Shown one piece after another: positions 1 to 64,000 of a stretch of DNA of 64,000 bases (positions within the stretch are counted from its first letter, which is position 1; every line of letters starts with the position of its first letter). The DNA comes from Candidatus Roizmanbacteria bacterium (lineage in GTDB: Bacteria; Patescibacteriota; Microgenomatia; UBA1406; GWC2-37-13), in assembly GCA_012798265.1 (NCBI GenBank), contig JAAZNM010000005.1, forward strand, positions 1 through 64,000, read 5' to 3'. The translations under genes were made by a program, and so were the position numbers. The notes beneath the pieces are model-generated. The model was not told the origin of the DNA and ran no database searches. It saw only the letters and a program-made list of their open reading frames with translations.

Positions 1-65
1 CACTCTCGCATCCTTCCTGACATTTACATTTTATCAAAAAAATACTATCAGACAGAGCCTTTTGA

Positions 66-71
66 TATACT
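66..71 (+). promoter_or_regulatory. -10 box of leaderless promoter
   Basis: TATACT ends 7 nt before the ATG at 79, so predicted transcription starts at or one base before the start codon. No Shine-Dalgarno sequence lies between. The -35 region is not distinctive. Confidence 0.55.
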
Positions 72-78
72 TTAGTCT

Positions 79-804
79 ATGGCTATCCAACCCGTATCGA
101 TTCCTGTCGGATCAGAAAAAATGGCCGGTTTGCTTTATGTTCCCGATCACAAGGAAGATAAAAAGTTTCCCTCGGTAGTTATTTTCCATGGACGGGGAAG
201 TTCTAAAAAGCGTTATCAGGACCGGGCCCAAGCCCTGGCCGAAAAAGGATTTCTGACGCTGGTTTTTGACTTCCGCGGATGCGGCGAAAGCGACGGTAAT
301 TTTTCCGAGCAGACCATTGCCATGGGTTTTGAAGACGCTGCCGCCGGATACGACTTCCTTAAAAATAATCCGCTTTGCGACCAAAATAGGGTAGGGGTTC
401 TCGGGGGCAGCTTCGGCGGCTATCAAGCGGCTTTGCTTTCGGGTAAGTATCCAATAAAATCATTGATACTGGCGGCCCCGGCTATTTATCAGGACGAGTG
501 GTGGGATATAGTTCCGGAGACGATGAGTCCCGAACGAAAAGGATTGTACCGACAACAGGGAGGTTTTGATGAAACAAAGTCCATGGAAACAATCGTCAAA
601 TACCCGGGCCAAATCCTTATTATCGAACACGAAAAGGATGAGATAATTCCCCAAAGGGTAACCGAAGCCTATTATAAAAATGCTTTAAGCGCCAAATCAA
701 AAGAAAGAAATGTAATCCCTGATGCTCCTCATGCCCTACATGACCAGAAATATTTGGTTCAGTCGATCAAACTCGTTACCGAATGGTTCACAAAAACTTT
801 ATAA
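79..804 (+). CDS. alpha/beta hydrolase (dienelactone hydrolase-like)
   Basis: A 241-aa cytoplasmic serine hydrolase of the alpha/beta fold; no signal peptide or membrane helix is seen. The nucleophile elbow GGSFGGYQ puts the catalytic serine near residue 111. The oxyanion-side HGRGSS motif lies near residue 37, an acidic residue is available in the EHEKDE stretch near 187, and the catalytic histidine is probably in PHALHD near 216. Length fits single-domain members of the family. The substrate cannot be told from sequence; an esterase or peptidase-like acyl hydrolase is equally possible. It is transcribed alone from a leaderless promoter and followed by a second, separately promoted gene. Confidence 0.85.
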   Translation: MAIQPVSIPVGSEKMAGLLYVPDHKEDKKFPSVVIFHGRGSSKKRYQDRAQALAEKGFLTLVFDFRGCGESDGNFSEQTIAMGFEDAAAGYDFLKNNPLCDQNRVGVLGGSFGGYQAALLSGKYPIKSLILAAPAIYQDEWWDIVPETMSPERKGLYRQQGGFDETKSMETIVKYPGQILIIEHEKDEIIPQRVTEAYYKNALSAKSKERNVIPDAPHALHDQKYLVQSIKLVTEWFTKTL

Positions 805-824
805 AAAACGAGTAAAAAAATCCC

Positions 825-854
825 TTGCTTTCCCTGGTGAAATTTCTCTATAAT
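825..854 (+). promoter_or_regulatory. Promoter with -35 TTGCTT and -10 TATAAT
   Basis: TTGCTT (825-830) and a perfect TATAAT (849-854) are 18 bp apart. The ATG at 864 is 9 nt past the -10 box, so the mRNA would have a leader of about 3 nt. Confidence 0.65.
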
Positions 855-863
855 GATCAGTCT

Positions 864-1307
864 ATGGATAACTCTAATCAAACCCCTAACCCCGAATTAA
901 AACCCGAAACCTCCGGCAAAACCGCCATGGGCATGGTTGAACTCGGTTCAATTATAAAAAGGTATCTGGCCGATATCGATAAGCTGAAAGAGCAGATGAA
1001 AGAATACAAGGCGATGTATGACGATGCTTTTACCAACGATGCCACTTACCAGCAAAACAACGAAAAGGTCAAAGAGTTGACCAAAGCAAAAAACGCCGTC
1101 AAGCAGACGATCGTCAAACAACCGGCGGTCGAAACTACCATCGTCAAAATCAAAGACCTTAAAGGCCAGATTAAAGACGCCCAAGAGGCTTTATCGGGTT
1201 ATCTCCAGGAGTATTACCGCGTATCAGGCACCAATATGCTCGAAGACGATCAGGGCGAAATTCTACAGATCGTACCGGTTTTCAAAATCGTCAGGAAACC
1301 CAAATGA
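864..1307 (+). CDS. Small coiled-coil protein of unknown function
   Basis: About 147 aa, hydrophilic and rich in Lys, Glu and Gln, with long predicted helices between residues 25 and 120 (heptad-like LKEQMKEYKAMYDDAF and VKIKDLKGQIKDAQEAL). I do not recognise the family. No signal peptide or membrane segment is visible, so it is probably cytoplasmic. The start was chosen at 864 because the TATAAT box sits just upstream; an in-frame start further upstream would lie on the -35 element. The gene converges on the zinc ABC operon with only 9 bp between stop codons. The C-terminus (IVPVFKIVRKPK) is short and basic. Confidence 0.6.
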   Translation: MDNSNQTPNPELKPETSGKTAMGMVELGSIIKRYLADIDKLKEQMKEYKAMYDDAFTNDATYQQNNEKVKELTKAKNAVKQTIVKQPAVETTIVKIKDLKGQIKDAQEALSGYLQEYYRVSGTNMLEDDQGEILQIVPVFKIVRKPK

Positions 1308-1316
1308 TCCTAAAGC

Positions 1317-2114
1317 TCAATCGCGGTTATAAAGATAACTGAAGATAAAAATAACGAGGTTGACGATAACGATCGTTCCACCGCTTGCCAAGCTAAAATA
1401 ATAGGAAAAAACTATTCCGGTTATAACCGACACCAGGGAGAATAAAACCGCTATAAATATCGTCTGTTTGAAATTTTTCTCCCACTGAAGACCGCTTATG
1501 ACGGGGATAATCATCAAAGCGCTTATAAGCAACACCCCGACTATCCGCATGGCAAGAGATACGGTGATAGCCGCCATAATTACAAGCAGGATATTGATAA
1601 GTCTTACCGGTAGCCCGGCGGCGCGTGCGAGATCTTCACTTAAGGCAATAAGGAAAAACTGCCGGTAAAAAACGGTCATAAACAAAAAAGTGACGAGTCC
1701 CAAGATTATTACCGTATAGATATCACCCTGACTGACAGTGTTGATGCTGCCGAAAAGATAGCTGACGAAGTTTACGTTAAGTCCTTTTGCCAAAGAAACC
1801 AGAACGACGGCTATAGCCAGACTTCCCGACAAAAACAAAGCTAAGACCGAATCACCCAACAGGTTTTTCCTCTCCCGCAACTCTTCCATACCGACCCCGG
1901 ACAGGACAGCCATCAACAAGGCACCGATAAAAGGGGAAAAACCCATAAACATACCTATTGCCACTCCGAGCAGCGACACGTGGGATAGAGTATCGGCAAT
2001 CAAAGAGTATCTTTTGACCACCAAAAACGTTCCGATAAGGGGAGCGATTACCGATATGACGACTCCGACAATCAAAGCTCTGGCAATAAAATCATACTGA
2101 AAAATTTCCAACAT
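1317..2114 (-). CDS. znuB: Metal ABC transporter permease (ZnuB/MntB family)
   Basis: A 265-aa polytopic membrane protein of the ABC-3 family, with about eight hydrophobic segments. It would form the membrane channel of a zinc (or manganese) importer together with the ATPase at 2116-2880 and the binding protein at 2853-3770. Family features include the N-terminal FIARALIVGVVISVIAPLIG segment and the ADTLSHVSLLGVAIG motif near residue 40. It is the last gene of the Fur-regulator/binding-protein/ATPase/permease operon and starts one base after the ATPase stop. Zinc is preferred over manganese on context only. Confidence 0.88.
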   Translation of the reverse strand: MLEIFQYDFIARALIVGVVISVIAPLIGTFLVVKRYSLIADTLSHVSLLGVAIGMFMGFSPFIGALLMAVLSGVGMEELRERKNLLGDSVLALFLSGSLAIAVVLVSLAKGLNVNFVSYLFGSINTVSQGDIYTVIILGLVTFLFMTVFYRQFFLIALSEDLARAAGLPVRLINILLVIMAAITVSLAMRIVGVLLISALMIIPVISGLQWEKNFKQTIFIAVLFSLVSVITGIVFSYYFSLASGGTIVIVNLVIFIFSYLYNRD

Positions 2115-2115
2115 A

Positions 2116-2880
2116 TTATTGATGTGAATGAGTTAAGGTTTTGATCTTATCCCCGTAAAGTTCTTTGATGATTTTTTCCTTGTCAAAATGTTTCGTATGC
2201 GTATGACAAACCAGTTTTTTATTTAAACACATTATATGGGTCGCTTCTTTGGTGATTATTTCGACATCGTGGGAGATGAACATTATCGTCATTCCGTATT
2301 CGCCGTTAAGCCTCTTCAAAAACGCATAGAACCTTTCCTGAGAGGCGATATCGACTCCGGTAGTCGGTTCGTCAAGTATCAAAACCTCGGGACGGCCAAC
2401 CAAAGCCCGGGCTATAAAAACCAGCTGGCGTTCGCCGCCTGACAGGTGGTTAATCAGCTTATCCTTAAGCTTTTCTATACCGGTCAACTGGTCGATTGTT
2501 TTTATGGTCTGCCTGTCTTTATGGCTTTGTCTGCCGAAAAGGCCGAGTTTCGGGGTAAGCCCGCTTTCGATAACTTCGTTAACGGTTGCCGGAAAGTCAA
2601 AGTTCGTCCCCGATATTCCCTGGGGGACATAAGCCAGGCGAAATCTGTCCTTTAACCTTGAGATGTCCTCGCCAAATAAAGTAATCTCGCCCGAATCAGG
2701 TTTGATCAAACCGAGCAGAATTTTGATTAGGGTGCTTTTGCCACTGCCGTTGGGACCGATAATTCCCAGGTAGTCTCCTTTTGAAACATCAAAATTGACC
2801 TCGTCAAGTATTTTGTTTCTTCCGTAATTAAAACTTAAACCGGAAACTTTTATTATCTGGCCAGAATCGGCGGCTGACAT
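2116..2880 (-). CDS. znuC: Metal ABC transporter ATP-binding protein (ZnuC-like)
   Basis: A 254-aa ABC ATPase with Walker A GPNGSGKST near residue 42, signature LSGGERQ near residue 145, Walker B VLILDEPTTGVD near 165 and the switch histidine in ISHD near 200. The C-terminus is His-rich (CHTHTKHFDKE, LTHSHQ), common in zinc-transporter ATPases and possibly metal-binding. Its start overlaps the end of the binding-protein gene by 28 bp, which implies translational coupling. Confidence 0.92.
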   Translation of the reverse strand: MSAADSGQIIKVSGLSFNYGRNKILDEVNFDVSKGDYLGIIGPNGSGKSTLIKILLGLIKPDSGEITLFGEDISRLKDRFRLAYVPQGISGTNFDFPATVNEVIESGLTPKLGLFGRQSHKDRQTIKTIDQLTGIEKLKDKLINHLSGGERQLVFIARALVGRPEVLILDEPTTGVDIASQERFYAFLKRLNGEYGMTIMFISHDVEIITKEATHIMCLNKKLVCHTHTKHFDKEKIIKELYGDKIKTLTHSHQ

Positions 2881-3770
2881 ATTAAAGCTTTTTTAAGAAC
2901 TTCAAGATTATCTTCAATAATATTAATATAATTATATCCCCTTTGCTCTTCTTCTTTAGTCAGGCCTTCGGCGGCGTTTAAAACGGCAGTCTGGGCACCG
3001 GCTTCCCTGGCTATCGTCTCCGAAAGCTTTGGGCTGACGAGTGTCTCGAAAAACACGTATTTAACGCCGTTTTTTTTGACCAAATCAACAATCTCAGCCA
3101 TCTTTTTTGCCGATGGTTCCTCATCCGGAGAAACACCCGAGATGGCAACTATTCTAAGGTTGTAACGTTCGGCAAAATACTCAAAGGCATCGTGAGCGGT
3201 TACAATCTCCCGAAGCAAACATTTTGAAAGACCTTCCCTGATTGACAAGTCAAGGTTGGAAAGCTTTGTCTTTAAGGCATCGGCCCGTTTTTTGTAAATA
3301 TCTTTGTTTTTCGGATCAATATCTGTCAAAGCATCTGCAATAACCTCAACCTGCTTAATATTGTTTTTCGGATCAATCCAAAAATGAGGATCGTCGATAT
3401 TTTCTATCTTAATCAGGGAAAAATAGGAGGACATGTTTATGGTTTTGGTCGTTTTCGGATTCAGGTTACCGGCAATCTTGTCGGCCCAGGAGTCGAGACC
3501 GACGCCGTTATATATAAATAGTTGGGATTTGTATATCTTTTCGATGTCTTTGATACTTGGCTCGTATTCATGCGGTTCAGCCCCGGCCGGCGTCAGATTG
3601 GAAACTTCAACCAAATCGCCGCCGACCTCTTTGGCAAAAAACGCCAAAGGATAGAAACTGGCGCTAACTTTAACCTTACCGTTGGGTAAATCAGTGTTTT
3701 TGCTTGTTAAAGCGATAAAAAAACATGCAACAAAGAACAGGACGATCAAAGATACGATTAGTTTTTTCAT
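2853..3770 (-). CDS. znuA: Metal-binding lipoprotein/periplasmic component (ZnuA-like)
   Basis: About 305 aa, with an N-terminal hydrophobic signal or anchor (residues 4-22) and the cluster A-1 fold typical of zinc/manganese binding proteins. Metal-ligand positions are recognisable: HEYEPS, DDPHFWIDP, VTAHDAFEYFAERY and the acidic FFETLVSPK. There is no long His/Asp-rich loop of the proteobacterial ZnuA kind. The start at 3770 was chosen because its ATG overlaps the regulator's TGA stop as ATGA. Starts 6 and 15 nt upstream are possible. A cysteine lies in the hydrophobic segment, but the surrounding residues do not form a clear lipobox. Confidence 0.9.
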   Translation of the reverse strand: MKKLIVSLIVLFFVACFFIALTSKNTDLPNGKVKVSASFYPLAFFAKEVGGDLVEVSNLTPAGAEPHEYEPSIKDIEKIYKSQLFIYNGVGLDSWADKIAGNLNPKTTKTINMSSYFSLIKIENIDDPHFWIDPKNNIKQVEVIADALTDIDPKNKDIYKKRADALKTKLSNLDLSIREGLSKCLLREIVTAHDAFEYFAERYNLRIVAISGVSPDEEPSAKKMAEIVDLVKKNGVKYVFFETLVSPKLSETIAREAGAQTAVLNAAEGLTKEEEQRGYNYINIIEDNLEVLKKALICQPPILAR

Positions 3771-4195
3771 AGACATTTTGAACAACGACCGAAAAAATCA
3801 AGCCGGTGGGAATTTATAATAAAAGATTGATTGACGATGACTTTTTTTTCGATATCTTGAAGCTCACTGTCAAAAAAGCAGCTGTCAATATCTTCTATGG
3901 AACCACAGCTCAAACAGACAAGATGGTGATGATGGGGGAGAGAGGTCAATTCATATCGGAAATTACCCTCCTGAAATTCGATTTTATTTATCAAATCTTT
4001 TTTTTCAAAGGTATTCAAGGTACGAAAAACCGTAACCCGGTTGAATTTTATCTTTCTTCTCTTCAGATAGGCGATAACGTCATTGGCCGATATCGGACGG
4101 TGACTTTTTTTGAAAAAAGACAAAATTTCTTCTCTTAAATAGGTAGATTTTAAACCTTCAAGATCCAGGACTTTATTTCTTGATTTTTTTGACAT
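3767..4195 (-). CDS. Fur-family metalloregulator (Fur/Zur type)
   Basis: A 142-aa regulator with an N-terminal winged helix (recognition region KFNRVTVFRTLNTFEKKDL, about residues 50-68) and a C-terminal metal domain. A PHHHH cluster near residue 87 and two CxxC pairs (CLSC near 94 and CSKC near 138) form the structural zinc site seen in Fur, Zur and PerR. It heads the ABC uptake operon and its stop overlaps the binding-protein ATG. A perfect inverted repeat just upstream is a likely autoregulatory operator. The start at 4195 fits family length; an upstream in-frame extension would run into the preceding gene. Zinc sensing is the best guess from context. Confidence 0.88.
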   Translation of the reverse strand: MSKKSRNKVLDLEGLKSTYLREEILSFFKKSHRPISANDVIAYLKRRKIKFNRVTVFRTLNTFEKKDLINKIEFQEGNFRYELTSLPHHHHLVCLSCGSIEDIDSCFFDSELQDIEKKVIVNQSFIINSHRLDFFGRCSKCL

Positions 4196-4206
4196 ATAAA
4201 ATAAAT

Positions 4207-4225
4207 AATGCAACTTAGTTGCATT
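4207..4225 (-). promoter_or_regulatory. Candidate Fur/Zur operator (9-1-9 inverted repeat)
   Basis: A perfect palindrome with 9-bp arms and one central base (AATGCAACT-T-AGTTGCATT). It lies 12 bp upstream of the regulator start, within the promoter region of the metal-uptake operon. The 7-1-7 symmetry of its core is typical of Fur-family sites. Confidence 0.7.
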
Positions 4226-4260
4226 TATTTTAGATAAAAAAATATCATAAATCAACCGGA

Positions 4261-5451
4261 TTATTCTTTGGCACAACCGAATTGAAAACCGCATGAAGGA
4301 CAGGCTTTGGTCCAGCTGCTTGGATCGCTTTTTTTCTCGCCGGGAATAGTAGCGCCGCAACCGGGGCAACAGTAATCATCATACCGCTCGGACGTCTTCA
4401 TTAACTCCGATAAAGTTTTATAGGTAAGTTTCCCTTGCTCGCCGAATATTTTTTCCGCCAGATTACCGAATGAAGCAGCCGTCACCGACGGACAACTGCC
4501 GCCGGTTATCTCGGGGTCCTGCTTAAGATAATGGCTGTAGGCCAAACGGATTAGGTCCGGATTGAAAAAACGGCTATCCGCACCGACTGGCCCATGGTCG
4601 ATAACAAAGGCGGCATTTTTTTCATGACGAGTCAGATCTTCGGCCCGGTTATAAATGACCTTATGGTACATTTTTGCCTCATCGCTTTGGCCGTTAACAA
4701 CGGCATTTTTATAAAGATAAAGCCATTCGTTAAGTAGGGAATCACCAAGAATGGTATTGAAAAAGTCCACCGATTGACTCATATCGGAGAAACCGATTGT
4801 TTGGTAAACACGCTTGAGCAGCTCTTCGGGTTGGCTTGCCTCATAAAGTAACGGCTGTCTTAGAAAATCCTTTTCGTCTTTTATCTCCATAAACTCCGAT
4901 CTGTCACTTATAGGAAGACCCGACAGAATCCGCCAACTCTGGGTAAATGACGAGTCTTCGTTAAGATATCGGACAATCTGCGTCTCCACCGCATCTCCCG
5001 ACTTTTTGAGATAAACGAAAAGGAATCCGTAATCGCCGAACCCTTCGATACCGGGCGAGGGAGGGGAGAGCCAAAAAGCCAAGTTGGCCTGAGAACTTTT
5101 AAAAGCCTTCTCAATAGCCGAAAAACCGTCGAACTCCGCCTGTTCCCGACTTGACGCGGCACCGAAAGGAGGAATTGCCTGCCTGTAACTCTCTTTTATG
5201 GGAGAAGCTATCCCATCGTAATAAAAACCGTCTTCCCCTAAACGATAATGTATCCGGTCAAAAGGAACTTTGCCGACAAACTCACCTAAAAAACGGTAAA
5301 TATTATTATCTATATAGGAAGAAATTTTTTCCCAGGGATCGCCTTTTTTTATCTGTTGGGATACAAGGGCGATTTCGTTGTCAACATTGTAGAAATGGGA
5401 AAGGGAATAGGTTTTGCACTCGAAGTGACGACAGTTATCTTTACGTTCCAT
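4261..5451 (-). CDS. Unknown zinc-ribbon protein under cobalamin riboswitch control
   Basis: A 396-aa soluble protein that I do not recognise. The only clear domain is a C-terminal zinc ribbon at about residues 361-393: CCPGCG, a 20-residue spacer, then CPSCGFQFGC. The central part is mixed alpha/beta, with a conserved-looking GIEGFGDYGFLFVYLKKSG segment and an FVIDHGPVGADSRFF segment that could hold catalytic His/Asp residues. No signal peptide or membrane helix is seen. The leader is a full cobalamin riboswitch, so expression should fall when adenosyl- or methylcobalamin is abundant. This predicts a role in B12 salvage, or in a B12-independent substitute reaction. The gene is followed by the Fur-type regulator after 65 bp holding that operon's operator. 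Confidence 0.75.
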   Translation of the reverse strand: MERKDNCRHFECKTYSLSHFYNVDNEIALVSQQIKKGDPWEKISSYIDNNIYRFLGEFVGKVPFDRIHYRLGEDGFYYDGIASPIKESYRQAIPPFGAASSREQAEFDGFSAIEKAFKSSQANLAFWLSPPSPGIEGFGDYGFLFVYLKKSGDAVETQIVRYLNEDSSFTQSWRILSGLPISDRSEFMEIKDEKDFLRQPLLYEASQPEELLKRVYQTIGFSDMSQSVDFFNTILGDSLLNEWLYLYKNAVVNGQSDEAKMYHKVIYNRAEDLTRHEKNAAFVIDHGPVGADSRFFNPDLIRLAYSHYLKQDPEITGGSCPSVTAASFGNLAEKIFGEQGKLTYKTLSELMKTSERYDDYCCPGCGATIPGEKKSDPSSWTKACPSCGFQFGCAKE

Positions 5452-5454
5452 AAA

Positions 5455-5640
5455 CTCTCCCTGCGACGGGGAAAATCATCGATTTGGTCGGTCTTCGGAC
5501 TCGGCCTCGCCAAAGCCCAGCTTAAGCTGGACGAAGGCGGGCTCTCACCGCTGCGGCACAGTCCGGGATTTACACCCGGTTCCCTCTTTGAAAAAATAAG
5601 CCTTCTTGTTTTTAAAGACAATGGCTTACAACACCAAATC
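5455..5640 (-). promoter_or_regulatory. Cobalamin riboswitch
   Basis: Read on the minus strand, the conserved core is present in order: AGAGGGAA, then GGGTGTAAATCCCGGACTGT, then GCCGCAGCGGTGAGAG (the B12-box region, about 5540-5560), a variable hairpin (CCAGCTTAAGCTGG), then GAGTCCGAAGACCGACC (about 5486-5502). These match the cobalamin riboswitch consensus around the B12 box and the downstream GAAGACC helix. The element ends beside a GGGAG Shine-Dalgarno-like sequence and the ATG at 5451. Translational control by masking the ribosome site is therefore plausible; no intrinsic terminator is evident after it. Confidence 0.93.
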
Positions 5641-5717
5641 TCAAAAAACCAACAAATAACCGTTAACTTTATACAACTTTTGCTTTCCCTTTGCAAGAAG
5701 AATATATCTAAAAAATA

Positions 5718-5924
5718 CTAGGAAGAATTTATCCATTTTGAAAAACAGTTCAAAGCTATGATTCCGACTATAAAATATATAAATAAAAGAATAATAAATC
5801 CGTAAGGAAGATATCTTTTTGGAATACCGAGAAACTTTTTAGGTAACTTTGGCCAAAATATTTTTAAAAAAGAAAAGTATATAAACCCTAAAAAAACAAC
5901 TCCCAATAACATATAATCTTCCAC
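5718..5924 (-). CDS. Small two-helix membrane protein
   Basis: A 68-aa protein with two strongly hydrophobic segments (about residues 5-23 and 41-60) joined by a basic loop containing KLPKKFLGIPKRYLPYG. The family is not recognised. A GTG start is supported by position: an extended -10 element TGTTATACT ends 6 nt upstream, so the predicted transcript starts exactly on the GTG. It lies directly upstream of, and in the same direction as, the cobalamin riboswitch. Confidence 0.6.
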   Translation of the reverse strand: MEDYMLLGVVFLGFIYFSFLKIFWPKLPKKFLGIPKRYLPYGFIILLFIYFIVGIIALNCFSKWINSS

Positions 5925-5930
5925 AAGATT

Positions 5931-5936
5931 AGTATA
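5931..5936 (-). promoter_or_regulatory. Extended -10 box, leaderless GTG promoter
   Basis: On the minus strand TATACT is preceded by TGT, an extended -10. The start codon of the 68-aa protein begins 7 nt past its last base, so the mRNA would be leaderless. Confidence 0.55.
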
Positions 5937-5962
5937 ACAGACTAAAATGTTTCAATTTAATA

Positions 5963-5992
5963 TTGAAAACCTTAGTAGAAATCAGATACAAT
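5963..5992 (+). promoter_or_regulatory. Promoter of the DsbA-like gene
   Basis: TTGAAA (5963-5968) and TACAAT (5987-5992) are 18 bp apart. The ATG at 6002 follows the predicted start site by about 3 nt. Confidence 0.6.
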
Positions 5993-6001
5993 AACAAAAC
6001 C

Positions 6002-6643
6002 ATGGAAAAAAAGAATATCATCTGGGCGGTTCTGTCGACTCTGGCTGTTTTTGCCTTTCTGACGGTTTTTTACGTCTTATCTCTTGGCGAGCAACAAAAA
6101 GTTTATAAGGAAATAAATACCGTAAACAACGACGATCATGTGAAATGGTCGGCAAAAAAACAAAAAGTATTGGTTGAGTATAGCGACTTCCAGTGTCCGG
6201 CATGCAAAAACTTTCACGAATATTTAAGATCGCTTGAGGCGACAACCAGCTCCGCTATTGGCATTCCCCAAAAAGTCACCCTGGTCTTCCGCAATTTTCC
6301 TCTTTATGAGATACATCCTGTCTCGTTGGAAGCGGCCTATGCGGCCGAAGCAGCCGGTAAACAGGGAAAATTTTGGGAGATGGCCGACCTTTTGTACGCT
6401 AACCAATCAGAATGGATCAACAAAAACTATAACCAACTGTTTGTCGAGTACGCCAAACAGTTGGGACTTGACCCGGAACGGTTTAACAAAGACATAAAAA
6501 GCCAAGAGGTAAAAGACAAAGTCAAAAAAGACATGACTTCGGGTACAAATATTGGGATCAATGCGACTCCGACCTTTTTTCTTGACGGAAAAAAACTGGG
6601 CGACTTCTCTTCCTTTGACGAGTTCAAAAAACTTCTGGAATAA
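6002..6643 (+). CDS. DsbA-family thiol:disulfide oxidoreductase, membrane-anchored
   Basis: A 213-aa protein with an N-terminal transmembrane anchor (residues 7-27) and an extracytoplasmic thioredoxin fold of the DsbA/thioredoxin_4 type. The active site CPAC is at residues 65-68 within EYSDFQCPACKNF, and the cis-proline motif NATPTFF is near residue 195. It probably introduces or isomerises disulfides in exported proteins; the Cys-rich dockerin protein at 21917-23311 is one possible client. The start at 6002 is set by the promoter just upstream. An upstream in-frame ATG would overlap the -35 element. Confidence 0.9.
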   Translation: MEKKNIIWAVLSTLAVFAFLTVFYVLSLGEQQKVYKEINTVNNDDHVKWSAKKQKVLVEYSDFQCPACKNFHEYLRSLEATTSSAIGIPQKVTLVFRNFPLYEIHPVSLEAAYAAEAAGKQGKFWEMADLLYANQSEWINKNYNQLFVEYAKQLGLDPERFNKDIKSQEVKDKVKKDMTSGTNIGINATPTFFLDGKKLGDFSSFDEFKKLLE

Positions 6644-6703
6644 TCATTCCGAACAAACTCGCCTAAAAATTGATAAAATTAATAAACAGAGCCATATAAT
6701 GAT

Positions 6704-7444
6704 ATGTTTATTAACATAAGAGGAAAAAAAATCCACTACCGGATGCGGGGACAAGGTGTAAGAACCATGATCTTGGTCCACGGCTGGGGAGGTTCAATCG
6801 AAAGCCTTGAAAAACTTTCTTGTCTGCTGTCAAAAAAATACGTGACCATTACCCTTGATCTGCCCGGTTTTGGCCAAAGCCAGTTACCTGATCCCGATTG
6901 GGGAGTCGAAGAGTATTCACAAGTATTACTGGGCCTGTTAAAACAACTCGGCATAAAAAAGACTGTCTACTTTGGTCATTCATTCGGCGGAAGCCTGGGA
7001 GTATATATCGCCTCGCATTACCAAGTAATTGACGGCCTTATCCTTTGTGGCGCTTCGTTCAAAAGAGACAACGTTCAGTCACAAACCACCAAACGGTTAA
7101 AAAAGATGTTCCGGTCCGCCCCTTTTTTAAACAGATTCGAAATGCTGATAAAAAAATTTTATTACCGGATTTTTTTCCCAAACTCCGACCTCATCAGGTA
7201 TCCCTCCCTTGAAAATAACTTCAAAAAGATCATGGCCGAAGATATGACCGGATATCTGGACAAAATAAAGACTAAAGTCTTAGTTGTTTGGGGGGAAGAA
7301 GACAAGCAAACCCCGCTTGACTTGACTCTCCTTCTGAAGAAAAAAATCCCTCAGGCAAAACTGACGGTTTTTCCGGATATCGGGCATAACCTGCCACTGG
7401 CTTTTCCGGAAAAAGTTTATCAAGAAATCGATAAATTCCTATGA
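6704..7444 (+). CDS. alpha/beta hydrolase
   Basis: A 246-aa hydrolase with HGWGGS near residue 26, nucleophile elbow GHSFGGS (serine 93), acid residue in WGEEDKQTP near 200 and histidine in DIGHNLP near 226: a complete catalytic triad. It opens a run of four overlapping genes with the MurF-like ligase, an aminotransferase and FemAB, so a role in envelope chemistry is plausible. The exact substrate is unknown. Its TGA stop overlaps the next ATG (ATGA). A TATAAT box ends only 3 nt before the ATG at 6704, so either the promoter lies elsewhere or the start is slightly downstream. Confidence 0.87.
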   Translation: MFINIRGKKIHYRMRGQGVRTMILVHGWGGSIESLEKLSCLLSKKYVTITLDLPGFGQSQLPDPDWGVEEYSQVLLGLLKQLGIKKTVYFGHSFGGSLGVYIASHYQVIDGLILCGASFKRDNVQSQTTKRLKKMFRSAPFLNRFEMLIKKFYYRIFFPNSDLIRYPSLENNFKKIMAEDMTGYLDKIKTKVLVVWGEEDKQTPLDLTLLLKKKIPQAKLTVFPDIGHNLPLAFPEKVYQEIDKFL

Positions 7445-8862
7445 AATATTTTTTTTTGGCAGCGATAATTGTCCTTGTCCTTAAGACACTCGACCTTATA
7501 TATTTTTTCCAAATAAAGGAATACCGTTTTGACAGGTTTTTTTCCGGAATAAAAGAACAGGGGACAAGTGCAGTTCTTTATAATCCCGTAATCCATCTCC
7601 CTGCCAAAAAACTCCGCAACTTTCTTATTTTCCTGCCCATACTTATATTTTTGGTCGTCTTTGCGTATTTTTTCAGACCGAGCATCTTAACAACCCTTAT
7701 CATTTTAATGCTGTCGCCGATTATTGGTTTTTTGTTAACGGCTTTTTTCGTATCTCTAACCGGCATCCCGGTCTATTTTTACAGAAAAAAGATCATAAAC
7801 GACGCCAAGAAAAAAATTGCCGGATCAAAAGCGGTTTTTATAGGAATAACCGGTTCATACGGCAAAACCTCGGCCAAGGAAATGCTTTACGACATTCTGA
7901 AAAATAAGTACAAAGTCGCCAAAACCGACGCCAACATGAATAGCGATATTGGAATCGCCCTTTCAGTAATAAAAAATCTTAAAGACGACACTCAATATTT
8001 TATCGCCGAGCTGGGAGCCTATAAAAGAGGCGAGATAAAAAAAGCCGCCGAGATCGTTCGTCCTACAATAGCCGTCATCACCGCGATCGGCAATCAACAT
8101 CTCAGTCTTTTCGGAAGCAAAAAAAACCTTGTCCTCGCCAAAAAGGAACTGCTTTTGTCTTTGCCGAAAAACGGACGGATATACTTAAACAAGGATATCG
8201 ATAGTCTACCCGATCTTACAAGTAACCTTAACTATCCTATTTGTTATTTTTCCATTAATAGCAAAGCCGACATATATGTTAAAGACACAAAAACTCTTTC
8301 CGACGGAATCACAGTCAAGATTGTTTACAAAGATAAGGCTCTGCCGGTAAAGATCGATCTGCTCTCCATACGCCAGGTCTCGAATCTGTTGCCGGCTGTG
8401 GCTATCGCCTATGACCTGGGGATGACCACCGAAGAGATAGGCGGGCAACTGCTTCAAATAAAACCAACGGACAACCGTCTTTCCCTGAAAAAAGGGATAA
8501 ACGGCAGTCTGATAATCGACGATTCCTACAACTCCAATATCGAGGGCTTTAAAACGGCGATTGAGACTGCCCGACAGTACACGCAACCGGTAAAGATAAT
8601 CGTCACCAAAGGAATAATCGAACTCGGACAGGAAAAAAGCGAGTCTTATGAACAGATCGTTGATAAAATATATAAAGCCGGGGTCAAACTTTACACAACC
8701 GATCGTCTGTTCAAAAAAATGGATAAAAATAACCAAGTGCTTTTGTTTAAAAAAGAAAAGGACCTCGGTGATTATTTGTGCAGTATGCTTGATCAGCATA
8801 CTTTGCTCATCATCGAAGGCAAGTTTACCCAACAGTTTATAAAATCAATTATAAAATTATGA
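7441..8862 (+). CDS. MurF-like Mur ligase with N-terminal membrane domain
   Basis: A 473-aa protein. Residues 1-120 carry three hydrophobic segments (about 2-20, 60-80, 85-110) where ordinary MurF has its substrate-binding domain. The Mur-ligase core follows: P-loop GITGSYGKTSAKE near residue 137, central IAELGAYKRGE and AVITAIGNQHL, then DDSYNSN near 360, the counterpart of MurF DDSYNANP. The C-terminal domain is present. It probably joins an amino acid or peptide to a precursor at the membrane. Whether this is canonical D-Ala-D-Ala addition or a modified cross-bridge reaction cannot be decided. It overlaps both neighbours by 4 bp. Confidence 0.82.
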   Translation: MKYFFLAAIIVLVLKTLDLIYFFQIKEYRFDRFFSGIKEQGTSAVLYNPVIHLPAKKLRNFLIFLPILIFLVVFAYFFRPSILTTLIILMLSPIIGFLLTAFFVSLTGIPVYFYRKKIINDAKKKIAGSKAVFIGITGSYGKTSAKEMLYDILKNKYKVAKTDANMNSDIGIALSVIKNLKDDTQYFIAELGAYKRGEIKKAAEIVRPTIAVITAIGNQHLSLFGSKKNLVLAKKELLLSLPKNGRIYLNKDIDSLPDLTSNLNYPICYFSINSKADIYVKDTKTLSDGITVKIVYKDKALPVKIDLLSIRQVSNLLPAVAIAYDLGMTTEEIGGQLLQIKPTDNRLSLKKGINGSLIIDDSYNSNIEGFKTAIETARQYTQPVKIIVTKGIIELGQEKSESYEQIVDKIYKAGVKLYTTDRLFKKMDKNNQVLLFKKEKDLGDYLCSMLDQHTLLIIEGKFTQQFIKSIIKL

Positions 8863-10049
8863 TTTCCGCCGATTTTGCCCCAAACGAAAATCCGGGCGAC
8901 GCTTGGCTGAGTTTTAAGCTGATCTTCCAACCGTGGCGCTGGACCAGACAAGAAGAACTGCAAAGGATAAAGCCGAAAATATTTGATTTTTTAGGTCTGA
9001 AAAAAACATCGGGCTTAAATATCTGTTTTTTTTTGACTGCCCGTTCCGCCCTTTACTATTATCTGAAATCGCTGTCATTACCTGATGAATCACAAGTATT
9101 GGTTCAAGGACTAACCTGTGAAGCAGTTGTCTTACCGATAATTGAAGACAAACTGAAACCGGTATATGTTGACATCGAAAACAAAAGCTTTTCCATGGAC
9201 CTGGAAGACCTTAAGAAAAAAATTACCGGAAAAACCAAAGTAATCATCCTTCAACATTCCTTCGGAATAACGCCCTTTTATCGCAAAGAAATCATCAAAC
9301 TGGCCCGGGAAAAAAGGCTTTTTTTGATCGAGGATCTGGCCCATGGTTCAAATGCCGATTTTTCGTTTGCCTCCGACTATGAAAGAGGCGCATATCTTCT
9401 GTCTTTCGGGCGAAGTAAAAGCGTTTCCGCGGTCTTTGGCGGAGCAATCGTCAGCAAAAAAGAGATCCGATTTAATCTGCCGTTACCGTCAAACGCTTTT
9501 ATACTCAGTTGTTTACTTTATAAACCCCTATCCATAATAATCAAAGCCTCATACGATATAAAGGTCGGTAAAATAATCCATTGGCTGATCCGTCGCTTCA
9601 AACTCATCGTTCCCGAAATAACCGATAAGGAAAAAAGGGGTGAATACAGCCATTTTTTCGACAAAGCCTTTCCGTCGGCTTTGGCGATTTTGCTTGACCG
9701 GCAGCTGGACGGTTATGAAGAAACAAAAAAACGCAGAAGCAATTCGGTCAAATATTATCTGGATCATTTGGATAAACCTTTCCAAATGACATTACAACCC
9801 CTAATGAGATACCCGCTTCTCGTCGAAAATAGGGGAGAGATACTGAAAAAAATGGCCGAGAAGCATATTTATCTTGGCAAATGGTACGATCAGGTAATCG
9901 CCCCAAATACTTTAGATTTAAATAAGGTAAAATACAAAGTCGGTTCATGTCCGAATGCAGAACAGATCAGCCGTCAGATTATCAATTTGCCTACCAATAT
10001 AGATCTTGAATCGGGTAGAAAAATCCTCGAAATATTAAATGGAAATTAA
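8859..10049 (+). CDS. DegT/DnrJ/EryC1-type PLP aminotransferase
   Basis: A 396-aa fold-type I aminotransferase-like protein. The cofactor-phosphate region is FFLTARSALYYYL near residue 55. The Asp that contacts the PLP ring nitrogen lies in FLIEDLAHG near residue 160, and the Schiff-base lysine is probably in LSFGRSKSV near 188. Family members usually aminate sugar nucleotides or related keto groups; the target here is unknown. Position between a MurF-like ligase and FemAB suggests an amino substrate for cell-wall peptide or glycan. Its 3' end overlaps the next gene by 11 bp. Confidence 0.8.
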   Translation: MISADFAPNENPGDAWLSFKLIFQPWRWTRQEELQRIKPKIFDFLGLKKTSGLNICFFLTARSALYYYLKSLSLPDESQVLVQGLTCEAVVLPIIEDKLKPVYVDIENKSFSMDLEDLKKKITGKTKVIILQHSFGITPFYRKEIIKLAREKRLFLIEDLAHGSNADFSFASDYERGAYLLSFGRSKSVSAVFGGAIVSKKEIRFNLPLPSNAFILSCLLYKPLSIIIKASYDIKVGKIIHWLIRRFKLIVPEITDKEKRGEYSHFFDKAFPSALAILLDRQLDGYEETKKRRSNSVKYYLDHLDKPFQMTLQPLMRYPLLVENRGEILKKMAEKHIYLGKWYDQVIAPNTLDLNKVKYKVGSCPNAEQISRQIINLPTNIDLESGRKILEILNGN

Positions 10050-11055
10050 AACTATCGAACAAAGACTAATTTGGGACGAGTTTTTCGATCAAGTCGGCTC
10101 GCCTTCTTTTCTGCAATCTTGGGAATGGGGAGAGTTTCAGAAAAAACAAGGCAATGAGTCCGTATATCTTGGACTTTACGAAAAAAACAAACTCGTGGCA
10201 ACGGCTCTTACCATAAAAATAAAGGCCAAGCGAGGTTCGTTTTTGTTCATCCCCCACGGACCAAACGTCAAGGATCAGTCTATGACAAAAAAAGCCGTCG
10301 ATGAGTTCAAGCGTCATCTGATAACGGTCGCGAAACAAGAAAATTATGATTTTATCCGAATCGCCCCCGTTCTGGCCGACACTCCTGATAATCGAAACAT
10401 CTACCTACAACTGGGCTTCAAAAAATCGCCGATTTATATGCACGCCGAACGGGTCTGGGTGTTGGATCTTGATAAGAGCGAGGAGGAACTGCTTGCCGGC
10501 ATGAGAAAAACTACCCGTTATCTTGTCAAAAAGGCCGACAGGGACGGAGTCCTGGTCGAAAGGCGAAAAGACAACCAAGCCGTTGATGTCTTTTGGTCCA
10601 TATATCTTGAAACCGCCAAACGGGAAAACTTCGTCCCGTTTTCCAAACGATTTATAAACGACGAATTCAAAACTTTTCATGAAAGCGGCAACTGCGAGTT
10701 TGTTTTCGGCAAGGTCGGAAAAGAGTATTTGGGATCGGCGTTAATCGTCTTTACCAAATCTTCGGGCTTTTATCATCAAGGAGCATCCATTCATACTAAA
10801 TTTCCCGTACCTTACCGACTCCAATGGGAAGCTATCAAGGAAGCTAAAAAACGAGGCTGCCGTACCTATAACTTTTGGGGCATTCTCCAGGAAGGACGAA
10901 GCCCAAGAAATTGGCAGGGACTGACTATGTTTAAAAAAGGATTCGGTGGTCGCCAGGTGGATTACGTACCTACCCAGGATTTTATCCTGTCTCCGATAAA
11001 GTATACATTAACTTACCTTTACGAATGCTTATTAAGGATAAAAAGAGGCGTTTAA
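10039..11055 (+). CDS. FemAB-family peptidyltransferase
   Basis: A 338-aa protein with the two-lobed GNAT-like arrangement of FemAB/FemX proteins. The N-terminal hallmark SFLQSWEWGEFQ is near residue 20, and the central SEEELLAGMRKTTRYLVKKA is near 150. The C-terminal half contains GSALIVFTKSSGFYHQGAS and YNFWGI. Such enzymes add aminoacyl groups from tRNA to the peptide stem of lipid II, or to other acceptors, on the cytoplasmic membrane face. Linkage to the MurF-like ligase supports a role in peptidoglycan cross-bridge formation. It is the last gene of the four-gene run. Confidence 0.88.
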   Translation: MEIKTIEQRLIWDEFFDQVGSPSFLQSWEWGEFQKKQGNESVYLGLYEKNKLVATALTIKIKAKRGSFLFIPHGPNVKDQSMTKKAVDEFKRHLITVAKQENYDFIRIAPVLADTPDNRNIYLQLGFKKSPIYMHAERVWVLDLDKSEEELLAGMRKTTRYLVKKADRDGVLVERRKDNQAVDVFWSIYLETAKRENFVPFSKRFINDEFKTFHESGNCEFVFGKVGKEYLGSALIVFTKSSGFYHQGASIHTKFPVPYRLQWEAIKEAKKRGCRTYNFWGILQEGRSPRNWQGLTMFKKGFGGRQVDYVPTQDFILSPIKYTLTYLYECLLRIKRGV

Positions 11056-11101
11056 TACAGAAGTCTTTTAACTCTCTCAATAAACTATTTATCAGTTATC
11101 G

Positions 11102-11887
11102 TTAATAAACTTTGACCAATCCTTTTTTAAGGATTTTTGAGAAGCTGCTGTTTATAAATCTTAAGGCTAAAGTCAGATAAACCAAATTAATGGCCAAACA
11201 GACCAGTAACTTGTTCCAATCCAACGAACCGTGGTCGATCACTTGACGGGCTCCTTCAAACACATAGCTTGTCGGAACAAATACCGCCACTTTTTGGGCC
11301 CAGGCAGGCAGAGTCGACAGCGGATAGTATATTGCCGAAAACGGCGATATAAGCATAACGGCCGCCCAGGCAAATGTCTGGATTTTGGTTCCGTATCTGA
11401 GTATCAGACCGCCAACCAAAAACCCGACCCACCAACCGGTGATTATCAGCAGACCGGACAGAGGCAACAGATAAAAACCCAGCGAAAAAATCTTCACCTT
11501 ATAAAGCATAAACGCCACCAAACCGGCAAAACTAAAACTGATGACGGCTTTGAGGATTCCGACGATAACAACAGAAACCAACCATTCGGAAAACTTCAGA
11601 GGCGAGACAAACAGGTTAATCAAATTTTTACTCCAAAGTTCTTCCAGCAAATTAACGGTTATCTCGTATTGACCGCGCCAGACTATGATCCAAAGCAAAA
11701 TACCGGAAACTATCATCATGATGATATGGTTTTTGTCCGATATGAACGACCGGAAATAGGAGCTGGTCAGTCCCCAAAGCAATAGATCGATCGTCGGCCA
11801 ATAAAAGACATCGCTCATCCTGTCAAAGCTGTGTTTGAAGTAAAGGAAATACCGCAAAACCATTCCGAATATACGTCTGATACTCAT
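11102..11887 (-). CDS. ABC-2 type transporter permease
   Basis: A 261-aa membrane protein with about six transmembrane helices and the ABC-2 permease pattern: an N-terminal amphipathic region, then SDVFYWPTIDLLLWGLTSSYF. A conserved late segment reads LPAWAQKVAVFVPTSYVFEGAR, typical of drug or polysaccharide exporters. It pairs with the ATPase immediately upstream (2 bp gap). The substrate is unknown; the linked deacetylase hints at a cell-surface glycan. Confidence 0.86.
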   Translation of the reverse strand: MSIRRIFGMVLRYFLYFKHSFDRMSDVFYWPTIDLLLWGLTSSYFRSFISDKNHIIMMIVSGILLWIIVWRGQYEITVNLLEELWSKNLINLFVSPLKFSEWLVSVVIVGILKAVISFSFAGLVAFMLYKVKIFSLGFYLLPLSGLLIITGWWVGFLVGGLILRYGTKIQTFAWAAVMLISPFSAIYYPLSTLPAWAQKVAVFVPTSYVFEGARQVIDHGSLDWNKLLVCLAINLVYLTLALRFINSSFSKILKKGLVKVY

Positions 11888-11889
11888 AT

Positions 11890-12822
11890 TTATCGTCTTT
11901 TCTGTTGGGAAACTGATAAGAAATAATCCTCGAGGGTGGGTTTGTCTATAGATATCTCATCATAATAGACCCCCTTATCCATGAGTTTTCTAAGAAAATC
12001 GGGGATCTCTTTTTCCCGAACGTCGATGATTATATCCCTACCTTCCAGATGATAAGCCAGCTGCTGATTATGACAGTATTCTATCGTCCTTTTAAGCCCG
12101 TCTTTGACATATAAAGATATATGGGATACATCAATCGTCTTTGCCAGATTGTCGGGAGTATCGTCGGCGACGATCTCCCCGTGATTGATAAAGATAACCC
12201 TGTCGCATACTTCATCCACCTCGGCCATGTTATGGGAAGTGAGAATGATCGATACGTTGAATTTTTTCCGTTCCTCAAGCAAAAAATCTCTGATATAGCT
12301 GGCGACGTCAGGATCAAGCGAAGCCGTCGGCTCGTCCAAAAGCAACACTTTCGGAAAGTTCAAAAAAGCCTTGGCCAGATTGACACGGGTCTTCTGACCG
12401 GCAGACAGCTGATGCATCTCCTTATCCAATAAGTTATTGAGTCGAAATATATCGATTATCTTTTTTATCCTGGTTTTTCTGTCAGAAATATCATAAAGAT
12501 AGGTAATAAACTCAAAACATTCGCTTACGGTAAAGTTCCACGGCAGCTCGGTATAGGTCGACGAGAAATTGACCTGTTCAAGGATTTCTTCCCGAAAACG
12601 AGAAAAGTCTTTACCAAAATAGTTGATTGCCCCGGATGTCGGAGTTAACACTCCAAGGAGCATCTGGATAGTGGTTGTTTTACCGGCGCCGTTTGGACCC
12701 AGTAAACCCAATATTTCGCCCTCCTTTAAAGAAAAGGAAATGTTGTTAACGGCAATAAACTCGTTTCTCTTGCCAACGTTGAACTTTTGTACCAGATTTT
12801 TCACTTCAAGAACGTTATCCAT
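11890..12822 (-). CDS. ABC transporter ATP-binding protein
   Basis: A 310-aa ATPase of the ABC-2 exporter kind, with Walker A GPNGAGKTT near residue 40, signature LSAGQKTR near 140, Walker B VLLLDEPTASLD near 160 and H-loop TSHN near 195. About 90 C-terminal residues after the nucleotide-binding domain form an extension typical of drug/lipid exporter ATPases. It sits between the deacetylase and the permease in a single operon. Confidence 0.92.
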   Translation of the reverse strand: MDNVLEVKNLVQKFNVGKRNEFIAVNNISFSLKEGEILGLLGPNGAGKTTTIQMLLGVLTPTSGAINYFGKDFSRFREEILEQVNFSSTYTELPWNFTVSECFEFITYLYDISDRKTRIKKIIDIFRLNNLLDKEMHQLSAGQKTRVNLAKAFLNFPKVLLLDEPTASLDPDVASYIRDFLLEERKKFNVSIILTSHNMAEVDEVCDRVIFINHGEIVADDTPDNLAKTIDVSHISLYVKDGLKRTIEYCHNQQLAYHLEGRDIIIDVREKEIPDFLRKLMDKGVYYDEISIDKPTLEDYFLSVSQQKRR

Positions 12823-12827
12823 CCTAT

Positions 12828-13739
12828 TTAAAACTTTTCAAGGACTTTGATTATATTTTGCGGGGTGAAAATACCCGGCCTGATCCTTGATAAATAATAA
12901 AGGTTGTCTTCCGACTGTTCCACACCGCTTATGACTGACACGGCGGCACTATAACTTGCTTGTTTGGCGATCTCGACCGTTTTGCTGTCGAAACTGCCAA
13001 AAGGATATGCGATTGTCTTAATCCTGGTCCCGAATCTTTCTTCCAGCTTATTTTTGCTGTCGACGATCTGTCTGCGGACTACGGTTTCCGGTAACGCTTT
13101 TAAGGAAATGTGGTCCATAGCGTGCGATCCGATCTCAACCAAGTCGCTGTCGACAAGCTCTCTTATCTGTTTGTCGCTTAAGAATCCTTTACGGTTGATA
13201 AAATCGTAAACGATATAAACGGTAGCTTTAGTTTGATACTTTTTTAGCAGTGGGAAAACTACAGTATAGAAATCCTCGTAACCGTCGTCAAAGGTCAAAA
13301 CCGCGCTCCGACTGCTATTATACATTATTTTTCCGTCAATAATATCGGGAATATCTTTGACAAAGTACGTTTGATAGCCAGACTCCCGCAGTACCTTCAA
13401 CTCCTTCTCAAATACGTCAGGCGTAATGTCGAGTCTCTTACGGATGAAATCTCCTATGTCTTTTACGTACTCGACATAATGATACATTATAATCGGAATC
13501 TTCATCTTCGCCATATTCCTTATATCGGCTTCACCGGTTGAGTTTTTCTCCAAATTCGGCGGCGGCGTAAAGTTTTTGTCTTGATAGTATGGAGCGATCA
13601 CGTTGTTGCCTTTAACGCCAGCCGGTTTCTTAGGCTTTGAAAAAAACGTAAATATCAAAACAACCATAAGACTAAGCGATGTGATCAATCCGGCTCCCGT
13701 TAGAAATCCTGCTAAAAAACGATCTTTTCTTTTTCCCAT
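12828..13739 (-). CDS. Polysaccharide deacetylase (NodB domain), membrane-anchored
   Basis: A 303-aa protein with an N-terminal signal anchor (residues 9-32), then a NodB/CE4 domain. Metal and catalytic motifs are MYHYVEYV near residue 85, TFDDGYEDF near 150 (catalytic Asp pair), SHAMDH near 202 (metal His) and AYPFGSFD near 245. It would remove acetyl groups from amino sugars on the cell surface. It starts the operon that continues into the ABC-2 exporter. A 1.1-kb non-coding region lies upstream. Confidence 0.9.
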   Translation of the reverse strand: MGKRKDRFLAGFLTGAGLITSLSLMVVLIFTFFSKPKKPAGVKGNNVIAPYYQDKNFTPPPNLEKNSTGEADIRNMAKMKIPIIMYHYVEYVKDIGDFIRKRLDITPDVFEKELKVLRESGYQTYFVKDIPDIIDGKIMYNSSRSAVLTFDDGYEDFYTVVFPLLKKYQTKATVYIVYDFINRKGFLSDKQIRELVDSDLVEIGSHAMDHISLKALPETVVRRQIVDSKNKLEERFGTRIKTIAYPFGSFDSKTVEIAKQASYSAAVSVISGVEQSEDNLYYLSRIRPGIFTPQNIIKVLEKF

Positions 13740-14002
13740 TGATAATTAATCATACCAAAATACCCCTTACCTATTGGTCTAGAAAACGGGGAATAGGGAA
13801 GTATAGATTGTTATGACAATATAAATTGTTATTTTTCCGATAGGGTAAACCTGGAAAAAAGGCTAAAAACGTCTCGGGAGCATAAGGGAGAATTATGGCT
13901 AATTATTCATGATACCAAATGGGGAATAAAGTAAAAATAATTTAAAAAAATAAAATTAAAAATATGAAATTTTTCACCACTCCCCTTATTCTAGCCTCGG
14001 CT

Positions 14003-14032
14003 AACATCGTAAAAGATACAATTTACGATGTT
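14003..14032. repeat. Perfect 11-bp inverted repeat
   Basis: AACATCGTAAA at 14003-14013 and TTTACGATGTT at 14022-14032 form a perfect hairpin with an 8-nt loop. No T-run follows on either strand, so it does not look like a simple terminator. Confidence 0.65.
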
Positions 14033-14658
14033 GGATATCTAGCTTCCCTAACCATTATCAATAGCGAATTTTTAAAAACCTAACCGACAATGCTTGGATG
14101 TTTTTTTGGGAGAGTGATATTTGTTTCCCCACAAACAATAAGCATCAATTATTTGTTTTATCCAACGGTTTAATTTCACCCTATTTGACAACAAAACCAC
14201 ATAAAAAGCCGTGGAGAGGGGTCTTCTCCTCTTGCGACCCGTCGTGAACAAAAATTGATCAAATTTAGATTGATAAAACGCTCCAAATAATGTTTTTTGA
14301 GGCTGAAAATACTTAAAAAGAGCCTAAAGGGAATAATCGGAGAAACACGTTTTTAGAGCATAACAACAATCTATAAGTTAATTTTTAGCCTCGGAGTCGA
14401 TGAATAACGGAAGTATTTGGAGAAGATTGATTTAGATCGATATATCAATCCATACTATTAATTTTGAGGCTAAAATATCATCTTTATTATCACCTATACC
14501 CGATAAGTGAGAAGTATTGGCATTTTAGATTGTTATGATAATCCAAATAATAGATAATGAGGCTAAAAACGTATTAAACAATTGTTTCTATATCAATTTA
14601 TTTAGAGTGTAGCAATAAGCTAAACTAATAATTTTAGCCTTACATCATCATATATGAG

Positions 14659-14667
14659 TTATCCACA
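14659..14667 (+). promoter_or_regulatory. Perfect DnaA box
   Basis: TTATCCACA, the high-affinity DnaA consensus, occurs once in this non-coding region. Near matches (TTATCCAAC at about 14158) are weak. A single box is not enough to call an origin. Confidence 0.4.
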
Positions 14668-14701
14668 TTGTTGTTTGTTATGCAATTCAATACTTTAACG
14701 A

Positions 14702-14760
14702 ACGTGAGGTTTTAATATCCTATAGTTTTTATAATATTATAGGATATTTAATATTCACGT
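14702..14760. repeat. Large interrupted palindrome
   Basis: Outer arms ACGTGA and TCACGT enclose perfect inner arms AATATCCTATA (14714-14724) and TATAGGATATT (14738-14748). It could extrude as a cruciform or act as a binding site. It lies at the edge of the non-coding region, next to a pyrimidine-rich tract (14765-14805). Confidence 0.65.
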
Positions 14761-14854
14761 CTGTGCTTTTCCCCTCTCCTCTATTCTCTATCTCTTTTCC
14801 CCCACATTATATATTATATATCTTAATTTTTTGACGAAGCTTTTTTAAGTTGTT

Positions 14855-15670
14855 TTACCAATTTAAAGAAAGAACAGCGATCAAACCGACAAAAAACAAT
14901 ACAAAAAGATATTCGCGGATGGTCTGGCTAAACAGACGCTGGTCAAGGTGATTATAGATAAGCCCGGCCAGACTGTAGTAAGTACTGGTAACAAACAAAG
15001 CCGTGATAGCTGAGTTTAAAGGGATAAAAGACAACACTAAAACTACCTCAAACAACATTAGGGATGTCAGGAAACCGTAGAGAAGACTTTCCCTTTCCAT
15101 AACGATCTTCAGCCTGATACTCCAATAAAGATGTATACTCAAAAGAAAGATGGTAATGGCAACCAAAAACGCGTTAAACAAAAAGTTGAGACGAAATGAA
15201 AAAATAGTATTGAAGAGAAAAAAACCGATAAGCGACTGATAGAAGAAATTAACGGAAAAAGCCGCCCGATAAAGCTGAAGACTCTTCTCCACCCCGACAT
15301 TAAAGATATTTGAGCAAAGGAGCATGGCATAAACCGATATACCGTAGATGACGATAAACGGCAGTCGGGTCAACCATCTGACCGGAAATAAAAAATAAAA
15401 AAGATAGAAGGAGACGGTAAGCAAAACCGGCATAAAGAACAAGGCAAACCATTCTATCTTCTCTATCCCTTCAAGCACAGAAAAAAAAGTCAGAAAATAC
15501 GATGTCACAATCAATATGGGGATAAACACGATAGCTTTATCAAAAAGAAAAAATGTTGAAAAAAGCATTAATAAAGCCAGGATCAAGGCACTGAGAACAA
15601 AACGGATTCTTTTTTCGATCTTGACAGCTCTCTTACGAAAATTTTTCGATATCTGTTTAGTGATTATCAT
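14855..15670 (-). CDS. Polytopic membrane protein of unknown function
   Basis: A 271-aa protein with about eight hydrophobic helices spread over the whole length and few charged residues apart from a basic N-terminus (KQISKNFRKRAVKIEKRIR). I do not recognise the family. Its start overlaps the stop of yebC by 4 bp, so the two are co-transcribed. Confidence 0.7.
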   Translation of the reverse strand: MIITKQISKNFRKRAVKIEKRIRFVLSALILALLMLFSTFFLFDKAIVFIPILIVTSYFLTFFSVLEGIEKIEWFALFFMPVLLTVSFYLFYFLFPVRWLTRLPFIVIYGISVYAMLLCSNIFNVGVEKSLQLYRAAFSVNFFYQSLIGFFLFNTIFSFRLNFLFNAFLVAITIFLLSIHLYWSIRLKIVMERESLLYGFLTSLMLFEVVLVLSFIPLNSAITALFVTSTYYSLAGLIYNHLDQRLFSQTIREYLFVLFFVGLIAVLSLNW

Positions 15671-16404
15671 TGCATGAACTCCTCGGGAATATTAAAATTA
15701 GCAAAAACTTTTTGTACGTCTTCAAGTTGTTCCAAAGCCTCAAATAACGTTAAAACTTTGGTGGCGTCGTCCTTGTCGTTTATGGCTACATAACTGACCG
15801 GAAGATAGTCCAGCTCTGACGATGAGGCTTCAATAGAACCCAAATGTTGTTTTACATGACCAAGGTTTTCATAAGGGATATAGATCAGATAGGATTGACT
15901 ATCCTGGTCTATGTCAAAAGCTTCGTTTTTTTCGGCAAAAGCAAAGATCTCATTCTCCGGAGCTTTGTTTTTGTCAATGATTATCAACCCACACTTTTTG
16001 AAAAAGTAGCCTGTAGAGCCTTGAACTCCAAGTTTTCCCCCATTTCTTTCCATGACATGACGAATGTCGGTTAAAGTACGGTTTGAGTTGCTTGTGGCCG
16101 TAACTATAATGAACTTAACGCCAAAGGGGCCAAAACCTTCGTATATGATCTCCCTAAGATCTTCTTTGTTCGGGCCGACACCCTTTTCGATCGCCCTTTG
16201 GATATTTTCTTTGGGCATGTTGCTTGATTTTGCTTTTTCGACAGCAAGACGAAGTCTGATGTTATTTTCGGGGTTGACGATCCCTCCTCCCTCGATGACG
16301 GCCAGGGTAATTATCCGAGAAATTTTTGAAAAAAGCGTACCTCTTGCTTTATCTTTTATGCCTTTCTGACGCTTTATTTGCGACCATTTCGAATGTCCTG
16401 ACAT
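15667..16404 (-). CDS. yebC: YebC/PmpR-family regulator (TACO1 homologue)
   Basis: A 245-aa protein with the diagnostic N-terminus MSGHSKWSQIKRQKG, followed by the usual KARGTLFSKISRII, NNIRLRLAVEKAKSSNMPKE, IYEGFGPFG and NRTLTDIRHVMERNGG segments. Family members act as transcriptional regulators and/or help ribosomes through proline stretches. The start at 16404 is the family-conserved methionine. It lies 4 nt from the predicted transcription start of a TATAAT promoter (16420-16415 on the minus strand). Confidence 0.94.
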   Translation of the reverse strand: MSGHSKWSQIKRQKGIKDKARGTLFSKISRIITLAVIEGGGIVNPENNIRLRLAVEKAKSSNMPKENIQRAIEKGVGPNKEDLREIIYEGFGPFGVKFIIVTATSNSNRTLTDIRHVMERNGGKLGVQGSTGYFFKKCGLIIIDKNKAPENEIFAFAEKNEAFDIDQDSQSYLIYIPYENLGHVKQHLGSIEASSSELDYLPVSYVAINDKDDATKVLTLFEALEQLEDVQKVFANFNIPEEFMQ

Positions 16405-16414
16405 ATCTTTTCCT

Positions 16415-16449
16415 ATTATACTTGACAATCCCCAAAATTAAAATATACT
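16415..16449. promoter_or_regulatory. Overlapping divergent promoters
   Basis: Minus strand: TATAAT at 16420-16415, serving yebC with a 4-nt leader. Plus strand: TTGACA (16422-16427), 16-bp spacer, TATACT (16444-16449), serving the TPR gene at 16463 with a leader of about 7 nt. The two promoters are nearly back to back, so they may exclude one another. Confidence 0.65.
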
Positions 16450-16462
16450 TTTACATAATCTT

Positions 16463-17260
16463 ATGGAAAATGTTGAAGTGCTTGAACAATATGCGATAGA
16501 TGCCGCTCTCAATCTCGACTGGAAAAAGGCAATCGAATTCAACCAAAAGATTCTTATTCACAATAAAAAAAACGTTTCAGCCCTTCTTCGTCTCGGCTTT
16601 GCCTATTTCCAAAACGGAGATCTTGACCAGGCTAAAAAATCATATCTAAAAACTCTCAAACTCCAACCCAACAACACAACCGTAAAGGAACAGCTGGAGA
16701 GGATCAAAATATTGCAGGAAAAAGGGGCTAAAAAAAATAACAATATAAACATCAGCTTCGATCCCGGTCTTTTTCTCGAAGTTCCCGGCAAAACCAAAAG
16801 CGTCGTTCTCGTAAACATCGGTCAAAAAAATATTTTGGCCCAACTGACAGTCGGAGAAGAGGTTTATCTAAAGCCAAAAAAAAGGCGTGTCGAGATAAGA
16901 ACAAAAAACAACGAGTATATCGGGAGAATTCCCGATGACCTGTCAAAAAGACTTCTTCTTTTTTTAAAGGCAAAAAGCCGCTATTCGGTCTTTGTCAAAG
17001 AAGCCGGACTAAATCAGATAGTCATCTTCATAAGAGAAGAGTCTAAGGGGAAAAAAATCAGCCGACATATCTCTTTTCCATTAAACCCTCTGGGAGGAAC
17101 GAAAACCGAATTCGACGGAGACAAAAACGAAGAAGAGGAAGATCTGACGGACGAAGATTTACTGCAGCTTGACGTTGAAAAAATGGCCGCCAATATCGGC
17201 AACGAGGACAAGGAAGAATATCTCCCTTATGATGATGATGAAGAAGATGCCGAAGAATAA
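16463..17260 (+). CDS. TPR-repeat protein with acidic tail
   Basis: A 265-aa protein. Residues 5-80 form two tetratricopeptide repeats (WKKAIEFNQKILIHNKK and LRLGFAYFQNGDLDQAKKSY). A beta-rich middle domain follows (about 95-200, including GEEVYLKPKKRRVEIRTK and NEYIGRIPDDLSKRLLLF), then a strongly acidic C-terminal tail. It is cytoplasmic and probably a protein-interaction scaffold; the middle domain is not recognised. The stop is immediately followed by the stop of a convergent small gene. Confidence 0.78.
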   Translation: MENVEVLEQYAIDAALNLDWKKAIEFNQKILIHNKKNVSALLRLGFAYFQNGDLDQAKKSYLKTLKLQPNNTTVKEQLERIKILQEKGAKKNNNINISFDPGLFLEVPGKTKSVVLVNIGQKNILAQLTVGEEVYLKPKKRRVEIRTKNNEYIGRIPDDLSKRLLLFLKAKSRYSVFVKEAGLNQIVIFIREESKGKKISRHISFPLNPLGGTKTEFDGDKNEEEEDLTDEDLLQLDVEKMAANIGNEDKEEYLPYDDDEEDAEE

Positions 17261-17425
17261 TTATCCGCGATAGTGCGTCGTTTTGTTTTTGAAAAAAATA
17301 ATCGTTCCTTTGACGGGTTTTATTTTGAAGAAAGTCTTAATCTCCTTTGGAATATCAAAATCTTTCATAGAAATTAGGGCGATTATGAAAGATGTCGCCA
17401 AAAAGATGATAAACAGAATGATCAT
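17261..17425 (-). CDS. 54-aa single-helix membrane protein
   Basis: A short open frame with an ATG at 17425 and TAA at 17261-17263. The N-terminal 19 residues are a hydrophobic helix (MIILFIIFLATSFIIALIS). A polar tail follows, with KDFDIPKEIKTFFKIKP and KGTIIFFKNKTTHY. It lies 11 bp downstream of the 313-aa membrane protein in the same direction and fits exactly into the gap before the convergent TPR gene. Codon choice looks normal for the window. The function is unknown. Confidence 0.65.
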   Translation of the reverse strand: MIILFIIFLATSFIIALISMKDFDIPKEIKTFFKIKPVKGTIIFFKNKTTHYRG

Positions 17426-17436
17426 ATCTATGCTTT

Positions 17437-18378
17437 TTATTCCCTACTCCAGTCTTTTTCAAGACTGCCAAGTTTAAAAATTATATCATAGCCTTCGACC
17501 GGCTGTCTGATTATCGGACAATGGAAAGCTTCGCTTATAAATTCAGCCGATTTCAAATTGCTTCCCACAGCCTCAATCACCTGGCACTTCTCCCCTTCTG
17601 AAGAAGTATAGCTTAGATCAACTACTTTTATACCTTGACCCTCTATAGGTAAACTTATCAAATAAGCATTCTTTTCACTTTTAGTATATAAAATTTGAAC
17701 ATTAGCTTTTTCGCTCCTTAGTCTTTTTTCATAAAAATTTCCCATGGAAAGCTGGGAAAATCTTTCCTCATCAAGCGCTTTGTCTCCGTCCACTTGTTTT
17801 ACCGGCAATGATTCAAGCTGCCTGAACTGTTTGACGGGTTTGTTGATGAAGGTATAGTAAAGATATGCTCTTTCGAGAAAGTTGGCGTTGCTTTTGTTGA
17901 AAAAAAAACGGGTTAAACCGGGAACAAATGACCGTTTGTCTTTGGCGTTATCGTAATAGACCTCGACTTTGGCCGGATAAAAATAAAAATCGGCTGTTGT
18001 TGATGAAATAACGGAAAAAGTTCTCCGATAAAGAGATTGTTTATGCTCAAGATCAACCAATTTACCCAAACCTCCCAATCTATAATATCCAAAACCCCCA
18101 GGCACCAATACCTTAAGATCAGACGGATAACTGACTACGTAATCAATATCCTTTTTCAGACTAACCGAATAAAACAACGTATTTTGTCCGTAAAAAAAGA
18201 CATTGATCCTATCCCGGCTTTTAAAAAAAAACGAACTTCTCAACTCCCTGAACAACTCTCCCACCAATACCACCGAAATAATTAATACAATAACATAAAC
18301 GTATTTTTGCCTTGCCCATCGAAGCCTTTGAGCGAAGTTGGAGCTTTTTAATTTTGACTTTTGACTTTTTGTTATCAT
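17437..18378 (-). CDS. Membrane-anchored extracytoplasmic protein, LytR_C-like
   Basis: A 313-aa protein with a basic N-terminus, one transmembrane helix (about residues 28-46) and a large external part. The last ~50 residues (CQVIEAVGSNLKSAEFISEA through GYDIIFKLG) resemble the LytR/CpsA C-terminal domain often fused to cell-wall proteins in Gram-positives and CPR bacteria. That match is by eye only. Its start overlaps the antiporter stop by 4 bp, so they share an operon with the 54-aa membrane protein downstream. Confidence 0.62.
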   Translation of the reverse strand: MITKSQKSKLKSSNFAQRLRWARQKYVYVIVLIISVVLVGELFRELRSSFFFKSRDRINVFFYGQNTLFYSVSLKKDIDYVVSYPSDLKVLVPGGFGYYRLGGLGKLVDLEHKQSLYRRTFSVISSTTADFYFYPAKVEVYYDNAKDKRSFVPGLTRFFFNKSNANFLERAYLYYTFINKPVKQFRQLESLPVKQVDGDKALDEERFSQLSMGNFYEKRLRSEKANVQILYTKSEKNAYLISLPIEGQGIKVVDLSYTSSEGEKCQVIEAVGSNLKSAEFISEAFHCPIIRQPVEGYDIIFKLGSLEKDWSRE

Positions 18379-20102
18379 AACATCCCATGTTCCAATTTAA
18401 GACGTTTTACCTTGCGTCCAATCTCCTCTTTATCCAGACCTTTCCAATGGAGTATCCGCCTGATTATTGAGAGTGAGGCTTCAAATTCAGGCTGGATTAT
18501 CACATCAACTCCCAAATCTTTCATCCGACCCTGGTCTTTTTCCCGATGGACCCTGGTGAAGACGACTATTTTAGGATTAAGTTTTTTCGCATTCATCACT
18601 ATTGCTTCCTGGGAAAATTTACCCGGTACGGCTATAACCAAAATCCTTGCTTCGTCGGCCTGAGCGTAATCAAGGATATCCATATCGGTCGGATCACCAT
18701 ATATTATATTCGCGCCGCTCTTTCTGGCTTTTTCCACGATGTTGAAGTTATAATCTATAGCTAAAAAAGGCACGCTGGCAAGTGTCAGAGCCCGGCCGAC
18801 ATAACTGCCAACGCGACCGTAACCGCAGATTATCACATGGTCCTTAATGGATATGGCGTCTATAGGCGACCTGTCCTGATCGATACGATGGGTTATGAAG
18901 TTTTCCAAAAACGGAAGGATTTTCTTTATAAGCTTTCTCAGGTTCAGGTAAAGCTCATCCCGGCTGTTAATCAAAATGGGGGTAATTACCAACGTGATGA
19001 GAACTGAGCTTATTATAAAAGCGTACTCTTCCTGGGAAAAAACTCGATTGCTGAGCGACTGGGACATCAAAATAAAGGCGTCCTCGTCAATCTGGAAAAG
19101 ATAGATAGCCAGAGTAAAAGCCGTTTTAGAATGAAATCTGAAAAACAGGAAAATCAGCAGGATTACCAAACCCTTGACAACGATTATCAAAATCGTAAAC
19201 AGAAGTATCTTCGGCAACACCAGAAAGACCAACCCCAACTTGATGCTCATACCGATGAAGATGAAAAAAATCACCGCCAACATATCGCGCAACGGCCTGA
19301 TTTCTGAAAAAATATGATAATGCTGAAGTGTTTGACCGACCAAAACACCAGCGACGAAGATACCGATTAGAATCGGGATCCCAAGTACGGTTGACAGGTA
19401 AGTGATCAAAAAAATAAAGACTATGACAAACAAATTCATCAACTCGCGGGAAGTTCTGGCCATACGGTTGAATATTTTCGGAATCAGTTTTTGGCCTGAA
19501 TAAAACAAAACGGCAATGATCAAGGTCGATTTGACCAGATCGACGAATATTTCTCCACTTAGTTGTAACAAAGAAATGTGGCCGGCCGTCACCGTTGTGA
19601 ATATTATCAGAAAAGGGATGAAGGCTATGTCCTGGAACATCAGTATTCCCATCGCCAGTTCGCCGATGAAAGAACCCTCTTCTCCCCTATCTTGGATTAT
19701 TTTGGCAACCAAAGTGGTCGATGACGAAGACAGAGCAATTCCAATAAGAAGAGCTTTTACGAAAGAAAAACCAAAAAAAAGGCTCACAATGAATATCGTT
19801 GCGATCGAAAAAATTATCTGAAAAAAACCGCCGAGGACTATGTATTTTTTTAAGTAAATCAAACGCGAGAAGTTAACTTCAAGACCAACGGCAAAAAGCA
19901 ACAGAATTATGCCGAAATAAGCAAAGTTATTGATTATTTCCTTTGAATAAGTGCTAACGAACAAATTACCCAGGAGTAAGCCGCCGACGATATAACCGAC
20001 TATGGCTGATACCTTAATCTTTTGGGCTATAAAGGCGAAGACAAACGGGATGGAAAGAAAAATGAAAAAATTAAGGATAGTCGCGGCTGGAATATCGGCC
20101 AT
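18375..20102 (-). CDS. Kef-type cation:proton antiporter with TrkA-N domain
   Basis: A 575-aa protein of the CPA2 family. Residues 1-385 hold about 12 transmembrane helices, with FAVGLEVNFSRL and ALSSSSTTLVAKII typical of KefB/KefC. Residues 415-535 form a Rossmann-fold TrkA-N domain with HVIICGYGRVGSYVGRAL. A short C-terminal extension follows. It exports K+ or Na+ in exchange for protons, gated by nucleotide or redox signals at the Rossmann domain. It overlaps the LytR_C-like gene downstream. Confidence 0.92.
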   Translation of the reverse strand: MADIPAATILNFFIFLSIPFVFAFIAQKIKVSAIVGYIVGGLLLGNLFVSTYSKEIINNFAYFGIILLLFAVGLEVNFSRLIYLKKYIVLGGFFQIIFSIATIFIVSLFFGFSFVKALLIGIALSSSSTTLVAKIIQDRGEEGSFIGELAMGILMFQDIAFIPFLIIFTTVTAGHISLLQLSGEIFVDLVKSTLIIAVLFYSGQKLIPKIFNRMARTSRELMNLFVIVFIFLITYLSTVLGIPILIGIFVAGVLVGQTLQHYHIFSEIRPLRDMLAVIFFIFIGMSIKLGLVFLVLPKILLFTILIIVVKGLVILLIFLFFRFHSKTAFTLAIYLFQIDEDAFILMSQSLSNRVFSQEEYAFIISSVLITLVITPILINSRDELYLNLRKLIKKILPFLENFITHRIDQDRSPIDAISIKDHVIICGYGRVGSYVGRALTLASVPFLAIDYNFNIVEKARKSGANIIYGDPTDMDILDYAQADEARILVIAVPGKFSQEAIVMNAKKLNPKIVVFTRVHREKDQGRMKDLGVDVIIQPEFEASLSIIRRILHWKGLDKEEIGRKVKRLKLEHGML

Positions 20103-20132
20103 AATAATAAATATAGCACATCAGGACGGCCG

Positions 20133-20498
20133 TCATTGCCTCAATTTGGCCTCGCAGGCAACGCAGTATTGGGCCTCCGGGATCAGTTTCAACCTAGCCA
20201 AGGGGACGACTTTTCCGCATTTTTCGCAATGGCCGTATTTGTTTTTTTCTATCCGTCCAAGAGCCGCTTTAATGTCATTTGTCTTACGGTTAAGGTCTTT
20301 TATCTGGGCTTCGATGGTATCATGACCAACCTGCTCGCGGACATCGGTATCAACGGCCGCATTATCGGAAGCATGATCCGGATCTGAAAAAGGATCGTCT
20401 TTTTTCAAATCCTCAATCTGTTGAAGAATTTTTTTCAGATCTTTTTCCAGTCTTTCTTTTTGCGAGTCGATGAACGTTTTGGTAAGTTTTTTGTCCAT
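20133..20498 (-). CDS. DksA/TraR-family zinc-finger protein
   Basis: A 121-aa protein with an N-terminal coiled-coil (about residues 5-85) and a C-terminal four-cysteine finger (HCEKCG near residue 95 and CVACE near 114). DksA-like proteins enter the RNA polymerase secondary channel. The acidic tip residues expected at the coiled-coil end (DPFSDPDHASDNAAVDTDV) are more spread out than in E. coli DksA. Its first 86 bp overlap the 3' end of the Lgt-like gene in another frame. Confidence 0.88.
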   Translation of the reverse strand: MDKKLTKTFIDSQKERLEKDLKKILQQIEDLKKDDPFSDPDHASDNAAVDTDVREQVGHDTIEAQIKDLNRKTNDIKAALGRIEKNKYGHCEKCGKVVPLARLKLIPEAQYCVACEAKLRQ

Positions 20499-21270
20499 AG
20501 TTTTTTGACGAATTGATAATTCTTGATAGGAAATTTATAACCGGACTCCTAAAATAATATAGAAAATAAAAACTAAAAGTCAAGAGCAAAATCATTGACG
20601 CAACTTCATCAAAATAAAGATTGCCTTGTTTGATTTTGCCTAAAGAAAAGTTAACCAAAGCAAAAAACCAAGCAAAGAAACAAAAAACAAATCCTTTATG
20701 GTACTTTTCTTTTCTTATCTCAAAGATCAGTCGATACGACAAATAACAACCTAAAAAAAATAGCAATCCGGCATAAAGAGCGGTCAGATGACGATGACCA
20801 TCAAAGCCAAAATATCTGACGGCGAGCAAAAATTTGGTCTTTGTGCCGACTTCACTCCCGGAAAAAAAGCCGCCGATTTTGCCGAAAGCCAAAGACAGAA
20901 AGACCGATGGTATAAAATAATCGACCGTCTCGGCAAAAGGAATTTTTTTCTTCAAAAAAAAGAGGTACAAGGCGATAAAACCACCAAGCAAAGCTCCGTA
21001 TAAAGATAAACCGGGATAACCGTTGATGAGGAGAAATTTAAAAAAATCAAAACCAAAATCTTTGAAATGGAGCAACACATAGGCCAATCGGCCGAAAAAA
21101 ATCGCCGATGCCAAAGAAAAAAAGAGACCATCGAATATTTCCTCTTCCTTATGGACCGTCATCCTAATAAGCTTCCAAAGGAGAAACGTTCCCCAAAAAA
21201 AAGCCAGCACCAGGAATACTCCAAAAGTGTAGATTTTGATTATTTTAAACTCCAGTAATACCGGTAACAT
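20413..21270 (-). CDS. Lgt-like membrane protein with altered active site
   Basis: A 285-aa protein with seven or so transmembrane helices that aligns by eye along the prolipoprotein diacylglyceryl transferase fold: FGRLAYVLLHF, then SLYGALLGG, then FGKIGGFFSGSE, then HLTALYAG. The E. coli catalytic signature is changed. The histidine of SFHGG is Tyr, GRLGNFINGE has become GKIGGFFSGSE (Arg143 to Lys, Asn146 to Gly), and HPSQLYE is HLTALYA. Either it is a divergent Lgt or a paralogue with another role. The basic, unstructured tail overlaps the DksA-like gene. Confidence 0.7.
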   Translation of the reverse strand: MLPVLLEFKIIKIYTFGVFLVLAFFWGTFLLWKLIRMTVHKEEEIFDGLFFSLASAIFFGRLAYVLLHFKDFGFDFFKFLLINGYPGLSLYGALLGGFIALYLFFLKKKIPFAETVDYFIPSVFLSLAFGKIGGFFSGSEVGTKTKFLLAVRYFGFDGHRHLTALYAGLLFFLGCYLSYRLIFEIRKEKYHKGFVFCFFAWFFALVNFSLGKIKQGNLYFDEVASMILLLTFSFYFLYYFRSPVINFLSRIINSSKNYGQKTYQNVHRLAKRKTGKRSEKNSSTD

Positions 21271-21338
21271 AGGTCTTATTTGATAATTTTATCATATAAA
21301 CCACAGACCTTAATAATAATGTATTATATTATTAACAT

Positions 21339-21905
21339 ATGATCAAACTGTTGACGACTGTATTAGTCATACCCCTTTTAATAAGTATAAAAACGGCTTT
21401 TTTTAACCAACCGCTAAAAACTCAACCGAGAAATCAGAAAACAACCGTAAGTCCGACCATAAAACCTTCGACAGTCCCTTCAACATACGACCGTCAAAAG
21501 CAAAAAGAAGTGTCGATCTCTTTGAGCTTAAAAAATATTGCCCGGCAAAACTTTACCCTTTCGATAGTAAACCAAAGCACGAATGAAGCCAGATTTGATG
21601 CGGCTGACCTTTTCGTAAATTTTCCCAAAGAGATTGCCGAATCGATTAAGATTGAAGACGGCCAGTCTCTGCAACTATGCCCGGGTAAGCAAATAAAAGC
21701 CGGATATATCAGCGTTACTTGCGTGAACAAACCGGAACGGGAAAACGCCCTGACCGATAAAGAATTGGTCAATATCAACTTCAACTTGAAACAGAACTTT
21801 AAACCGGGATCGATCTCCATGGATAAACAAAAGACCCATTTTTATTATAATGGCGTAGAGGTACCTTTCGGATTGAAGGAGGAAAAAGTTGATATAGGCT
21901 ATTAG
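21339..21905 (+). CDS. Exported cohesin-like domain protein
   Basis: A 188-aa protein with an N-terminal hydrophobic signal or anchor (residues 3-19), a Pro/Thr/Ser linker to about residue 55 and one beta-sandwich domain. The pattern ARFDAADLFVNFPKEI, then a glycine turn, then LVNINFNLKQNFKPGSISM resembles cohesin-type domains; this is a fold-level guess. The very next gene encodes a dockerin, which supports a cohesin-dockerin pairing. A TATTAT -10 box ends 11 nt before the ATG. Confidence 0.6.
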   Translation: MIKLLTTVLVIPLLISIKTAFFNQPLKTQPRNQKTTVSPTIKPSTVPSTYDRQKQKEVSISLSLKNIARQNFTLSIVNQSTNEARFDAADLFVNFPKEIAESIKIEDGQSLQLCPGKQIKAGYISVTCVNKPERENALTDKELVNINFNLKQNFKPGSISMDKQKTHFYYNGVEVPFGLKEEKVDIGY

Positions 21906-21916
21906 GCAATAAAAAT

Positions 21917-23311
21917 ATGTATATCAGAAATATCCGCATGTTTTTTCTTAAAAAGAACTGGTTTTTCCTTTCCTTGCTTATTTTTTTAACAATCATTATT
22001 GTCCTCGCTCCCCTGTTTTTTGGAGGTAGGATGTCATTTTTTTCCAAAGCTTCTACTGATCAGATCAAGCTGAAAATGAAAATACAAGGCAACTATGCTG
22101 ACGGAAAAACCGTCCCGGTAAACATATCCCTTTACGACTACGAAAAGAAGATCAAAGATTATGTCGTGTCCGTTACCAAAAAATCCGGGTCAAATGTTTT
22201 TGACGCCGACCTTGATGTCGGCGATGTCGATCTGACGAAAAAATACGCCTTTCTGGTCAAGCCGAAAAAAGGCGTAGCCAAACTTTTTTGCAGCCTGGAC
22301 AAAAGCGGAAACAGCTGTACCGAACCAACCATAACCTTGCAAAAAAGTTATGTTTATTCATTGGAGTTTGATACGATTTTGCTTGGAGACGTACCCACTC
22401 AAAACGGGACCGTCAACGGTCAGGATCTTTCGGTGATTAAGGGAAAAATAGGCCAAGTGGAAGGAGATAACGACGCTGACCTAAACCAAGACGGAATAGT
22501 CGATACCGAAGATTTTTCCCTGGCTTTATACTCATTGGGCAAAAATGCCGCAGACGACTCTGTTTCTTGGCTGGGAAAGATAACCCCAACGCCAACGGTG
22601 ACGCCGACCGTATCCCCTACCGCTTCTCCGACAACAGCGCCGACCAACACCCCCGTTACCACTCCCACCGTCTCAGTTCCTTCAATTACAGTCACGACCA
22701 ACCCGACCGTTACTCCATCCCTTTCCCCCTCGCCTGTCAGTTGTAGTCAAATAAATAATATCCCCCAATGTACCGGCAGTTCCCTAGGGTGCATCTGGTG
22801 GGAAAGCTGCAATGTCTGCGCCTCACAACAGACATACTTTGAAGACGCCTGTCCGAACAACAGCAGAAAATGCGTCGACTACACCGGAACCCAATGCAGT
22901 CGCTCAAGATATTGCGAATCCTACTATAACGGTAATACCTTAAGCTGCAGAGCCAGATGTTATGGAATGAACAGCCAATACTGCGGTTACAACTACAACG
23001 AATGCCGTTGGAACGGATCAAGTTGCCAGCCAATTCCGACACCCACACCGATAACGATCAACTGCCGAGCATATGATCATAACTCCGATTATTGCCCAAG
23101 TACGCAATGCGATTACCTTCGATGCGGCCATTGTGTTAATAAACCAGCGGTCGGAACCGAATCAACCAACTGTCCAGCTTGTAACACATTAACAACACAA
23201 TATTCTTGTGATCAACACGGAGCCTATTCCTATGATTACTCTGATTACTGGTGTGCTTGGTACACTACCTGCTCAAAATGTTCATATAGGGGAGTCAATC
23301 CCTGTCCGTAA
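21917..23311 (+). CDS. Exported dockerin protein with Cys-rich C-terminus
   Basis: A 464-aa protein with a signal anchor (about residues 12-34) and a beta-rich region to about 150. A type I dockerin-like duplicated Ca-binding motif follows at about 165-205 (GTVNGQDLSVIKGKIGQ, then DADLNQDGIVDTEDFSLALY), then a Thr/Pro-rich linker (215-270). The C-terminal 190 residues contain roughly 30 cysteines, with many Tyr, Asn and Ser. It would be displayed outside the cell, and the Cys-rich part needs disulfide bonds. It starts 11 bp after the cohesin-like gene. Confidence 0.75.
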   Translation: MYIRNIRMFFLKKNWFFLSLLIFLTIIIVLAPLFFGGRMSFFSKASTDQIKLKMKIQGNYADGKTVPVNISLYDYEKKIKDYVVSVTKKSGSNVFDADLDVGDVDLTKKYAFLVKPKKGVAKLFCSLDKSGNSCTEPTITLQKSYVYSLEFDTILLGDVPTQNGTVNGQDLSVIKGKIGQVEGDNDADLNQDGIVDTEDFSLALYSLGKNAADDSVSWLGKITPTPTVTPTVSPTASPTTAPTNTPVTTPTVSVPSITVTTNPTVTPSLSPSPVSCSQINNIPQCTGSSLGCIWWESCNVCASQQTYFEDACPNNSRKCVDYTGTQCSRSRYCESYYNGNTLSCRARCYGMNSQYCGYNYNECRWNGSSCQPIPTPTPITINCRAYDHNSDYCPSTQCDYLRCGHCVNKPAVGTESTNCPACNTLTTQYSCDQHGAYSYDYSDYWCAWYTTCSKCSYRGVNPCP

Positions 23312-23315
23312 AAAC

Positions 23316-24938
23316 ATGAAAAAAATATCCGCCATATTGATTTTTGCGCTGGCTTTTTTGATGAGGTTTTATGGTTTTTTTTGGGATGAGGGCTATCATT
23401 TCCATCCCGATGAAAGAATGCTTATTCTTGTCGCCGAAAGGATCGATTTCTTCAAGAATCTGAATCCAAATTTTTTTAACTACGGTTCACTGCCCATATA
23501 TCTGTTAAAGGGATCTTCGCAACTGATTGATCTTGTCTTCAAAACCAATTTGGCCAACTATCAAGGGATGCTGGTCGTCGGACGAAGCCTGTCGATCGTA
23601 AGCGACCTGATAACCCTTATTATCGTCTATAGAATATCGAGTCTGCTCTTTGAAAAACACAAACACGTCAAGCTAATATCCTTACTGACTTTATTTAGCT
23701 ATACCCTGTCTTTCTTTCCCATCCAAAACAGCCATTTTTTCGTTGTCGATGTCTTTCTTAATCTGTTTGTCTGTTTGACAGCTTATTCAATATTGAAATA
23801 TCTTAAAAAACCGAAGACGGCAACTCTTTTTTTAATGGCGGTTGCCTTTGCCGCCGCCTTAACCGTAAAAATCACCGCCTTGGTTATTCTTCCGCTTATC
23901 ATATTATTTATCTTCCTGACATCTCCTAAAAAAATCGTTGCCAACGGACTATTTTTTTTATCAACCGCTCTTGTGTTTTCCTTTATTTTTATGCCTTATG
24001 CTTTTTTGAATTTCCCACGGTTCATCTTTGAGGTAAAAAACCAGCTACAGATGAACATTGACGCTTATGTTTTCCCCTATACTCTTCAATATGTGGGAAC
24101 GACCCCTTATCTTTATTACGTAAAAAATATCTTTTTTTGGGGAATGGGACCGATACTAAGCCTGTTGTCCTTATATGGAGCAATTATGCTTCTCAGAGAA
24201 CAGAGTTACAAAAAAAATGTTTCAAAAAATTTGGTCTTTGTCCTTGTCTTTTTTTATCTGTTTTATTTTCTGCTTATTGGTCGATCGGCGGTGAAATTTA
24301 TGCGTTATCTTTTACCTCTTTATCCTTTTTTGGCGATCATGGCCGGATACGGATTGCTCAAATTCTCAAAAAACAGGCTGTCATTGCTTTTGTTGTTATC
24401 GGCAATGTTTTTATGGAGCATGACCTTCGTTAACATATACACCCATAGACATACACGGCTTGAGGCAAGTCGATGGATTGCCGTCAATATTCCTCCGGGA
24501 TCGACTCTGGCCGTTGAACATTGGGACGATCTTCTCCCCGTATACGATACCGAAAAATACAGTTTTGTCACCTTGAATCTTTACGACCGACCCGACGACG
24601 CTAAAAACAAATGGCTTGATGTGGAAAAAAAATTGTCAGAGTCGGATTATCTGATTATCGCTTCAAACAGGCTTTATACTCCTTTGATTAAACTGGGAGA
24701 CTGCCAAAGATATCAACCTTGCTATCCTAAAACAAAAGAATATTACGATAAGCTTTTTTCCGGCAAACTCGGCTTTGAGAAAATCGCCGAGTTTGTCGCC
24801 TATCCGTATTTAAACTTGGGTCCGTGGAGATGGCAGATAAAAGATGATTGGGCTGATGAATCTTTTACCGTCTACGACCATCCGAAGATAATGATATTTA
24901 AAAAAAGTGATCTGGCGGATTGCCCGGGAAAGCTTTGA
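23316..24938 (+). CDS. GT-C fold glycosyltransferase (family 39/ArnT-like)
   Basis: A 540-aa membrane protein with about 11 helices. The first external loop carries the DEGYHFHPDERML acidic motif typical of dolichol- or undecaprenyl-phosphate-sugar-dependent transferases. A C-terminal soluble domain of about 130 residues contains AVEHWDDLLPVYD. It would move a sugar from a lipid carrier onto an external acceptor such as the neighbouring surface proteins. The start at 23316 is chosen because a longer frame would overlap the dockerin gene by 100 bp without homology to this family. Confidence 0.82.
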   Translation: MKKISAILIFALAFLMRFYGFFWDEGYHFHPDERMLILVAERIDFFKNLNPNFFNYGSLPIYLLKGSSQLIDLVFKTNLANYQGMLVVGRSLSIVSDLITLIIVYRISSLLFEKHKHVKLISLLTLFSYTLSFFPIQNSHFFVVDVFLNLFVCLTAYSILKYLKKPKTATLFLMAVAFAAALTVKITALVILPLIILFIFLTSPKKIVANGLFFLSTALVFSFIFMPYAFLNFPRFIFEVKNQLQMNIDAYVFPYTLQYVGTTPYLYYVKNIFFWGMGPILSLLSLYGAIMLLREQSYKKNVSKNLVFVLVFFYLFYFLLIGRSAVKFMRYLLPLYPFLAIMAGYGLLKFSKNRLSLLLLLSAMFLWSMTFVNIYTHRHTRLEASRWIAVNIPPGSTLAVEHWDDLLPVYDTEKYSFVTLNLYDRPDDAKNKWLDVEKKLSESDYLIIASNRLYTPLIKLGDCQRYQPCYPKTKEYYDKLFSGKLGFEKIAEFVAYPYLNLGPWRWQIKDDWADESFTVYDHPKIMIFKKSDLADCPGKL

Positions 24939-24945
24939 GTTTCTC

Positions 24946-25989
24946 CTAAAGGATTTTCTTAAATAACTTCAATATCCCCTGCTGCCAGCCGGCCGTATGG
25001 GTAATGCCGGCCGGCCTTGACTTGATCTGTTGATAATTATCAAGATACCAGCGGTAACTTTCGATCAGCGCCTCTGAGTTCGAGTATTTCGGGTGCCATT
25101 TTAAAACCTTAATCAGCTTTTCGATGGAAACGTATGAGTCCTTGTCAGCCGTATCGTAAACCCATTGGTAAAGCGGCGATATCTTAAGCTTCTCAAACAA
25201 CCAAAGGGCTTTTTTAACCAAAAAAGCGGGCGTCGGCAGGATTGAAGATCCGGAGGCGGCGTAGTCAAAAAGGGCCTGCAGGTCATTTTTGACTGAGACA
25301 AATTTTTCCGCTCCGATATTGAACTCTGAATTTGTCTTTTCTTTGTTCTTGACGGTGGTTAAAAGATAAACTACCTCGACCAGATCATCAACCGCCAATA
25401 GTTGATAACGATTATTGCCGTTTCCGATCATCGGGATTTTTTTTCCGTCCTTTATCCAGTCAAAAAGAATCTCAAAAACACCGAGACGGTGGGTGCCGAT
25501 GAAGGTCTTAGGACGGAGCACAGTTACGGTCAGGCCTTTTTTCCGATAAAAACGACAGGCTTTTTCCGCCTCAATTTTACTCTGGCCGTACGGACCGACC
25601 CCGACCAAAGCGTCGTTTTCTTCTATCGGATGTTTTTTAGGTACGCCGTATACCGCCGTCGACGAAATATAAATAAACCTTTTTATCTTGTTTTTCAAAG
25701 CCAGTTCCAACAGATTTCTCGTCCCGGCGACATTGATGCTGAATATCTCTTTTGCCGGCCACAGAGGCAATGCCGCCGCCGCATGGACGACCGCATCGTG
25801 CCCCACCATAACCTTGCCGATAAGCCTGTTGTCCCTGACATCGGCCTTAACGAAACGGCATTGGCTCGGATACTCTTTTTTATCAAAATCGGCGATATCG
25901 ACCAAAGTAACCCGATTGCCTTTTCTGCAAAAAAAATCAGCCAGATGCAGTCCTAAAAAACCGGCACCTCCGGTTATCAATACTTTCAT
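24946..25989 (-). CDS. NAD-dependent epimerase/dehydratase (extended SDR)
   Basis: A 347-aa enzyme with the Rossmann motif KVLITGGAGFLGLHLAD at the N-terminus and active-site residues SSTAVYG then YGQSKIEAEK (Ser, Tyr, Lys) near residues 117-145. Most relatives act on nucleotide sugars or sterol-type substrates; the specific reaction is unknown. The start at 25989 is the family-typical methionine; seven codons upstream derive from the shared palindrome. It converges on the GT-C gene with 7 bp between stops. Confidence 0.88.
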   Translation of the reverse strand: MKVLITGGAGFLGLHLADFFCRKGNRVTLVDIADFDKKEYPSQCRFVKADVRDNRLIGKVMVGHDAVVHAAAALPLWPAKEIFSINVAGTRNLLELALKNKIKRFIYISSTAVYGVPKKHPIEENDALVGVGPYGQSKIEAEKACRFYRKKGLTVTVLRPKTFIGTHRLGVFEILFDWIKDGKKIPMIGNGNNRYQLLAVDDLVEVVYLLTTVKNKEKTNSEFNIGAEKFVSVKNDLQALFDYAASGSSILPTPAFLVKKALWLFEKLKISPLYQWVYDTADKDSYVSIEKLIKVLKWHPKYSNSEALIESYRWYLDNYQQIKSRPAGITHTAGWQQGILKLFKKIL

Positions 25990-25992
25990 AGA

Positions 25993-26012
25993 TGAATATG
26001 ATATCATATTCA
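25993..26012. promoter_or_regulatory. 20-bp perfect palindrome serving divergent promoters
   Basis: TGAATATGATATCATATTCA is perfectly symmetric. Read either way it offers a TATCAT -10 box (26002-26007 on plus, 26003-25998 on minus). The start codons at 26019 and 25989 are 2-5 nt past the predicted start sites. The two divergent promoters therefore share one symmetric core. Confidence 0.6.
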
Positions 26013-26018
26013 CTTATT

Positions 26019-26603
26019 ATGAAAAAAGGCAAAAATAAGCCCCTTCGCGTCGGCTTTGACCTGGATGGAGTGGTACTGTATAACCCGATAAGGACTTTCA
26101 GGCCAATAGCCAGCCGGATTAAGTCGTTGGTTTTCAGAAAATCCCTGACCGACAAGTTTTACTTTCCAAAAAGTTTTGTAGAACAATATCTCTGGAAGAT
26201 TCTTCACAAAACGAGCTTTACGCCGGCAGAAGGCCTTACTCTTCTTGAAAAATACGTTGACAATAATAAGATTGAGGCTTACCTTATTACCAGTCGTTAC
26301 AGTTTCCTGGAAAAAGACTTTACCGATTGGGTAAAAAAAATTAACCGGAAAAAAATATTCAAAGAATGTTTTTATAACCAAAAAAACCTTCAGCCGAACC
26401 GTTTTAAGGAACTGATGATAGAAAAAAAACAGTTGGATGTCTTTGTCGAAGATAATTGGGGCATCGTACAAAAACTCATGGCAAAAAACAAAAAAACTAA
26501 GATATTTTGGATTTCCAACTTTTTTGACAGAAGAATACCTTATCCATACAAATTTTCAAGTCTCAAAAAAGCGATTAAAAAGATCATTTCTTTATCTTCC
26601 TGA
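26019..26603 (+). CDS. HAD-like hydrolase
   Basis: A 194-aa protein. Motif I is RVGFDLDGVVLYN near residue 10, the nucleophile Asp and the general acid Asp being two apart. Motif II is ITSRYSF near 90, and a later acidic motif is VFVEDNWG near 143. The cap is small. It is probably a phosphatase on a small metabolite or nucleotide. Its 3' end overlaps the convergent CBS gene by 20 bp. The start at 26019 follows the palindromic promoter. Confidence 0.8.
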   Translation: MKKGKNKPLRVGFDLDGVVLYNPIRTFRPIASRIKSLVFRKSLTDKFYFPKSFVEQYLWKILHKTSFTPAEGLTLLEKYVDNNKIEAYLITSRYSFLEKDFTDWVKKINRKKIFKECFYNQKNLQPNRFKELMIEKKQLDVFVEDNWGIVQKLMAKNKKTKIFWISNFFDRRIPYPYKFSSLKKAIKKIISLSS

Positions 26604-27666
26604 TTATCGCGACTATCGGTTCGAGAACATGAGGCAGATTTTTTCCCTCCTTTTTTATGACTTCCGGTTGGCCTTTTTTCGGAAAAAGCGACACGACCAC
26701 CCGGAACAGACCTCCGCCTTTTTCTTCCTTTACGTAAAGTTTAGCCTTGGTCACATTTGGCTGTTTTTTTATGAAAAAATTAAAACGGTTGAAAAAACCG
26801 CCCAAGATCTGACGGTTTTTTGGAGACAGGTTTTGGGAGGCCACTTCGATCCTTTTCTCCAGATTGGTTTGGATAAGGGCCCCGAGCAGATCACGGGTAG
26901 TGATAATACCTATCGGATGCCGTCCCTCATCGACGATGACAACGCTACCGATGTTTTTTTTAAGGACCAGATTCAGAGCCTCCATCAATAAACGCTCCGA
27001 GGATAAGGTAAGAACGTAGACTTTGGAAAAATTCCTCACCTTCATATGATGAAAGTTGGTCTGACTGCCTTCTTTATCTCCGCGAAAGGCGCGAGTTTTC
27101 GGAGCGATCAGATAGTTGACCAGATCGTAATAACTCAGTATTCCCTTAAGTTTCATATCGTGTCCGACGACAACCAGCTTTGATACTTTTCTTTGCTTGA
27201 AAACCGAGATGGCCTGGGCGATCGAATCATCATCGTAGACTGTAATTAGGGTATTGTTTTTATGCTTAAGTATTTCGGCTATTTTTATTCGGAAATAATT
27301 AGACTGGGTATACTGCGACAAAAGATGTCGGGCCGAGATAATTCCCATGAACTTTTCTTTCTCATCAAAAACCGGCAGATAGTGGATTTTTGAATCTATG
27401 AATGATTTGGCAACTTTGCTAATCGGCATATTGATTTTGATCTTTGGCGGATGAAAAATGCAGTGTTCCACCTTGGCGTTGCCCGGATAAGACGACTTGA
27501 TAAGACAGTAATAAGGATTGATCATTCCCAGATATTTGTTTTTTTCGGCAAAGACAAAGGCCCCATCATGGGATGAAGCCAGTTTTGACAGAACCGAAGA
27601 CAGATAATCGTTGATTGAGACTTTGATGATGTTGTCTTTTTTGACTATATCGCTCAGTTTAGTCAT
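26584..27666 (-). CDS. Quadruple-CBS-domain protein
   Basis: A 360-aa cytoplasmic protein with four CBS motifs in two Bateman pairs. Recognisable ends are KYLGMINPYYCLI, KFMGIISARHLLS, KLKGILSYYDLVNY and HPIGIITTRDLLG. The last ~85 residues form a small alpha/beta domain (RIEVASQNLSPKNRQI, VTKAKLYVKEE) reminiscent of ribosome-associated HPF/S30AE proteins, a tentative match. CBS pairs usually bind adenine nucleotides, so this may be an energy sensor. It begins 5 bp after the aminopeptidase gene. Confidence 0.82.
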   Translation of the reverse strand: MTKLSDIVKKDNIIKVSINDYLSSVLSKLASSHDGAFVFAEKNKYLGMINPYYCLIKSSYPGNAKVEHCIFHPPKIKINMPISKVAKSFIDSKIHYLPVFDEKEKFMGIISARHLLSQYTQSNYFRIKIAEILKHKNNTLITVYDDDSIAQAISVFKQRKVSKLVVVGHDMKLKGILSYYDLVNYLIAPKTRAFRGDKEGSQTNFHHMKVRNFSKVYVLTLSSERLLMEALNLVLKKNIGSVVIVDEGRHPIGIITTRDLLGALIQTNLEKRIEVASQNLSPKNRQILGGFFNRFNFFIKKQPNVTKAKLYVKEEKGGGLFRVVVSLFPKKGQPEVIKKEGKNLPHVLEPIVAIIRKIKK

Positions 27667-27671
27667 ATGTT

Positions 27672-29183
27672 TCAGCTTAAATTTTTTAATAATTCGATTA
27701 TGGAAACCACTCCCCAACCGGTACCTCCGTGACTGATTACCCCTTTATCTCTGTCGGTCCAGAAAGCCGGACCGGCAATATCGATATGCAACCATTTCAT
27801 CCTGTCAACAAACTCACTCAAAAACAAAGCGGCGGTAATCGCGCCCCCTCCCGATGAACTACCAGACACATTCTTAATATCGGCGATACTACCCTGTTTC
27901 ATTTTTTCCAAATAATCCTTATGCATAGGCAATGGCCAAACCAAATCCCCTTCCTTATCGGCTATTTTTTGATAGAGATCCATTGTTTTTTTATCATTAC
28001 CCATTAATCCGGATATCTCTTTGCCCAGAGCGACGATACAAGCGCCCGTTAAAGTCGCCAGATCAATCGATAGATCGGATTTAAGATATTTTTCGCTGTA
28101 TGATAAAGCGTCAGCCAATGTCAATCTACCCTCGGCATCGGTGTTGAGTACTTCGATAGTCTTACCGTTAACGGCTGTCAAAACATCCCCAGGCCTGATA
28201 GCACCCCCAGAAGGCATATTCTCACAAACCGGCAGAAGGCCGTAAACATTTAAAGGCAGATCCGGTATCTTTGATAAGATCTTGAATATTCCCAAAACCG
28301 TCGCTCCCCCGGCCATATCGCATTTCATGGTTTCCATTGCCGATGACGGTTTAAGGGACAAGCCGCCCGAGTCGAAAATAATGGTTTTGCCTATCAGACT
28401 GACTGTCTTTTTTGCTTTCGGACCGAGATATTTGAGGACTATGAACTTTGCCTCCCGCTCGCTTCCCTGAGCTACCCCAAGAAAAGCCCCCATTCCAAGT
28501 CTTACACACTCCTCCTTGTCAAGAATCTCCACTTTTATCCTTTCGGATGATGTTTTTTCGATCTGAAAAGCAACCGATTCAAGAGTCACCGGATGAAGAT
28601 GGGAAGCCGGCTCATTAACCAGATCGCGGGTAAGAGAGATCCCTTGACTGACCAGTTCGCCAAAACTTATTCCGCCGAGCAAGGAGCTGGTTATTTTGTC
28701 GTCTTTAAGGAAGACAAGTTTCGTCACCCGGTCAGGACGGCGGTTTTTTTTACTTTTATACTTGTCAAAACGATAGTTAGCCAAATGAAAAGCCAAGCTA
28801 AGATTTTTACCGATATTGAAGTGATCGTCACCGAGAGCCGGAAAATAAAATAAGGAGAGCTCGTCAAGGCCCAACTTTCCCGATGTCCTGACTGTTTCAG
28901 CCAGTAGATTTTTAAAACGGGCCAGACTAAATTCGTCCTTTTTGCCGGCACCAACCAATATGACCTGATCGTACTCGGGTTTGTTTATGTCAACGACGAC
29001 AATCTTACCGGCCTTGGCATCAAAATGCTGGTTCACGATTTTTTTACCGATGAAACCGGCAGATAGTTCATCCAAGATTTTGAGTCCTTGATCTTTTTTC
29101 CACTCTTCCTCAAACACAAAGTAGATTAATACTTGTCCCTTGCCGGGAAAGGGCGATTTTCCGGTCTTAATGCCGATATCCAT
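27672..29183 (-). CDS. pepA: Leucyl aminopeptidase (M17 family)
   Basis: A 503-aa two-domain peptidase. The C-terminal catalytic domain carries the two-metal motifs: KTIIFDSGGLSLKPSSAMETM with CDMAGGATV, and the family signature NTDAEGRLTLADAL. It releases N-terminal amino acids from peptides in the cytoplasm, useful to an organism that depends on imported peptides. The start at 29183 is the first residue of the natural N-terminal domain; an upstream in-frame start would add an unlikely hydrophobic stretch. Confidence 0.94.
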   Translation of the reverse strand: MDIGIKTGKSPFPGKGQVLIYFVFEEEWKKDQGLKILDELSAGFIGKKIVNQHFDAKAGKIVVVDINKPEYDQVILVGAGKKDEFSLARFKNLLAETVRTSGKLGLDELSLFYFPALGDDHFNIGKNLSLAFHLANYRFDKYKSKKNRRPDRVTKLVFLKDDKITSSLLGGISFGELVSQGISLTRDLVNEPASHLHPVTLESVAFQIEKTSSERIKVEILDKEECVRLGMGAFLGVAQGSEREAKFIVLKYLGPKAKKTVSLIGKTIIFDSGGLSLKPSSAMETMKCDMAGGATVLGIFKILSKIPDLPLNVYGLLPVCENMPSGGAIRPGDVLTAVNGKTIEVLNTDAEGRLTLADALSYSEKYLKSDLSIDLATLTGACIVALGKEISGLMGNDKKTMDLYQKIADKEGDLVWPLPMHKDYLEKMKQGSIADIKNVSGSSSGGGAITAALFLSEFVDRMKWLHIDIAGPAFWTDRDKGVISHGGTGWGVVSIIELLKNLS

Positions 29184-29232
29184 AGTAAAAGATATCTTAA
29201 CTCTTACGAAAAACACAGTCAAGGGGAAGAAA

Positions 29233-30441
29233 TCACTGATCCTTCAAAAGGTCTTTTTCTATTCCGTCTATCAAAACCCCGTAGCCCAAATCAGGATCCG
29301 GAGTCCAAACTCTTTTTCCGGATATCTTAAGGAAATTTTGATCCTCAGGATTGAGGCATTCTTTGAAGGCCTCCTGAAGATATCCTCCATTGGGAAAAAC
29401 AACCCTGGTCCTTTTATCCTCGTCAAACGTAAGTTTTTCTTCCTTTTCGTTTTTGCTTCTTTCGCCCCACGGATCCTTGACTCGAACGGCGTTCCAAGGA
29501 CAACCAGTATCGTCTTCTTCCGGCAGGCTTTTTGAAGCGTCTCCCATATCGCCGACCACGAATATCTGTCCGTCTTTGTCCTGGCTTTTTCTTAGTTCCT
29601 GTCTCAGAGTATCCGGCAAAATATCAAGTATCTCCGTCGGATATACGATGTAGTTGGCATGCTTCCTGGCGTCGTTGCCTTCAATCTTTTCACCGCTCGA
29701 AAGACCGTAACCGAGATAACCGACAACGATATCAAGCTGCAAACCGTTTTCCCGGGCGTACTCTTCTATCAGCAGCAAACCCTGGGTTGTGGCAACATTG
29801 ACATTGATAGCTATTTTGTTGCCGGTCCTTATTTTTGTCTTTTGTTTGAGAGTTTCAAGAATTCCGACGATTGTTTCTCCGGAGGCAATACAGTCCTCGT
29901 TTATCTCGAAGCTGGCGTCAGAGGTTCTTGACAAAATCTCTTTTTCTATCTGAAAAAGATGCTTTTGGTATTGAGCCCGGCTATCCTTATTAGTCAAAAA
30001 CTCGTTTCTGGCGGCAAGTTTGGTCATCTCCAAGGCCGGCTCGGTAAACGAACCGTTTATCACCTTGAGAGTCATGGTGTCGTTCTCGTAATCAAGGACT
30101 GCTTCATCCCTTACCTTCAAGTTTTGGCTCAAAAGCAGTACGCTTGTATTACGGACGGTTTCATCATCCAAACCAAGATGTTTGAGGTATGTTTCCGGAC
30201 CAAGAACGCTTCCGGGAAAGACTTCGGCTATTTCCGGTGGTAAAGAAACGTAGAATTGTCCTTCCCTTACACCGTCGTCTATCTCTGTTTTTTTCGCCGG
30301 ATCAAACACTTTAAGCCGGTCGATTCCGTCACCGTGGATTCTTAATCTACCGGAAAAATTTTGGGCAACGTCTTTAAAGCGGGAAAGAAAAAGTTCGCTC
30401 TGTCTCCGTAGGTTTTCCATTTTTTGCATCGGTTTCTCCAT
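29233..30441 (-). CDS. Unknown protein with phosphoribosyltransferase-like core
   Basis: A 402-aa cytoplasmic protein. Around residues 183-265 is INEDCIASGETIVGIL, followed by a strand-helix unit and LQLDIVVGYLGYGLSSGE. This resembles the PRPP-loop region of type I phosphoribosyltransferases (two acidic residues, then T/S-G-x-T). The N- and C-terminal regions are unfamiliar. Three near in-frame methionines (residues 1, 5, 8) leave the exact start open. A terminator-like hairpin lies about 35 bp upstream in its leader. Confidence 0.6.
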   Translation of the reverse strand: MEKPMQKMENLRRQSELFLSRFKDVAQNFSGRLRIHGDGIDRLKVFDPAKKTEIDDGVREGQFYVSLPPEIAEVFPGSVLGPETYLKHLGLDDETVRNTSVLLLSQNLKVRDEAVLDYENDTMTLKVINGSFTEPALEMTKLAARNEFLTNKDSRAQYQKHLFQIEKEILSRTSDASFEINEDCIASGETIVGILETLKQKTKIRTGNKIAINVNVATTQGLLLIEEYARENGLQLDIVVGYLGYGLSSGEKIEGNDARKHANYIVYPTEILDILPDTLRQELRKSQDKDGQIFVVGDMGDASKSLPEEDDTGCPWNAVRVKDPWGERSKNEKEEKLTFDEDKRTRVVFPNGGYLQEAFKECLNPEDQNFLKISGKRVWTPDPDLGYGVLIDGIEKDLLKDQ

Positions 30442-30474
30442 TTTTTACTTTAATTTTTAATAAATAAAAAAAAT

Positions 30475-30491
30475 GGGAGGTTTTTCCTCCC
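30475..30491 (-). terminator. Hairpin with T-run in leader of the 402-aa gene
   Basis: On the minus strand GGGAGG-AAAAA-CCTCCC is followed by ATTTTTTTT, the form of an intrinsic terminator. It lies 5' of the gene at 30441 in the same direction, so it may stop upstream transcripts or act as an attenuator. Confidence 0.5.
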
Positions 30492-30606
30492 TTTGGTAGC
30501 TAATTTTTTGTTAAAAACTTTAATTTCATTCTAAAAATTAGATATTATCAGATTTTATAATTTTGTCAAGGGAAATAAAAAATCGCTAAAGAACTCTACA
30601 TTCTGT

Positions 30607-30615
30607 TGCTATAAT
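30607..30615 (+). promoter_or_regulatory. Extended -10 promoter ahead of tRNA-Leu locus
   Basis: TGCTATAAT is a perfect extended -10 box. The predicted transcript would start near 30622, run through the truncated tRNA copy and the hairpin insert, and end with the intact tRNA. Confidence 0.55.
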
Positions 30616-30640
30616 ATTGATAAATCAAACGATCCTGTTC

Positions 30641-30657
30641 GGGCGAGTGGCGGAATG
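30641..30657 (+). repeat. Partial copy of the tRNA-Leu 5' end
   Basis: GGGCGAGTGGCGGAATG is identical to the first 17 nt of the tRNA-Leu gene at 30762-30778, 121 bp downstream in the same direction. The rest of the tRNA is missing here. Confidence 0.85.
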
Positions 30658-30761
30658 TTCAACTGGCAGTTTGCGAACCGAGTGAGCATTACTGCCAGTT
30701 AATCCTGAGCGAAGTCCCGCTAAGCGGGACAAGGTCGAAGGAGCGGATATGATTTATAGTT
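30658..30761 (+). repeat. Hairpin-rich insert between tRNA-Leu copies
   Basis: The segment holds two strong inverted repeats: AACTGGCAGT with ACTGCCAGTT around a 20-nt loop, and GTCCCGC-TAA-GCGGGAC. The latter is nested in CCTGAGCGAA and TCGAAGG arms. No reading frame is present. It looks like a palindromic (REP-like) element that landed in or beside the tRNA gene. Confidence 0.6.
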
Positions 30762-30844
30762 GGGCGAGTGGCGGAATGGCAGACGCGTAGGTCTCAAAAA
30801 CCTATGAGGGCAACCTCATGAGGGTTCGACTCCCTCCTCGCCCA
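30762..30844 (+). tRNA. tRNA-Leu (CAA)
   Basis: An 83-nt class II tRNA. Acceptor arms GGGCGAG and CTCGCCC pair with discriminator A. The anticodon stem TAGGT/ACCTA carries loop CTCAAAA, giving anticodon CAA (reads UUG). A long variable arm (TGAGGG-CAA-CCTCATG) and T-loop GGTTCGACTCC are present. The 3' CCA is not encoded. Confidence 0.95.
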
Positions 30845-30940
30845 CCCGTTATAATATTAGAGGACTCTTATTATTCATATTTATTCTTCTTGAGAATGAG
30901 GGTTTTTAGCCCAAAAATAGGCACTAAAATCTAATTTCTA

Positions 30941-30949
30941 TGTTATAAT
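30941..30949 (+). promoter_or_regulatory. Extended -10 promoter
   Basis: TGTTATAAT is a TGn-extended perfect -10 box. The ATG at 30960 lies about 4 nt past the predicted start site. Confidence 0.6.
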
Positions 30950-30959
30950 ACTATAAGAT

Positions 30960-32843
30960 ATGAAATATGAACTGAACAGGTTTTCCGCCATCCGTCTTCC
31001 CGGCGAAAACGGACTAAGCCAAACTCCGATAAAACGCGAAGCTCTCCCCAGCGACACGGTTTTTGCCTCTTCGGAAGGGTTACTGGCCACCTATCCGCTC
31101 CATACATTTTTAAGGATTAGGGAACTACAAAAAAAGGAACGCGGATCCCATCTTAATACGGTTGCCAACGACCTTATTACCTACCCCGAGCGCTGCCTTC
31201 CTTTCTATGGATATCTGCGGAAAAAAGAGGCTGAACAACCCGAGGAGACAGAGCTTTGCGACGACATCCGGACCGAGCTTGGCAAAAAACTTTCAAAAAT
31301 ATCGTCAAAACAAACTATAGAACTCATGCAAAGCCGAAAACATATCGACGGGTTTTTGAAGCTACTGCTCCTTGACAGGGAAACAGCTTCAAAGCCGAAC
31401 AACCTGTATTTGGAAGACGGCCGCCTGGCCGGCGAGTCCATCTTTCGCGGTCTGGTTGAAGGATGTCAAACCCAAGAGCAGATAGTTGATCTAGTCTATA
31501 ATATCGCCATATCGGCTCTTTCCTTTCCCGAAAACGAACGCGGCGAAAAAGCCCTTTATCAGATCCTGTCGTTCGCCTCCCCCATCCTTAAGGCCGACGA
31601 TCCTCAGGCCGGTAGGCTAAGGGCCGCCAGTATCGCCACCAACGATGACACCCTAGCCAAATACATACTGTTGGATTATATAAGCAGTTTGCTTGAAACC
31701 ATCTATGATCCGGAAGACAGACGATTAACCGGAATGAATGACGTCCTTATGGAGAAGAACTCCGATTTCGATCAGGAAATTAAAAAATCTTTACGGAACA
31801 AGGAAAGAATTGCCGGACTGACGGAGTTTTACGAGGCTAGGCAACGGGTAGATCTTTCCTTGGCTAATGATCTGTCTTTGGATCTTGCCAACTACACTTA
31901 TGAACTGGGTTTTCCGGAAAAATTCGTCGCTCAACCCTATGAACTGCGTTATTTGTATGCCCGCCTTCACTCCCGTTTTTTAAAAAGCCAGGGACAGATC
32001 GAGGATGATATTATTCCTCTGGCAATGCCTCATGACGGATCGCTGCGTAACGTGGAAAGACCGACAGGCAGTACTGCCGAAGCCGCCGCCGAGATCCTGA
32101 AAGCGGTCTATAACTACGGTCAGGGCGGATCCGTCAAAGAAACCCATGTCATCGGCGACGTCATGAACTATTTAAGGCCTTATGATATACCAGAACAAAA
32201 AAAACAAATTCTCTCCCGGCACAACGAACAAACAAGGAATGACCTCCAAAAAGCCCCGCACATCTACGGTATCCATCCGCGAGGAGACAAAATCATTATC
32301 GATGACGACAATATCGGAGGAATAAAAACATTGCTGTTCCAGCCCGGAACCAGAATGACAACAAAAATAAGCCTGGGTATTGGTCGTTATCTTATTCCTC
32401 TTTCTCTTGACTTTCATTACCATCTTAAGATGGCCGACGGCAGCAATCTGCCGATCAACAATGAAGCCATTCTCTGGTGGGAAACGATTATTCTTACCTA
32501 TCTCAAAAAACTTCTTTGCGATCCGCGCGCCATCGAACTTGAAAACGGCCGTGGGCTTTCTTCGCAGGAAAGGGAGTTTTTCCATAAAAAATACTTTGGG
32601 ATGAAACAACATCGCCGTCTTTTACCCCATGGAGAAAAATTTTCATCCGAACAATCGAATAGATTTTATGAAACTTATGGGATGACGCTTGAGGAATACA
32701 ATAAACTTCTTAACCAGTCTGAAGAATCTGGATTTTATACCTGGGTATTTCCCAAAGAGGTTTATATCGATGAGAACACGCCCCCGGTAACCTCCCGCAT
32801 CCCTACGGCGGAAGTTGAACTTAAAAAAACCCTAAATTTTTGA
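30960..32843 (+). CDS. Large unknown cytoplasmic protein (627 aa)
   Basis: No signal peptide, membrane helix or nucleotide-binding motif is recognised. The N-terminal ~330 residues are mostly helical and could be repeat-like. The C-terminal half has a beta-rich part with IHPRGDKIIIDDDNIGG, TTKISLGIGRYLIPL and LDFHYHLKMADGS. It is transcribed from an almost leaderless promoter and is followed after 12 bp by the methyltransferase gene. Function unknown; probably a lineage-specific protein. Confidence 0.65.
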   Translation: MKYELNRFSAIRLPGENGLSQTPIKREALPSDTVFASSEGLLATYPLHTFLRIRELQKKERGSHLNTVANDLITYPERCLPFYGYLRKKEAEQPEETELCDDIRTELGKKLSKISSKQTIELMQSRKHIDGFLKLLLLDRETASKPNNLYLEDGRLAGESIFRGLVEGCQTQEQIVDLVYNIAISALSFPENERGEKALYQILSFASPILKADDPQAGRLRAASIATNDDTLAKYILLDYISSLLETIYDPEDRRLTGMNDVLMEKNSDFDQEIKKSLRNKERIAGLTEFYEARQRVDLSLANDLSLDLANYTYELGFPEKFVAQPYELRYLYARLHSRFLKSQGQIEDDIIPLAMPHDGSLRNVERPTGSTAEAAAEILKAVYNYGQGGSVKETHVIGDVMNYLRPYDIPEQKKQILSRHNEQTRNDLQKAPHIYGIHPRGDKIIIDDDNIGGIKTLLFQPGTRMTTKISLGIGRYLIPLSLDFHYHLKMADGSNLPINNEAILWWETIILTYLKKLLCDPRAIELENGRGLSSQEREFFHKKYFGMKQHRRLLPHGEKFSSEQSNRFYETYGMTLEEYNKLLNQSEESGFYTWVFPKEVYIDENTPPVTSRIPTAEVELKKTLNF

Positions 32844-32855
32844 TATTGTTTACTA

Positions 32856-33410
32856 ATGACAGCTCTGTTAGTCGTCGGTTTTTTCTTAATATTGATCGTT
32901 ATCGTCCTCTTTGCCTTTCCCAGATTTTCGCCGATCCCCTATTTTCCCACCAATAAAAAAGATCTGCCTCTTATCTTAAAAGCTCTTAACCTGAAAAATA
33001 GCCAAACTGTCGTTGATTTCGGAGCCGGTGACGGCGAAGTCATTTTCGCGGCGGCAGAAGAAAGTTTATCAAAAAACTTCGATACCCTTTTCGTTGCGGT
33101 AGACATAAATCCGATACTGATATTGATCATGCTTGCCAGACGGATCATCCACCCAAACAAAAAAAATATCCAAATTGTTTACGGAGACATGTTCAAATTG
33201 GATGCGGGAAGTTTATCCAAAAAAAAGACAGAAACCGTCTTTTATCTTTATATCTCCCCATGGCTTTTGGAAAAAACTGTTAAAATTATCAGAAAGAGCC
33301 ATGATAAAAGCAGGCTCGTGTCATATTTTTATCCTGTGCCAAGTCTGAAAGACATCGAAAAAAAAATTGACGGCAATATCCATCCGATTTACAGCTATAA
33401 CGCTGTTTAA
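32856..33410 (+). CDS. Membrane-anchored class I SAM methyltransferase
   Basis: A 184-aa protein. An N-terminal helix (residues 2-22) anchors a Rossmann methyltransferase domain with motif I VVDFGAGDGEVIFAAAEE near 48, acidic motif II VAVDINPIL near 76 and motif III VYGDMFKLD near 107. It resembles small protein-lysine methyltransferases related to ATP-synthase-c-subunit methylases, but the target is unknown. Confidence 0.78.
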   Translation: MTALLVVGFFLILIVIVLFAFPRFSPIPYFPTNKKDLPLILKALNLKNSQTVVDFGAGDGEVIFAAAEESLSKNFDTLFVAVDINPILILIMLARRIIHPNKKNIQIVYGDMFKLDAGSLSKKKTETVFYLYISPWLLEKTVKIIRKSHDKSRLVSYFYPVPSLKDIEKKIDGNIHPIYSYNAV

Positions 33411-33416
33411 GAATCC

Positions 33417-33968
33417 ATGGTTAACCTGTTTATCGCTTACGATCGTCAGATTACCCAGTTTTTAAACTGGATTATCCCCCATAACCGTTGGTTGGATGGG
33501 TTTTTTTCTTTTTTTTCTTTGTCCGGCAGCTCTTTTTTTATCTGGATCCTGGTAATATCGATTGTCTTAATCTATGAAGAACTAGTCCATCCGGGTATCC
33601 AAAAAAGGGATGTCAGATTTGTAGTATATTTTTTAGTCAGTTTTTTGGTTACTTTCATTATCGCCAACTATCTTCTGAAGAATATATTTGCCAGATCCCG
33701 GCCAGACCATAGATTGCCGGCGTCAACCGTCAAAAACGTTTGTCCCGACGACTATTCTTTCCCATCGAGTCATGCCACAACAGCCTTCTCCGCATCGACC
33801 ATTCTGGCATTCTTCGATAAAAAAAGGGGAAGGTTCTATTATGCTGTCGCCGGACTGATAAGCCTATCAAGAATCTATCTTTTTTGCCACTATTTTTCCG
33901 ACGTTTTTTTTGGCGCGATACTGGGATACCTGATCAGCCGTCTAATAATCAAAATCAGGATGGTTTAA
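33417..33968 (+). CDS. PAP2-family lipid phosphatase
   Basis: A 183-aa membrane protein with five or six helices and the three phosphatase motifs: KNIFARSRPDHR, PSSHATTAFSA and SRIYLFCHYFSDVFFG. It probably dephosphorylates undecaprenyl diphosphate or another lipid phosphate on the outer membrane face, recycling the carrier used by the glycosyltransferases here. Its 3' end overlaps the convergent glycosyltransferase by 27 bp. Confidence 0.9.
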   Translation: MVNLFIAYDRQITQFLNWIIPHNRWLDGFFSFFSLSGSSFFIWILVISIVLIYEELVHPGIQKRDVRFVVYFLVSFLVTFIIANYLLKNIFARSRPDHRLPASTVKNVCPDDYSFPSSHATTAFSASTILAFFDKKRGRFYYAVAGLISLSRIYLFCHYFSDVFFGAILGYLISRLIIKIRMV

Positions 33969-35084
33969 CACCTGGCGGTAAAAAACTTCTGTTTCTGTTA
34001 TAATCCTGTCCCAGCCGTATTTTTGGCTTTCCTTGACACACCAATCGCTCAACTCTTTTCTCAATCCGTCATCGACAATGAGTTTCTCCAAGGCCTTGGT
34101 CAAAGCCTTAACGTCTTTCTGTTTGACCAGTAAATTCTGGCCCGGATAATTTTTTAACATCTCCTTGAAACTTTCATTTTTAAAGCCGACTATCGGACAA
34201 CCGCAAGCCATCGCCTCAAGTACCGTCAAACCAAAAGCTTCGTCGGCATAGGGAGCGCAAAAAATATCGGCCCGTTGATAATACGAGACTCTTTTGTCGC
34301 CGACGATCTCGCCCCGGAAAAAAACGTTGTCTTTAATTTTTTTTTCATTGGCAAACTGTTCGAATTTTTGCCGGTCCATACCGTCGCCGACCACATCAAG
34401 TCTTATGTCGGGATATTTTTTTATTAGTTCTATCATCGCCTTAAGCAAATATTGAGGGCCTTTGCGACTTACCAACCTGGCTAAAAATAAGATAGATATC
34501 CTGTTTCGGTCGGTTTTATATTCCAGGGGATAAAAAATCTCCCGATCGACTCCGTGGATGATCTTTCTTTGGAATACCCGCCTGGCGCACAAATGACGCC
34601 ATCTTTTCCTGACGATCTCCGACACAAAGATTGCTCCCTCGACGTTTTTTGAAAAGGTGTTTTTGAAAAGCGGGAGAAAAGGGTTGAACATATTAAGAAC
34701 CGAGTTGTTGTTCCATGCGGTATGAAAAGTGGCCACTTTCGGCAAAGGCGACTCTTTGATAATCTGCCAGGAAAAGGCCGGAAGATAAGGTTCGTGAATA
34801 TGCCAAAGATCATAATCGGTGTTTCGAACCAAAGCATCTATTTTTTTATCGCTGTACGGAAGAAGAATATTTCCCCAGTTGCCGTTAAGGCTGGGAACCG
34901 GAAAAACCTGACCGACCGACTGGTAGTTGGAAAAAGGAAGAATATTCTTTCCGGTACCAAAAACAGCTACATGGTGACCTTTTTTTTCCAAGCCTTTGGA
35001 AAGATGGTAGACATGCTCCTGGACACCGCCGGCTGAGGAGGCATCCGATGAAAAAAGCATGGCTATCTTCAGTTTTTTCGGCAT
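33942..35084 (-). CDS. Glycosyltransferase family 4 (GT-B fold)
   Basis: A 380-aa cytoplasmic GT-B enzyme. The N-terminal acceptor domain has SAGGVQEHVYHLSKGLEKKGH and DYDLWHIHEPYLPAF. The C-terminal donor domain has FLARLVSRKGPQYLL, a GDGMDRQKFE segment and the E-x7-E motif in PYADEAFGLTVLEAMACG. The start at 35084 is placed just before the conserved KIAMLF strand; a start at 35111 would overlap dnaB by 20 bp. Confidence 0.88.
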   Translation of the reverse strand: MPKKLKIAMLFSSDASSAGGVQEHVYHLSKGLEKKGHHVAVFGTGKNILPFSNYQSVGQVFPVPSLNGNWGNILLPYSDKKIDALVRNTDYDLWHIHEPYLPAFSWQIIKESPLPKVATFHTAWNNNSVLNMFNPFLPLFKNTFSKNVEGAIFVSEIVRKRWRHLCARRVFQRKIIHGVDREIFYPLEYKTDRNRISILFLARLVSRKGPQYLLKAMIELIKKYPDIRLDVVGDGMDRQKFEQFANEKKIKDNVFFRGEIVGDKRVSYYQRADIFCAPYADEAFGLTVLEAMACGCPIVGFKNESFKEMLKNYPGQNLLVKQKDVKALTKALEKLIVDDGLRKELSDWCVKESQKYGWDRIITETEVFYRQVLNHPDFDY

Positions 35085-35091
35085 GGTTTTT

Positions 35092-36435
35092 TTACAAAGA
35101 CTCTTTTTCAATACTGTAGAATTTGACCCGGTCTCCCCGGAACATTAGGTCTATCTCCCCGGTCGGTCCGTTACGATGTTTGGCTATGTAGATTTTCACC
35201 AGCTTTTTACTCTGATCGAGCAGATCTTCACCTTCATCCTCCTGGTAGATGAACATGACCACGTCGGCATCTTGTTCGATGGCTCCTGACTCGCGCAGAT
35301 CGGCTAGTTGGGGTTTTTTTGTCCCCCTCTGCTCTACTGCTCGCGACAACTGGGAGATAGCCATGACCGGTATCTTGAGTTCACGAGCCAAATTCTTCAA
35401 ACCTTGGGAGACAAACGACACCTCCTGGACGCGGGAATCGAACCGCTTTCCGGCATCGGCCAGCTGAAGATAATCGACGATGATGAATTTGACGTTTTTT
35501 TCGACCTTGAGTTTTCTTGCCTTGGTTCTCATTTCGAGGATCGAAGTTCCGGGAGTATCGTCGATAAATATTGGCGCCTCTGACAGCTCTCCCATTGCCT
35601 CGGTCAACTTTTTATAATCTTCGTCCGAAAGCCTGCCGGTTTTTAACCTCCAAGCGTCTATATCGGCTTTACCGACGAGAAGACGATCGACCAATTCTTC
35701 CTTACTCATCTCCAACGAAAAAAATCCCACCGGCATTTTCTCCCTAGTGGCCACGTGGAGAGCTATATTCAAAGCCAAAGTAGTTTTACCGACACCCGGG
35801 CGGGCTGCCAGAACGATAAGGTTTGAGTCCTGCATTCCCGACAGTTTACTATCTAGATCGCCAAAACCTGTCGGCACCCCTCTCATGCCCGCTCCCCGTT
35901 TTATAAACTCTTCCAAACGTTCAAAGCTTTCTGACAAAACTTCTTTAAGTTCGATAAAATCGCGGTGGAGATGTTCCTGGGACAAAGAAAAGATTTGTGT
36001 TTCCGCCTGGTCAAGCAATTTTTTAACATCTCCCTTATCGTCAAATGATTTTTCCACCAGACGTGACGACATCTCAATAAGCTGGCGCTTTGTATAATGA
36101 TCTTTAACTATCCTACCGTAGTTTTCCACATAAGCCGATGTCGGGACGGTGTTGATCAGATCGGAAAGATAACTTTTTCCACCGATCTTTTTAAGTGTTC
36201 CTTCCCGTTTCAACTCGTTTTGGATCGTGACGACGTCAATCGGTTCCTGCTTCTCAAAAAGCGTCAACATTGCCGAAAAAATCGTCTGATGTTCCGGTTG
36301 ATAAAAATATTCCGCCTTTAGAAACTCGGCCACAAGATTTATCGCTCCCGAATCAATGAGAATGGCGCCTAAGACTGATTTTTCAGCCTCAATATCATGA
36401 GGAGGAATTTTGAGGGCCTCTGATGAAGTCGGCAT
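35092..36435 (-). CDS. dnaB: Replicative DNA helicase DnaB
   Basis: A 447-aa protein. The N-terminal domain begins PPHDIEAEKSVLGAILID, and a RecA-type ATPase follows: Walker A LAARPGVGKTTLALNIA near residue 205, SLEMSKEEL, Walker B IIVDYLQL near 310 and the QLSRAVEQR and LRESGAIEQDADVV segments. It unwinds DNA at the replication fork as a hexamer. No intein is present. It is followed directly by the GT4 gene and preceded by the MBL-fold gene with a 4-bp gap. Confidence 0.96.
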   Translation of the reverse strand: MPTSSEALKIPPHDIEAEKSVLGAILIDSGAINLVAEFLKAEYFYQPEHQTIFSAMLTLFEKQEPIDVVTIQNELKREGTLKKIGGKSYLSDLINTVPTSAYVENYGRIVKDHYTKRQLIEMSSRLVEKSFDDKGDVKKLLDQAETQIFSLSQEHLHRDFIELKEVLSESFERLEEFIKRGAGMRGVPTGFGDLDSKLSGMQDSNLIVLAARPGVGKTTLALNIALHVATREKMPVGFFSLEMSKEELVDRLLVGKADIDAWRLKTGRLSDEDYKKLTEAMGELSEAPIFIDDTPGTSILEMRTKARKLKVEKNVKFIIVDYLQLADAGKRFDSRVQEVSFVSQGLKNLARELKIPVMAISQLSRAVEQRGTKKPQLADLRESGAIEQDADVVMFIYQEDEGEDLLDQSKKLVKIYIAKHRNGPTGEIDLMFRGDRVKFYSIEKESL

Positions 36436-36439
36436 ATGA

Positions 36440-37087
36440 TTAGCTATTTTCCATAAGGACTACTTTCATTTCTTCGGTCAGGTCTTCTTTTTTTAGAACA
36501 AGTTTCGGAACCGCAGAAATATTTTCCGAGGACATCTTTTTCAAAAACTCACTGACCGGCGCCAGTTTTGATTTTTCCGGTGATTCGGAGTTCATGCCAA
36601 AATGCATCGGAATGATTATCTTCGGTTCGATTTTTTTTACCAGCTCGGCCGCCTGGCCGGCATCAACCGTATAATTTCCGCCAACCGGCACGAGCAAAAC
36701 ATCGATTACCCCCAAAACGTCTATGAAGTTATCATCGGGAACATAACCGATATCTCCACAATGAAGGATGGTAATTCCTTCCGTCTCAATTTTGAAGATG
36801 ATATTTTCCCCTTTTTCTTCACCTTTTTTGTCATCGTGGTAACTTTGGAAACCAAAGATCCTCATGCCTTTTTTTTCAAATTCACCCGGCATATTGATGA
36901 CCAAAGGGTTATTTTCGACCAACCCGATTTGATTGTGATCGTCGTGATCGTGGGATACGGTTATGATATCGCTCTCGACCTTCGGGTACTTTATTCCGAC
37001 CGTTTTCGGATCAAAGGGATCGGTCACCAAGCGGGCATCTTTGGTTTTTATCAGAAAAGACGAATGACCCAGGTAACGAATTTCCAT
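36440..37087 (-). CDS. Metallo-beta-lactamase-fold hydrolase (UPF0173-like)
   Basis: A 215-aa protein of the L-ascorbate-lactonase-like MBL group. It starts MEIRYLGHSSFLIKTKDARL, carries metal motif SHDHDDHNQ near residue 45, ILHCGDIGY near 110 and PMHFGMNS near 162. Substrate unknown. It lies in the dnaB direction, 4 bp upstream. Confidence 0.88.
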   Translation of the reverse strand: MEIRYLGHSSFLIKTKDARLVTDPFDPKTVGIKYPKVESDIITVSHDHDDHNQIGLVENNPLVINMPGEFEKKGMRIFGFQSYHDDKKGEEKGENIIFKIETEGITILHCGDIGYVPDDNFIDVLGVIDVLLVPVGGNYTVDAGQAAELVKKIEPKIIIPMHFGMNSESPEKSKLAPVSEFLKKMSSENISAVPKLVLKKEDLTEEMKVVLMENS

Positions 37088-37201
37088 GGGAAAAAGATTA
37101 GCAAATTACTTCATAAAAATCAACGCGAAGATTAGGGCAATATCGTATACCGTTTTTTTGTCCTGAAAAAAACGATTTAAAAAGGCAAGGAATATTCTTT
37201 T

Positions 37202-37594
37202 TTACTGACATATGGCCTTTTTGACATCTTCTTTTTGTTTTTCCGGTAATCTGTCTATCTGTTTGATTATGTTCCCTAAAGTGCTGTCAAAAACAAAATC
37301 GCCGATAATCTCGGCCGACTTGGAGGCTGTTGAGGAAATATAACCGCCCGCTTCGCCGAAAGCGCTGGTTATCGACCGATTGGCCTGGTCTAAAGACCTG
37401 TCAACAACGTCTTTCCCGAAACGGTGGATTTCGTTTTTTATGTCGGTCTGGGTACCCAAAACCTGTTTATGTTCTGAGGCGTTTTTTCTATAAATCCGCT
37501 CAAAGGCAAAACCAACGGCGATAAGCAATATGACAAGGGCAATTTTTAGATATAAACTTGACGATCTGGGCTTTTCTAATGGTTTTACGGCCAT
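37202..37594 (-). CDS. Single-span membrane protein of unknown function
   Basis: A 130-aa protein with one transmembrane helix (about residues 15-32) and an external, mostly helical part rich in Ser, Ala and Lys. Family not recognised. The start lies 5 bp from an 18-bp perfect palindrome that overlaps the promoter region. Confidence 0.65.
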   Translation of the reverse strand: MAVKPLEKPRSSSLYLKIALVILLIAVGFAFERIYRKNASEHKQVLGTQTDIKNEIHRFGKDVVDRSLDQANRSITSAFGEAGGYISSTASKSAEIIGDFVFDSTLGNIIKQIDRLPEKQKEDVKKAICQ

Positions 37595-37599
37595 AGTTA

Positions 37600-37617
37600 T
37601 GCTAAAATATTTTAGCA
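37600..37617. promoter_or_regulatory. 18-bp perfect palindrome (candidate operator)
   Basis: TGCTAAAATATTTTAGCA is fully symmetric. It lies directly upstream of the 130-aa membrane protein and 22 bp upstream of tRNA-His on the other strand. Its GCTAAAATAT half is also found at 14469-14478 in the repeat-rich region. Confidence 0.5.
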
Positions 37618-37638
37618 GAAAACGGATGTCAAATTATT

Positions 37639-37713
37639 GGTGACTGTAGCTCAACCCGGTAGAGCATCAGCCTGTGGAGCTGACTGTTGCGGGTTCAAAT
37701 CCCGTCAGTCACC
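37639..37713 (+). tRNA. tRNA-His (GTG)
   Basis: Acceptor arms GTGACTG and CAGTCAC pair. An extra G at 37639 can face discriminator C at 37713, the histidine identity pair. The anticodon stem TCAGC/GCTGA holds loop CTGTGGA, anticodon GTG. T-arm GCGGGTTCAAATCCCGT is standard. CCA is not encoded. Confidence 0.95.
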
Positions 37714-37770
37714 CACACTTCGCCCAAAAAAAAATGGGGCTTCGCGTGGTATAGTCCAAGGCGAAGTGTG
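37714..37770 (+). repeat. 11-bp inverted repeat after tRNA-His
   Basis: CACACTTCGCC (37714-37724) and GGCGAAGTGTG (37760-37770) are perfectly complementary around a loop of about 35 nt containing an A9 run. It starts where the tRNA ends, so it may form the 3' trailer. Further CGAAG-rich sequence continues to about 37800. Confidence 0.6.
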
Positions 37771-37824
37771 TCCCGCAAAGCTCGAAAAGCGAAGCGAATA
37801 TACCCAAAAATCTTAAAAAGAAGA

Positions 37825-38418
37825 TTACAAACCAAGATCGACGGCGATTTTCTGCATCGATAAAAAACATATCTCGACGAATTTTTCCAAAGGAATATTC
37901 AGGCCATCGGGTTTACTACATAAAACTACTTCGTCCCTTCGGGTGCCGGCGGCAAACTTCGGCTCTTTAAGAAATCTTTTCATGACTGAAGACAGTTTAA
38001 CGTCAGCCAGTTTTTTTGAAGGATAAACCAAGGCGGTCGCCACTATCAATCCGGTAAGACTGTCGGCGCATAATATCGCCCACTGGGCTTTTGTCTCATA
38101 TCTGATATTTTGGCCCAGATCGTGCGATTTGACTATCCGCTCGACCGAATCGCTTATGGTCAAACCGTACTTGGCCAAGGCTTCCCTGGTTTTGTTGGGA
38201 TGATCGGCCTTGAACTCGCCTCCGAAATCGATATCGTGTATAAGACCTGCCAGCAACCAATCTTCCTTTGCCGGCTCGTTATCGGCAAAGCAACCCAGAC
38301 CATTAAGATAATCGTAGATACCTCCCATACAGGCTTCCAAAGCCAGGGAGTGCTTGACTATATTCGGTTCAAGCTGGGCTTTTACGGCCTCAAAATATTT
38401 CTGTCTGTCATACTGCAT
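37825..38418 (-). CDS. HD-domain hydrolase
   Basis: A 197-aa protein with HD-superfamily motifs: H in IVKHSLALE near residue 22, the HD pair in AGLIHDIDFGG near 65, a later histidine in VKSHDLG near 107 and an Asp in CADSLTGLI near 125. Relatives hydrolyse phosphate bonds of nucleotides. A TATAAT box ends 8 nt before the start, so the mRNA is nearly leaderless. Confidence 0.86.
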   Translation of the reverse strand: MQYDRQKYFEAVKAQLEPNIVKHSLALEACMGGIYDYLNGLGCFADNEPAKEDWLLAGLIHDIDFGGEFKADHPNKTREALAKYGLTISDSVERIVKSHDLGQNIRYETKAQWAILCADSLTGLIVATALVYPSKKLADVKLSSVMKRFLKEPKFAAGTRRDEVVLCSKPDGLNIPLEKFVEICFLSMQKIAVDLGL

Positions 38419-38540
38419 AAAAAATGATTATAGCAAAAAATGAAAAAATGGTTTTTATATCCTAATAATTTTTTCAGCTGCTTTTCAGAAAGTTTTAATA
38501 AATTTTAACCGTTAGACATTGAAAGGAGGTGAACGAAAAC

Positions 38541-38795
38541 ATGATAAATAGAATGGTCGTCTACCCTTATTATCACCGAGTCGGATTCGGTTTTGGAATA
38601 ATCCCTTTTATCTTTGAAGTCGTTTTCTGGGTGCTTATTGTCGCGATGATCGTCTCATTGGTAAGAGGTTCCAAAAACCAAACGAATGACGAAACCGGCA
38701 CGGAGAATAACTATATTGAGATCATAAAAGAAAGATATGCCAAAGGAGAGATCGACAAAAAACAGTTCGAACAACTAAAAAAAGATCTTGCCTAA
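38541..38795 (+). CDS. Small SHOCT-type membrane protein
   Basis: An 84-aa protein with one hydrophobic segment (about residues 18-42). Its C-terminal short helical domain (YIEIIKERYAKGEIDKKQF, then EQLKKDL) fits the SHOCT motif. It is one of few genes here with a classical ribosome site: AAAGGAGGTGA ends 8 nt before the ATG at 38541. An in-frame GTG within that Shine-Dalgarno sequence is therefore not the start. Confidence 0.8.
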   Translation: MINRMVVYPYYHRVGFGFGIIPFIFEVVFWVLIVAMIVSLVRGSKNQTNDETGTENNYIEIIKERYAKGEIDKKQFEQLKKDLA

Positions 38796-38817
38796 TCCCA
38801 AAGACAAACTATATAAT
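38788..38817 (+). promoter_or_regulatory. Promoter of the hydrogenase-like operon
   Basis: TTGCCT (38788-38793) and TATAAT (38812-38817) are 18 bp apart. The ATG at 38825 lies one base past the predicted start, so the transcript is effectively leaderless. Confidence 0.6.
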
Positions 38818-38824
38818 GATATAT

Positions 38825-39349
38825 ATGACAAGAATAAAAAGCTTTTTGATCGCCCGGGCGGATCTTGTCGGTATGGAACAAATGTTACCGGCACTTGCCT
38901 TTCTTATTCCCCTGTTTATTTCGGGGCCGCAGTGGTTGACAGGAACGACGGTAAACTGTTTGTTGTTTCTTACGTCAACCAGACTGTCCAAAAAAAACCT
39001 TTATCTGGTTACGGTATTACCAAGCCTCGGAGCCTTAACCCACGGTCTTCTCTTTGGCACCATGACCAAGTATTTGATTTACATGATTCCTTTCATATGG
39101 GCGGCTAATTTTATCCTGATTTGGACTTTCAGCAGACTACTTTCTGAATTCGACAACGTCTGGATCGCGGTTTTGGCAAGTTCTCTTACCAAATCCGTAT
39201 TTCTCTATGGAGGGGTCGCTGCCATGTTTGGCATCGGACTTGTACCGAAATTGTTTATCGCCTCTATGGGAATAGTTCAATTATACACATCTTTGTCCGG
39301 TGGGCTATTATCATTAGCAATAGAAAGAATGATCAAAAAATATGAATGA
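38825..39349 (+). CDS. Membrane partner of the hydrogenase-like protein
   Basis: A 174-aa protein with five or six transmembrane helices (ALAFLIPLFISG, YLVTVLPSLGALTHGLLF, MIPFIWAANFILIWTF, VWIAVLASSLTKSVFLYGG, LFIASMGIVQLYTSLSGG). It looks like the small membrane proteins found next to or fused with Fe-hydrogenase-like domains, and faintly like ECF-type S components. It overlaps the next gene by 8 bp, so the two are translationally coupled. An upstream ATG at 38816 overlaps the -10 box. Confidence 0.65.
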   Translation: MTRIKSFLIARADLVGMEQMLPALAFLIPLFISGPQWLTGTTVNCLLFLTSTRLSKKNLYLVTVLPSLGALTHGLLFGTMTKYLIYMIPFIWAANFILIWTFSRLLSEFDNVWIAVLASSLTKSVFLYGGVAAMFGIGLVPKLFIASMGIVQLYTSLSGGLLSLAIERMIKKYE

Positions 39350-40127
39350 TACCGCCAAACTTGTTGAACTGCTTAAAAAAAAGGTAAAACTTGTGGCCAT
39401 GCTTGCCCCTTCTTTTCCCATTATGTATGAATATCCCCAGATAGTCGGCCGGCTTAAACGTCTTGGATTTTCTTATGTGGTGGAAGTAGCTGTAGGGGCT
39501 AAAAAAACCAATGAAGAGGTACTTACTTTGCTAAAAAACAATCCCGGCTCAAGATTTATTGCCAGTCCCTGTGCCAGTTTCGTCAGGTTGGTGAGAAAAA
39601 AACATCCGCAACTTTTGCCATATCTGGCTTTTAAAGCCGACTCGCCAATGGTGGCAACCGCCAAAATCGTCAGGGAAAAATATCCGGGATTCAAGCCGGT
39701 GTTTATCGGACCATGCATTGTCAAGAAACTCGAATCTTCAGAAGACTATTCCGAACTCGATATCCTTGTCGTCAATTATAAGGAGCTTGATTCGGTACTC
39801 CAACAGTTGGGAATCGTCGATGATCCGGAAGATGTAAACTCTTTGTTTGATATGAGTGAAAAGTCTACCCGCATCTATCCAATGGATGCCGGACTTACCG
39901 ACACCAGCGGTATAAGAAACATATTAAACGAAGACGAGATAATGGTCGTCTCCGGTTGGAAAAACTGCGAAACCGCTTTGGAAGAGTTTGAAAAAAACAA
40001 GAAAATAAGATTCCTCGATATTCTTTTTTGCGATGGCGGCTGCATCAATGGACCGGGAATATCAAGCAATCTCAATCTTGAGGAAAGAAAGAAAAAGATA
40101 ATCGAATTCGCCCAAAGGCAATCTTGA
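39342..40127 (+). CDS. Stand-alone [FeFe]-hydrogenase H-cluster domain protein
   Basis: A 261-aa protein matching the C-terminal catalytic domain of [FeFe] hydrogenases, without the N-terminal ferredoxin domains. All four Cys ligands of the H-cluster [4Fe-4S] are present: C77 in ASPCASF (L1), C125 in GPCIVKKLE (L2), C230 and C234 in FCDGGCING (L3). The L2 lysine and glutamate are kept (K128, E131). The proton-relay Cys of the usual TSCCP motif is Pro76, and the L2 Met is Gly123. These changes argue against a standard H2-producing enzyme. No HydE, HydF or HydG maturase is in this window. Confidence 0.8.
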   Translation: MNDTAKLVELLKKKVKLVAMLAPSFPIMYEYPQIVGRLKRLGFSYVVEVAVGAKKTNEEVLTLLKNNPGSRFIASPCASFVRLVRKKHPQLLPYLAFKADSPMVATAKIVREKYPGFKPVFIGPCIVKKLESSEDYSELDILVVNYKELDSVLQQLGIVDDPEDVNSLFDMSEKSTRIYPMDAGLTDTSGIRNILNEDEIMVVSGWKNCETALEEFEKNKKIRFLDILFCDGGCINGPGISSNLNLEERKKKIIEFAQRQS

Positions 40128-40151
40128 CAAAAATCGCCGAACAAGTATAAT
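40124..40151 (+). promoter_or_regulatory. Consensus promoter of histidine decarboxylase gene
   Basis: TTGACA (40124-40129), 16-bp spacer, TATAAT (40146-40151). Predicted start near 40158, leaving a leader of about 19 nt without a clear Shine-Dalgarno sequence. Confidence 0.65.
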
Positions 40152-40176
40152 ATTTCCGCCATAAAAAGCGAATTCC

Positions 40177-41274
40177 ATGGGTAAACGTACAGAACAGCTT
40201 CTTGATGAATTTGAAGAAAACATGAAGGGTCAAACCGCCTCAATGCTAGGCTACCCTATCAATACAAAGGATGACTTCAAAAATCTTTATCGTTTTTTTG
40301 ATTTTTCTCTGATCAATCTCGGCGATCCTTTCGTACCGTCAAGTTGGCGCATCAACTCGGAAAACTTTGAGGTCGAAGCTCTTCGTTTCTTCGCCTCGCT
40401 TTACAAAATGCCTAAGGACGATTTTTGGGGATACTTGTCTTCCGGGGGAACCGAAAGCAATATGTACGGCATCTTCCTGGGACGACAACTTTACCCGGAC
40501 GGCATCTTATATTTTTCCAAAGACACTCACTATTCCATCGCCAAGATCGCCAGGCTTCTCAATATTAAACCCGTCCTAATAAACTCTCAGGACAACGGTG
40601 AAATAGATTATCAAGACTTGGAAAAACAGTTGATGAGCAATAAAACAAAACCGCCCATATTGAATCTCAACATCGGGACCACGATGAAAGGAGCGATAGA
40701 CAATGTTGAAAAAGTCATAAACATACTTCAAAAAAACTCCATATCCAGATATCATATCCACTGCGATGCGGCCCTGTTCGGCATGTTTATTCCTTTTTTG
40801 AAAAACGCCCCCAAGGTTGACTTCACTTTGCCTATCGGCAGTCTGGCCATCTCCGGACATAAGTTCATCGGTACCCATATCCCCTGCGGCATAGCCCTCG
40901 CCAGGAAAAATCTGGTCAAAAAAATAGAAAAACCGATAGACTATATCGGATCCGTCGACACGACAATCGCCGGATGCCGTAACGGACACACTCCGTTATT
41001 CCTGTGGTATGCGATAAAAACCCGTGGAGCAAAAGGTTTCGCCAAAGAAGCCAACGTCTGCATAAATAATGCTAAATATCTGTATGAGAAGTTGAAAAAA
41101 ATCAACTGGCCGTGTTTTTTGAATCCCTGTTCAAATACGGTTCTCCTTAAAAAACCATCCGACAAAATTGCCAGGAAATGGCAGCTGGCCATTTCGGAAA
41201 ATTGGGCGCATGTCGTCGTCATGCAACCGGTGACAAAACAACGCATCGATGCCTTCGTTAAAGATCTGGGTTGA
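40177..41274 (+). CDS. hdc: PLP-dependent histidine decarboxylase
   Basis: A 365-aa group II decarboxylase close in pattern to bacterial PLP histidine decarboxylases. It has the N-terminal GQTASMLGYPIN, glycine loop SSGGTESNMYGIFLGR, the HIHCDAALFGMF Asp motif and Schiff-base Lys229 in AISGHKFIG. The DYIGSVDTTIAGCRNGHTPL segment is characteristic. It would convert histidine to histamine and CO2. A related amino-acid decarboxylase specificity cannot be excluded. The product could serve acid or energy balance if an antiporter exists elsewhere. It has its own promoter. Confidence 0.85.
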   Translation: MGKRTEQLLDEFEENMKGQTASMLGYPINTKDDFKNLYRFFDFSLINLGDPFVPSSWRINSENFEVEALRFFASLYKMPKDDFWGYLSSGGTESNMYGIFLGRQLYPDGILYFSKDTHYSIAKIARLLNIKPVLINSQDNGEIDYQDLEKQLMSNKTKPPILNLNIGTTMKGAIDNVEKVINILQKNSISRYHIHCDAALFGMFIPFLKNAPKVDFTLPIGSLAISGHKFIGTHIPCGIALARKNLVKKIEKPIDYIGSVDTTIAGCRNGHTPLFLWYAIKTRGAKGFAKEANVCINNAKYLYEKLKKINWPCFLNPCSNTVLLKKPSDKIARKWQLAISENWAHVVVMQPVTKQRIDAFVKDLG

Positions 41275-41351
41275 TTTTAAAAAAGTCTTGATAATCTTCC
41301 CAAAAAAATTTATCATGAATTTATAGGGCATAAATCTTTCTTTGGCAAACG

Positions 41352-43172
41352 ATGACACTTGAAGCAATCAAATTCAAACTGGCAGGTTTTTTCAGCAACA
41401 GCCGGCTGATTATAAAACCTTTAGCAGTCGGAACCGATGATCGATCGGCGTATATTTTTATGCAAGGAAAAAACCTTGCCCTTATTAACTCATATGTAGG
41501 CGATGACAGCTTTAACTTCAAGCCCAAACATAACATAAATGTAGGCCAACCCGTCAATAATCTTGTTTTTTTTATCCATAAAAACACCCGATATTTTTTA
41601 GTTAAAGACGGACAGTCGTCGCGGATAATCTCAGTTACGTCCGCGCTTGATAAGACCGTCGACTCCAAACCGATTAACGCTCCTTCAGAAAAGATTGCGA
41701 TCGTCTCCGACTTTTTATTAAAGAACAAGGCTGTGATGTATTTTGGGGAAAGATCAATAAACTTAGCCTTTTCCAACAATCTTATCGACTGGGACATTAA
41801 ATCAAGACCGGTGCTGGTCGGTGACAAACCGATTGAGATATCCGGCGTTTTTGAGACGGAAAAAGGCCTGCTCGTAGTCTATCTGCAAAAGGAAATTGTC
41901 GACAAGCTGACGTCATATTCCGTTTACCTGGCCCTTTTTGACAAAAAAAATCCCGACAAATTCATCTGGAAAACCGAAAAGCCGATCTGGTCGCAACAAA
42001 GTGTTTGGCCCGGTCAAACAACTTCCCCCATAGGGACGATATTCCGTAATAACCAACTCGTTTCGTACTGGTATCTGAACGGAGGGATCGTCTACGGAGT
42101 CATCCACTCCGGGTTTAAGTTCGACCCGGACTCCATAAATATAAAAAAACCCAGATTAAAAAAACATGAAAACAATCCGATTCTCTCCCCAAGAAAAGAA
42201 AATCACTGGGAGGCTTTCAATACTTTTAATCCGGCGGCATTGCACGCTGACGGAAAAGTCCATATCCTTTATCGGGCCCAAGGTTTTGATTATGTATCGT
42301 CGGTCGGCTATGCCGCAAGCGCCGACGGAATCATAATCGACGAACGACTTGACCATCCCGTTTACTCACCTCTGGACGATTTCGAAAATAATCAAACGGG
42401 GAAAGTCAATTATGACTTTATGTCAGGCGGCGGCTTCGGCGGTTGTGAGGATCCGAGAATTACTCTGATCGGAAAACGCGTCTATATGACTTATGTTGCC
42501 TTCGATGGTTGGTCTCCTCCTCGACTGGCCCTTACCTCAATTTCGCTTAACGATTTTCTGGATAAAAAATGGCTTTGGACCAAACCCGTCCTTATCTCCC
42601 CTCCGGGAATAGTCGACAAAAGCGGTTGTCTTTTGCCCGAGAAGATCAAAGGCAAATACGTTTTTTTCCACCGGGTCTTTCCCAATATCCTCATAGACTA
42701 TGTCGACGATCTTAATTTTGACGGAAAACACAAATGGCTGAAAGGTCAGTACCAGATAAAGGTCAGAAAAAACATGTGGGACAGTCGGAAGATCGGTGCC
42801 GGTGCCCCGCCGATCAAGACCAAAGACGGTTGGCTACTTATCTATTACGGCGTCGATGACCGGGACGCCAGCAAATATCATATCGGCGCCATGCTTCTGG
42901 ACCTGCAAAATCCCACTAAGGTCCTCCACCGGACGAACAAACCGATACTGGAGCCGACCGAAGACTACGAGAATACGGGCTTTAAGCCTGGTATCGCTTA
43001 TCCATGCGGAGCAGTCGTCGTCAACGACCGATTGCTTGTTTACTACGGTGGAGCTGATTCGGTAGTCTGTGTCGCCGGCGCCAACCTCGACTTTTTTTTG
43101 GAGCAGATGAAATCGAAAGAAGAAGCTGAGCTTGAGACCATAAAAATTTGCGAGATAAACTACCGACCATGA
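41352..43172 (+). CDS. GH130-family protein with degenerate N-terminal propeller
   Basis: A 606-aa protein. Residues 275-600 form a complete five-bladed GH130 beta-propeller: HENNPILSPRKENHWEAF, the catalytic-region motif GGCEDPRITLIG near residue 365, PEKIKGKYVFFHR, IGAGAPPIKTKDGWLLIYYG and PCGAVVVNDRLLVYYGGAD. The first 270 residues look like an eroded propeller that lacks these motifs. GH130 enzymes phosphorolyse or hydrolyse beta-mannosides. No signal peptide is seen. The stop overlaps the next ATG (ATGA). Confidence 0.85.
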   Translation: MTLEAIKFKLAGFFSNSRLIIKPLAVGTDDRSAYIFMQGKNLALINSYVGDDSFNFKPKHNINVGQPVNNLVFFIHKNTRYFLVKDGQSSRIISVTSALDKTVDSKPINAPSEKIAIVSDFLLKNKAVMYFGERSINLAFSNNLIDWDIKSRPVLVGDKPIEISGVFETEKGLLVVYLQKEIVDKLTSYSVYLALFDKKNPDKFIWKTEKPIWSQQSVWPGQTTSPIGTIFRNNQLVSYWYLNGGIVYGVIHSGFKFDPDSINIKKPRLKKHENNPILSPRKENHWEAFNTFNPAALHADGKVHILYRAQGFDYVSSVGYAASADGIIIDERLDHPVYSPLDDFENNQTGKVNYDFMSGGGFGGCEDPRITLIGKRVYMTYVAFDGWSPPRLALTSISLNDFLDKKWLWTKPVLISPPGIVDKSGCLLPEKIKGKYVFFHRVFPNILIDYVDDLNFDGKHKWLKGQYQIKVRKNMWDSRKIGAGAPPIKTKDGWLLIYYGVDDRDASKYHIGAMLLDLQNPTKVLHRTNKPILEPTEDYENTGFKPGIAYPCGAVVVNDRLLVYYGGADSVVCVAGANLDFFLEQMKSKEEAELETIKICEINYRP

Positions 43173-45082
43173 GTCTGTTTAAACGCCACCCTCTTAATCC
43201 GATTCTTAAGCCTACGACCGTTAATTCCTGGGAAAGTTTTGCCGCCTTCAACGGTTCAATAATCAAAAACGGCAACCTGTACCACCTTTTTTACCGGGCG
43301 ATGTCTGAGGAAAAGAACCATCTTGGCAGCAAACTCCGCCTGTCAACTATCGGTAAAGCCGTAAGCGCCGACGGACTGAGCTTCACAGATAGGACTTTGT
43401 TCGTGAAACCGGAATACGATTGGGAAAAATACGGTTGTGAAGATCCGCGGATTACCAAGATAGACTCCCGGTATTTTATTTTTTATACGGCGCTGTCAAA
43501 CTATCCGCCAAACCATAAGGGAATAAAATCGGCTTTGGCTATTTCTGAAGATCTAAAAACGATTACGGAAAAACACCTGATAACCCCTTTCAATGCCAAG
43601 GCGATGACGATCTTTCCGGAAAAAATCAATAACCAGTATACGGTTCTTTTGACCGTTAATACGGACAAACCGCCGACTAAAATCGCCATTGCCCGGTTTA
43701 ATCATCTTTCTTCCCTTTGGAGCCAAGATTTTTGGTCGTATTGGTACGAAAACATCGACGACCATCTGCTCAACCTCAAAAGAATAAACAGCGATCAGGT
43801 CGAAATAGGCGCCCCACCGATCAAAACCCAATATGGTTGGCTTCTTTTCCACTCCTACATCAAAAACTATTTCGGCGAAGACAAAATTTTCCGGATCGAG
43901 ACGGTTTTACTTGACCTGGACGATCCGCAAAAAATTATCGGCAGGCTGGACGAACCCTGCCTTGTCCCTGAAGCCGATTATGAAAAAAGCGGCCAGATAA
44001 AAAACGTCGTTTTCCCCGAAGGGGCTTTGATCGAAGACGACCGGATCAAAATCTATTACGGGGCAGCCGACCAATACTGTTGTCTGGCTGAGGCCAAGAC
44101 CCAAGACTTTTTCAAAAAAGTCGAGATAAATACTCCCGTTGCCATCAAATGCCAAAAATTCGCCAATAACCCCCTGCTCCAACCCATACCCGAACATCCC
44201 TGGGAAAGTAAGGGGGTCTTTAACCCGGCGGCCGTAAGAATTGACAATAAAGTATTCATCATCTATCGGGCCATCTCCAATAAGGATCTGTCCACCTTCG
44301 GCTGTGCCATAAGTCATGACGGCCTGTATATCGACGAAAGGATAGACGAACCGATCTACAAACCTAGAACCGATCTGGAAAAACTTGGCTGCGAAGACCC
44401 GCGGGTCACCCTGATTGGGAACACCCTTTATCTGTGTTATACCGCCTATGACGGTAAACTGCCGAGACTGGCCTTTACAGCGATTTCAACCGATGATTTT
44501 TTAAGCCGACGCTGGGATTGCTGGAGTAAACCCAAGATTATCTCTCCACCTGACTTTCCCGACAAAGACGGTTGCCTATTCCCGGAAAAATCAAACGGAC
44601 ATTACCTTTTTTTCCACCGGATAGAGCCGAATATCGTCATTGACGCCGCCGACGATCTTGAGTTCAGGGAAAAACGTTATCTTGACTGTTTAGGAATTAT
44701 TTTCCCCAGGATGAAGCAATGGGATGGTGTCAAAATCGGCATCAACACCGTACCGATAAAAACCGAGGCTGGTTGGCTGGTTTTTTATCATGGTATAAGC
44801 CGAATCGACCGCCATTACCGTGTCGGCGCTTTACTCCTTGGGCTTGAGGATCCGTCAAAAGTAATCGCCCGCTCGACCTATCCCCTACTTGAACCCGAAG
44901 CCTATTTCGAAGTTGAAGGAGTCGTCAATAACGTTGTCTTTCCATGTGGACACGTTGAGATAGACGGGAATATCTATTTGTATTATGGCGGAGCCGATAG
45001 GGTTGTTTGCGGAGCCAAAATAAATCAGGACCTCCTTATAGACTATATGTTGAAATCAACGACGAAAAAATACCTTTTATAA
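43169..45082 (+). CDS. Tandem double GH130 glycoside phosphorylase-like protein
   Basis: A 637-aa protein with two full GH130 domains. Domain 1 has FKRHPLNPILKPTTVNSWES, GCEDPRITKI near residue 90 and GAPPIKTQYGWLLF. Domain 2 has FANNPLLQPIPEHPWESKG, GCEDPRVTLIG near residue 407, PEKSNGHYLFFHR and VFPCGHVEIDGNIYLYYGGAD. Both keep the catalytic-region Asp. It is cytoplasmic by sequence. Tandem fusion within one chain is unusual for this family. It forms a two-gene operon with the preceding GH130 gene. Confidence 0.87.
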   Translation: MSLFKRHPLNPILKPTTVNSWESFAAFNGSIIKNGNLYHLFYRAMSEEKNHLGSKLRLSTIGKAVSADGLSFTDRTLFVKPEYDWEKYGCEDPRITKIDSRYFIFYTALSNYPPNHKGIKSALAISEDLKTITEKHLITPFNAKAMTIFPEKINNQYTVLLTVNTDKPPTKIAIARFNHLSSLWSQDFWSYWYENIDDHLLNLKRINSDQVEIGAPPIKTQYGWLLFHSYIKNYFGEDKIFRIETVLLDLDDPQKIIGRLDEPCLVPEADYEKSGQIKNVVFPEGALIEDDRIKIYYGAADQYCCLAEAKTQDFFKKVEINTPVAIKCQKFANNPLLQPIPEHPWESKGVFNPAAVRIDNKVFIIYRAISNKDLSTFGCAISHDGLYIDERIDEPIYKPRTDLEKLGCEDPRVTLIGNTLYLCYTAYDGKLPRLAFTAISTDDFLSRRWDCWSKPKIISPPDFPDKDGCLFPEKSNGHYLFFHRIEPNIVIDAADDLEFREKRYLDCLGIIFPRMKQWDGVKIGINTVPIKTEAGWLVFYHGISRIDRHYRVGALLLGLEDPSKVIARSTYPLLEPEAYFEVEGVVNNVVFPCGHVEIDGNIYLYYGGADRVVCGAKINQDLLIDYMLKSTTKKYLL

Positions 45083-45239
45083 AAAACGCGCCGAGCCTTT
45101 TGAATTTCTCGCCAGACTCGGCTGCGCATAGGGTTTATTAATGTTTGTTTTCTGCTATCCTCCGACAAGCACTCCCCGAAAAAGATTCTCATCGATTATA
45201 AGCCTTTTCATATTTATATTTTTTAACTTATAATTTTTT

Positions 45240-45260
45240 GAGAAAAACCGGTTTTTTCTC
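45240..45260. terminator. Bidirectional hairpin between convergent genes
   Basis: GAGAAAAACC faces GGTTTTTTCTC, an almost perfect palindrome with A- and T-rich flanks on both sides. It lies between the GH130 operon and the convergent methyltransferase. A second hairpin, GC-rich and bulged, is at about 45089-45126. The rest of the 244-bp gap has no gene that I can support. Confidence 0.5.
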
Positions 45261-45326
45261 CAATACACTTTCAGAATAAAGTATTTTTTTTACTTTGTCA
45301 AGAGGTATTTTATCCTATATTATTTT

Positions 45327-45998
45327 TTATGAAGTTGACTTTCTACTGACGACTTCCCACCATTTATCTACCCTGTCATCGTTAAGATGAATTTCCTCGA
45401 CCGCAAGCCCTCTTTTACGTAACTCCTCCCTTATTTGATCCTCGTCCTTGAACAATATCTCGTTGTCTCTCAGGTATTTCCAGAACATCTCTATTTTGGG
45501 ATTTTTTGACGGGGATTTAATCATACTCGGATGATGAAAGTAAAAGATGGCGTATCCGTCAGGAGATAAAACCCGGGCGGCTTCCGAAAAAGACTCCCGC
45601 GGCAAAAAATCTATAGCATGGTTACTTACTACCAATCCAAATTGACTGCTGTCAAAAGGCAGTAGTAAAGCGTCTCCCCTGATATGATGGACTTTTTTTG
45701 ATCTGGCAAGAAGCAATTTGTAATTTACGATATCGGCCATATCGACCGTAAACATCTCAAGCTCGTCCATCCATGACCGGTTTTTGTGCGTATTTTTTAA
45801 CTCCTTCTCCAAGGACTGCCTACCCGAACCAATATCAAGGAATACCTTTGGCCCCAATCCTCGTTCAAATAAATCGACCATCCTTCTTATTAAGCTTATT
45901 CGGCTGAGATCAGGACTGTCGTGTTTTTCGGATCCGCGATACAATCCCCTGTAAAAACCATTAAGAATATGCTGGTGAGCAAAAGGTTGCTTTTCCAT
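45327..45998 (-). CDS. Class I SAM-dependent methyltransferase
   Basis: A 223-aa enzyme with motif I VFLDIGSGRQSLEKELKN near residue 55, acidic strand FTVDMADI near 84, HIRGDALLLPF near 103 and motif IV VSNHAIDFLP near 125. It is of the UbiE/COQ5-like small-molecule group. Substrate unknown. It starts 9 bp after the LysM-like gene, so the two are co-transcribed. Confidence 0.85.
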   Translation of the reverse strand: MEKQPFAHQHILNGFYRGLYRGSEKHDSPDLSRISLIRRMVDLFERGLGPKVFLDIGSGRQSLEKELKNTHKNRSWMDELEMFTVDMADIVNYKLLLARSKKVHHIRGDALLLPFDSSQFGLVVSNHAIDFLPRESFSEAARVLSPDGYAIFYFHHPSMIKSPSKNPKIEMFWKYLRDNEILFKDEDQIREELRKRGLAVEEIHLNDDRVDKWWEVVSRKSTS

Positions 45999-46007
45999 AA
46001 GAAGATT

Positions 46008-46418
46008 TTATTCGCTGCAGCGTACTTTGACGGTATCGTTAAGATATAAAGGTCTGTAACCGTTTAAGGCGGCTATTGACTCGAAATATCGACCCGTACC
46101 GCAGGTTCTTTGGCTGATGGTCCAGTAACTGTCGCCGTCTTTCTCGACTTTAGCTTCCATAGGATTGTTGACAATCGACTCCATCGCGTTACCCGAAACC
46201 GTTGTCTTCAGCGTCGGAACGGGAGTTGCCTTGTTTATAATAACCGGTGAGGTAATGGTCTTTTTTGCCAGTTGACGGTAGATTATCAGATTGACTATGC
46301 CGGTAAAGATAATAACGGCGATAATACCTGTCCAAAACTCTGTTTTTTTTACGGAAGTTTTAAATAATTCGGGATAGTTTTTCTTCTGGATTCTTTTTTT
46401 AATCTGCTTTCTTTTCAT
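46008..46418 (-). CDS. Membrane-anchored LysM-like protein
   Basis: A 136-aa protein with a very basic N-terminus, one transmembrane helix (about residues 29-47), a Thr/Pro linker and a C-terminal ~45-residue domain. That domain (DSYWTISQRTCGTGRYFESIA then LNGYRPLYLNDTVKV) resembles LysM peptidoglycan-binding modules. It contains two cysteines (CGT, CSE) that could form a disulfide outside the cell. A TATTAT box ends 6 nt before the ATG on the minus strand. Confidence 0.7.
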   Translation of the reverse strand: MKRKQIKKRIQKKNYPELFKTSVKKTEFWTGIIAVIIFTGIVNLIIYRQLAKKTITSPVIINKATPVPTLKTTVSGNAMESIVNNPMEAKVEKDGDSYWTISQRTCGTGRYFESIAALNGYRPLYLNDTVKVRCSE

Positions 46419-46528
46419 AAACCTATAATATAATCAATATATAATTACAGAAACATAACTTATAAAAAACAGTTGATATTTTATCATATTATAAGATAAA
46501 TAACAATTCCAGTTATTTTATTTTTCTG

Positions 46529-46537
46529 TGATATAAT
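46529..46537 (+). promoter_or_regulatory. Extended -10 promoter
   Basis: TGATATAAT is a TGn-extended -10 element. The ATG at 46551 follows the predicted start by about 7 nt. Confidence 0.55.
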
Positions 46538-46550
46538 ATAGGTTAATTCT

Positions 46551-46790
46551 ATGATAAACAAAACGAAAGATGATTATAGCGAAAAGATCGTAGGTATTGC
46601 ATTATTCGAAATAACACTCTCTATTTTATTACTTACTATCGGAAAATCATTTAAGCAAACACTGTTAATCGACAGCCTTGTCTATATTTTGATCGTTTTT
46701 TTAGTAATCGATCTTCTGGTACTAGTCTATTTCATTAGACCAGGTTTTCGGCTTTTTCCTGGAAAAATATCAAAGATGCGCTTCGGTTAA
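46551..46790 (+). CDS. Small two-helix membrane protein
   Basis: A 79-aa protein with two hydrophobic helices (about residues 14-32 and 40-60), a charged N-terminus (NKTKDDYSEK) and a basic C-terminus (FPGKISKMRFG). Family not recognised. It converges on glnA with a 5-bp gap and has its own near-leaderless promoter. Confidence 0.65.
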   Translation: MINKTKDDYSEKIVGIALFEITLSILLLTIGKSFKQTLLIDSLVYILIVFLVIDLLVLVYFIRPGFRLFPGKISKMRFG

Positions 46791-46795
46791 CCGAA

Positions 46796-48232
46796 TCAGA
46801 AATCGTTCCAAAGCAACTGGTTATATACTTCATGATGATATAAAACCTCGGCGTTTTTTACCTTGGTCCCCAACTCAACCGCACTTCTGTCGGCCACCGC
46901 CTGTTTAAGGGATATGTAGTGTTTTTTCAATATGCTTCCGAGCATCTTTTCCATGACCGGGCTTTGTTTAAATATATTTAAGGCGGTATGGATGTTCCCG
47001 GGAAGATATTTGACTCGAGGCCGTTTGACAACCGTCTTCTTTTCTATCTCGCCTTCAAGACCAACTTTAATCAACAAATAGAGAGCCAGGTATGGATTAG
47101 CGTCAGGGGCGACGCTTCTCACCTCAATTCGGGCCGACTCTTCGTTATGGAGGGGAATCCTTATCATCGCTCCCCGATCGATCTCCGAAACCCGTATTTC
47201 ATTGGGAGCTTCAAAATGCGGGTCAAGCCGACGATAGGCGTTAACACTGCTGTTAAGGACCAAACATATATCGGAAGCATTGCTCAAAAGCCTGTTGACG
47301 AACTTCCAGGCAAAAAGAGACAGTCCGCCTTGCCCTGTCTTCTCAAAAAAAAGATTTTTATTGCCTTTGCAGATTGACAAATTGGTATGCATACCGCTGC
47401 CGTTTATGCCGATTATCGGTTTCGGCAAAAAAGATGCGGTCATCCCCATGTTCCTGGCAATCTGACGGCAGATCAGCTTGTATATCTGGATCTGGTCAGC
47501 GGCGTTAACGGCTTCCGAGTACGAATAATTCAGCTCAAACTGGGAAGGGGCAACTTCGGGGTGGTCTTTTTCGTTCTCAAATCCCATGGCCCGTTGGGCT
47601 TCGGCCGCCCGGTCTATGAAGTTACGCAACGTATCGTTAGGCAAAGAGTGATAATAACCTCCTTTGGAAGCCAGATCAAAACCGACTCTTTCGTTGAAGT
47701 TTTTTTCGGCATCAATTCCCTGAAGAAGAAAGCCTTCGACTTCGTTACCCACATATACTTTATAACCGTATCTTTTTGACAGAAAATCCAAATAGTCTTT
47801 TAACAAACCTCGGGTATCCATGGCGTACGGTTTACCTGATTGATCCAAAATACGGGCCATCATCAAAACTTTACCCGGACCAAAAACATCACTTGGCAAC
47901 CACCAAAAAGCTCCCCAATCGATCCCCAATCGCAGATCGGACTCGGCTTGCCTTGAAAAACCGCGGATCGACGAACCGTCAAAAGTAAGATTGTTATAGG
48001 CATGAAGGAAAAACTTCTTATCGTAATCCAACATATGGAATCGCCCTTCAAGATCGGAGAAACCAATAGTGACCGCCTTGATCCTTTTTTCTTTTTTCAG
48101 GTAATCCGTATAAAAAGACTTTAACTCCGACTCCGGCATCCGTCCTTTTCTTTTCTTTTTAGCCTCAAGATTCATCTCTTCCAACCGATCATAAGGAATT
48201 TCCAAGAAGGTCCGCAGCTGTATATTATCCAT
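46796..48232 (-). CDS. glnA: Glutamine synthetase
   Basis: A 478-aa class I-type enzyme that makes glutamine from glutamate, ammonia and ATP. Signatures seen: FDGSSIRGF near residue 85, metal-site GNEVEGFLLQG near 165, ATP-site KPIIGINGSGMHTNLS near 268, NSSVNAYRRLDPHFEAPNEI near 325 and RIEVRSVAPDANPYLALY near 365. The adenylylation-site tyrosine loop of the proteobacterial type is not evident. A TAAAAT box 6 nt upstream of the start fits leaderless expression. Confidence 0.94.
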   Translation of the reverse strand: MDNIQLRTFLEIPYDRLEEMNLEAKKKRKGRMPESELKSFYTDYLKKEKRIKAVTIGFSDLEGRFHMLDYDKKFFLHAYNNLTFDGSSIRGFSRQAESDLRLGIDWGAFWWLPSDVFGPGKVLMMARILDQSGKPYAMDTRGLLKDYLDFLSKRYGYKVYVGNEVEGFLLQGIDAEKNFNERVGFDLASKGGYYHSLPNDTLRNFIDRAAEAQRAMGFENEKDHPEVAPSQFELNYSYSEAVNAADQIQIYKLICRQIARNMGMTASFLPKPIIGINGSGMHTNLSICKGNKNLFFEKTGQGGLSLFAWKFVNRLLSNASDICLVLNSSVNAYRRLDPHFEAPNEIRVSEIDRGAMIRIPLHNEESARIEVRSVAPDANPYLALYLLIKVGLEGEIEKKTVVKRPRVKYLPGNIHTALNIFKQSPVMEKMLGSILKKHYISLKQAVADRSAVELGTKVKNAEVLYHHEVYNQLLWNDF

Positions 48233-48364
48233 AGGATTATTTTAATTAATATAAAAAATTAATAATTTATTATAAAAATATATAAAATTATATTATTTAC
48301 TAAATCAGTAAAGATTAAAAGATTATCCATGTATTTTCAAGCGTTTTTTACTAGAGGATGTTTC

Positions 48365-48404
48365 GTTCCCCTTTTTCACGACGATCGTCGCGCTTTTGGG
48401 GAAC
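48365..48404. repeat. Nested palindrome upstream of tRNA-Thr
   Basis: GTTCCCC (48365-48371) and GGGGAAC (48398-48404) enclose a perfect 12-bp palindrome, CGACGATCGTCG (48379-48390). It lies in the 266-bp gap between the glnA start and tRNA-Thr. The gap is otherwise AT-rich, with the tRNA -10 box TATAAT at 48462-48467, and has no gene. Confidence 0.6.
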
Positions 48405-48498
48405 ATAAGGATAATATATAAGACAATATATTTTGTTATTTTATTTAAGGAGGTTAGTTTGTATAATTATCGTTGTGGTTTTTTTCGGTCCGTAGCCT

Positions 48499-48570
48499 GC
48501 CCGAATAGTTTAGTGGTAAAACAAACCCTTGGTAAGGGTTAGACTGTGGGTTCGATTCCCACTTCGGGCT
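48499..48570 (+). tRNA. tRNA-Thr (GGT)
   Basis: Acceptor arms GCCCGAA and TTCGGGC pair, with discriminator T. The anticodon stem AACCC/GGGTT carries loop TTGGTAA, anticodon GGT. T-arm GTGGGTTCGATTCCCAC is standard. CCA is not encoded. A TATAAT box lies about 32 bp upstream. Confidence 0.95.
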
Positions 48571-48580
48571 CCGATATCCT

Positions 48581-49126
48581 TCAAGACAAATGCCCGGCAG
48601 AAGTGCCGACCATGTGATAGCTTACGATCGCCGCACTTACGATCACGTTCAAGCTCTTGTTGACTCCCCACATCGGTATCTCAACTATTTGGTCTACCAA
48701 CTTCAAAGTCTCCGGATGTACTCCATATGTCTCGTTACCAAAAATAAGGGCGACAGGCAAAGAATAATCGGCCTTGGCATAAGAAACAGAGTTTTTGTCC
48801 TGTTCCACGGCAATAATCTGAATTTTGTAATTTTGTCGAAGTTCCTCTATCGCTTCTTTTACAGATTGCCTATACTCCCACGGAACGATCTTATAGGTAC
48901 CGATCGAGGCTTTCTTTATTTTATGATTGGGAGGAGTCTCCATCTCGCCACAAAGATATAACTTGGCCACGCCTATAGCATCGGCCAAACGAAATAAACC
49001 ACCAACATTGTAGGTGTCATAAACGTTTTCCAAAATAAAGTAAATTGGCCTTCTTTTTATACCCTTTAGCTTATCGGATATTTCTTTTTCACTAACTTCC
49101 CTAAGCTGTCTGGCGTTGAGTTTCAT
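48581..49126 (-). CDS. TrmH/SpoU-family RNA 2'-O-methyltransferase
   Basis: A 181-aa SPOUT methyltransferase. Motif 1 is NVYDTYNVGGLFRLADA, motif 2 is ALIFGNETYGV and motif 3 is IPMWGVNKSLNVIVSAAI, the trefoil-knot SAM-binding region. It methylates ribose in tRNA or rRNA; specificity is unknown. A TATAAT box on the minus strand (49139-49134) places the predicted start one base before the ATG. Confidence 0.92.
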   Translation of the reverse strand: MKLNARQLREVSEKEISDKLKGIKRRPIYFILENVYDTYNVGGLFRLADAIGVAKLYLCGEMETPPNHKIKKASIGTYKIVPWEYRQSVKEAIEELRQNYKIQIIAVEQDKNSVSYAKADYSLPVALIFGNETYGVHPETLKLVDQIVEIPMWGVNKSLNVIVSAAIVSYHMVGTSAGHLS

Positions 49127-49187
49127 AGGCTATATTATAACCTTAATAATCAATAATTTTAAATTATAAATCAATACTAACCTATAG

Positions 49188-49216
49188 TTGACAATTAAAC
49201 ATACCTGTAGTATAAT
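49188..49216 (+). promoter_or_regulatory. Perfect consensus promoter, leaderless
   Basis: TTGACA (49188-49193), 17-bp spacer, TATAAT (49211-49216). The ATG at 49224 begins 8 nt past the -10 box, so transcription should start at or one base before the start codon. Confidence 0.8.
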
Positions 49217-49223
49217 ACACCGT

Positions 49224-49868
49224 ATGAAAAAAGTATTTGTCTCTTTTCTTTTTACCCTTATCTTTATTCTTAATACTAAATCGGCTTTGGCTGACTACGG
49301 CCAATATCAGGAACCGTCAAAACCTCAGATTATTCTGATTGATAAATTCGTCGGAAAACCGACAACCAACAAGGGCGGATATACCGATGTCGAGTATGTC
49401 GACAATCTTTCTTCTTCTGATCCGCGCTTTCACGCCGGCCAAACCGTTTTCTTTAAAATTAAGGTTAAAAACACCTCAAGCGTAAAAATATACAATGTCA
49501 CGGTCAGGGACTATGTCCCCTCTTATCTTGATCCCATCGAAGGCCCCGGTTCTTGGGACAGTTCAAACAGGACTATAACCTGGTCAGCCGGAGACTTTGA
49601 GGTCGACGAGGAAAAAACCTATTACCTGAAAATGCAGGTGTACTCTTCGGCCAATCTGCCGGCCGACAAAGGCCTTTTCTGCATGGTCAATAAAGCCGAA
49701 GCCAAAAACGACAACACCGCCGACGATGACTCCAGCCAGTACTGTGTTGAAAAAGAAGTCACCGGCGTCACCACCACTCCCTCGGCCGGACCGGAAATGG
49801 CCCTGGCGATCGTTGCCTTAAACGGCCTTGGTCTAATCACCGGCCTTAAGCTAAGGAAAAAAAGTTAA
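49224..49868 (+). CDS. Exported DUF11-domain surface protein
   Basis: A 214-aa protein with an N-terminal signal peptide (KKVFVSFLFTLIFILNTKSALA) and one DUF11-type beta-sandwich domain (about residues 55-155). That domain contains VFFKIKVKNTSSVKIYNVTV, RDYVPSYLDPI and the Trp-rich GSWDSSNRTITWSAGDF. The C-terminus has a hydrophobic helix followed by KLRKKS, a sorting or anchor tail. It probably sits on the cell surface. A frame starting at 49188 would begin within the -35 box and is rejected. Confidence 0.85.
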   Translation: MKKVFVSFLFTLIFILNTKSALADYGQYQEPSKPQIILIDKFVGKPTTNKGGYTDVEYVDNLSSSDPRFHAGQTVFFKIKVKNTSSVKIYNVTVRDYVPSYLDPIEGPGSWDSSNRTITWSAGDFEVDEEKTYYLKMQVYSSANLPADKGLFCMVNKAEAKNDNTADDDSSQYCVEKEVTGVTTTPSAGPEMALAIVALNGLGLITGLKLRKKS

Positions 49869-49947
49869 GCCTTATAATACTTCAAAACAGGTCTTTGTTC
49901 ATAACCTGTGGATAAAAAAAGATATATCTTCAATACCTTGACTATAA

Positions 49948-49976
49948 TTGACAAATTAAGGTTTAAATGGTATACT
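49948..49976 (+). promoter_or_regulatory. Strong promoter of the structured-RNA locus
   Basis: TTGACA (49948-49953), 17-bp spacer, TATACT (49971-49976). Predicted start near 49983, just ahead of the first paired segment of the structured RNA. Confidence 0.75.
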
Positions 49977-49982
49977 ATAGGG

Positions 49983-50340
49983 TATATGAAACTAACCCAA
50001 GGTTTGAGGAATAAGGTCGGGGGAAGCGGTAGTTTTTATTCTTCCAACTTTGGGTTTTTTGTGTCTTAACGGGCTTATCAGCTCGAAGAGTAAACGACAA
50101 AAGAATCGTTTGCTCCTTGGGCTAATACCCCAAGATTATCCCCTAACGAGGAGACGGAGATAGCTTTCGCCATCCTCACGGGATAAAAAGTGATGAGGAG
50201 TCGCTTATCCGATAGCAGGATAAGAAAAAAAGACAAATCATCCTTGCCCGACGAAGCTTTTGGCTTCAACGGACAAGTCCTACTAGCTTAAAAAGCAAAG
50301 TAGGGGCACCTTGAAAATTTGGGTTTAGGTAAAAAATACT
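49983..50340 (+). ncRNA. Candidate structured RNA, multi-hairpin
   Basis: Seven helices can be read by eye. The terminal stem pairs CTAACCCAA (49992-50000) with TTGGGTTTAG (50319-50328), continued by AAGGT with ACCTT. Inner hairpins are GAGTAAACGA/TCGTTTGCTC (50088-50115), CTTGGG/CCCAAG (50116-50134), TTATCCC/GGGATAA (50136-50186, enclosing GAGGA/TCCTC), CTTATCC/GGATAAG (50204-50224), CTTG-CCG-GAAGC with GCTTC-CGG-CAAG (50243-50277) and CCTACT/AGTAGG (50279-50304). The 5' strand can also pair with CTTTGGGTT (50048-50056), just ahead of six Ts, forming an attenuator-like alternative. No match to tmRNA, RNase P or SRP RNA was recognised. Confidence 0.6.
49986..50069 (+). CDS. 27-codon leaderless ORF (possible leader peptide)
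   Basis: ATG at 49986 is 3 nt past the predicted transcription start and the frame ends with TAA at 50067-50069. It encodes MKLTQGLRNKVGGSGSFYSS plus NFGFFVS. The frame runs through both arms of the AACCCAAG/CTTTGGGTT attenuator-like hairpin, so ribosome movement could choose between RNA folds. It could equally be chance. Confidence 0.35.
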   Translation: MKLTQGLRNKVGGSGSFYSSNFGFFVS

Positions 50341-50477
50341 TCCTTTCTTTCCGAAAAGAAAAGCTTATAAAGTTATAGAAATATAATTTTAAAAGGGCTT
50401 TTTCAAGTAGGGAAAGATTGGTTTTGCACTCTGAGGAGGAAAACTTCATCTTCACGGTGCAAGATCAATTTTTTAAA

Positions 50478-50495
50478 AAGAAAGGAGGTGATTGA
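50478..50495 (+). promoter_or_regulatory. Extended Shine-Dalgarno sequence
   Basis: AAGAAAGGAGGTGATTGA is complementary to the 16S rRNA 3' end over about 14 nt. The only frame it would serve is a 7-codon one (TTG at 50493 to TGA at 50516). A second copy, GAAAGGAGGTGAT, lies at 51311-51323 after the GC-rich gene. The stretch 50341-50477 holds an AT-rich spacer and a TTGCAC/GTGCAA hairpin (50424-50462). Confidence 0.55.
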
Positions 50496-50622
50496 ATAAG
50501 AATATACACAACTGAATAGGGTGTTTCCTTAAGGAGTCGTACTCCCCACCCAACCGCAAGGTAAAGCTCGCAAGCAGAAGGAAAAAATGAAAAGAACAAA
50601 TCTAACAAAAAAGAGGTGTGAC

Positions 50623-51294
50623 ATGACTTGGTTAATGAATAACTGGAAATGGTTGATCGTACTAGCCGTACTTGGCCTTGCAACGTTTTGTTGCTGTGGC
50701 CCCGTAGCTCTCGGTGCAGTTGGTGGCGGAACGTGGTTCTTGAAACCCGACACGTCTGTTGTTGAGACTGTTGTGGTCGAAAAGCCTGTCGAGGTTATTA
50801 AGACGGTGGAAGTCGTTAAGACAGTCTTAGTACCTGCCGATACCCCTGTTCCGGCTCATACGCCCGAAGCACCCGCCCCAGTCGTGAAGACTGATATCAA
50901 CACCCTGGACTACCAGGATGATGATGCTGACGGCTGTGCGGCTTCGACCCACCCTGACGATTTTCCGGCGTGCTGGCTCCAGAAAGTGCAAGATGGATAT
51001 GTTTCCCCGTCTAATGCCATCAAAGCGATTCAACAACTCGCTGCCCGAAACAACATTCCGACCTTTGACAACTGGACCAGTCTGAATGCGGATCCGCATG
51101 CATCCATGCTTGTATGGTGCCCTGCCGGTGATGGAACTTTCATCCCCGACACTGCGCGACCGCTCGAAGACCCTCGCCTGGAAAAACGCTGGCACAACAC
51201 AGTTGGCATCATTCAGCCGCATCCTGCGTCTGACCCCGCTGCCATTCGCACTGTGACGTGTCCGAGCCATGGTTGGGCTGTACCACTCAAGTAA
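50623..51294 (+). CDS. GC-rich membrane-anchored exported protein, unknown
   Basis: A 223-aa protein with one N-terminal hydrophobic segment (about residues 8-32, with a CCC cluster), then a Val/Glu/Lys repeat stretch (VVEKPVEVIKTVEVVKTV). A Pro/Ala linker and a C-terminal domain with six cysteines or so, including DADGCAAS, FPACW, LVWCPAG and VTCPSHGW, follow. Family not recognised. AGAGGTGT 5 nt upstream supports the ATG at 50623; one at 50587, preceded by GAAGGAAA, is also possible. GC content (about 53-55% in sampled blocks against about 40% in sampled neighbours) and CTG/CGC/GCG-type codons set it apart, suggesting transfer. Confidence 0.68.
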   Translation: MTWLMNNWKWLIVLAVLGLATFCCCGPVALGAVGGGTWFLKPDTSVVETVVVEKPVEVIKTVEVVKTVLVPADTPVPAHTPEAPAPVVKTDINTLDYQDDDADGCAASTHPDDFPACWLQKVQDGYVSPSNAIKAIQQLAARNNIPTFDNWTSLNADPHASMLVWCPAGDGTFIPDTARPLEDPRLEKRWHNTVGIIQPHPASDPAAIRTVTCPSHGWAVPLK

Positions 51295-51310
51295 CCCTTT
51301 CTCAAGAAAG

Positions 51311-51554
51311 GAAAGGAGGTGATAGGCATAACTGCTAAATCACAACCTAAACCCAATAAAGATGGGATATCGCGGATGTTGCCGCAACCAATAGGTTGCT
51401 ATCGCAACAAGGACCCGTCAAGATATGTGGAGTTGAGCCTGGATTTGGTTATTGATTGCTTACGCAATCTTAGCTTCACGCTAACCAATCCAATACAACA
51501 CTCCCATATCTTTCCCTATCTGGATAATTTTAAATTATTCTGAGAGGTAAGGAT
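51311..51554 (+). ncRNA. Structured leader of the glycosyltransferase operon
   Basis: It begins with GAAAGGAGGTGAT and contains CCTAAACCCAA (51345-51355), complementary to TTGGGTTTAGG at 50319-50329. Next are alternating arms GTTGC, GCAACC, GGTTGC, GCAAC (51378-51408) that can form mutually exclusive hairpins. A three-way junction follows: AAGATATG-GGAG with CTCC-CATATCTT (51420-51512), GGATT-GGTT with AACC-AATCC, and two inner hairpins GATTGC/GCAATC and AGC/GCT. The next start codon (51555) has its own GAGAGGTAAGG ribosome site. Confidence 0.55.
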
Positions 51555-52466
51555 ATGAAAAACAAAAATAAAAACAATCGGCCGTTGGTATCGGTAGTCA
51601 TACCGGTCTATAATGGTGCTTCCTATCTGGAAGAAGCTGTCGACTCGGTACTTAAAAGTACCTATAAAAATTATGAAATATTGCTTATCAACGACGGCTC
51701 CAAAGATACCAGCAAGGAACTTTGCCGAAGCCTTGAGAAGAAATATAAAAAAGTCCGTTTTCACTCGTTTGCCAAAAACAGGGGTTTGGGTCGGGTATTG
51801 AACTACGCTTTAAAATATGCCAAAGGCAAATATATCTGCCGCATCAACCAAGACGACACCATGTCGCCGGACCGCATCCAAAGACAGGTAGAGTTCATGA
51901 CTTCCCATCCCGAAGTCACCCTCCTCGGATCGTGGCTCATGGTAAAAGACGAAAACGGAGACAGGCGTATCAACAAATTTCTCCAAAACGACAAGGATAT
52001 TAAAAAAACCTGGTTAAAACTCAGTCCCGTCTGGGATGCCGCCGTCATGTATTCGCGTAAAACCGCGCTTAAAGTCGGCGGTTATGACCAAAGTTATTGG
52101 CCGGCCGACGATCTGCACATGTGGTATCGTCTGGGCGCGGTCGGCAAAATCGCCAATATCCAACTGCCGTTGACGACTATTAAGTTCCATGCGGGAGCGA
52201 CCTCCCTCAAACACCACAGAAAACATATGCTGGCCACTTACCGAGCCCACCGTTTTGCCCATAAACATATCCAAAGAGCTACCCTATTCACCCAGATATT
52301 CTGGATCGGTCAGTTGGTCGCCGGATATCTGTTTTCCGCCAGATTTAACTGGTTCGTTTACCGGTTGATCAAAACCTTGGTTATCTACCGACCGGCTCTA
52401 AAAAAGGGCAAAAACACAGGAAAAAATATCGTTTATAGGCTACACTCAAAGTATGCGTCCATTTGA
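51555..52466 (+). CDS. Family 2 glycosyltransferase
   Basis: A 303-aa GT-A enzyme. Donor-site motifs are VSVVIPVYNGASYLEEAVDS at the N-terminus, INDGSKDTSKE near residue 50 and the DxD-like INQDDTMSPDRI near 98. The acceptor-side WPADDLHMWYRLGAVGKI (ED-like motif) is near 180. No long membrane domain is present. It is preceded by a Shine-Dalgarno sequence rather than a leaderless start. Its end overlaps the giant membrane protein by 14 bp. Confidence 0.9.
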   Translation: MKNKNKNNRPLVSVVIPVYNGASYLEEAVDSVLKSTYKNYEILLINDGSKDTSKELCRSLEKKYKKVRFHSFAKNRGLGRVLNYALKYAKGKYICRINQDDTMSPDRIQRQVEFMTSHPEVTLLGSWLMVKDENGDRRINKFLQNDKDIKKTWLKLSPVWDAAVMYSRKTALKVGGYDQSYWPADDLHMWYRLGAVGKIANIQLPLTTIKFHAGATSLKHHRKHMLATYRAHRFAHKHIQRATLFTQIFWIGQLVAGYLFSARFNWFVYRLIKTLVIYRPALKKGKNTGKNIVYRLHSKYASI

Positions 52467-55400
52467 TAATTTTGGCAAGAAAGTCATAGATCTTTTCCAC
52501 CGCAGACCTGGCCTTGTCCTGTTGATCTGTCTGCTGATTCCAATAACCTTCGGCATCGTCAAACCCGATTTTTTTCTAATCGGGTGGGATAATTTTTCCT
52601 CATACCTTAACCCGTCGAACAACCTATGGAATACGCTGTTTTCCGCCTGGCGGGAACATCGAGGTTTAGGCGTACCGTCGGATGCCGAGATAAACGACAT
52701 CTTCCGCCAACTTTTTTGCCTGTTAATCTCTTTTTTTGGCGGCAAAAAAATTGCCGACCAGCTGTATATGGTATTTATGCTTTGGGGAGGAATCTTGGGA
52801 ATGTATGTCTTGGGAAGATATATCTCCCGATATCTGCATCAGACTCCTAAAAAACAGGAGTTTTTCGGATTCGTTGCCGGTTTTTTCTACCTTTTCAATC
52901 TGAGCACTCTGGCTGTTTTTTACTTTCCGATGATTATGTATAACACCCGTTTTTTTATGTTGCCGACTTCCGTCCTGATAATATTCAGGCTTATAAACGA
53001 CCGGCAGATTTCCTTCCGTAGGTATTTGTTTTACGGTTTACTCCTTTTTGTCGGGTTTGGAGCCTATATGGTACCGACAATTTTTATTGTGTTCATGATC
53101 TTTCTCGGACTGCTGTTTTTTTTTGCCAAAAGAAAAAAAAGGGTGGCTTTGGCAATATTGTTTTTTGTCGGTTTAAATCTTTATTGGTTGTTGCCTTTCA
53201 CCAACTATACCGTCCAAAAATCCAAGATAGTGCCCCAGGCGCCGACTTTCGTCGAGATAAACGAGTCGATGATCAACAAGCCAAAATCATACTATTCTTT
53301 TGAAAAACAGGCCAAACTACGACCGAGTTTTTTTGAGTCGCAGTTTACCAACAACGAAACCCGTCTTTCCCAAGGTTTCCACGAACTGGCGTCTCTTGAC
53401 CAAAAAGGTTTAGCGAGATTAATACTCTGGGTTTTCCCAATAACTTATTTATCGGGAATAGTCTATATTTTTTTATTTCAGCGGAAACGAATTCTTTTGT
53501 GGTTTGCTTCAACCGCCTTAATTTTTCTTATATTATCTATGAAAGAATACTCCCCTTTCGGAGCCATATACGGATTTATATCAGATCATATTCCTTTTGC
53601 TAATACGATTTTTCGTTTTGGCGACACCAAGTTCCATGCGATGATCGCCTTCTCCGGATCCGTAATAAGCGCGTATCTGCTTACCCAAATACTGACGAAG
53701 GTACGAAGGGCAAGAAAACCGCCTATCAAATACCTGTCTTATCTGTCGCTTGCCTGCCTGCTGATAGTCCACCTGGTCATCTACAAAAGTTATTTCACCG
53801 GCAACTTCATCGGATTTTTCATGTACAACAAAATACCGTCCGCTTATTTTGATATGGCCGAGACTATAAACAAAGACACCGAAGCGATCCGGGTAATCCA
53901 CTTACCCATTGATACTCACGGATACTGGAAACCTTATACTTGGGGATATTTCGGTTCGTCGTTTCTCCATTTCATGATCAATAAACCGCTTTTCGACAGA
54001 ACTTTTGAGCCGGCCAGCGCCGAAAACGCCGATATCCACAGACAGATCATCAAAATCCTCAATATGGTATCAACCGTTCCGGAAGAGGAACGGCTTTCGG
54101 ACAGGGCCCATCGCTTGTATGAATTAATGCGTTCCCTGTCTGTCAAATATATTATAGATGACGGAAGCATATCGACAAACATAGATGCCCGCAACATAAG
54201 CTATTGGGGAACGATCAATTATTTTGACTCCGGGCGCCTGCTCGGGTATATGGAAAAAGAGGGACTGCTTAGGACGGTAAAACAATACGAAATATCCGGA
54301 AAAGAATATGCGGCAGACTATGCCAAACTCTATCCTTACAACAAAAAACTGACAGACGGCGATTATCCCAACCGGAAAATAAAACTGTATCAGTTGACTG
54401 ACACGGCTTTACGGATCGAACTATTGACCGAAGTTGACAAAGTCGTCTCTCAACAGGGATATCTGCCGCCAAACATAAAAAAAACGCTGGATAACCACTA
54501 TATCCAATCGACGGAATACGACAATCAAGCACTCGTCTATCCTTTCGTAAATGTCAAAAATAAAGTCCTCATCGAAAAAAACATCATGAAGATATCCGAT
54601 CCGGTCAAACTTGCATCAGGCACCTACACCATCGAAAGCAAAAACGCTAGCGGAGCGGAAAAATCATACATGATAAACGTATACGCCAAAACCGGCGATA
54701 AGACGGTAACCGTATATCTGGAAAATCCCATACTTCCAAATCCCAACAACGCCTCAAGCTTAACCGACAATAATCTAGTTTATGTGGAACTTAAACCCGA
54801 AACAAACGATTATTCTTATTTGAGTTTTGGCGATACTGTTATGCCGATTGAAAATACCCGTGACGGTCAGACCAAGTATCTGGGATCGGCAATCGTCCGA
54901 AACAGTCCCCAGACGGTCGGCCTGTTGCACGAAAAAAACCTTTATGACGTAAGCCGTAATTTGACTCAGCTGGAGCCCAATCCCCAGTGCTTTAACGATG
55001 CTTTGGAAAATCCCGTCTCAAAAATAAACGGCGACAATCAAACGATTACCATAGCCGGACAAAATGTCAGTAACTGCCTGACGACTTCTTTATCCGTGGA
55101 TACGGAAAAGATGTTTTACGGCTTGCTGGAATTTGAGGTCGTCGGGCTTAACGATAATATTCCGACTGACAAAACAGTCGATACCGGCAAACCTCTGCTC
55201 AAACAGCATCTTGACTCACTGAAATCGCCTCTTATCCTTTACGTCTGTCTCAAATTTGACGGCTCGACTACCTGTTCGAACAAACAACTCCTCTATCGGG
55301 TTTCGGAAAAAGGAGGAAAATATGCCGTTCCTGTTGACGGTAATAACTCCGGCGTCAAGAACTTTCTCATTACCTACGCGGTGAGGAACAACCAAAAACA

Positions 55401-56439
55401 AAAGTACGAAGTAAGGATATCCAATATCAAATTCAAAACATATGTTCCGGACAAATTGGAAAAAATCGATATTACTGCGCCGAGTCAGTTGAAAAAAGAG
55501 TTTTATCTGAAAAATCCCGCTAGCATCGATTTTGTTATTCCGATAGCCAAATCGCCCTACACCAATCTCGTTGACACAAACGAGGACGGAATCCTTACCG
55601 GAAACGACCCCAGCTGCAAACAGACGGATAAATACGAACTGACCAAACAAACTGAAAACGGATTACTGGAATACGTCATCGGCTGTAAAAATTACATAAA
55701 CAAAAACATTGCTTTTTCCAGCGATAACTATTATGTGTGGCAGGTGGACTACAAACATTTCGCAGGCTCGATACCGGCCATGGTCATTATGGACAAACTC
55801 AATACTTATAATTACGAGAAACTGAACCCACCCGATATCGAAGCTAATAATTATTTTTCCGTGGCTTTCCAAAAACCGGAAACGATATTCTCCGATACCG
55901 ATCGGATAAAGGACACGATCAAGCAAACAACAACATACGCCATAAACGGATATATCGAACCGCAGCCGGACCTGAAAAACAACAATAATAAAGAGTTTAT
56001 TATCGACCATTATTCCCAAAACGAAGGCCTGATTGAGGTAGACAACATGTCTCTTGTCGAACTGCCCAACTACTGGTTGGACAGCCAAATCCGTCCGTCA
56101 AACTACCGTCCTTTGCGCTTTAACGACAATTATAGGACGCTGTCTTTCGAGCGGATACTGCCTTCGCTATGGCGGGTTGACCTGGACACCGACGGAGGCG
56201 AATACCTGCTTCATTTCAACGAGCAGTATGACAACCAATGGCTTGTTTTAAACGCCCAAACGCTTTCACATACTGTCTGCGACGGTTATACCAACTGCTA
56301 TAAAATAGCGCTTCCCAAAGGAAACGCAACCTTATACATATTTTATGCACCGGAAATTCTTAGCTGGACCGGAATATTTGCCACTTTAATTGCGACAATC
56401 GGCGGATTGATAATGTTATATAATCAAAAATATGGCTAA
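52453..56439 (+). CDS. Giant GT-C-like membrane protein (1328 aa)
   Basis: The N-terminal ~450 residues contain about 12 transmembrane helices with an early acidic loop (IGWDNFSSYLNP). This fits GT-C glycosyltransferases such as the DUF3367 arabinofuranosyltransferase-like or YfhO-like groups. An external region of about 830 residues follows, with several beta-rich parts and one dockerin-like calcium loop (DTNEDGILTGNDPS). One C-terminal helix closes the chain. It would transfer sugars from a lipid carrier outside the membrane. It overlaps both neighbours (14 and 8 bp), so the three genes are translationally coupled. Confidence 0.78.
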   Translation: MRPFDNFGKKVIDLFHRRPGLVLLICLLIPITFGIVKPDFFLIGWDNFSSYLNPSNNLWNTLFSAWREHRGLGVPSDAEINDIFRQLFCLLISFFGGKKIADQLYMVFMLWGGILGMYVLGRYISRYLHQTPKKQEFFGFVAGFFYLFNLSTLAVFYFPMIMYNTRFFMLPTSVLIIFRLINDRQISFRRYLFYGLLLFVGFGAYMVPTIFIVFMIFLGLLFFFAKRKKRVALAILFFVGLNLYWLLPFTNYTVQKSKIVPQAPTFVEINESMINKPKSYYSFEKQAKLRPSFFESQFTNNETRLSQGFHELASLDQKGLARLILWVFPITYLSGIVYIFLFQRKRILLWFASTALIFLILSMKEYSPFGAIYGFISDHIPFANTIFRFGDTKFHAMIAFSGSVISAYLLTQILTKVRRARKPPIKYLSYLSLACLLIVHLVIYKSYFTGNFIGFFMYNKIPSAYFDMAETINKDTEAIRVIHLPIDTHGYWKPYTWGYFGSSFLHFMINKPLFDRTFEPASAENADIHRQIIKILNMVSTVPEEERLSDRAHRLYELMRSLSVKYIIDDGSISTNIDARNISYWGTINYFDSGRLLGYMEKEGLLRTVKQYEISGKEYAADYAKLYPYNKKLTDGDYPNRKIKLYQLTDTALRIELLTEVDKVVSQQGYLPPNIKKTLDNHYIQSTEYDNQALVYPFVNVKNKVLIEKNIMKISDPVKLASGTYTIESKNASGAEKSYMINVYAKTGDKTVTVYLENPILPNPNNASSLTDNNLVYVELKPETNDYSYLSFGDTVMPIENTRDGQTKYLGSAIVRNSPQTVGLLHEKNLYDVSRNLTQLEPNPQCFNDALENPVSKINGDNQTITIAGQNVSNCLTTSLSVDTEKMFYGLLEFEVVGLNDNIPTDKTVDTGKPLLKQHLDSLKSPLILYVCLKFDGSTTCSNKQLLYRVSEKGGKYAVPVDGNNSGVKNFLITYAVRNNQKQKYEVRISNIKFKTYVPDKLEKIDITAPSQLKKEFYLKNPASIDFVIPIAKSPYTNLVDTNEDGILTGNDPSCKQTDKYELTKQTENGLLEYVIGCKNYINKNIAFSSDNYYVWQVDYKHFAGSIPAMVIMDKLNTYNYEKLNPPDIEANNYFSVAFQKPETIFSDTDRIKDTIKQTTTYAINGYIEPQPDLKNNNNKEFIIDHYSQNEGLIEVDNMSLVELPNYWLDSQIRPSNYRPLRFNDNYRTLSFERILPSLWRVDLDTDGGEYLLHFNEQYDNQWLVLNAQTLSHTVCDGYTNCYKIALPKGNATLYIFYAPEILSWTGIFATLIATIGGLIMLYNQKYG

Positions 56440-58594
56440 CCTGTCGTTCCTCCAAATCCGCAATCCTAAAGACGACGAGACTCCGATTGAGTCAGCCACC
56501 CAGATATTCGCTTCTCTCCTGCCGCAACCGTACATTCCTTGGTACAAACGCTGGTATCTGAAACCAAAAACCTACGCCTTTGAGATATACCTTATATCCC
56601 AAACCATATATTTTTACATCACCGCTCCCAAAGAAACCGAAACCTTTGTCCAAAGCCTGGTTACTTCCTCATTTCCCCAGTCGGTCGTGAAAAAAACCAC
56701 TGATCCGATGGACATCGTCTACAAATCGAAAAATATTGATATTGCCGAAGTTACCGCCAACTCTTTTTTTTACCTGCCGCTTAAGACGTATTTTGATTTT
56801 AAGGATATCGACCCTTTATCGTCGCTTATCGGATCCCTGTCCAAACAGGAGCCGAATCTGAAGATGGCCGTCCAGATTCTCATCACTCCCGCGTCTTTTT
56901 CCTGGCAGGATCAGGCGGTCGAAGCGGCTAAACACATGGTCTACGATCCCAACGCCGCCCGTTACACCCAAAATCCCCAAAAGATGCTCATTATGAAAAA
57001 AGCCTCTTTTCAGGGAGGCAAGGTCGGGATAAGGCTGATCGCCGGATCGAACAATATTAATAATCTTATCCCCTACCTGCAAAATCTGGCCGGTACGTTT
57101 GGCAGTTTTTCCTTGGGCGAAGGCAATCAACTGGTTTTCAAAAGACGATATCTTTTTAAAGACCTTCTCAAAGAAAGAACCAAATTAAGGAAGATGCGTT
57201 ACTTTGAGCGCCGGTTCCAGGTTTTCAACTCTCAGGAGCTGGCTACCATGTGGCATCCGCCCGGTTATCTTTTGTCGGGGATAAAAAATATCGCCTGGGG
57301 CAAAACGTTATCGGGAGAACCGCCGGAAAACCTGCCTGTGGCCGATAACCTTGATGAAGAAAAAAAATCAAAGGTCAACTTTTTTGCCAAAACCGACTTT
57401 AAGAACAAGGAGACCATCTTTGGCGTCAAAGACGCCGATCGGGGCAAGCACGTATATATAATCGGTAAAACCGGCGCCGGCAAATCGACGCTTATCGCCA
57501 ATATGGCGATTGACGACATACGTAAAGACCGCGGCATCGGCATAATCGACCCACACGGCGATCTCTCCGAAACCATCCTCGATTTCATCCCAAAAAGACG
57601 GATCAACGACGTCGTTTATCTTGAACCTTTTGACCCCGACCGCCCCTTTTCCCTAAACGTCCTTGAGGTTAAAAACAAACAACAAAAAGACCTTATCGCC
57701 TCAGGCATCGTCTCCATCTTCAACAAGCTTTATAAAGACAGTTGGGGGCCGCGTCTTGAATATATCCTGAGGAACGTCATCCTCACCCTGCTTGAGGCAC
57801 CTGATACTACTCTGGCCGATGTCTTGCCGCTTCTTTCCCACAACAACTACCGGAAAAAGATCGTCGGTCATCTGACCGACCCGGTACTTGTCAACTTTTG
57901 GGAAAAAGAATACGCCAAGATGCCTGATCGGCTTAAAGCCGAGGCTATTTCTCCGATCCAAAACAAAGTCGGGCAGTTCGTCACCTCAAGGATGATAAGA
58001 AATATCATCGGCCGCACCAAGTCGACGATCGACCTGGAACAGATCATGAATGAAGGAAAGATCCTTATCCTTAATCTATCTCAAGGCAAGCTAGGTGAAG
58101 ATAATGCCGCTCTCCTCGGAGCCATGATCATTACCCAAATCCAGCTGGCGGCCATGAACCGGTCATTCGTCAAGGAAGCGCAACGGAAGGATTTTTTCCT
58201 GTATGTCGACGAGTTCCAGAACTTCGCTACCACCTCTTTCATAAAAATTCTGTCTGAGGCACGCAAATACCACCTTAGTTTGACCCTGGCTAACCAATAT
58301 ATCGATCAGCTGGAAGAAGACGTCAGCAAAGCCATATTCGGCAACGTCGGCACTCTCATATCGTTTGTCGTCGGCGCCCGCGATGCCTACATCTTAAGCA
58401 AAGAGTACGGCGAGATATATGAAGAAAATGATCTGGTCGGCCTTGGCAAACACGAGATCGTCTTGAAGCTGGCGATCGACGGAATGATGTCGGCTCCTTT
58501 CCCGGCCAAAACCCTGCCCCTTCCGACGCTAAAGAACGACAACCGGGAAAAGATAATCAGAACCTCCAAGGAAAAATATGGGAGAAAGGTGTAA
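56432..58594 (+). CDS. VirD4/HerA-like ATPase (DUF87/TraG-type)
   Basis: A 720-aa protein. The N-terminal ~300 residues are of unknown fold. The ATPase part carries Walker A IIGKTGAGKSTLIANMA near residue 345, GIGIIDPHGDLSE near 370, Walker B FFLYVDEFQNFAT near 590 and a later SLTLANQYIDQL. It resembles conjugative coupling proteins and is common in CPR genomes without a full type IV secretion system. It may pump DNA or protein, or power a pilus-like machine. No clear transmembrane helix is seen. It is coupled to the giant GT-C gene by an 8-bp overlap. Confidence 0.85.
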   Translation: MANLSFLQIRNPKDDETPIESATQIFASLLPQPYIPWYKRWYLKPKTYAFEIYLISQTIYFYITAPKETETFVQSLVTSSFPQSVVKKTTDPMDIVYKSKNIDIAEVTANSFFYLPLKTYFDFKDIDPLSSLIGSLSKQEPNLKMAVQILITPASFSWQDQAVEAAKHMVYDPNAARYTQNPQKMLIMKKASFQGGKVGIRLIAGSNNINNLIPYLQNLAGTFGSFSLGEGNQLVFKRRYLFKDLLKERTKLRKMRYFERRFQVFNSQELATMWHPPGYLLSGIKNIAWGKTLSGEPPENLPVADNLDEEKKSKVNFFAKTDFKNKETIFGVKDADRGKHVYIIGKTGAGKSTLIANMAIDDIRKDRGIGIIDPHGDLSETILDFIPKRRINDVVYLEPFDPDRPFSLNVLEVKNKQQKDLIASGIVSIFNKLYKDSWGPRLEYILRNVILTLLEAPDTTLADVLPLLSHNNYRKKIVGHLTDPVLVNFWEKEYAKMPDRLKAEAISPIQNKVGQFVTSRMIRNIIGRTKSTIDLEQIMNEGKILILNLSQGKLGEDNAALLGAMIITQIQLAAMNRSFVKEAQRKDFFLYVDEFQNFATTSFIKILSEARKYHLSLTLANQYIDQLEEDVSKAIFGNVGTLISFVVGARDAYILSKEYGEIYEENDLVGLGKHEIVLKLAIDGMMSAPFPAKTLPLPTLKNDNREKIIRTSKEKYGRKV

Positions 58595-58599
58595 ATTTT

Positions 58600-59019
58600 T
58601 TATCTTCTCAGTTTGCTCCACTCTTTGAGCAGATGATCTTTTAGTTTTTCTATGCCCTTGACCTCTTTTTTTGTCTCTTTCTTGACTTTTTTGACGGCGT
58701 CTTCAACAATCTTTATGTATTTTTCCTTGTCTATTTTTTCAACCGCCTCCTCAAGGGAAGCCAACCCTTTGATTACTTCCTCTTTGGCCAAAAGAAAAAG
58801 GCTTCTCGCCTCTTCGGAAACTTCGCCGAAGATCTCTTTGACTTTTTTGTCAACCTCTTTTTCTTCAAGAAGCTTTCTTAACTGTTTGGCTTTTTTCATA
58901 ACCAACTCCCGATTTTCTTTACCCGATTTCGGTGAAAGAAAAAGAGCTGCCAGACCGCCGACAACCGTACCGATAAACAATCCCAACCCGAATTTAGATG
59001 CTTTTTTTTGGTCATCCAT
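58600..59019 (-). CDS. YtxH-domain protein
   Basis: A 139-aa protein. The N-terminal hydrophobic segment has the YtxH pattern FGLGLFIGTVVGGLAALFLSPKSGKENRE, written here in two pieces for clarity: FGLGLFIGTVVGG and AALFLSPKSGKE. A long Lys/Glu-rich coiled-coil tail of about 100 residues follows. Members are linked to envelope stress. It converges on the ATPase gene with a 5-bp gap. Confidence 0.85.
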   Translation of the reverse strand: MDDQKKASKFGLGLFIGTVVGGLAALFLSPKSGKENRELVMKKAKQLRKLLEEKEVDKKVKEIFGEVSEEARSLFLLAKEEVIKGLASLEEAVEKIDKEKYIKIVEDAVKKVKKETKKEVKGIEKLKDHLLKEWSKLRR

Positions 59020-59165
59020 ATTTTTTTAAAAAAAATGTTAACTATATTCATAGTACACGATTTATCAAAAAATTCCAAATCCCCTTTTAGTTCATCAAGT
59101 TTATTCCCACTTCGTTAAAACTTCGCGGGACGAGCAAGTTTGTAAAGTTGATTCCAGGCTGAATT

Positions 59166-59194
59166 TTGACTTTTTAATTTTGAATTCCTATACT
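59166..59194 (+). promoter_or_regulatory. Leaderless promoter of phosphoribosyltransferase gene
   Basis: TTGACT (59166-59171), 17-bp spacer, TATACT (59189-59194). The ATG at 59202 lies one base past the predicted start. The rest of the 182-bp gap upstream has no supported gene. Confidence 0.7.
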
Positions 59195-59201
59195 GTTATC
59201 C

Positions 59202-59762
59202 ATGAATTACTTAAATATTTCTTGGTTGGAGTTGCAGCAGATGTGTTTTGATCTGTCAAAAGAGATAAAAAACAGCGGTCAAAAGTACGATCTTATCGTT
59301 GCGATCGCCAGAGGCGGTCTTACGATCAGCCAGCTCCTTTCTGATTTTTTGGGGCTCCCTATCGCTTCATTTACCATCATCAGCTATAAGGAAATGCGCC
59401 AAAACCAGGAACCGACAGTCACCTTTTCCGTCGGCAACTCCCTTGACGGTAGAAAAATCCTCCTGGTTGACGATATATCCGATACCGGCAAAACTTTTGT
59501 CCGGGGAGTCAGACACCTGAAAGAGATGGGGGCAACCGACATAAAGACCGTCTCGGTATTCACCAAATCATGGACGAAGTTTGTCCCGGATTTTTCCATA
59601 AGGCAAACCGACGAAAAAACCTGGATCATTCTCCCTTATGAGATGAAAGAAACCATCGACTCTTTAAGCGCTAAATTCAAAAAGGAAGGTCTGTCCGAAA
59701 AAGAGATTGTTGAGAGATTAAAACAGATAAAGATTCCGGAAACATGGAATAAGCTGATATAA
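59202..59762 (+). CDS. Purine-type phosphoribosyltransferase
   Basis: A 186-aa type I phosphoribosyltransferase. DLIVAIARGGLTISQLL is near residue 30 and the PRPP-binding loop ILLVDDISDTGKTFVRG near 85-100. The C-terminal helical part (SLSAKFKKEGLSEKEIVERL) lies beyond the catalytic fold. It is closest by pattern to Gpt/xanthine-guanine or archaeal hypoxanthine transferases and fits purine salvage. Its stop lies within the next promoter. Confidence 0.88.
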   Translation: MNYLNISWLELQQMCFDLSKEIKNSGQKYDLIVAIARGGLTISQLLSDFLGLPIASFTIISYKEMRQNQEPTVTFSVGNSLDGRKILLVDDISDTGKTFVRGVRHLKEMGATDIKTVSVFTKSWTKFVPDFSIRQTDEKTWIILPYEMKETIDSLSAKFKKEGLSEKEIVERLKQIKIPETWNKLI

Positions 59763-59763
59763 T
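59755..59763 (+). promoter_or_regulatory. Extended -10 promoter of the ychF locus
   Basis: TGATATAAT is a TGn-extended consensus -10 that overlaps the stop of the preceding gene. The first, truncated ychF start (59773) sits about 3 nt past the predicted start site. Confidence 0.65.
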
Positions 59764-59772
59764 ATTTGAACT

Positions 59773-59907
59773 ATGAAACTTTCGATCGGTATTGTTGGAT
59801 TACCTAACGTCGGTCCCGGTAAAACACTCTCCATTCCCGAGGCCTACGTCCTCGCGTCATGGTGTTATGTTTACGGGACTCGACTACAAACTATTTATCA
59901 TTTTTAA
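59773..59907 (+). pseudogene. Duplicated 5' end of ychF, truncated
   Basis: ATG at 59773 encodes [14 protein letters not shown], the exact N-terminus of YchF. It then diverges into an unrelated frame that stops with TAA at 59905-59907 (44 codons). The nucleotides match the real gene at 59915: ATGAAA, then three codons with only synonymous changes (CTT TCG ATC against TTA AGC ATT), then 26 identical bases (59788-59813 and 59930-59955). The P-loop is broken after NVG. The ychF promoter lies in front of this copy. Confidence 0.8.
59813..59879 (+). repeat. Palindromic insert in the ychF 5' region
   Basis: The element starts GTCCC and ends GGGAC. Complementary pieces GTAAA/TTTAC and ACAC/GTGT lie inside those ends, and a central CGAGG/CCTCG hairpin (59838-59854) follows. 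It immediately follows the truncated copy. Its GTCCC/GGGAC pairing recalls GTCCCGC/GCGGGAC in the tRNA-Leu insert. Confidence 0.6.
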
Positions 59908-59914
59908 GAAACAT

Positions 59915-60994
59915 ATGAAATTAAGCATTGGTATTGTTGGATTACCTAACGTCGGAAAATCAACTCTATTTAACGCGCTTCTGAAAAAACAAGTGGCTGA
60001 TGCCGCCAACTATCCTTTTTGCACGATCGAGCCAAATATCGGCATAATCGAGGTCCCTGACGAACGTCTGCCGGTGCTGGCCCGGATCGTCAACACGTCA
60101 AGAATAGTGCCGGCGGTCGTCGAATTTTACGATATCGCCGGTATTGTCAAAGGCGCCTCAGAGGGTGAAGGTTTGGGCAACAAATTCTTATCCCATATTC
60201 GCGAAGTGGCGGCCATCGTCCATGTCGTCCGACTGTTTGAAGATCCGAACGTCATCCATGTCGCAAACAAAGTCGATCCGAAAAACGACATGGATACGAT
60301 TGAGGCCGAACTCATCTTGGCCGATCTTGAAACTTTAAAAAAGCAAAAAGAACCCCGCCAGAACGCAACCAAGGAAGAGGCGGCGACCTTCGAGGTCGCC
60401 CGCCGGCTTGCGGAGGAACTAAATAAAGGAGTATCCGCCCGCGACGTAACTTTAAACGACGAGGAAAAAACGCTTATCAACAAACTTAACCTACTGACCA
60501 TGAAACCTGTCATCTACGCTTTTAATGTCTCTGAGGCGCAACTTGAAAACCAGGAAGAAATCAAGAAACGGATAAATGAGTTTGGTATTTCTGGCAATTG
60601 GCTTTTTTTTAACGCAAAACTCGAGAACGATATTCTAGCGCTTTCAAAAGAGGAGCAAAAAGAGTATCTTGGCCAATATCGACTTGAGGATACCGGCCTT
60701 AATCGCTTGATAAAAAAATCTTATGAGATACTTGATCTCATATCTTTTTTAACCGCCGGTACGCTTGAAGCCCGCGCCTGGACAATCAAAAAAGACACTT
60801 TAGCTCCCCAAGCCGCCGGGACAATCCATACCGACTTTGAAAAAAAGTTCATCAAAGCCGATATTGTCCGTTATCAAGATTTTGTTGACTGTCAAGGATG
60901 GAACGGAGCCCGGGAAAAAGGCAAGGTGGTAAGCGCCGGTCGCGATTACGTGATGAAAGACGGAGATATTGTCGAATTCAAAGTAGGGGCGTAA
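59915..60994 (+). CDS. ychF: Redox-regulated ATPase YchF
   Basis: A 359-aa Obg-family P-loop protein. It starts [20 protein letters not shown] and has [18 protein letters not shown] and [20 protein letters not shown] (switch II). [20 protein letters not shown] and [12 protein letters not shown] lie in the C-terminal TGS domain. YchF hydrolyses ATP and associates with ribosomes and stress responses. The start at 59915 is the family-typical methionine; a TATCAT box ends 13 nt upstream. Longer frames run through the palindromic insert. Its 3' end overlaps the convergent gene by 17 bp. Confidence 0.95.
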
Positions 60995-62831
60995 AATTCC
61001 TGGCAGCAGAAAAATGTTCTGTTATTATTTTATTAGCCGTTGCCACTAATTCTTCATAGCCCATATTTGACCTAGGATCTTTATCCATATCTGTTACATG
61101 ATGATCATCAAAACCAAGAAGTTGACCATCTTTCTCAGATGTGTCTGCTTTTCCTATATCGTTTTGTTGCTGAAATTCTCTAACGGCTGTGGTAGGATCT
61201 CCATCATAATAGTTAATGTGTTTTGGTCGCAGATCAGGATGACTACGGAAAAAATTCTCCCAATATTCTTTAGCGGGAACTGTGTTTTCCGCACGTTTCC
61301 AATGAGCGCCAGATTCCCTAATAATCTTTGTCAACAGTTCATTATTAAAAGATTCTGAATAATGCATCTCTCTTACTAACGCATCAGCTAAGGCAACTGA
61401 TGCTTCTCTTCTAAAACCCAACCCTTGAAGCTCTGTCATACATACCGACATAAGATTTCTACTAAGATATTGCTGAGAATAATAGTTTCTTTCTTCCTTA
61501 TATGTTTGAAATGCTTGTTTAAGCGGAGATTGATCATCAATCTTTTGTCCCCAATCGATAAAAGTTTCAATTAAAGCTGCATCTTCTACCATGACTCTTT
61601 GCTCTTTTCCATCCACGATTTTAATTTCGGACGCGTATTTAGATCCAGTATTTGGATCTACTGGAGTATTTTCCGGTAAAAAAACTAAACCGGCATCGAC
61701 CGTTATACCCGGATTATCAACCGTATTAGGCCACACAAAAACATCGTTCCACTTTGTTTCGCTCTGTGGTCTTGTAAAATCCTTTTCCCAACCGTTAAAA
61801 GAAAAATTATATTGAGAAGCAACAAAATCCGATGGGAATACAAAAAAAACTTCATTTTCTCTCTCTCCTCCATAATAGGCATCAGCAACCAGTTGCGTTG
61901 CAAAATGGACTGCGGTCTGATCAGGGTATTTTGGGGCACTTGCCAAATGAAAATGGAGAAGATTATTTAATTTTTCTTTAGCTTTAGCTTCACTTTCTTC
62001 TCCCAAAATCCAGTCTCCTAGCCATCTTCTTACGGAATCCTCATCACGAGTCTTTAATTCTCCCAGGGCCATCGGCGGTCTAATTAATTTCCCATCCTGC
62101 ATAACTCCAACAAAACCATTATGATATTCTTGTAGTCCTGCCGAATGATAAAACATGGCATTATGATCTCTAAATCCTTGTCTGGTAACATGAGATACAA
62201 AATAAGGATTTAGTCTTCTCAATAAAGATATATATTCTTGTTCGGACAAACTAGCCAATACTTCAGGTTTAAGTAAATTCCTTTTTTGTTCATTAGTTAG
62301 AGGTTCCGTTGACATTCTATCGTAATAGGCCTCAAGTAACTGTCTAGAAGTAGGTATCTCTCCTTTGTGTCGATTATCTCCCAATTCACTTTCTATAGCA
62401 GAAGATTGTGTTTGAAGTTCGGTCCTACGTTTTTCTATCTCATCTAATTGAGTCTGTAAATCGACTACTTCTTTATCGCTTATTCCTGCAAAACCTTTAA
62501 TTTTAACAACTATTTTTTTTAATCTTTGAGTCAACTCCTCTGCTTTATGTTGTTGTTCTTGATATAAAGAGCTTGTTAGATCTGCTATCTCCTGGAGTTT
62601 TTTTTCCTTTTTCGTATCTAAAATTGTCTGGACCATTTTTTTTCTTCCTTCAGGATCATTTTTTTTTGATATTACCCTTGGGTTAAGAAGTTCTTCTTTA
62701 ATTTCCCTTACGTCCGATCCTATCTTGACCGTGGATGAAGATTCTGTTTTTACATTTGTCAAAATAGGCGTTGTCGGTTTAGCGACTTCAACCGGAACTG
62801 CTCCTGGAATCGGCTCTCCTCCTATACCCAT
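60978..62831 (-). CDS. Large unknown protein (617 aa)
   Basis: A cytoplasmic-looking protein. A Pro-rich start (GEPIPGAVPVEVAKPTTPI) leads into a coiled-coil at about residues 60-150. A large globular part then carries FRDHNAMFYHSAGLQEYHNG and DGKLIRPPMALGELKTRDED, and later VFVWPNTVDNPG and GFDDHHVTDMDKDP. I do not recognise any domain. By eye its codons favour A/T at third positions more than the neighbours, where GTC, GAC and ATC are frequent. A TATAAA-like box just upstream fits a near-leaderless start. Confidence 0.7.
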   Translation of the reverse strand: MGIGGEPIPGAVPVEVAKPTTPILTNVKTESSSTVKIGSDVREIKEELLNPRVISKKNDPEGRKKMVQTILDTKKEKKLQEIADLTSSLYQEQQHKAEELTQRLKKIVVKIKGFAGISDKEVVDLQTQLDEIEKRRTELQTQSSAIESELGDNRHKGEIPTSRQLLEAYYDRMSTEPLTNEQKRNLLKPEVLASLSEQEYISLLRRLNPYFVSHVTRQGFRDHNAMFYHSAGLQEYHNGFVGVMQDGKLIRPPMALGELKTRDEDSVRRWLGDWILGEESEAKAKEKLNNLLHFHLASAPKYPDQTAVHFATQLVADAYYGGERENEVFFVFPSDFVASQYNFSFNGWEKDFTRPQSETKWNDVFVWPNTVDNPGITVDAGLVFLPENTPVDPNTGSKYASEIKIVDGKEQRVMVEDAALIETFIDWGQKIDDQSPLKQAFQTYKEERNYYSQQYLSRNLMSVCMTELQGLGFRREASVALADALVREMHYSESFNNELLTKIIRESGAHWKRAENTVPAKEYWENFFRSHPDLRPKHINYYDGDPTTAVREFQQQNDIGKADTSEKDGQLLGFDDHHVTDMDKDPRSNMGYEELVATANKIITEHFSAARNFTPLL

Positions 62832-62891
62832 ATATTTTATATAACCAAAAACTAGTTAAAAATGCAATTAAAATGTATCAATTCTGTTATG

Positions 62892-62897
62892 TATAAT
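62892..62897 (+). promoter_or_regulatory. -10 box, near-leaderless promoter
   Basis: TATAAT precedes the ATG at 62908 by 10 nt, giving a leader of about 4 nt. Confidence 0.55.
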
Positions 62898-62907
62898 CAA
62901 AATATAG

Positions 62908-64000
62908 ATGGATAACATTGACAACCAACCGCCAGGGTTTAAAAAGCCCGATTACGACCGCTTGCCCGGATTTGGCGACGGTTTTTTCAAAAACGGTAAT
63001 TTACCGGACTCGGTTTATCTGAAAAAAATTTTTTATCAGATCATTGCCGCTTTTCTTTTCATCCTTATCTTTGTCCTGATCGCCTATTTCTTGAGAAAAG
63101 CCTATATAGACAATCAGCTGCGGCTTGAAAAGGAAAAAAACGACTCCTATTACCGTTCCAACCTGAAGCTTACCCCCACCTCAACCGTCGGAGACCAGAA
63201 TACCCTTAATCCCGATCTCAATCTTAACTTCCAGCAGATACTGACAAAATACTGTCTTCCCGAAGCCAGTTCTTCGCCAAAGATCAGCCGCCAAAAAACA
63301 CCGGTCATTATCGATAAAGATCTTTTGGATGAATCTGTGAAGGATATTGACTGTTACGGCGAAGATAAAACCCGTTATCTGGGTTTTACCGACAAAAACC
63401 AACAGACGTTCTATATCTACGATAAAAGTTCCAAGGAAGTCGGCCATGGTAGAGTTGGTTTTTTCGGCCTGCCCGGTATCGAGGTGGAAAAAAAAGATCC
63501 GGTTATCGTCAATGGCTATCTTTCCCAATCCGACGGTCCGCTTTTAAACGAAGAAATCGCCCTTTTTCTCCGCGGTGAAAAAACCATATATTTAAGCAAA
63601 AGCGAAAAAGTTTACGTGGATGTAGGCCTGAAAGCAGTCGCTGAAAACTTTCCCGAACTTATCGGCATTCTCAATAAATATTCTGTCAACGACAACCAGA
63701 CCGGCAAGCAGCGTCTGCAGAATACGGCTCCAGCCGAAATCGAGGCGATCAAGTATTTTTACGGCAATCTTTACAGCCTAAAAAAAGAGCAGGAAGAAGC
63801 CTTAAACAAAATAAAAAACCTTTTGTCGAAAATAAGCGGAGATCCCTTAAGACAGGATAAGGAGTATATTACGCCAACCGGCCCGACTCCCGTACCGGGA
63901 GCACCGTCAGAGACGGAAATAAAAAAAATGTTTCCCGACAGCGTTACCGCCGACGGCTATCTGGCTGAGGAGCTTTCCTTATCAAGCAACAACCGGATTC
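62908..64000 (+). CDS. Single-span membrane protein, truncated by window end
   Basis: An open frame from ATG 62908 to the window edge (at least 364 codons, no stop). A short cytoplasmic part (DYDRLPGFGDGFFKN) precedes one transmembrane helix at about residues 45-65 (IIAAFLFILIFVLIAYFL). The rest is extracytoplasmic, with mixed alpha/beta character, KTRYLGFTDKNQQTFYIYD and a helical stretch near residue 285 (SLKKEQEEALNKIKNLL). A Pro/Thr linker (TPTGPTPVPGAPSE) is near 325. Family not recognised. It is divergent from the 617-aa gene. Confidence 0.8.
   Translation, partial: MDNIDNQPPGFKKPDYDRLPGFGDGFFKNGNLPDSVYLKKIFYQIIAAFLFILIFVLIAYFLRKAYIDNQLRLEKEKNDSYYRSNLKLTPTSTVGDQNTLNPDLNLNFQQILTKYCLPEASSSPKISRQKTPVIIDKDLLDESVKDIDCYGEDKTRYLGFTDKNQQTFYIYDKSSKEVGHGRVGFFGLPGIEVEKKDPVIVNGYLSQSDGPLLNEEIALFLRGEKTIYLSKSEKVYVDVGLKAVAENFPELIGILNKYSVNDNQTGKQRLQNTAPAEIEAIKYFYGNLYSLKKEQEEALNKIKNLLSKISGDPLRQDKEYITPTGPTPVPGAPSETEIKKMFPDSVTADGYLAEELSLSSNNRI

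Follow-up and report, generated by a model that had tools for sequence, protein, structure and literature searches.

The protein of 396 amino acid residues encoded behind a cobalamin riboswitch in the window, the whole 64,000-nucleotide stretch of DNA analysed here, belongs to a family with genetic links to class II (adenosylcobalamin-dependent) ribonucleotide reductase (RNR; NrdJ) and to a PduO-type adenosyltransferase. What the data support best is membership of the protein in an adenosylcobalamin-RNR module that is wanted when B12 is scarce, and the riboswitch-protein pair probably helps these bacteria cope with such scarcity, because the cassette usually adjoins the B12-dependent RNR in related genomes. 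Going one step further, we tentatively favor an intracellular role in corrinoid assimilation, in which the protein, produced at low B12, would keep NrdJ better supplied with adenosylcobalamin. These tiny-genome bacteria, assumed here to be B12 auxotrophs, appear to need scavenged B12 for DNA precursors, and their B12 acquisition and handling are poorly described. A class-wide, riboswitch-controlled family beside NrdJ and PduO is a concrete, testable candidate for such handling. Our literature search, outside which most subscription journals lay, found no paper joining cobalamin riboswitches with these bacteria in such a manner.

The riboswitch ahead of the gene, proposed in the initial annotation, was confirmed by a covariance-model search of the whole window: cmscan matched RF00174, whose gathering score is 31.5, at 57.5 bits (E 1.2e-11). 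This is the single RF00174 match in the genome of origin (954 kb, 99% complete). The aptamer lies in the 5′ leader and ends 17 nt before the ATG, and the ribosome-binding site GGGAG is located between the two. The coordinates of the features are listed in the table.

Table. Features of the riboswitch-controlled gene, its leader and its downstream flank.
Feature	Position	Strand	Basis
Cobalamin riboswitch aptamer RF00174	5469-5653	minus	cmscan full-length match, model 1-189
Putative expression platform, hairpin TTTTCCCC-GTCGCA-GGGAGAG	5455-5475	minus	MFE and centroid folds
Riboswitch-controlled protein, 396 aa, ATG start	4261-5451	minus	ORF
Conserved alpha/beta core, residues about 57-180, with Arg102 and Ser129-Pro130	4912-5283	minus	alignment of 66 homologues
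Cys320, GGSC(P/G) motif, segment predicted to be disordered	4492-4494	minus	Cys in 64/66 homologues
C-terminal zinc ribbon (predicted), Cys362, 365, 384, 387, and terminal Cys393	4273-4368	minus	alignment, weak Zn-ribbon profile matches
Perfect 9-bp palindrome AATGCAACT-T-AGTTGCATT, in the gap separating the 396-aa gene from the Fur-family gene	4207-4225		

In both the MFE and the centroid folds, the Shine-Dalgarno sequence forms the 3′ arm of the putative platform hairpin, and the 221-nt leader had a folding z of -3.2. A CCCC-GAGCA-GGGA hairpin pattern precedes the start codon in 40 of the 66 homologues, against 1.8 expected from shuffles, and the median distance from aptamer end to start codon was 13 nt at 25 related loci. 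The aptamer of one relative (G036) looks shortened, with the same hairpin retained. This layout is the ordinary anatomy of cobalamin translational repression; the anatomy is seen in the sequence, and from it we infer the repression itself. The ligand-bound state is predicted to block translation via the hairpin: with plentiful cobalamin, the aptamer would close the hairpin and so occlude the ribosome-binding site, stopping translation, and with scarce cobalamin, the protein would be made. In a less certain step, the protein may then, for example, bind or reduce scavenged cobalamin or hand it to PduO or NrdJ, with the Cys320 loop, the zinc ribbon and the terminal cysteine serving as possible corrinoid-, metal- or electron-handling parts. 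The regulatory half of this proposed mechanism is strong.

As the initial annotation had stated, the protein has no recognised family. Searches of Pfam, NCBIfam and PHROGs yielded no family match, with only sub-threshold zinc-ribbon matches to residues 350-391 in Pfam and NCBIfam, and a sequence search of the PDB returned only coiled coils and zinc fingers. The protein is predicted to be cytosolic, having neither a signal nor a hydrophobic or membrane segment (maximum 19-residue mean hydropathy of 0.62). Two AlphaFold models (pLDDT of 68.6 and 70.9, pTM of 0.63-0.64) comprised an alpha/beta core and a helical region, both predicted with reasonable confidence, then a disordered linker containing Cys320 and, at the C-terminus, the ribbon. 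In the AF2 prediction, pLDDT was mostly 80-92 in the core, with a weak patch at residues 85-99, and below 50 across residues 316-356. Fold searches, run with two models against the PDB and with one of them against viral structures, returned no match under E 0.001. A profilin-like core was at most hinted at by recurrent weak longin/roadblock/LOV-like matches and was not counted as evidence. The B12-binding Rossmann domain (PF02310) and the RNR catalytic barrel (PF02867/PF13597) were found neither in Pfam nor by the fold search, and Pfam gave no TSCPD-type domain ahead of the cysteines. Transporter features (BtuCDF, ECF S-component, DUF6580) were likewise missing, the protein having no hydrophobic segment and matching no known transporter family.

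Six cysteines dominate the conserved residues, one in a Gly-Ser-Cys loop, four in the CxxC...CxxC ribbon and one near the C-terminus. Each ribbon cysteine is kept in 63-65 of the 66 homologues, which bears out the four-cysteine ribbon of the initial annotation, and its zinc binding is predicted; the additional conservation of Cys320 and Cys393 (52 of 66, with 12 gaps) had been overlooked. In the core, Ser129-Pro130 is kept in 63-65 of 66. The conserved cysteines suggest metal, corrinoid or redox handling.

The initial annotation also called the protein an orphan, which holds for family databases but not for genomes, since homologues occur across the class, mostly behind the same riboswitch. 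A simple search detected homologues in 36 of 116 relatives and a profile search in at least 103 of 372 genomes of the class, both lower bounds for a family that diverges fast. A single-sequence scan of genome contigs found nothing and a 14-sequence alignment was too divergent, whereas a tighter six-sequence set worked. The named homologous records are mostly from Candidatus Roizmanbacteria. A clear homologue outside the class (L172; 518 aa) has a GGGCP motif and the ribbon, and upstream of it lies a sub-threshold cobalamin riboswitch match of 26 bits. A 650-aa form in family f10 matched at 1.7e-38 with a profile that already included it and at 4e-7 in an independent first pass. Phylum-wide matches in prolyl-tRNA synthetase were discarded as chance ribbon matches. 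At up to 11 loci from genomes of the same family, the median pairwise identity was 28% for this protein, compared with 46%, 66% and 74% for PduO, NrdR and NrdJ, respectively. The protein is a member of a fast-evolving, class-wide, unnamed candidate-phylum family.

RF00174 was matched in 186 of the 372 class genomes, in 100 of them above the curated cut-off. In 64 of the 65 genomes for which both riboswitch and family gene were listed, the riboswitch lay directly upstream of the gene, with both on the same strand. Many of the other 38 gene-carrying genomes come from families f18/f31, and when six of their loci were re-scanned with relaxed settings, all six had an AdoCbl-type riboswitch match, four above the curated cut-off. 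In f18/f31, PduO is immediately followed by the family protein, and a cobalamin-clan riboswitch precedes PduO, the protein or both; at L154, an AdoCbl-type riboswitch lies between the two genes. In genomes of the same family as ours, most loci with wide context read NrdR-NrdJ-PduO-[riboswitch-protein]-small conserved gene, often with a convergent thioredoxin gene beside them, and PduO is outside riboswitch control in most of these genomes. Thus, the homologues keep the riboswitch and adjoin class II RNR and PduO, in line with the initially guessed link to B12 salvage or ribonucleotide reduction; they neither lack the riboswitch nor fall into a known B12-unrelated family, and the aptamer scored above threshold.

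Class II RNR is present in 99 of the 116 relatives and in the genome of origin. Among genomes at least 90% complete, RF00174 occurred in 52 of 69 with RNR and in 1 of 9 without (Fisher p 3e-4, kinship ignored; class III RNR is left out of the RNR tallies). Insertions some 350-400 aa long or longer, probably inteins, break up several class II RNR genes (G003, G030, G043, G067, G071, G100, G103 and L125 877-4425), and a group I intron match of 67.8 bits (L136 2988-3174, G358) lies directly 3′ of a riboswitch-controlled gene.

A DUF4430-DUF6580 pair also follows the riboswitch in families f19, f20 and f34. Transcobalamins have a C-terminal domain of the DUF4430 type (PMC4350170), and for this reason we consider the pair a likely B12 importer of these bacteria. 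Cobalamin riboswitches upstream of this pair were observed at L114 (5282-7119), L152, L128, L132, L135 and L136, with a second riboswitch ahead of the family protein at L128 and L136, and the DUF6580 gene frequently adjoins NrdJ. The idea that the family protein replaces the DUF6580 importer was dropped because both coexist in many genomes.

The genome of origin encodes one RNR; it belongs to class II, scoring over the TIGR02504 cut-off, and the gene after it is PduO (TIGR00636). Its NrdR, NrdJ, PduO and small gene stand together on another contig without the riboswitch-protein cassette, so the cassette has moved to its present spot before a Fur-ZnuA-ABC operon. The genome has no BtuC-type permease except a zinc-type one, and DUF6580 was not found with one profile, which did give matches in 37 of the 116 relatives.

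We rank corrinoid assimilation first among the readings. Arguing for it are the synteny with NrdR, NrdJ and PduO, the full-length, above-threshold riboswitch, its near-constant position directly ahead of the family gene, and the recurrent hairpin, the riboswitch control common to PduO and the family protein in f18/f31, the likely importer pair behind the same riboswitch, and the higher frequency of RF00174 in genomes with RNR. The equipment of the genome of origin, with class II RNR and PduO and lacking DUF6580 and a non-zinc BtuC-type permease, and the near-invariance of six cysteines in so divergent a family point the same way. On the other hand, the protein could not be recognised as a member of any family or fold of corrinoid binders, reductases or chaperones, divergence this fast is unusual for a dedicated enzyme, PduO mostly escapes riboswitch control in same-family genomes, and the window copy no longer neighbours PduO or NrdJ. 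A bolder version, which we hold to be rather doubtful, is that the protein represents a new candidate-phylum-specific fold and family in which cobalamin is handled by a Gly-Ser-Cys thiol on a disordered loop together with the zinc ribbon, as a minimal B12-assimilation route feeding class II RNR without BtuCDF-type import.

The tight synteny with NrdJ and NrdR would also suit a B12-sparing partner of class II RNR, which would bind NrdJ at low adenosylcobalamin and aid its turnover. It might, for instance, serve as an additional cysteine-rich tail that delivers electrons, or it might reactivate NrdJ or load its cofactor. The protein conserves six cysteines, as many as the cysteine-rich domain of NrdJ uses, and the family profile matched one NrdJ (18 bits, E 2.6e-5) across the SCG motif and the zinc ribbon at its C-terminus. 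However, that match concerns one NrdJ and is mostly generic ribbon, Pfam gave no TSCPD-domain match, and the cysteine-rich domain is already complete in the NrdJ proteins here, so that a second one would be unneeded. We rank this second and regard it as unlikely.

Placed beside it, and judged similarly improbable, is a B12-starvation response outside cofactor chemistry, in which the B12 level would be a signal and the protein would adjust growth, replication, host attachment or secretion. The very fast evolution and variable ends of the protein are consistent with this, as are the long charged, partly membrane-spanning proteins behind riboswitches at the same syntenic place in other families and the type-IV-secretion-like ATPases that are neighbours in several lineages. 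The homology of the long proteins (f9, f12, f22, f25, f36, f42) to the family was not established, however (hhalign probability 0.1-26%), the window protein lacks a signal or membrane segment, and the co-occurrence with RNR and the riboswitch control shared with PduO in f18/f31 argue against such a role. The long proteins are charged, of 560-830 aa and without recognised family (L134 5080, L120 5500, L125 5242, L130 2077, L122 3052 and L116 2760), some with hydrophobic C-terminal segments. The type-IV-secretion-like genes (PrgI, VirB4/TraG, VirD4/HerA-like ATPases) recur near the locus at L138-L141 and L143-L148.

The gene lies on the same strand as the downstream Fur-ZnuA-ABC zinc-type uptake operon, 65 bp from it, and this adjacency could suggest that the protein is part of zinc/manganese uptake. 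The Fur gene, however, has its own perfect palindrome in the gap, which is probably the operator of that operon, and relatives with wide context place the protein elsewhere, mostly beside PduO, making membership in the operon very improbable.

Riboswitches often control isozymes. A classic arrangement of this kind was observed in G056, where a 98.7-bit cobalamin riboswitch precedes MetE, the B12-independent methionine synthase (L061/L032, G056:C12:1021-1192). Regulation as in MetE or NrdAB is the model for the reading of the initial annotation that fared worst, a B12-independent replacement of RNR or of some other B12 enzyme, and we give it hardly any credence, since the protein has only 396 aa and no similarity to RNR or radical enzymes in Pfam, NCBIfam, PDB sequences or folds, and class II RNR itself is present.

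Compared with known cobalamin riboswitches (RF00174, and AdoCbl-II RF01689 in f18/f31), the element described here has the same full-length model match, 5′ leader position and ribosome-site hairpin platform, whereas the controlled gene is outside the known targets of synthesis, transport and isozymes. The C-terminal cysteine-rich domain of NrdJ transfers electrons by means of six cysteines and zinc, and in some cases a gene of its own, NrdJb, encodes it (PMC5704485). The 396-aa protein is like it in its six cysteines, C-terminal zinc ribbon, terminal cysteine and class II RNR neighbourhood, but differs in cysteine spacing and has an unrelated N-terminal core, and it was therefore not classified as NrdJb-type. 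The DUF4430-DUF6580 pair, a transcobalamin-like domain and a small membrane protein, shares the riboswitch and the neighbourhood in related families, whereas its proteins are membrane-bound or exported and unrelated in sequence, and a single genome may contain both systems. PduO-type ATP:cob(I)alamin adenosyltransferase is encoded by the adjacent gene, under the same riboswitch in f18/f31, but it is a known enzyme family of slower evolution, unrelated in sequence to the 396-aa protein.
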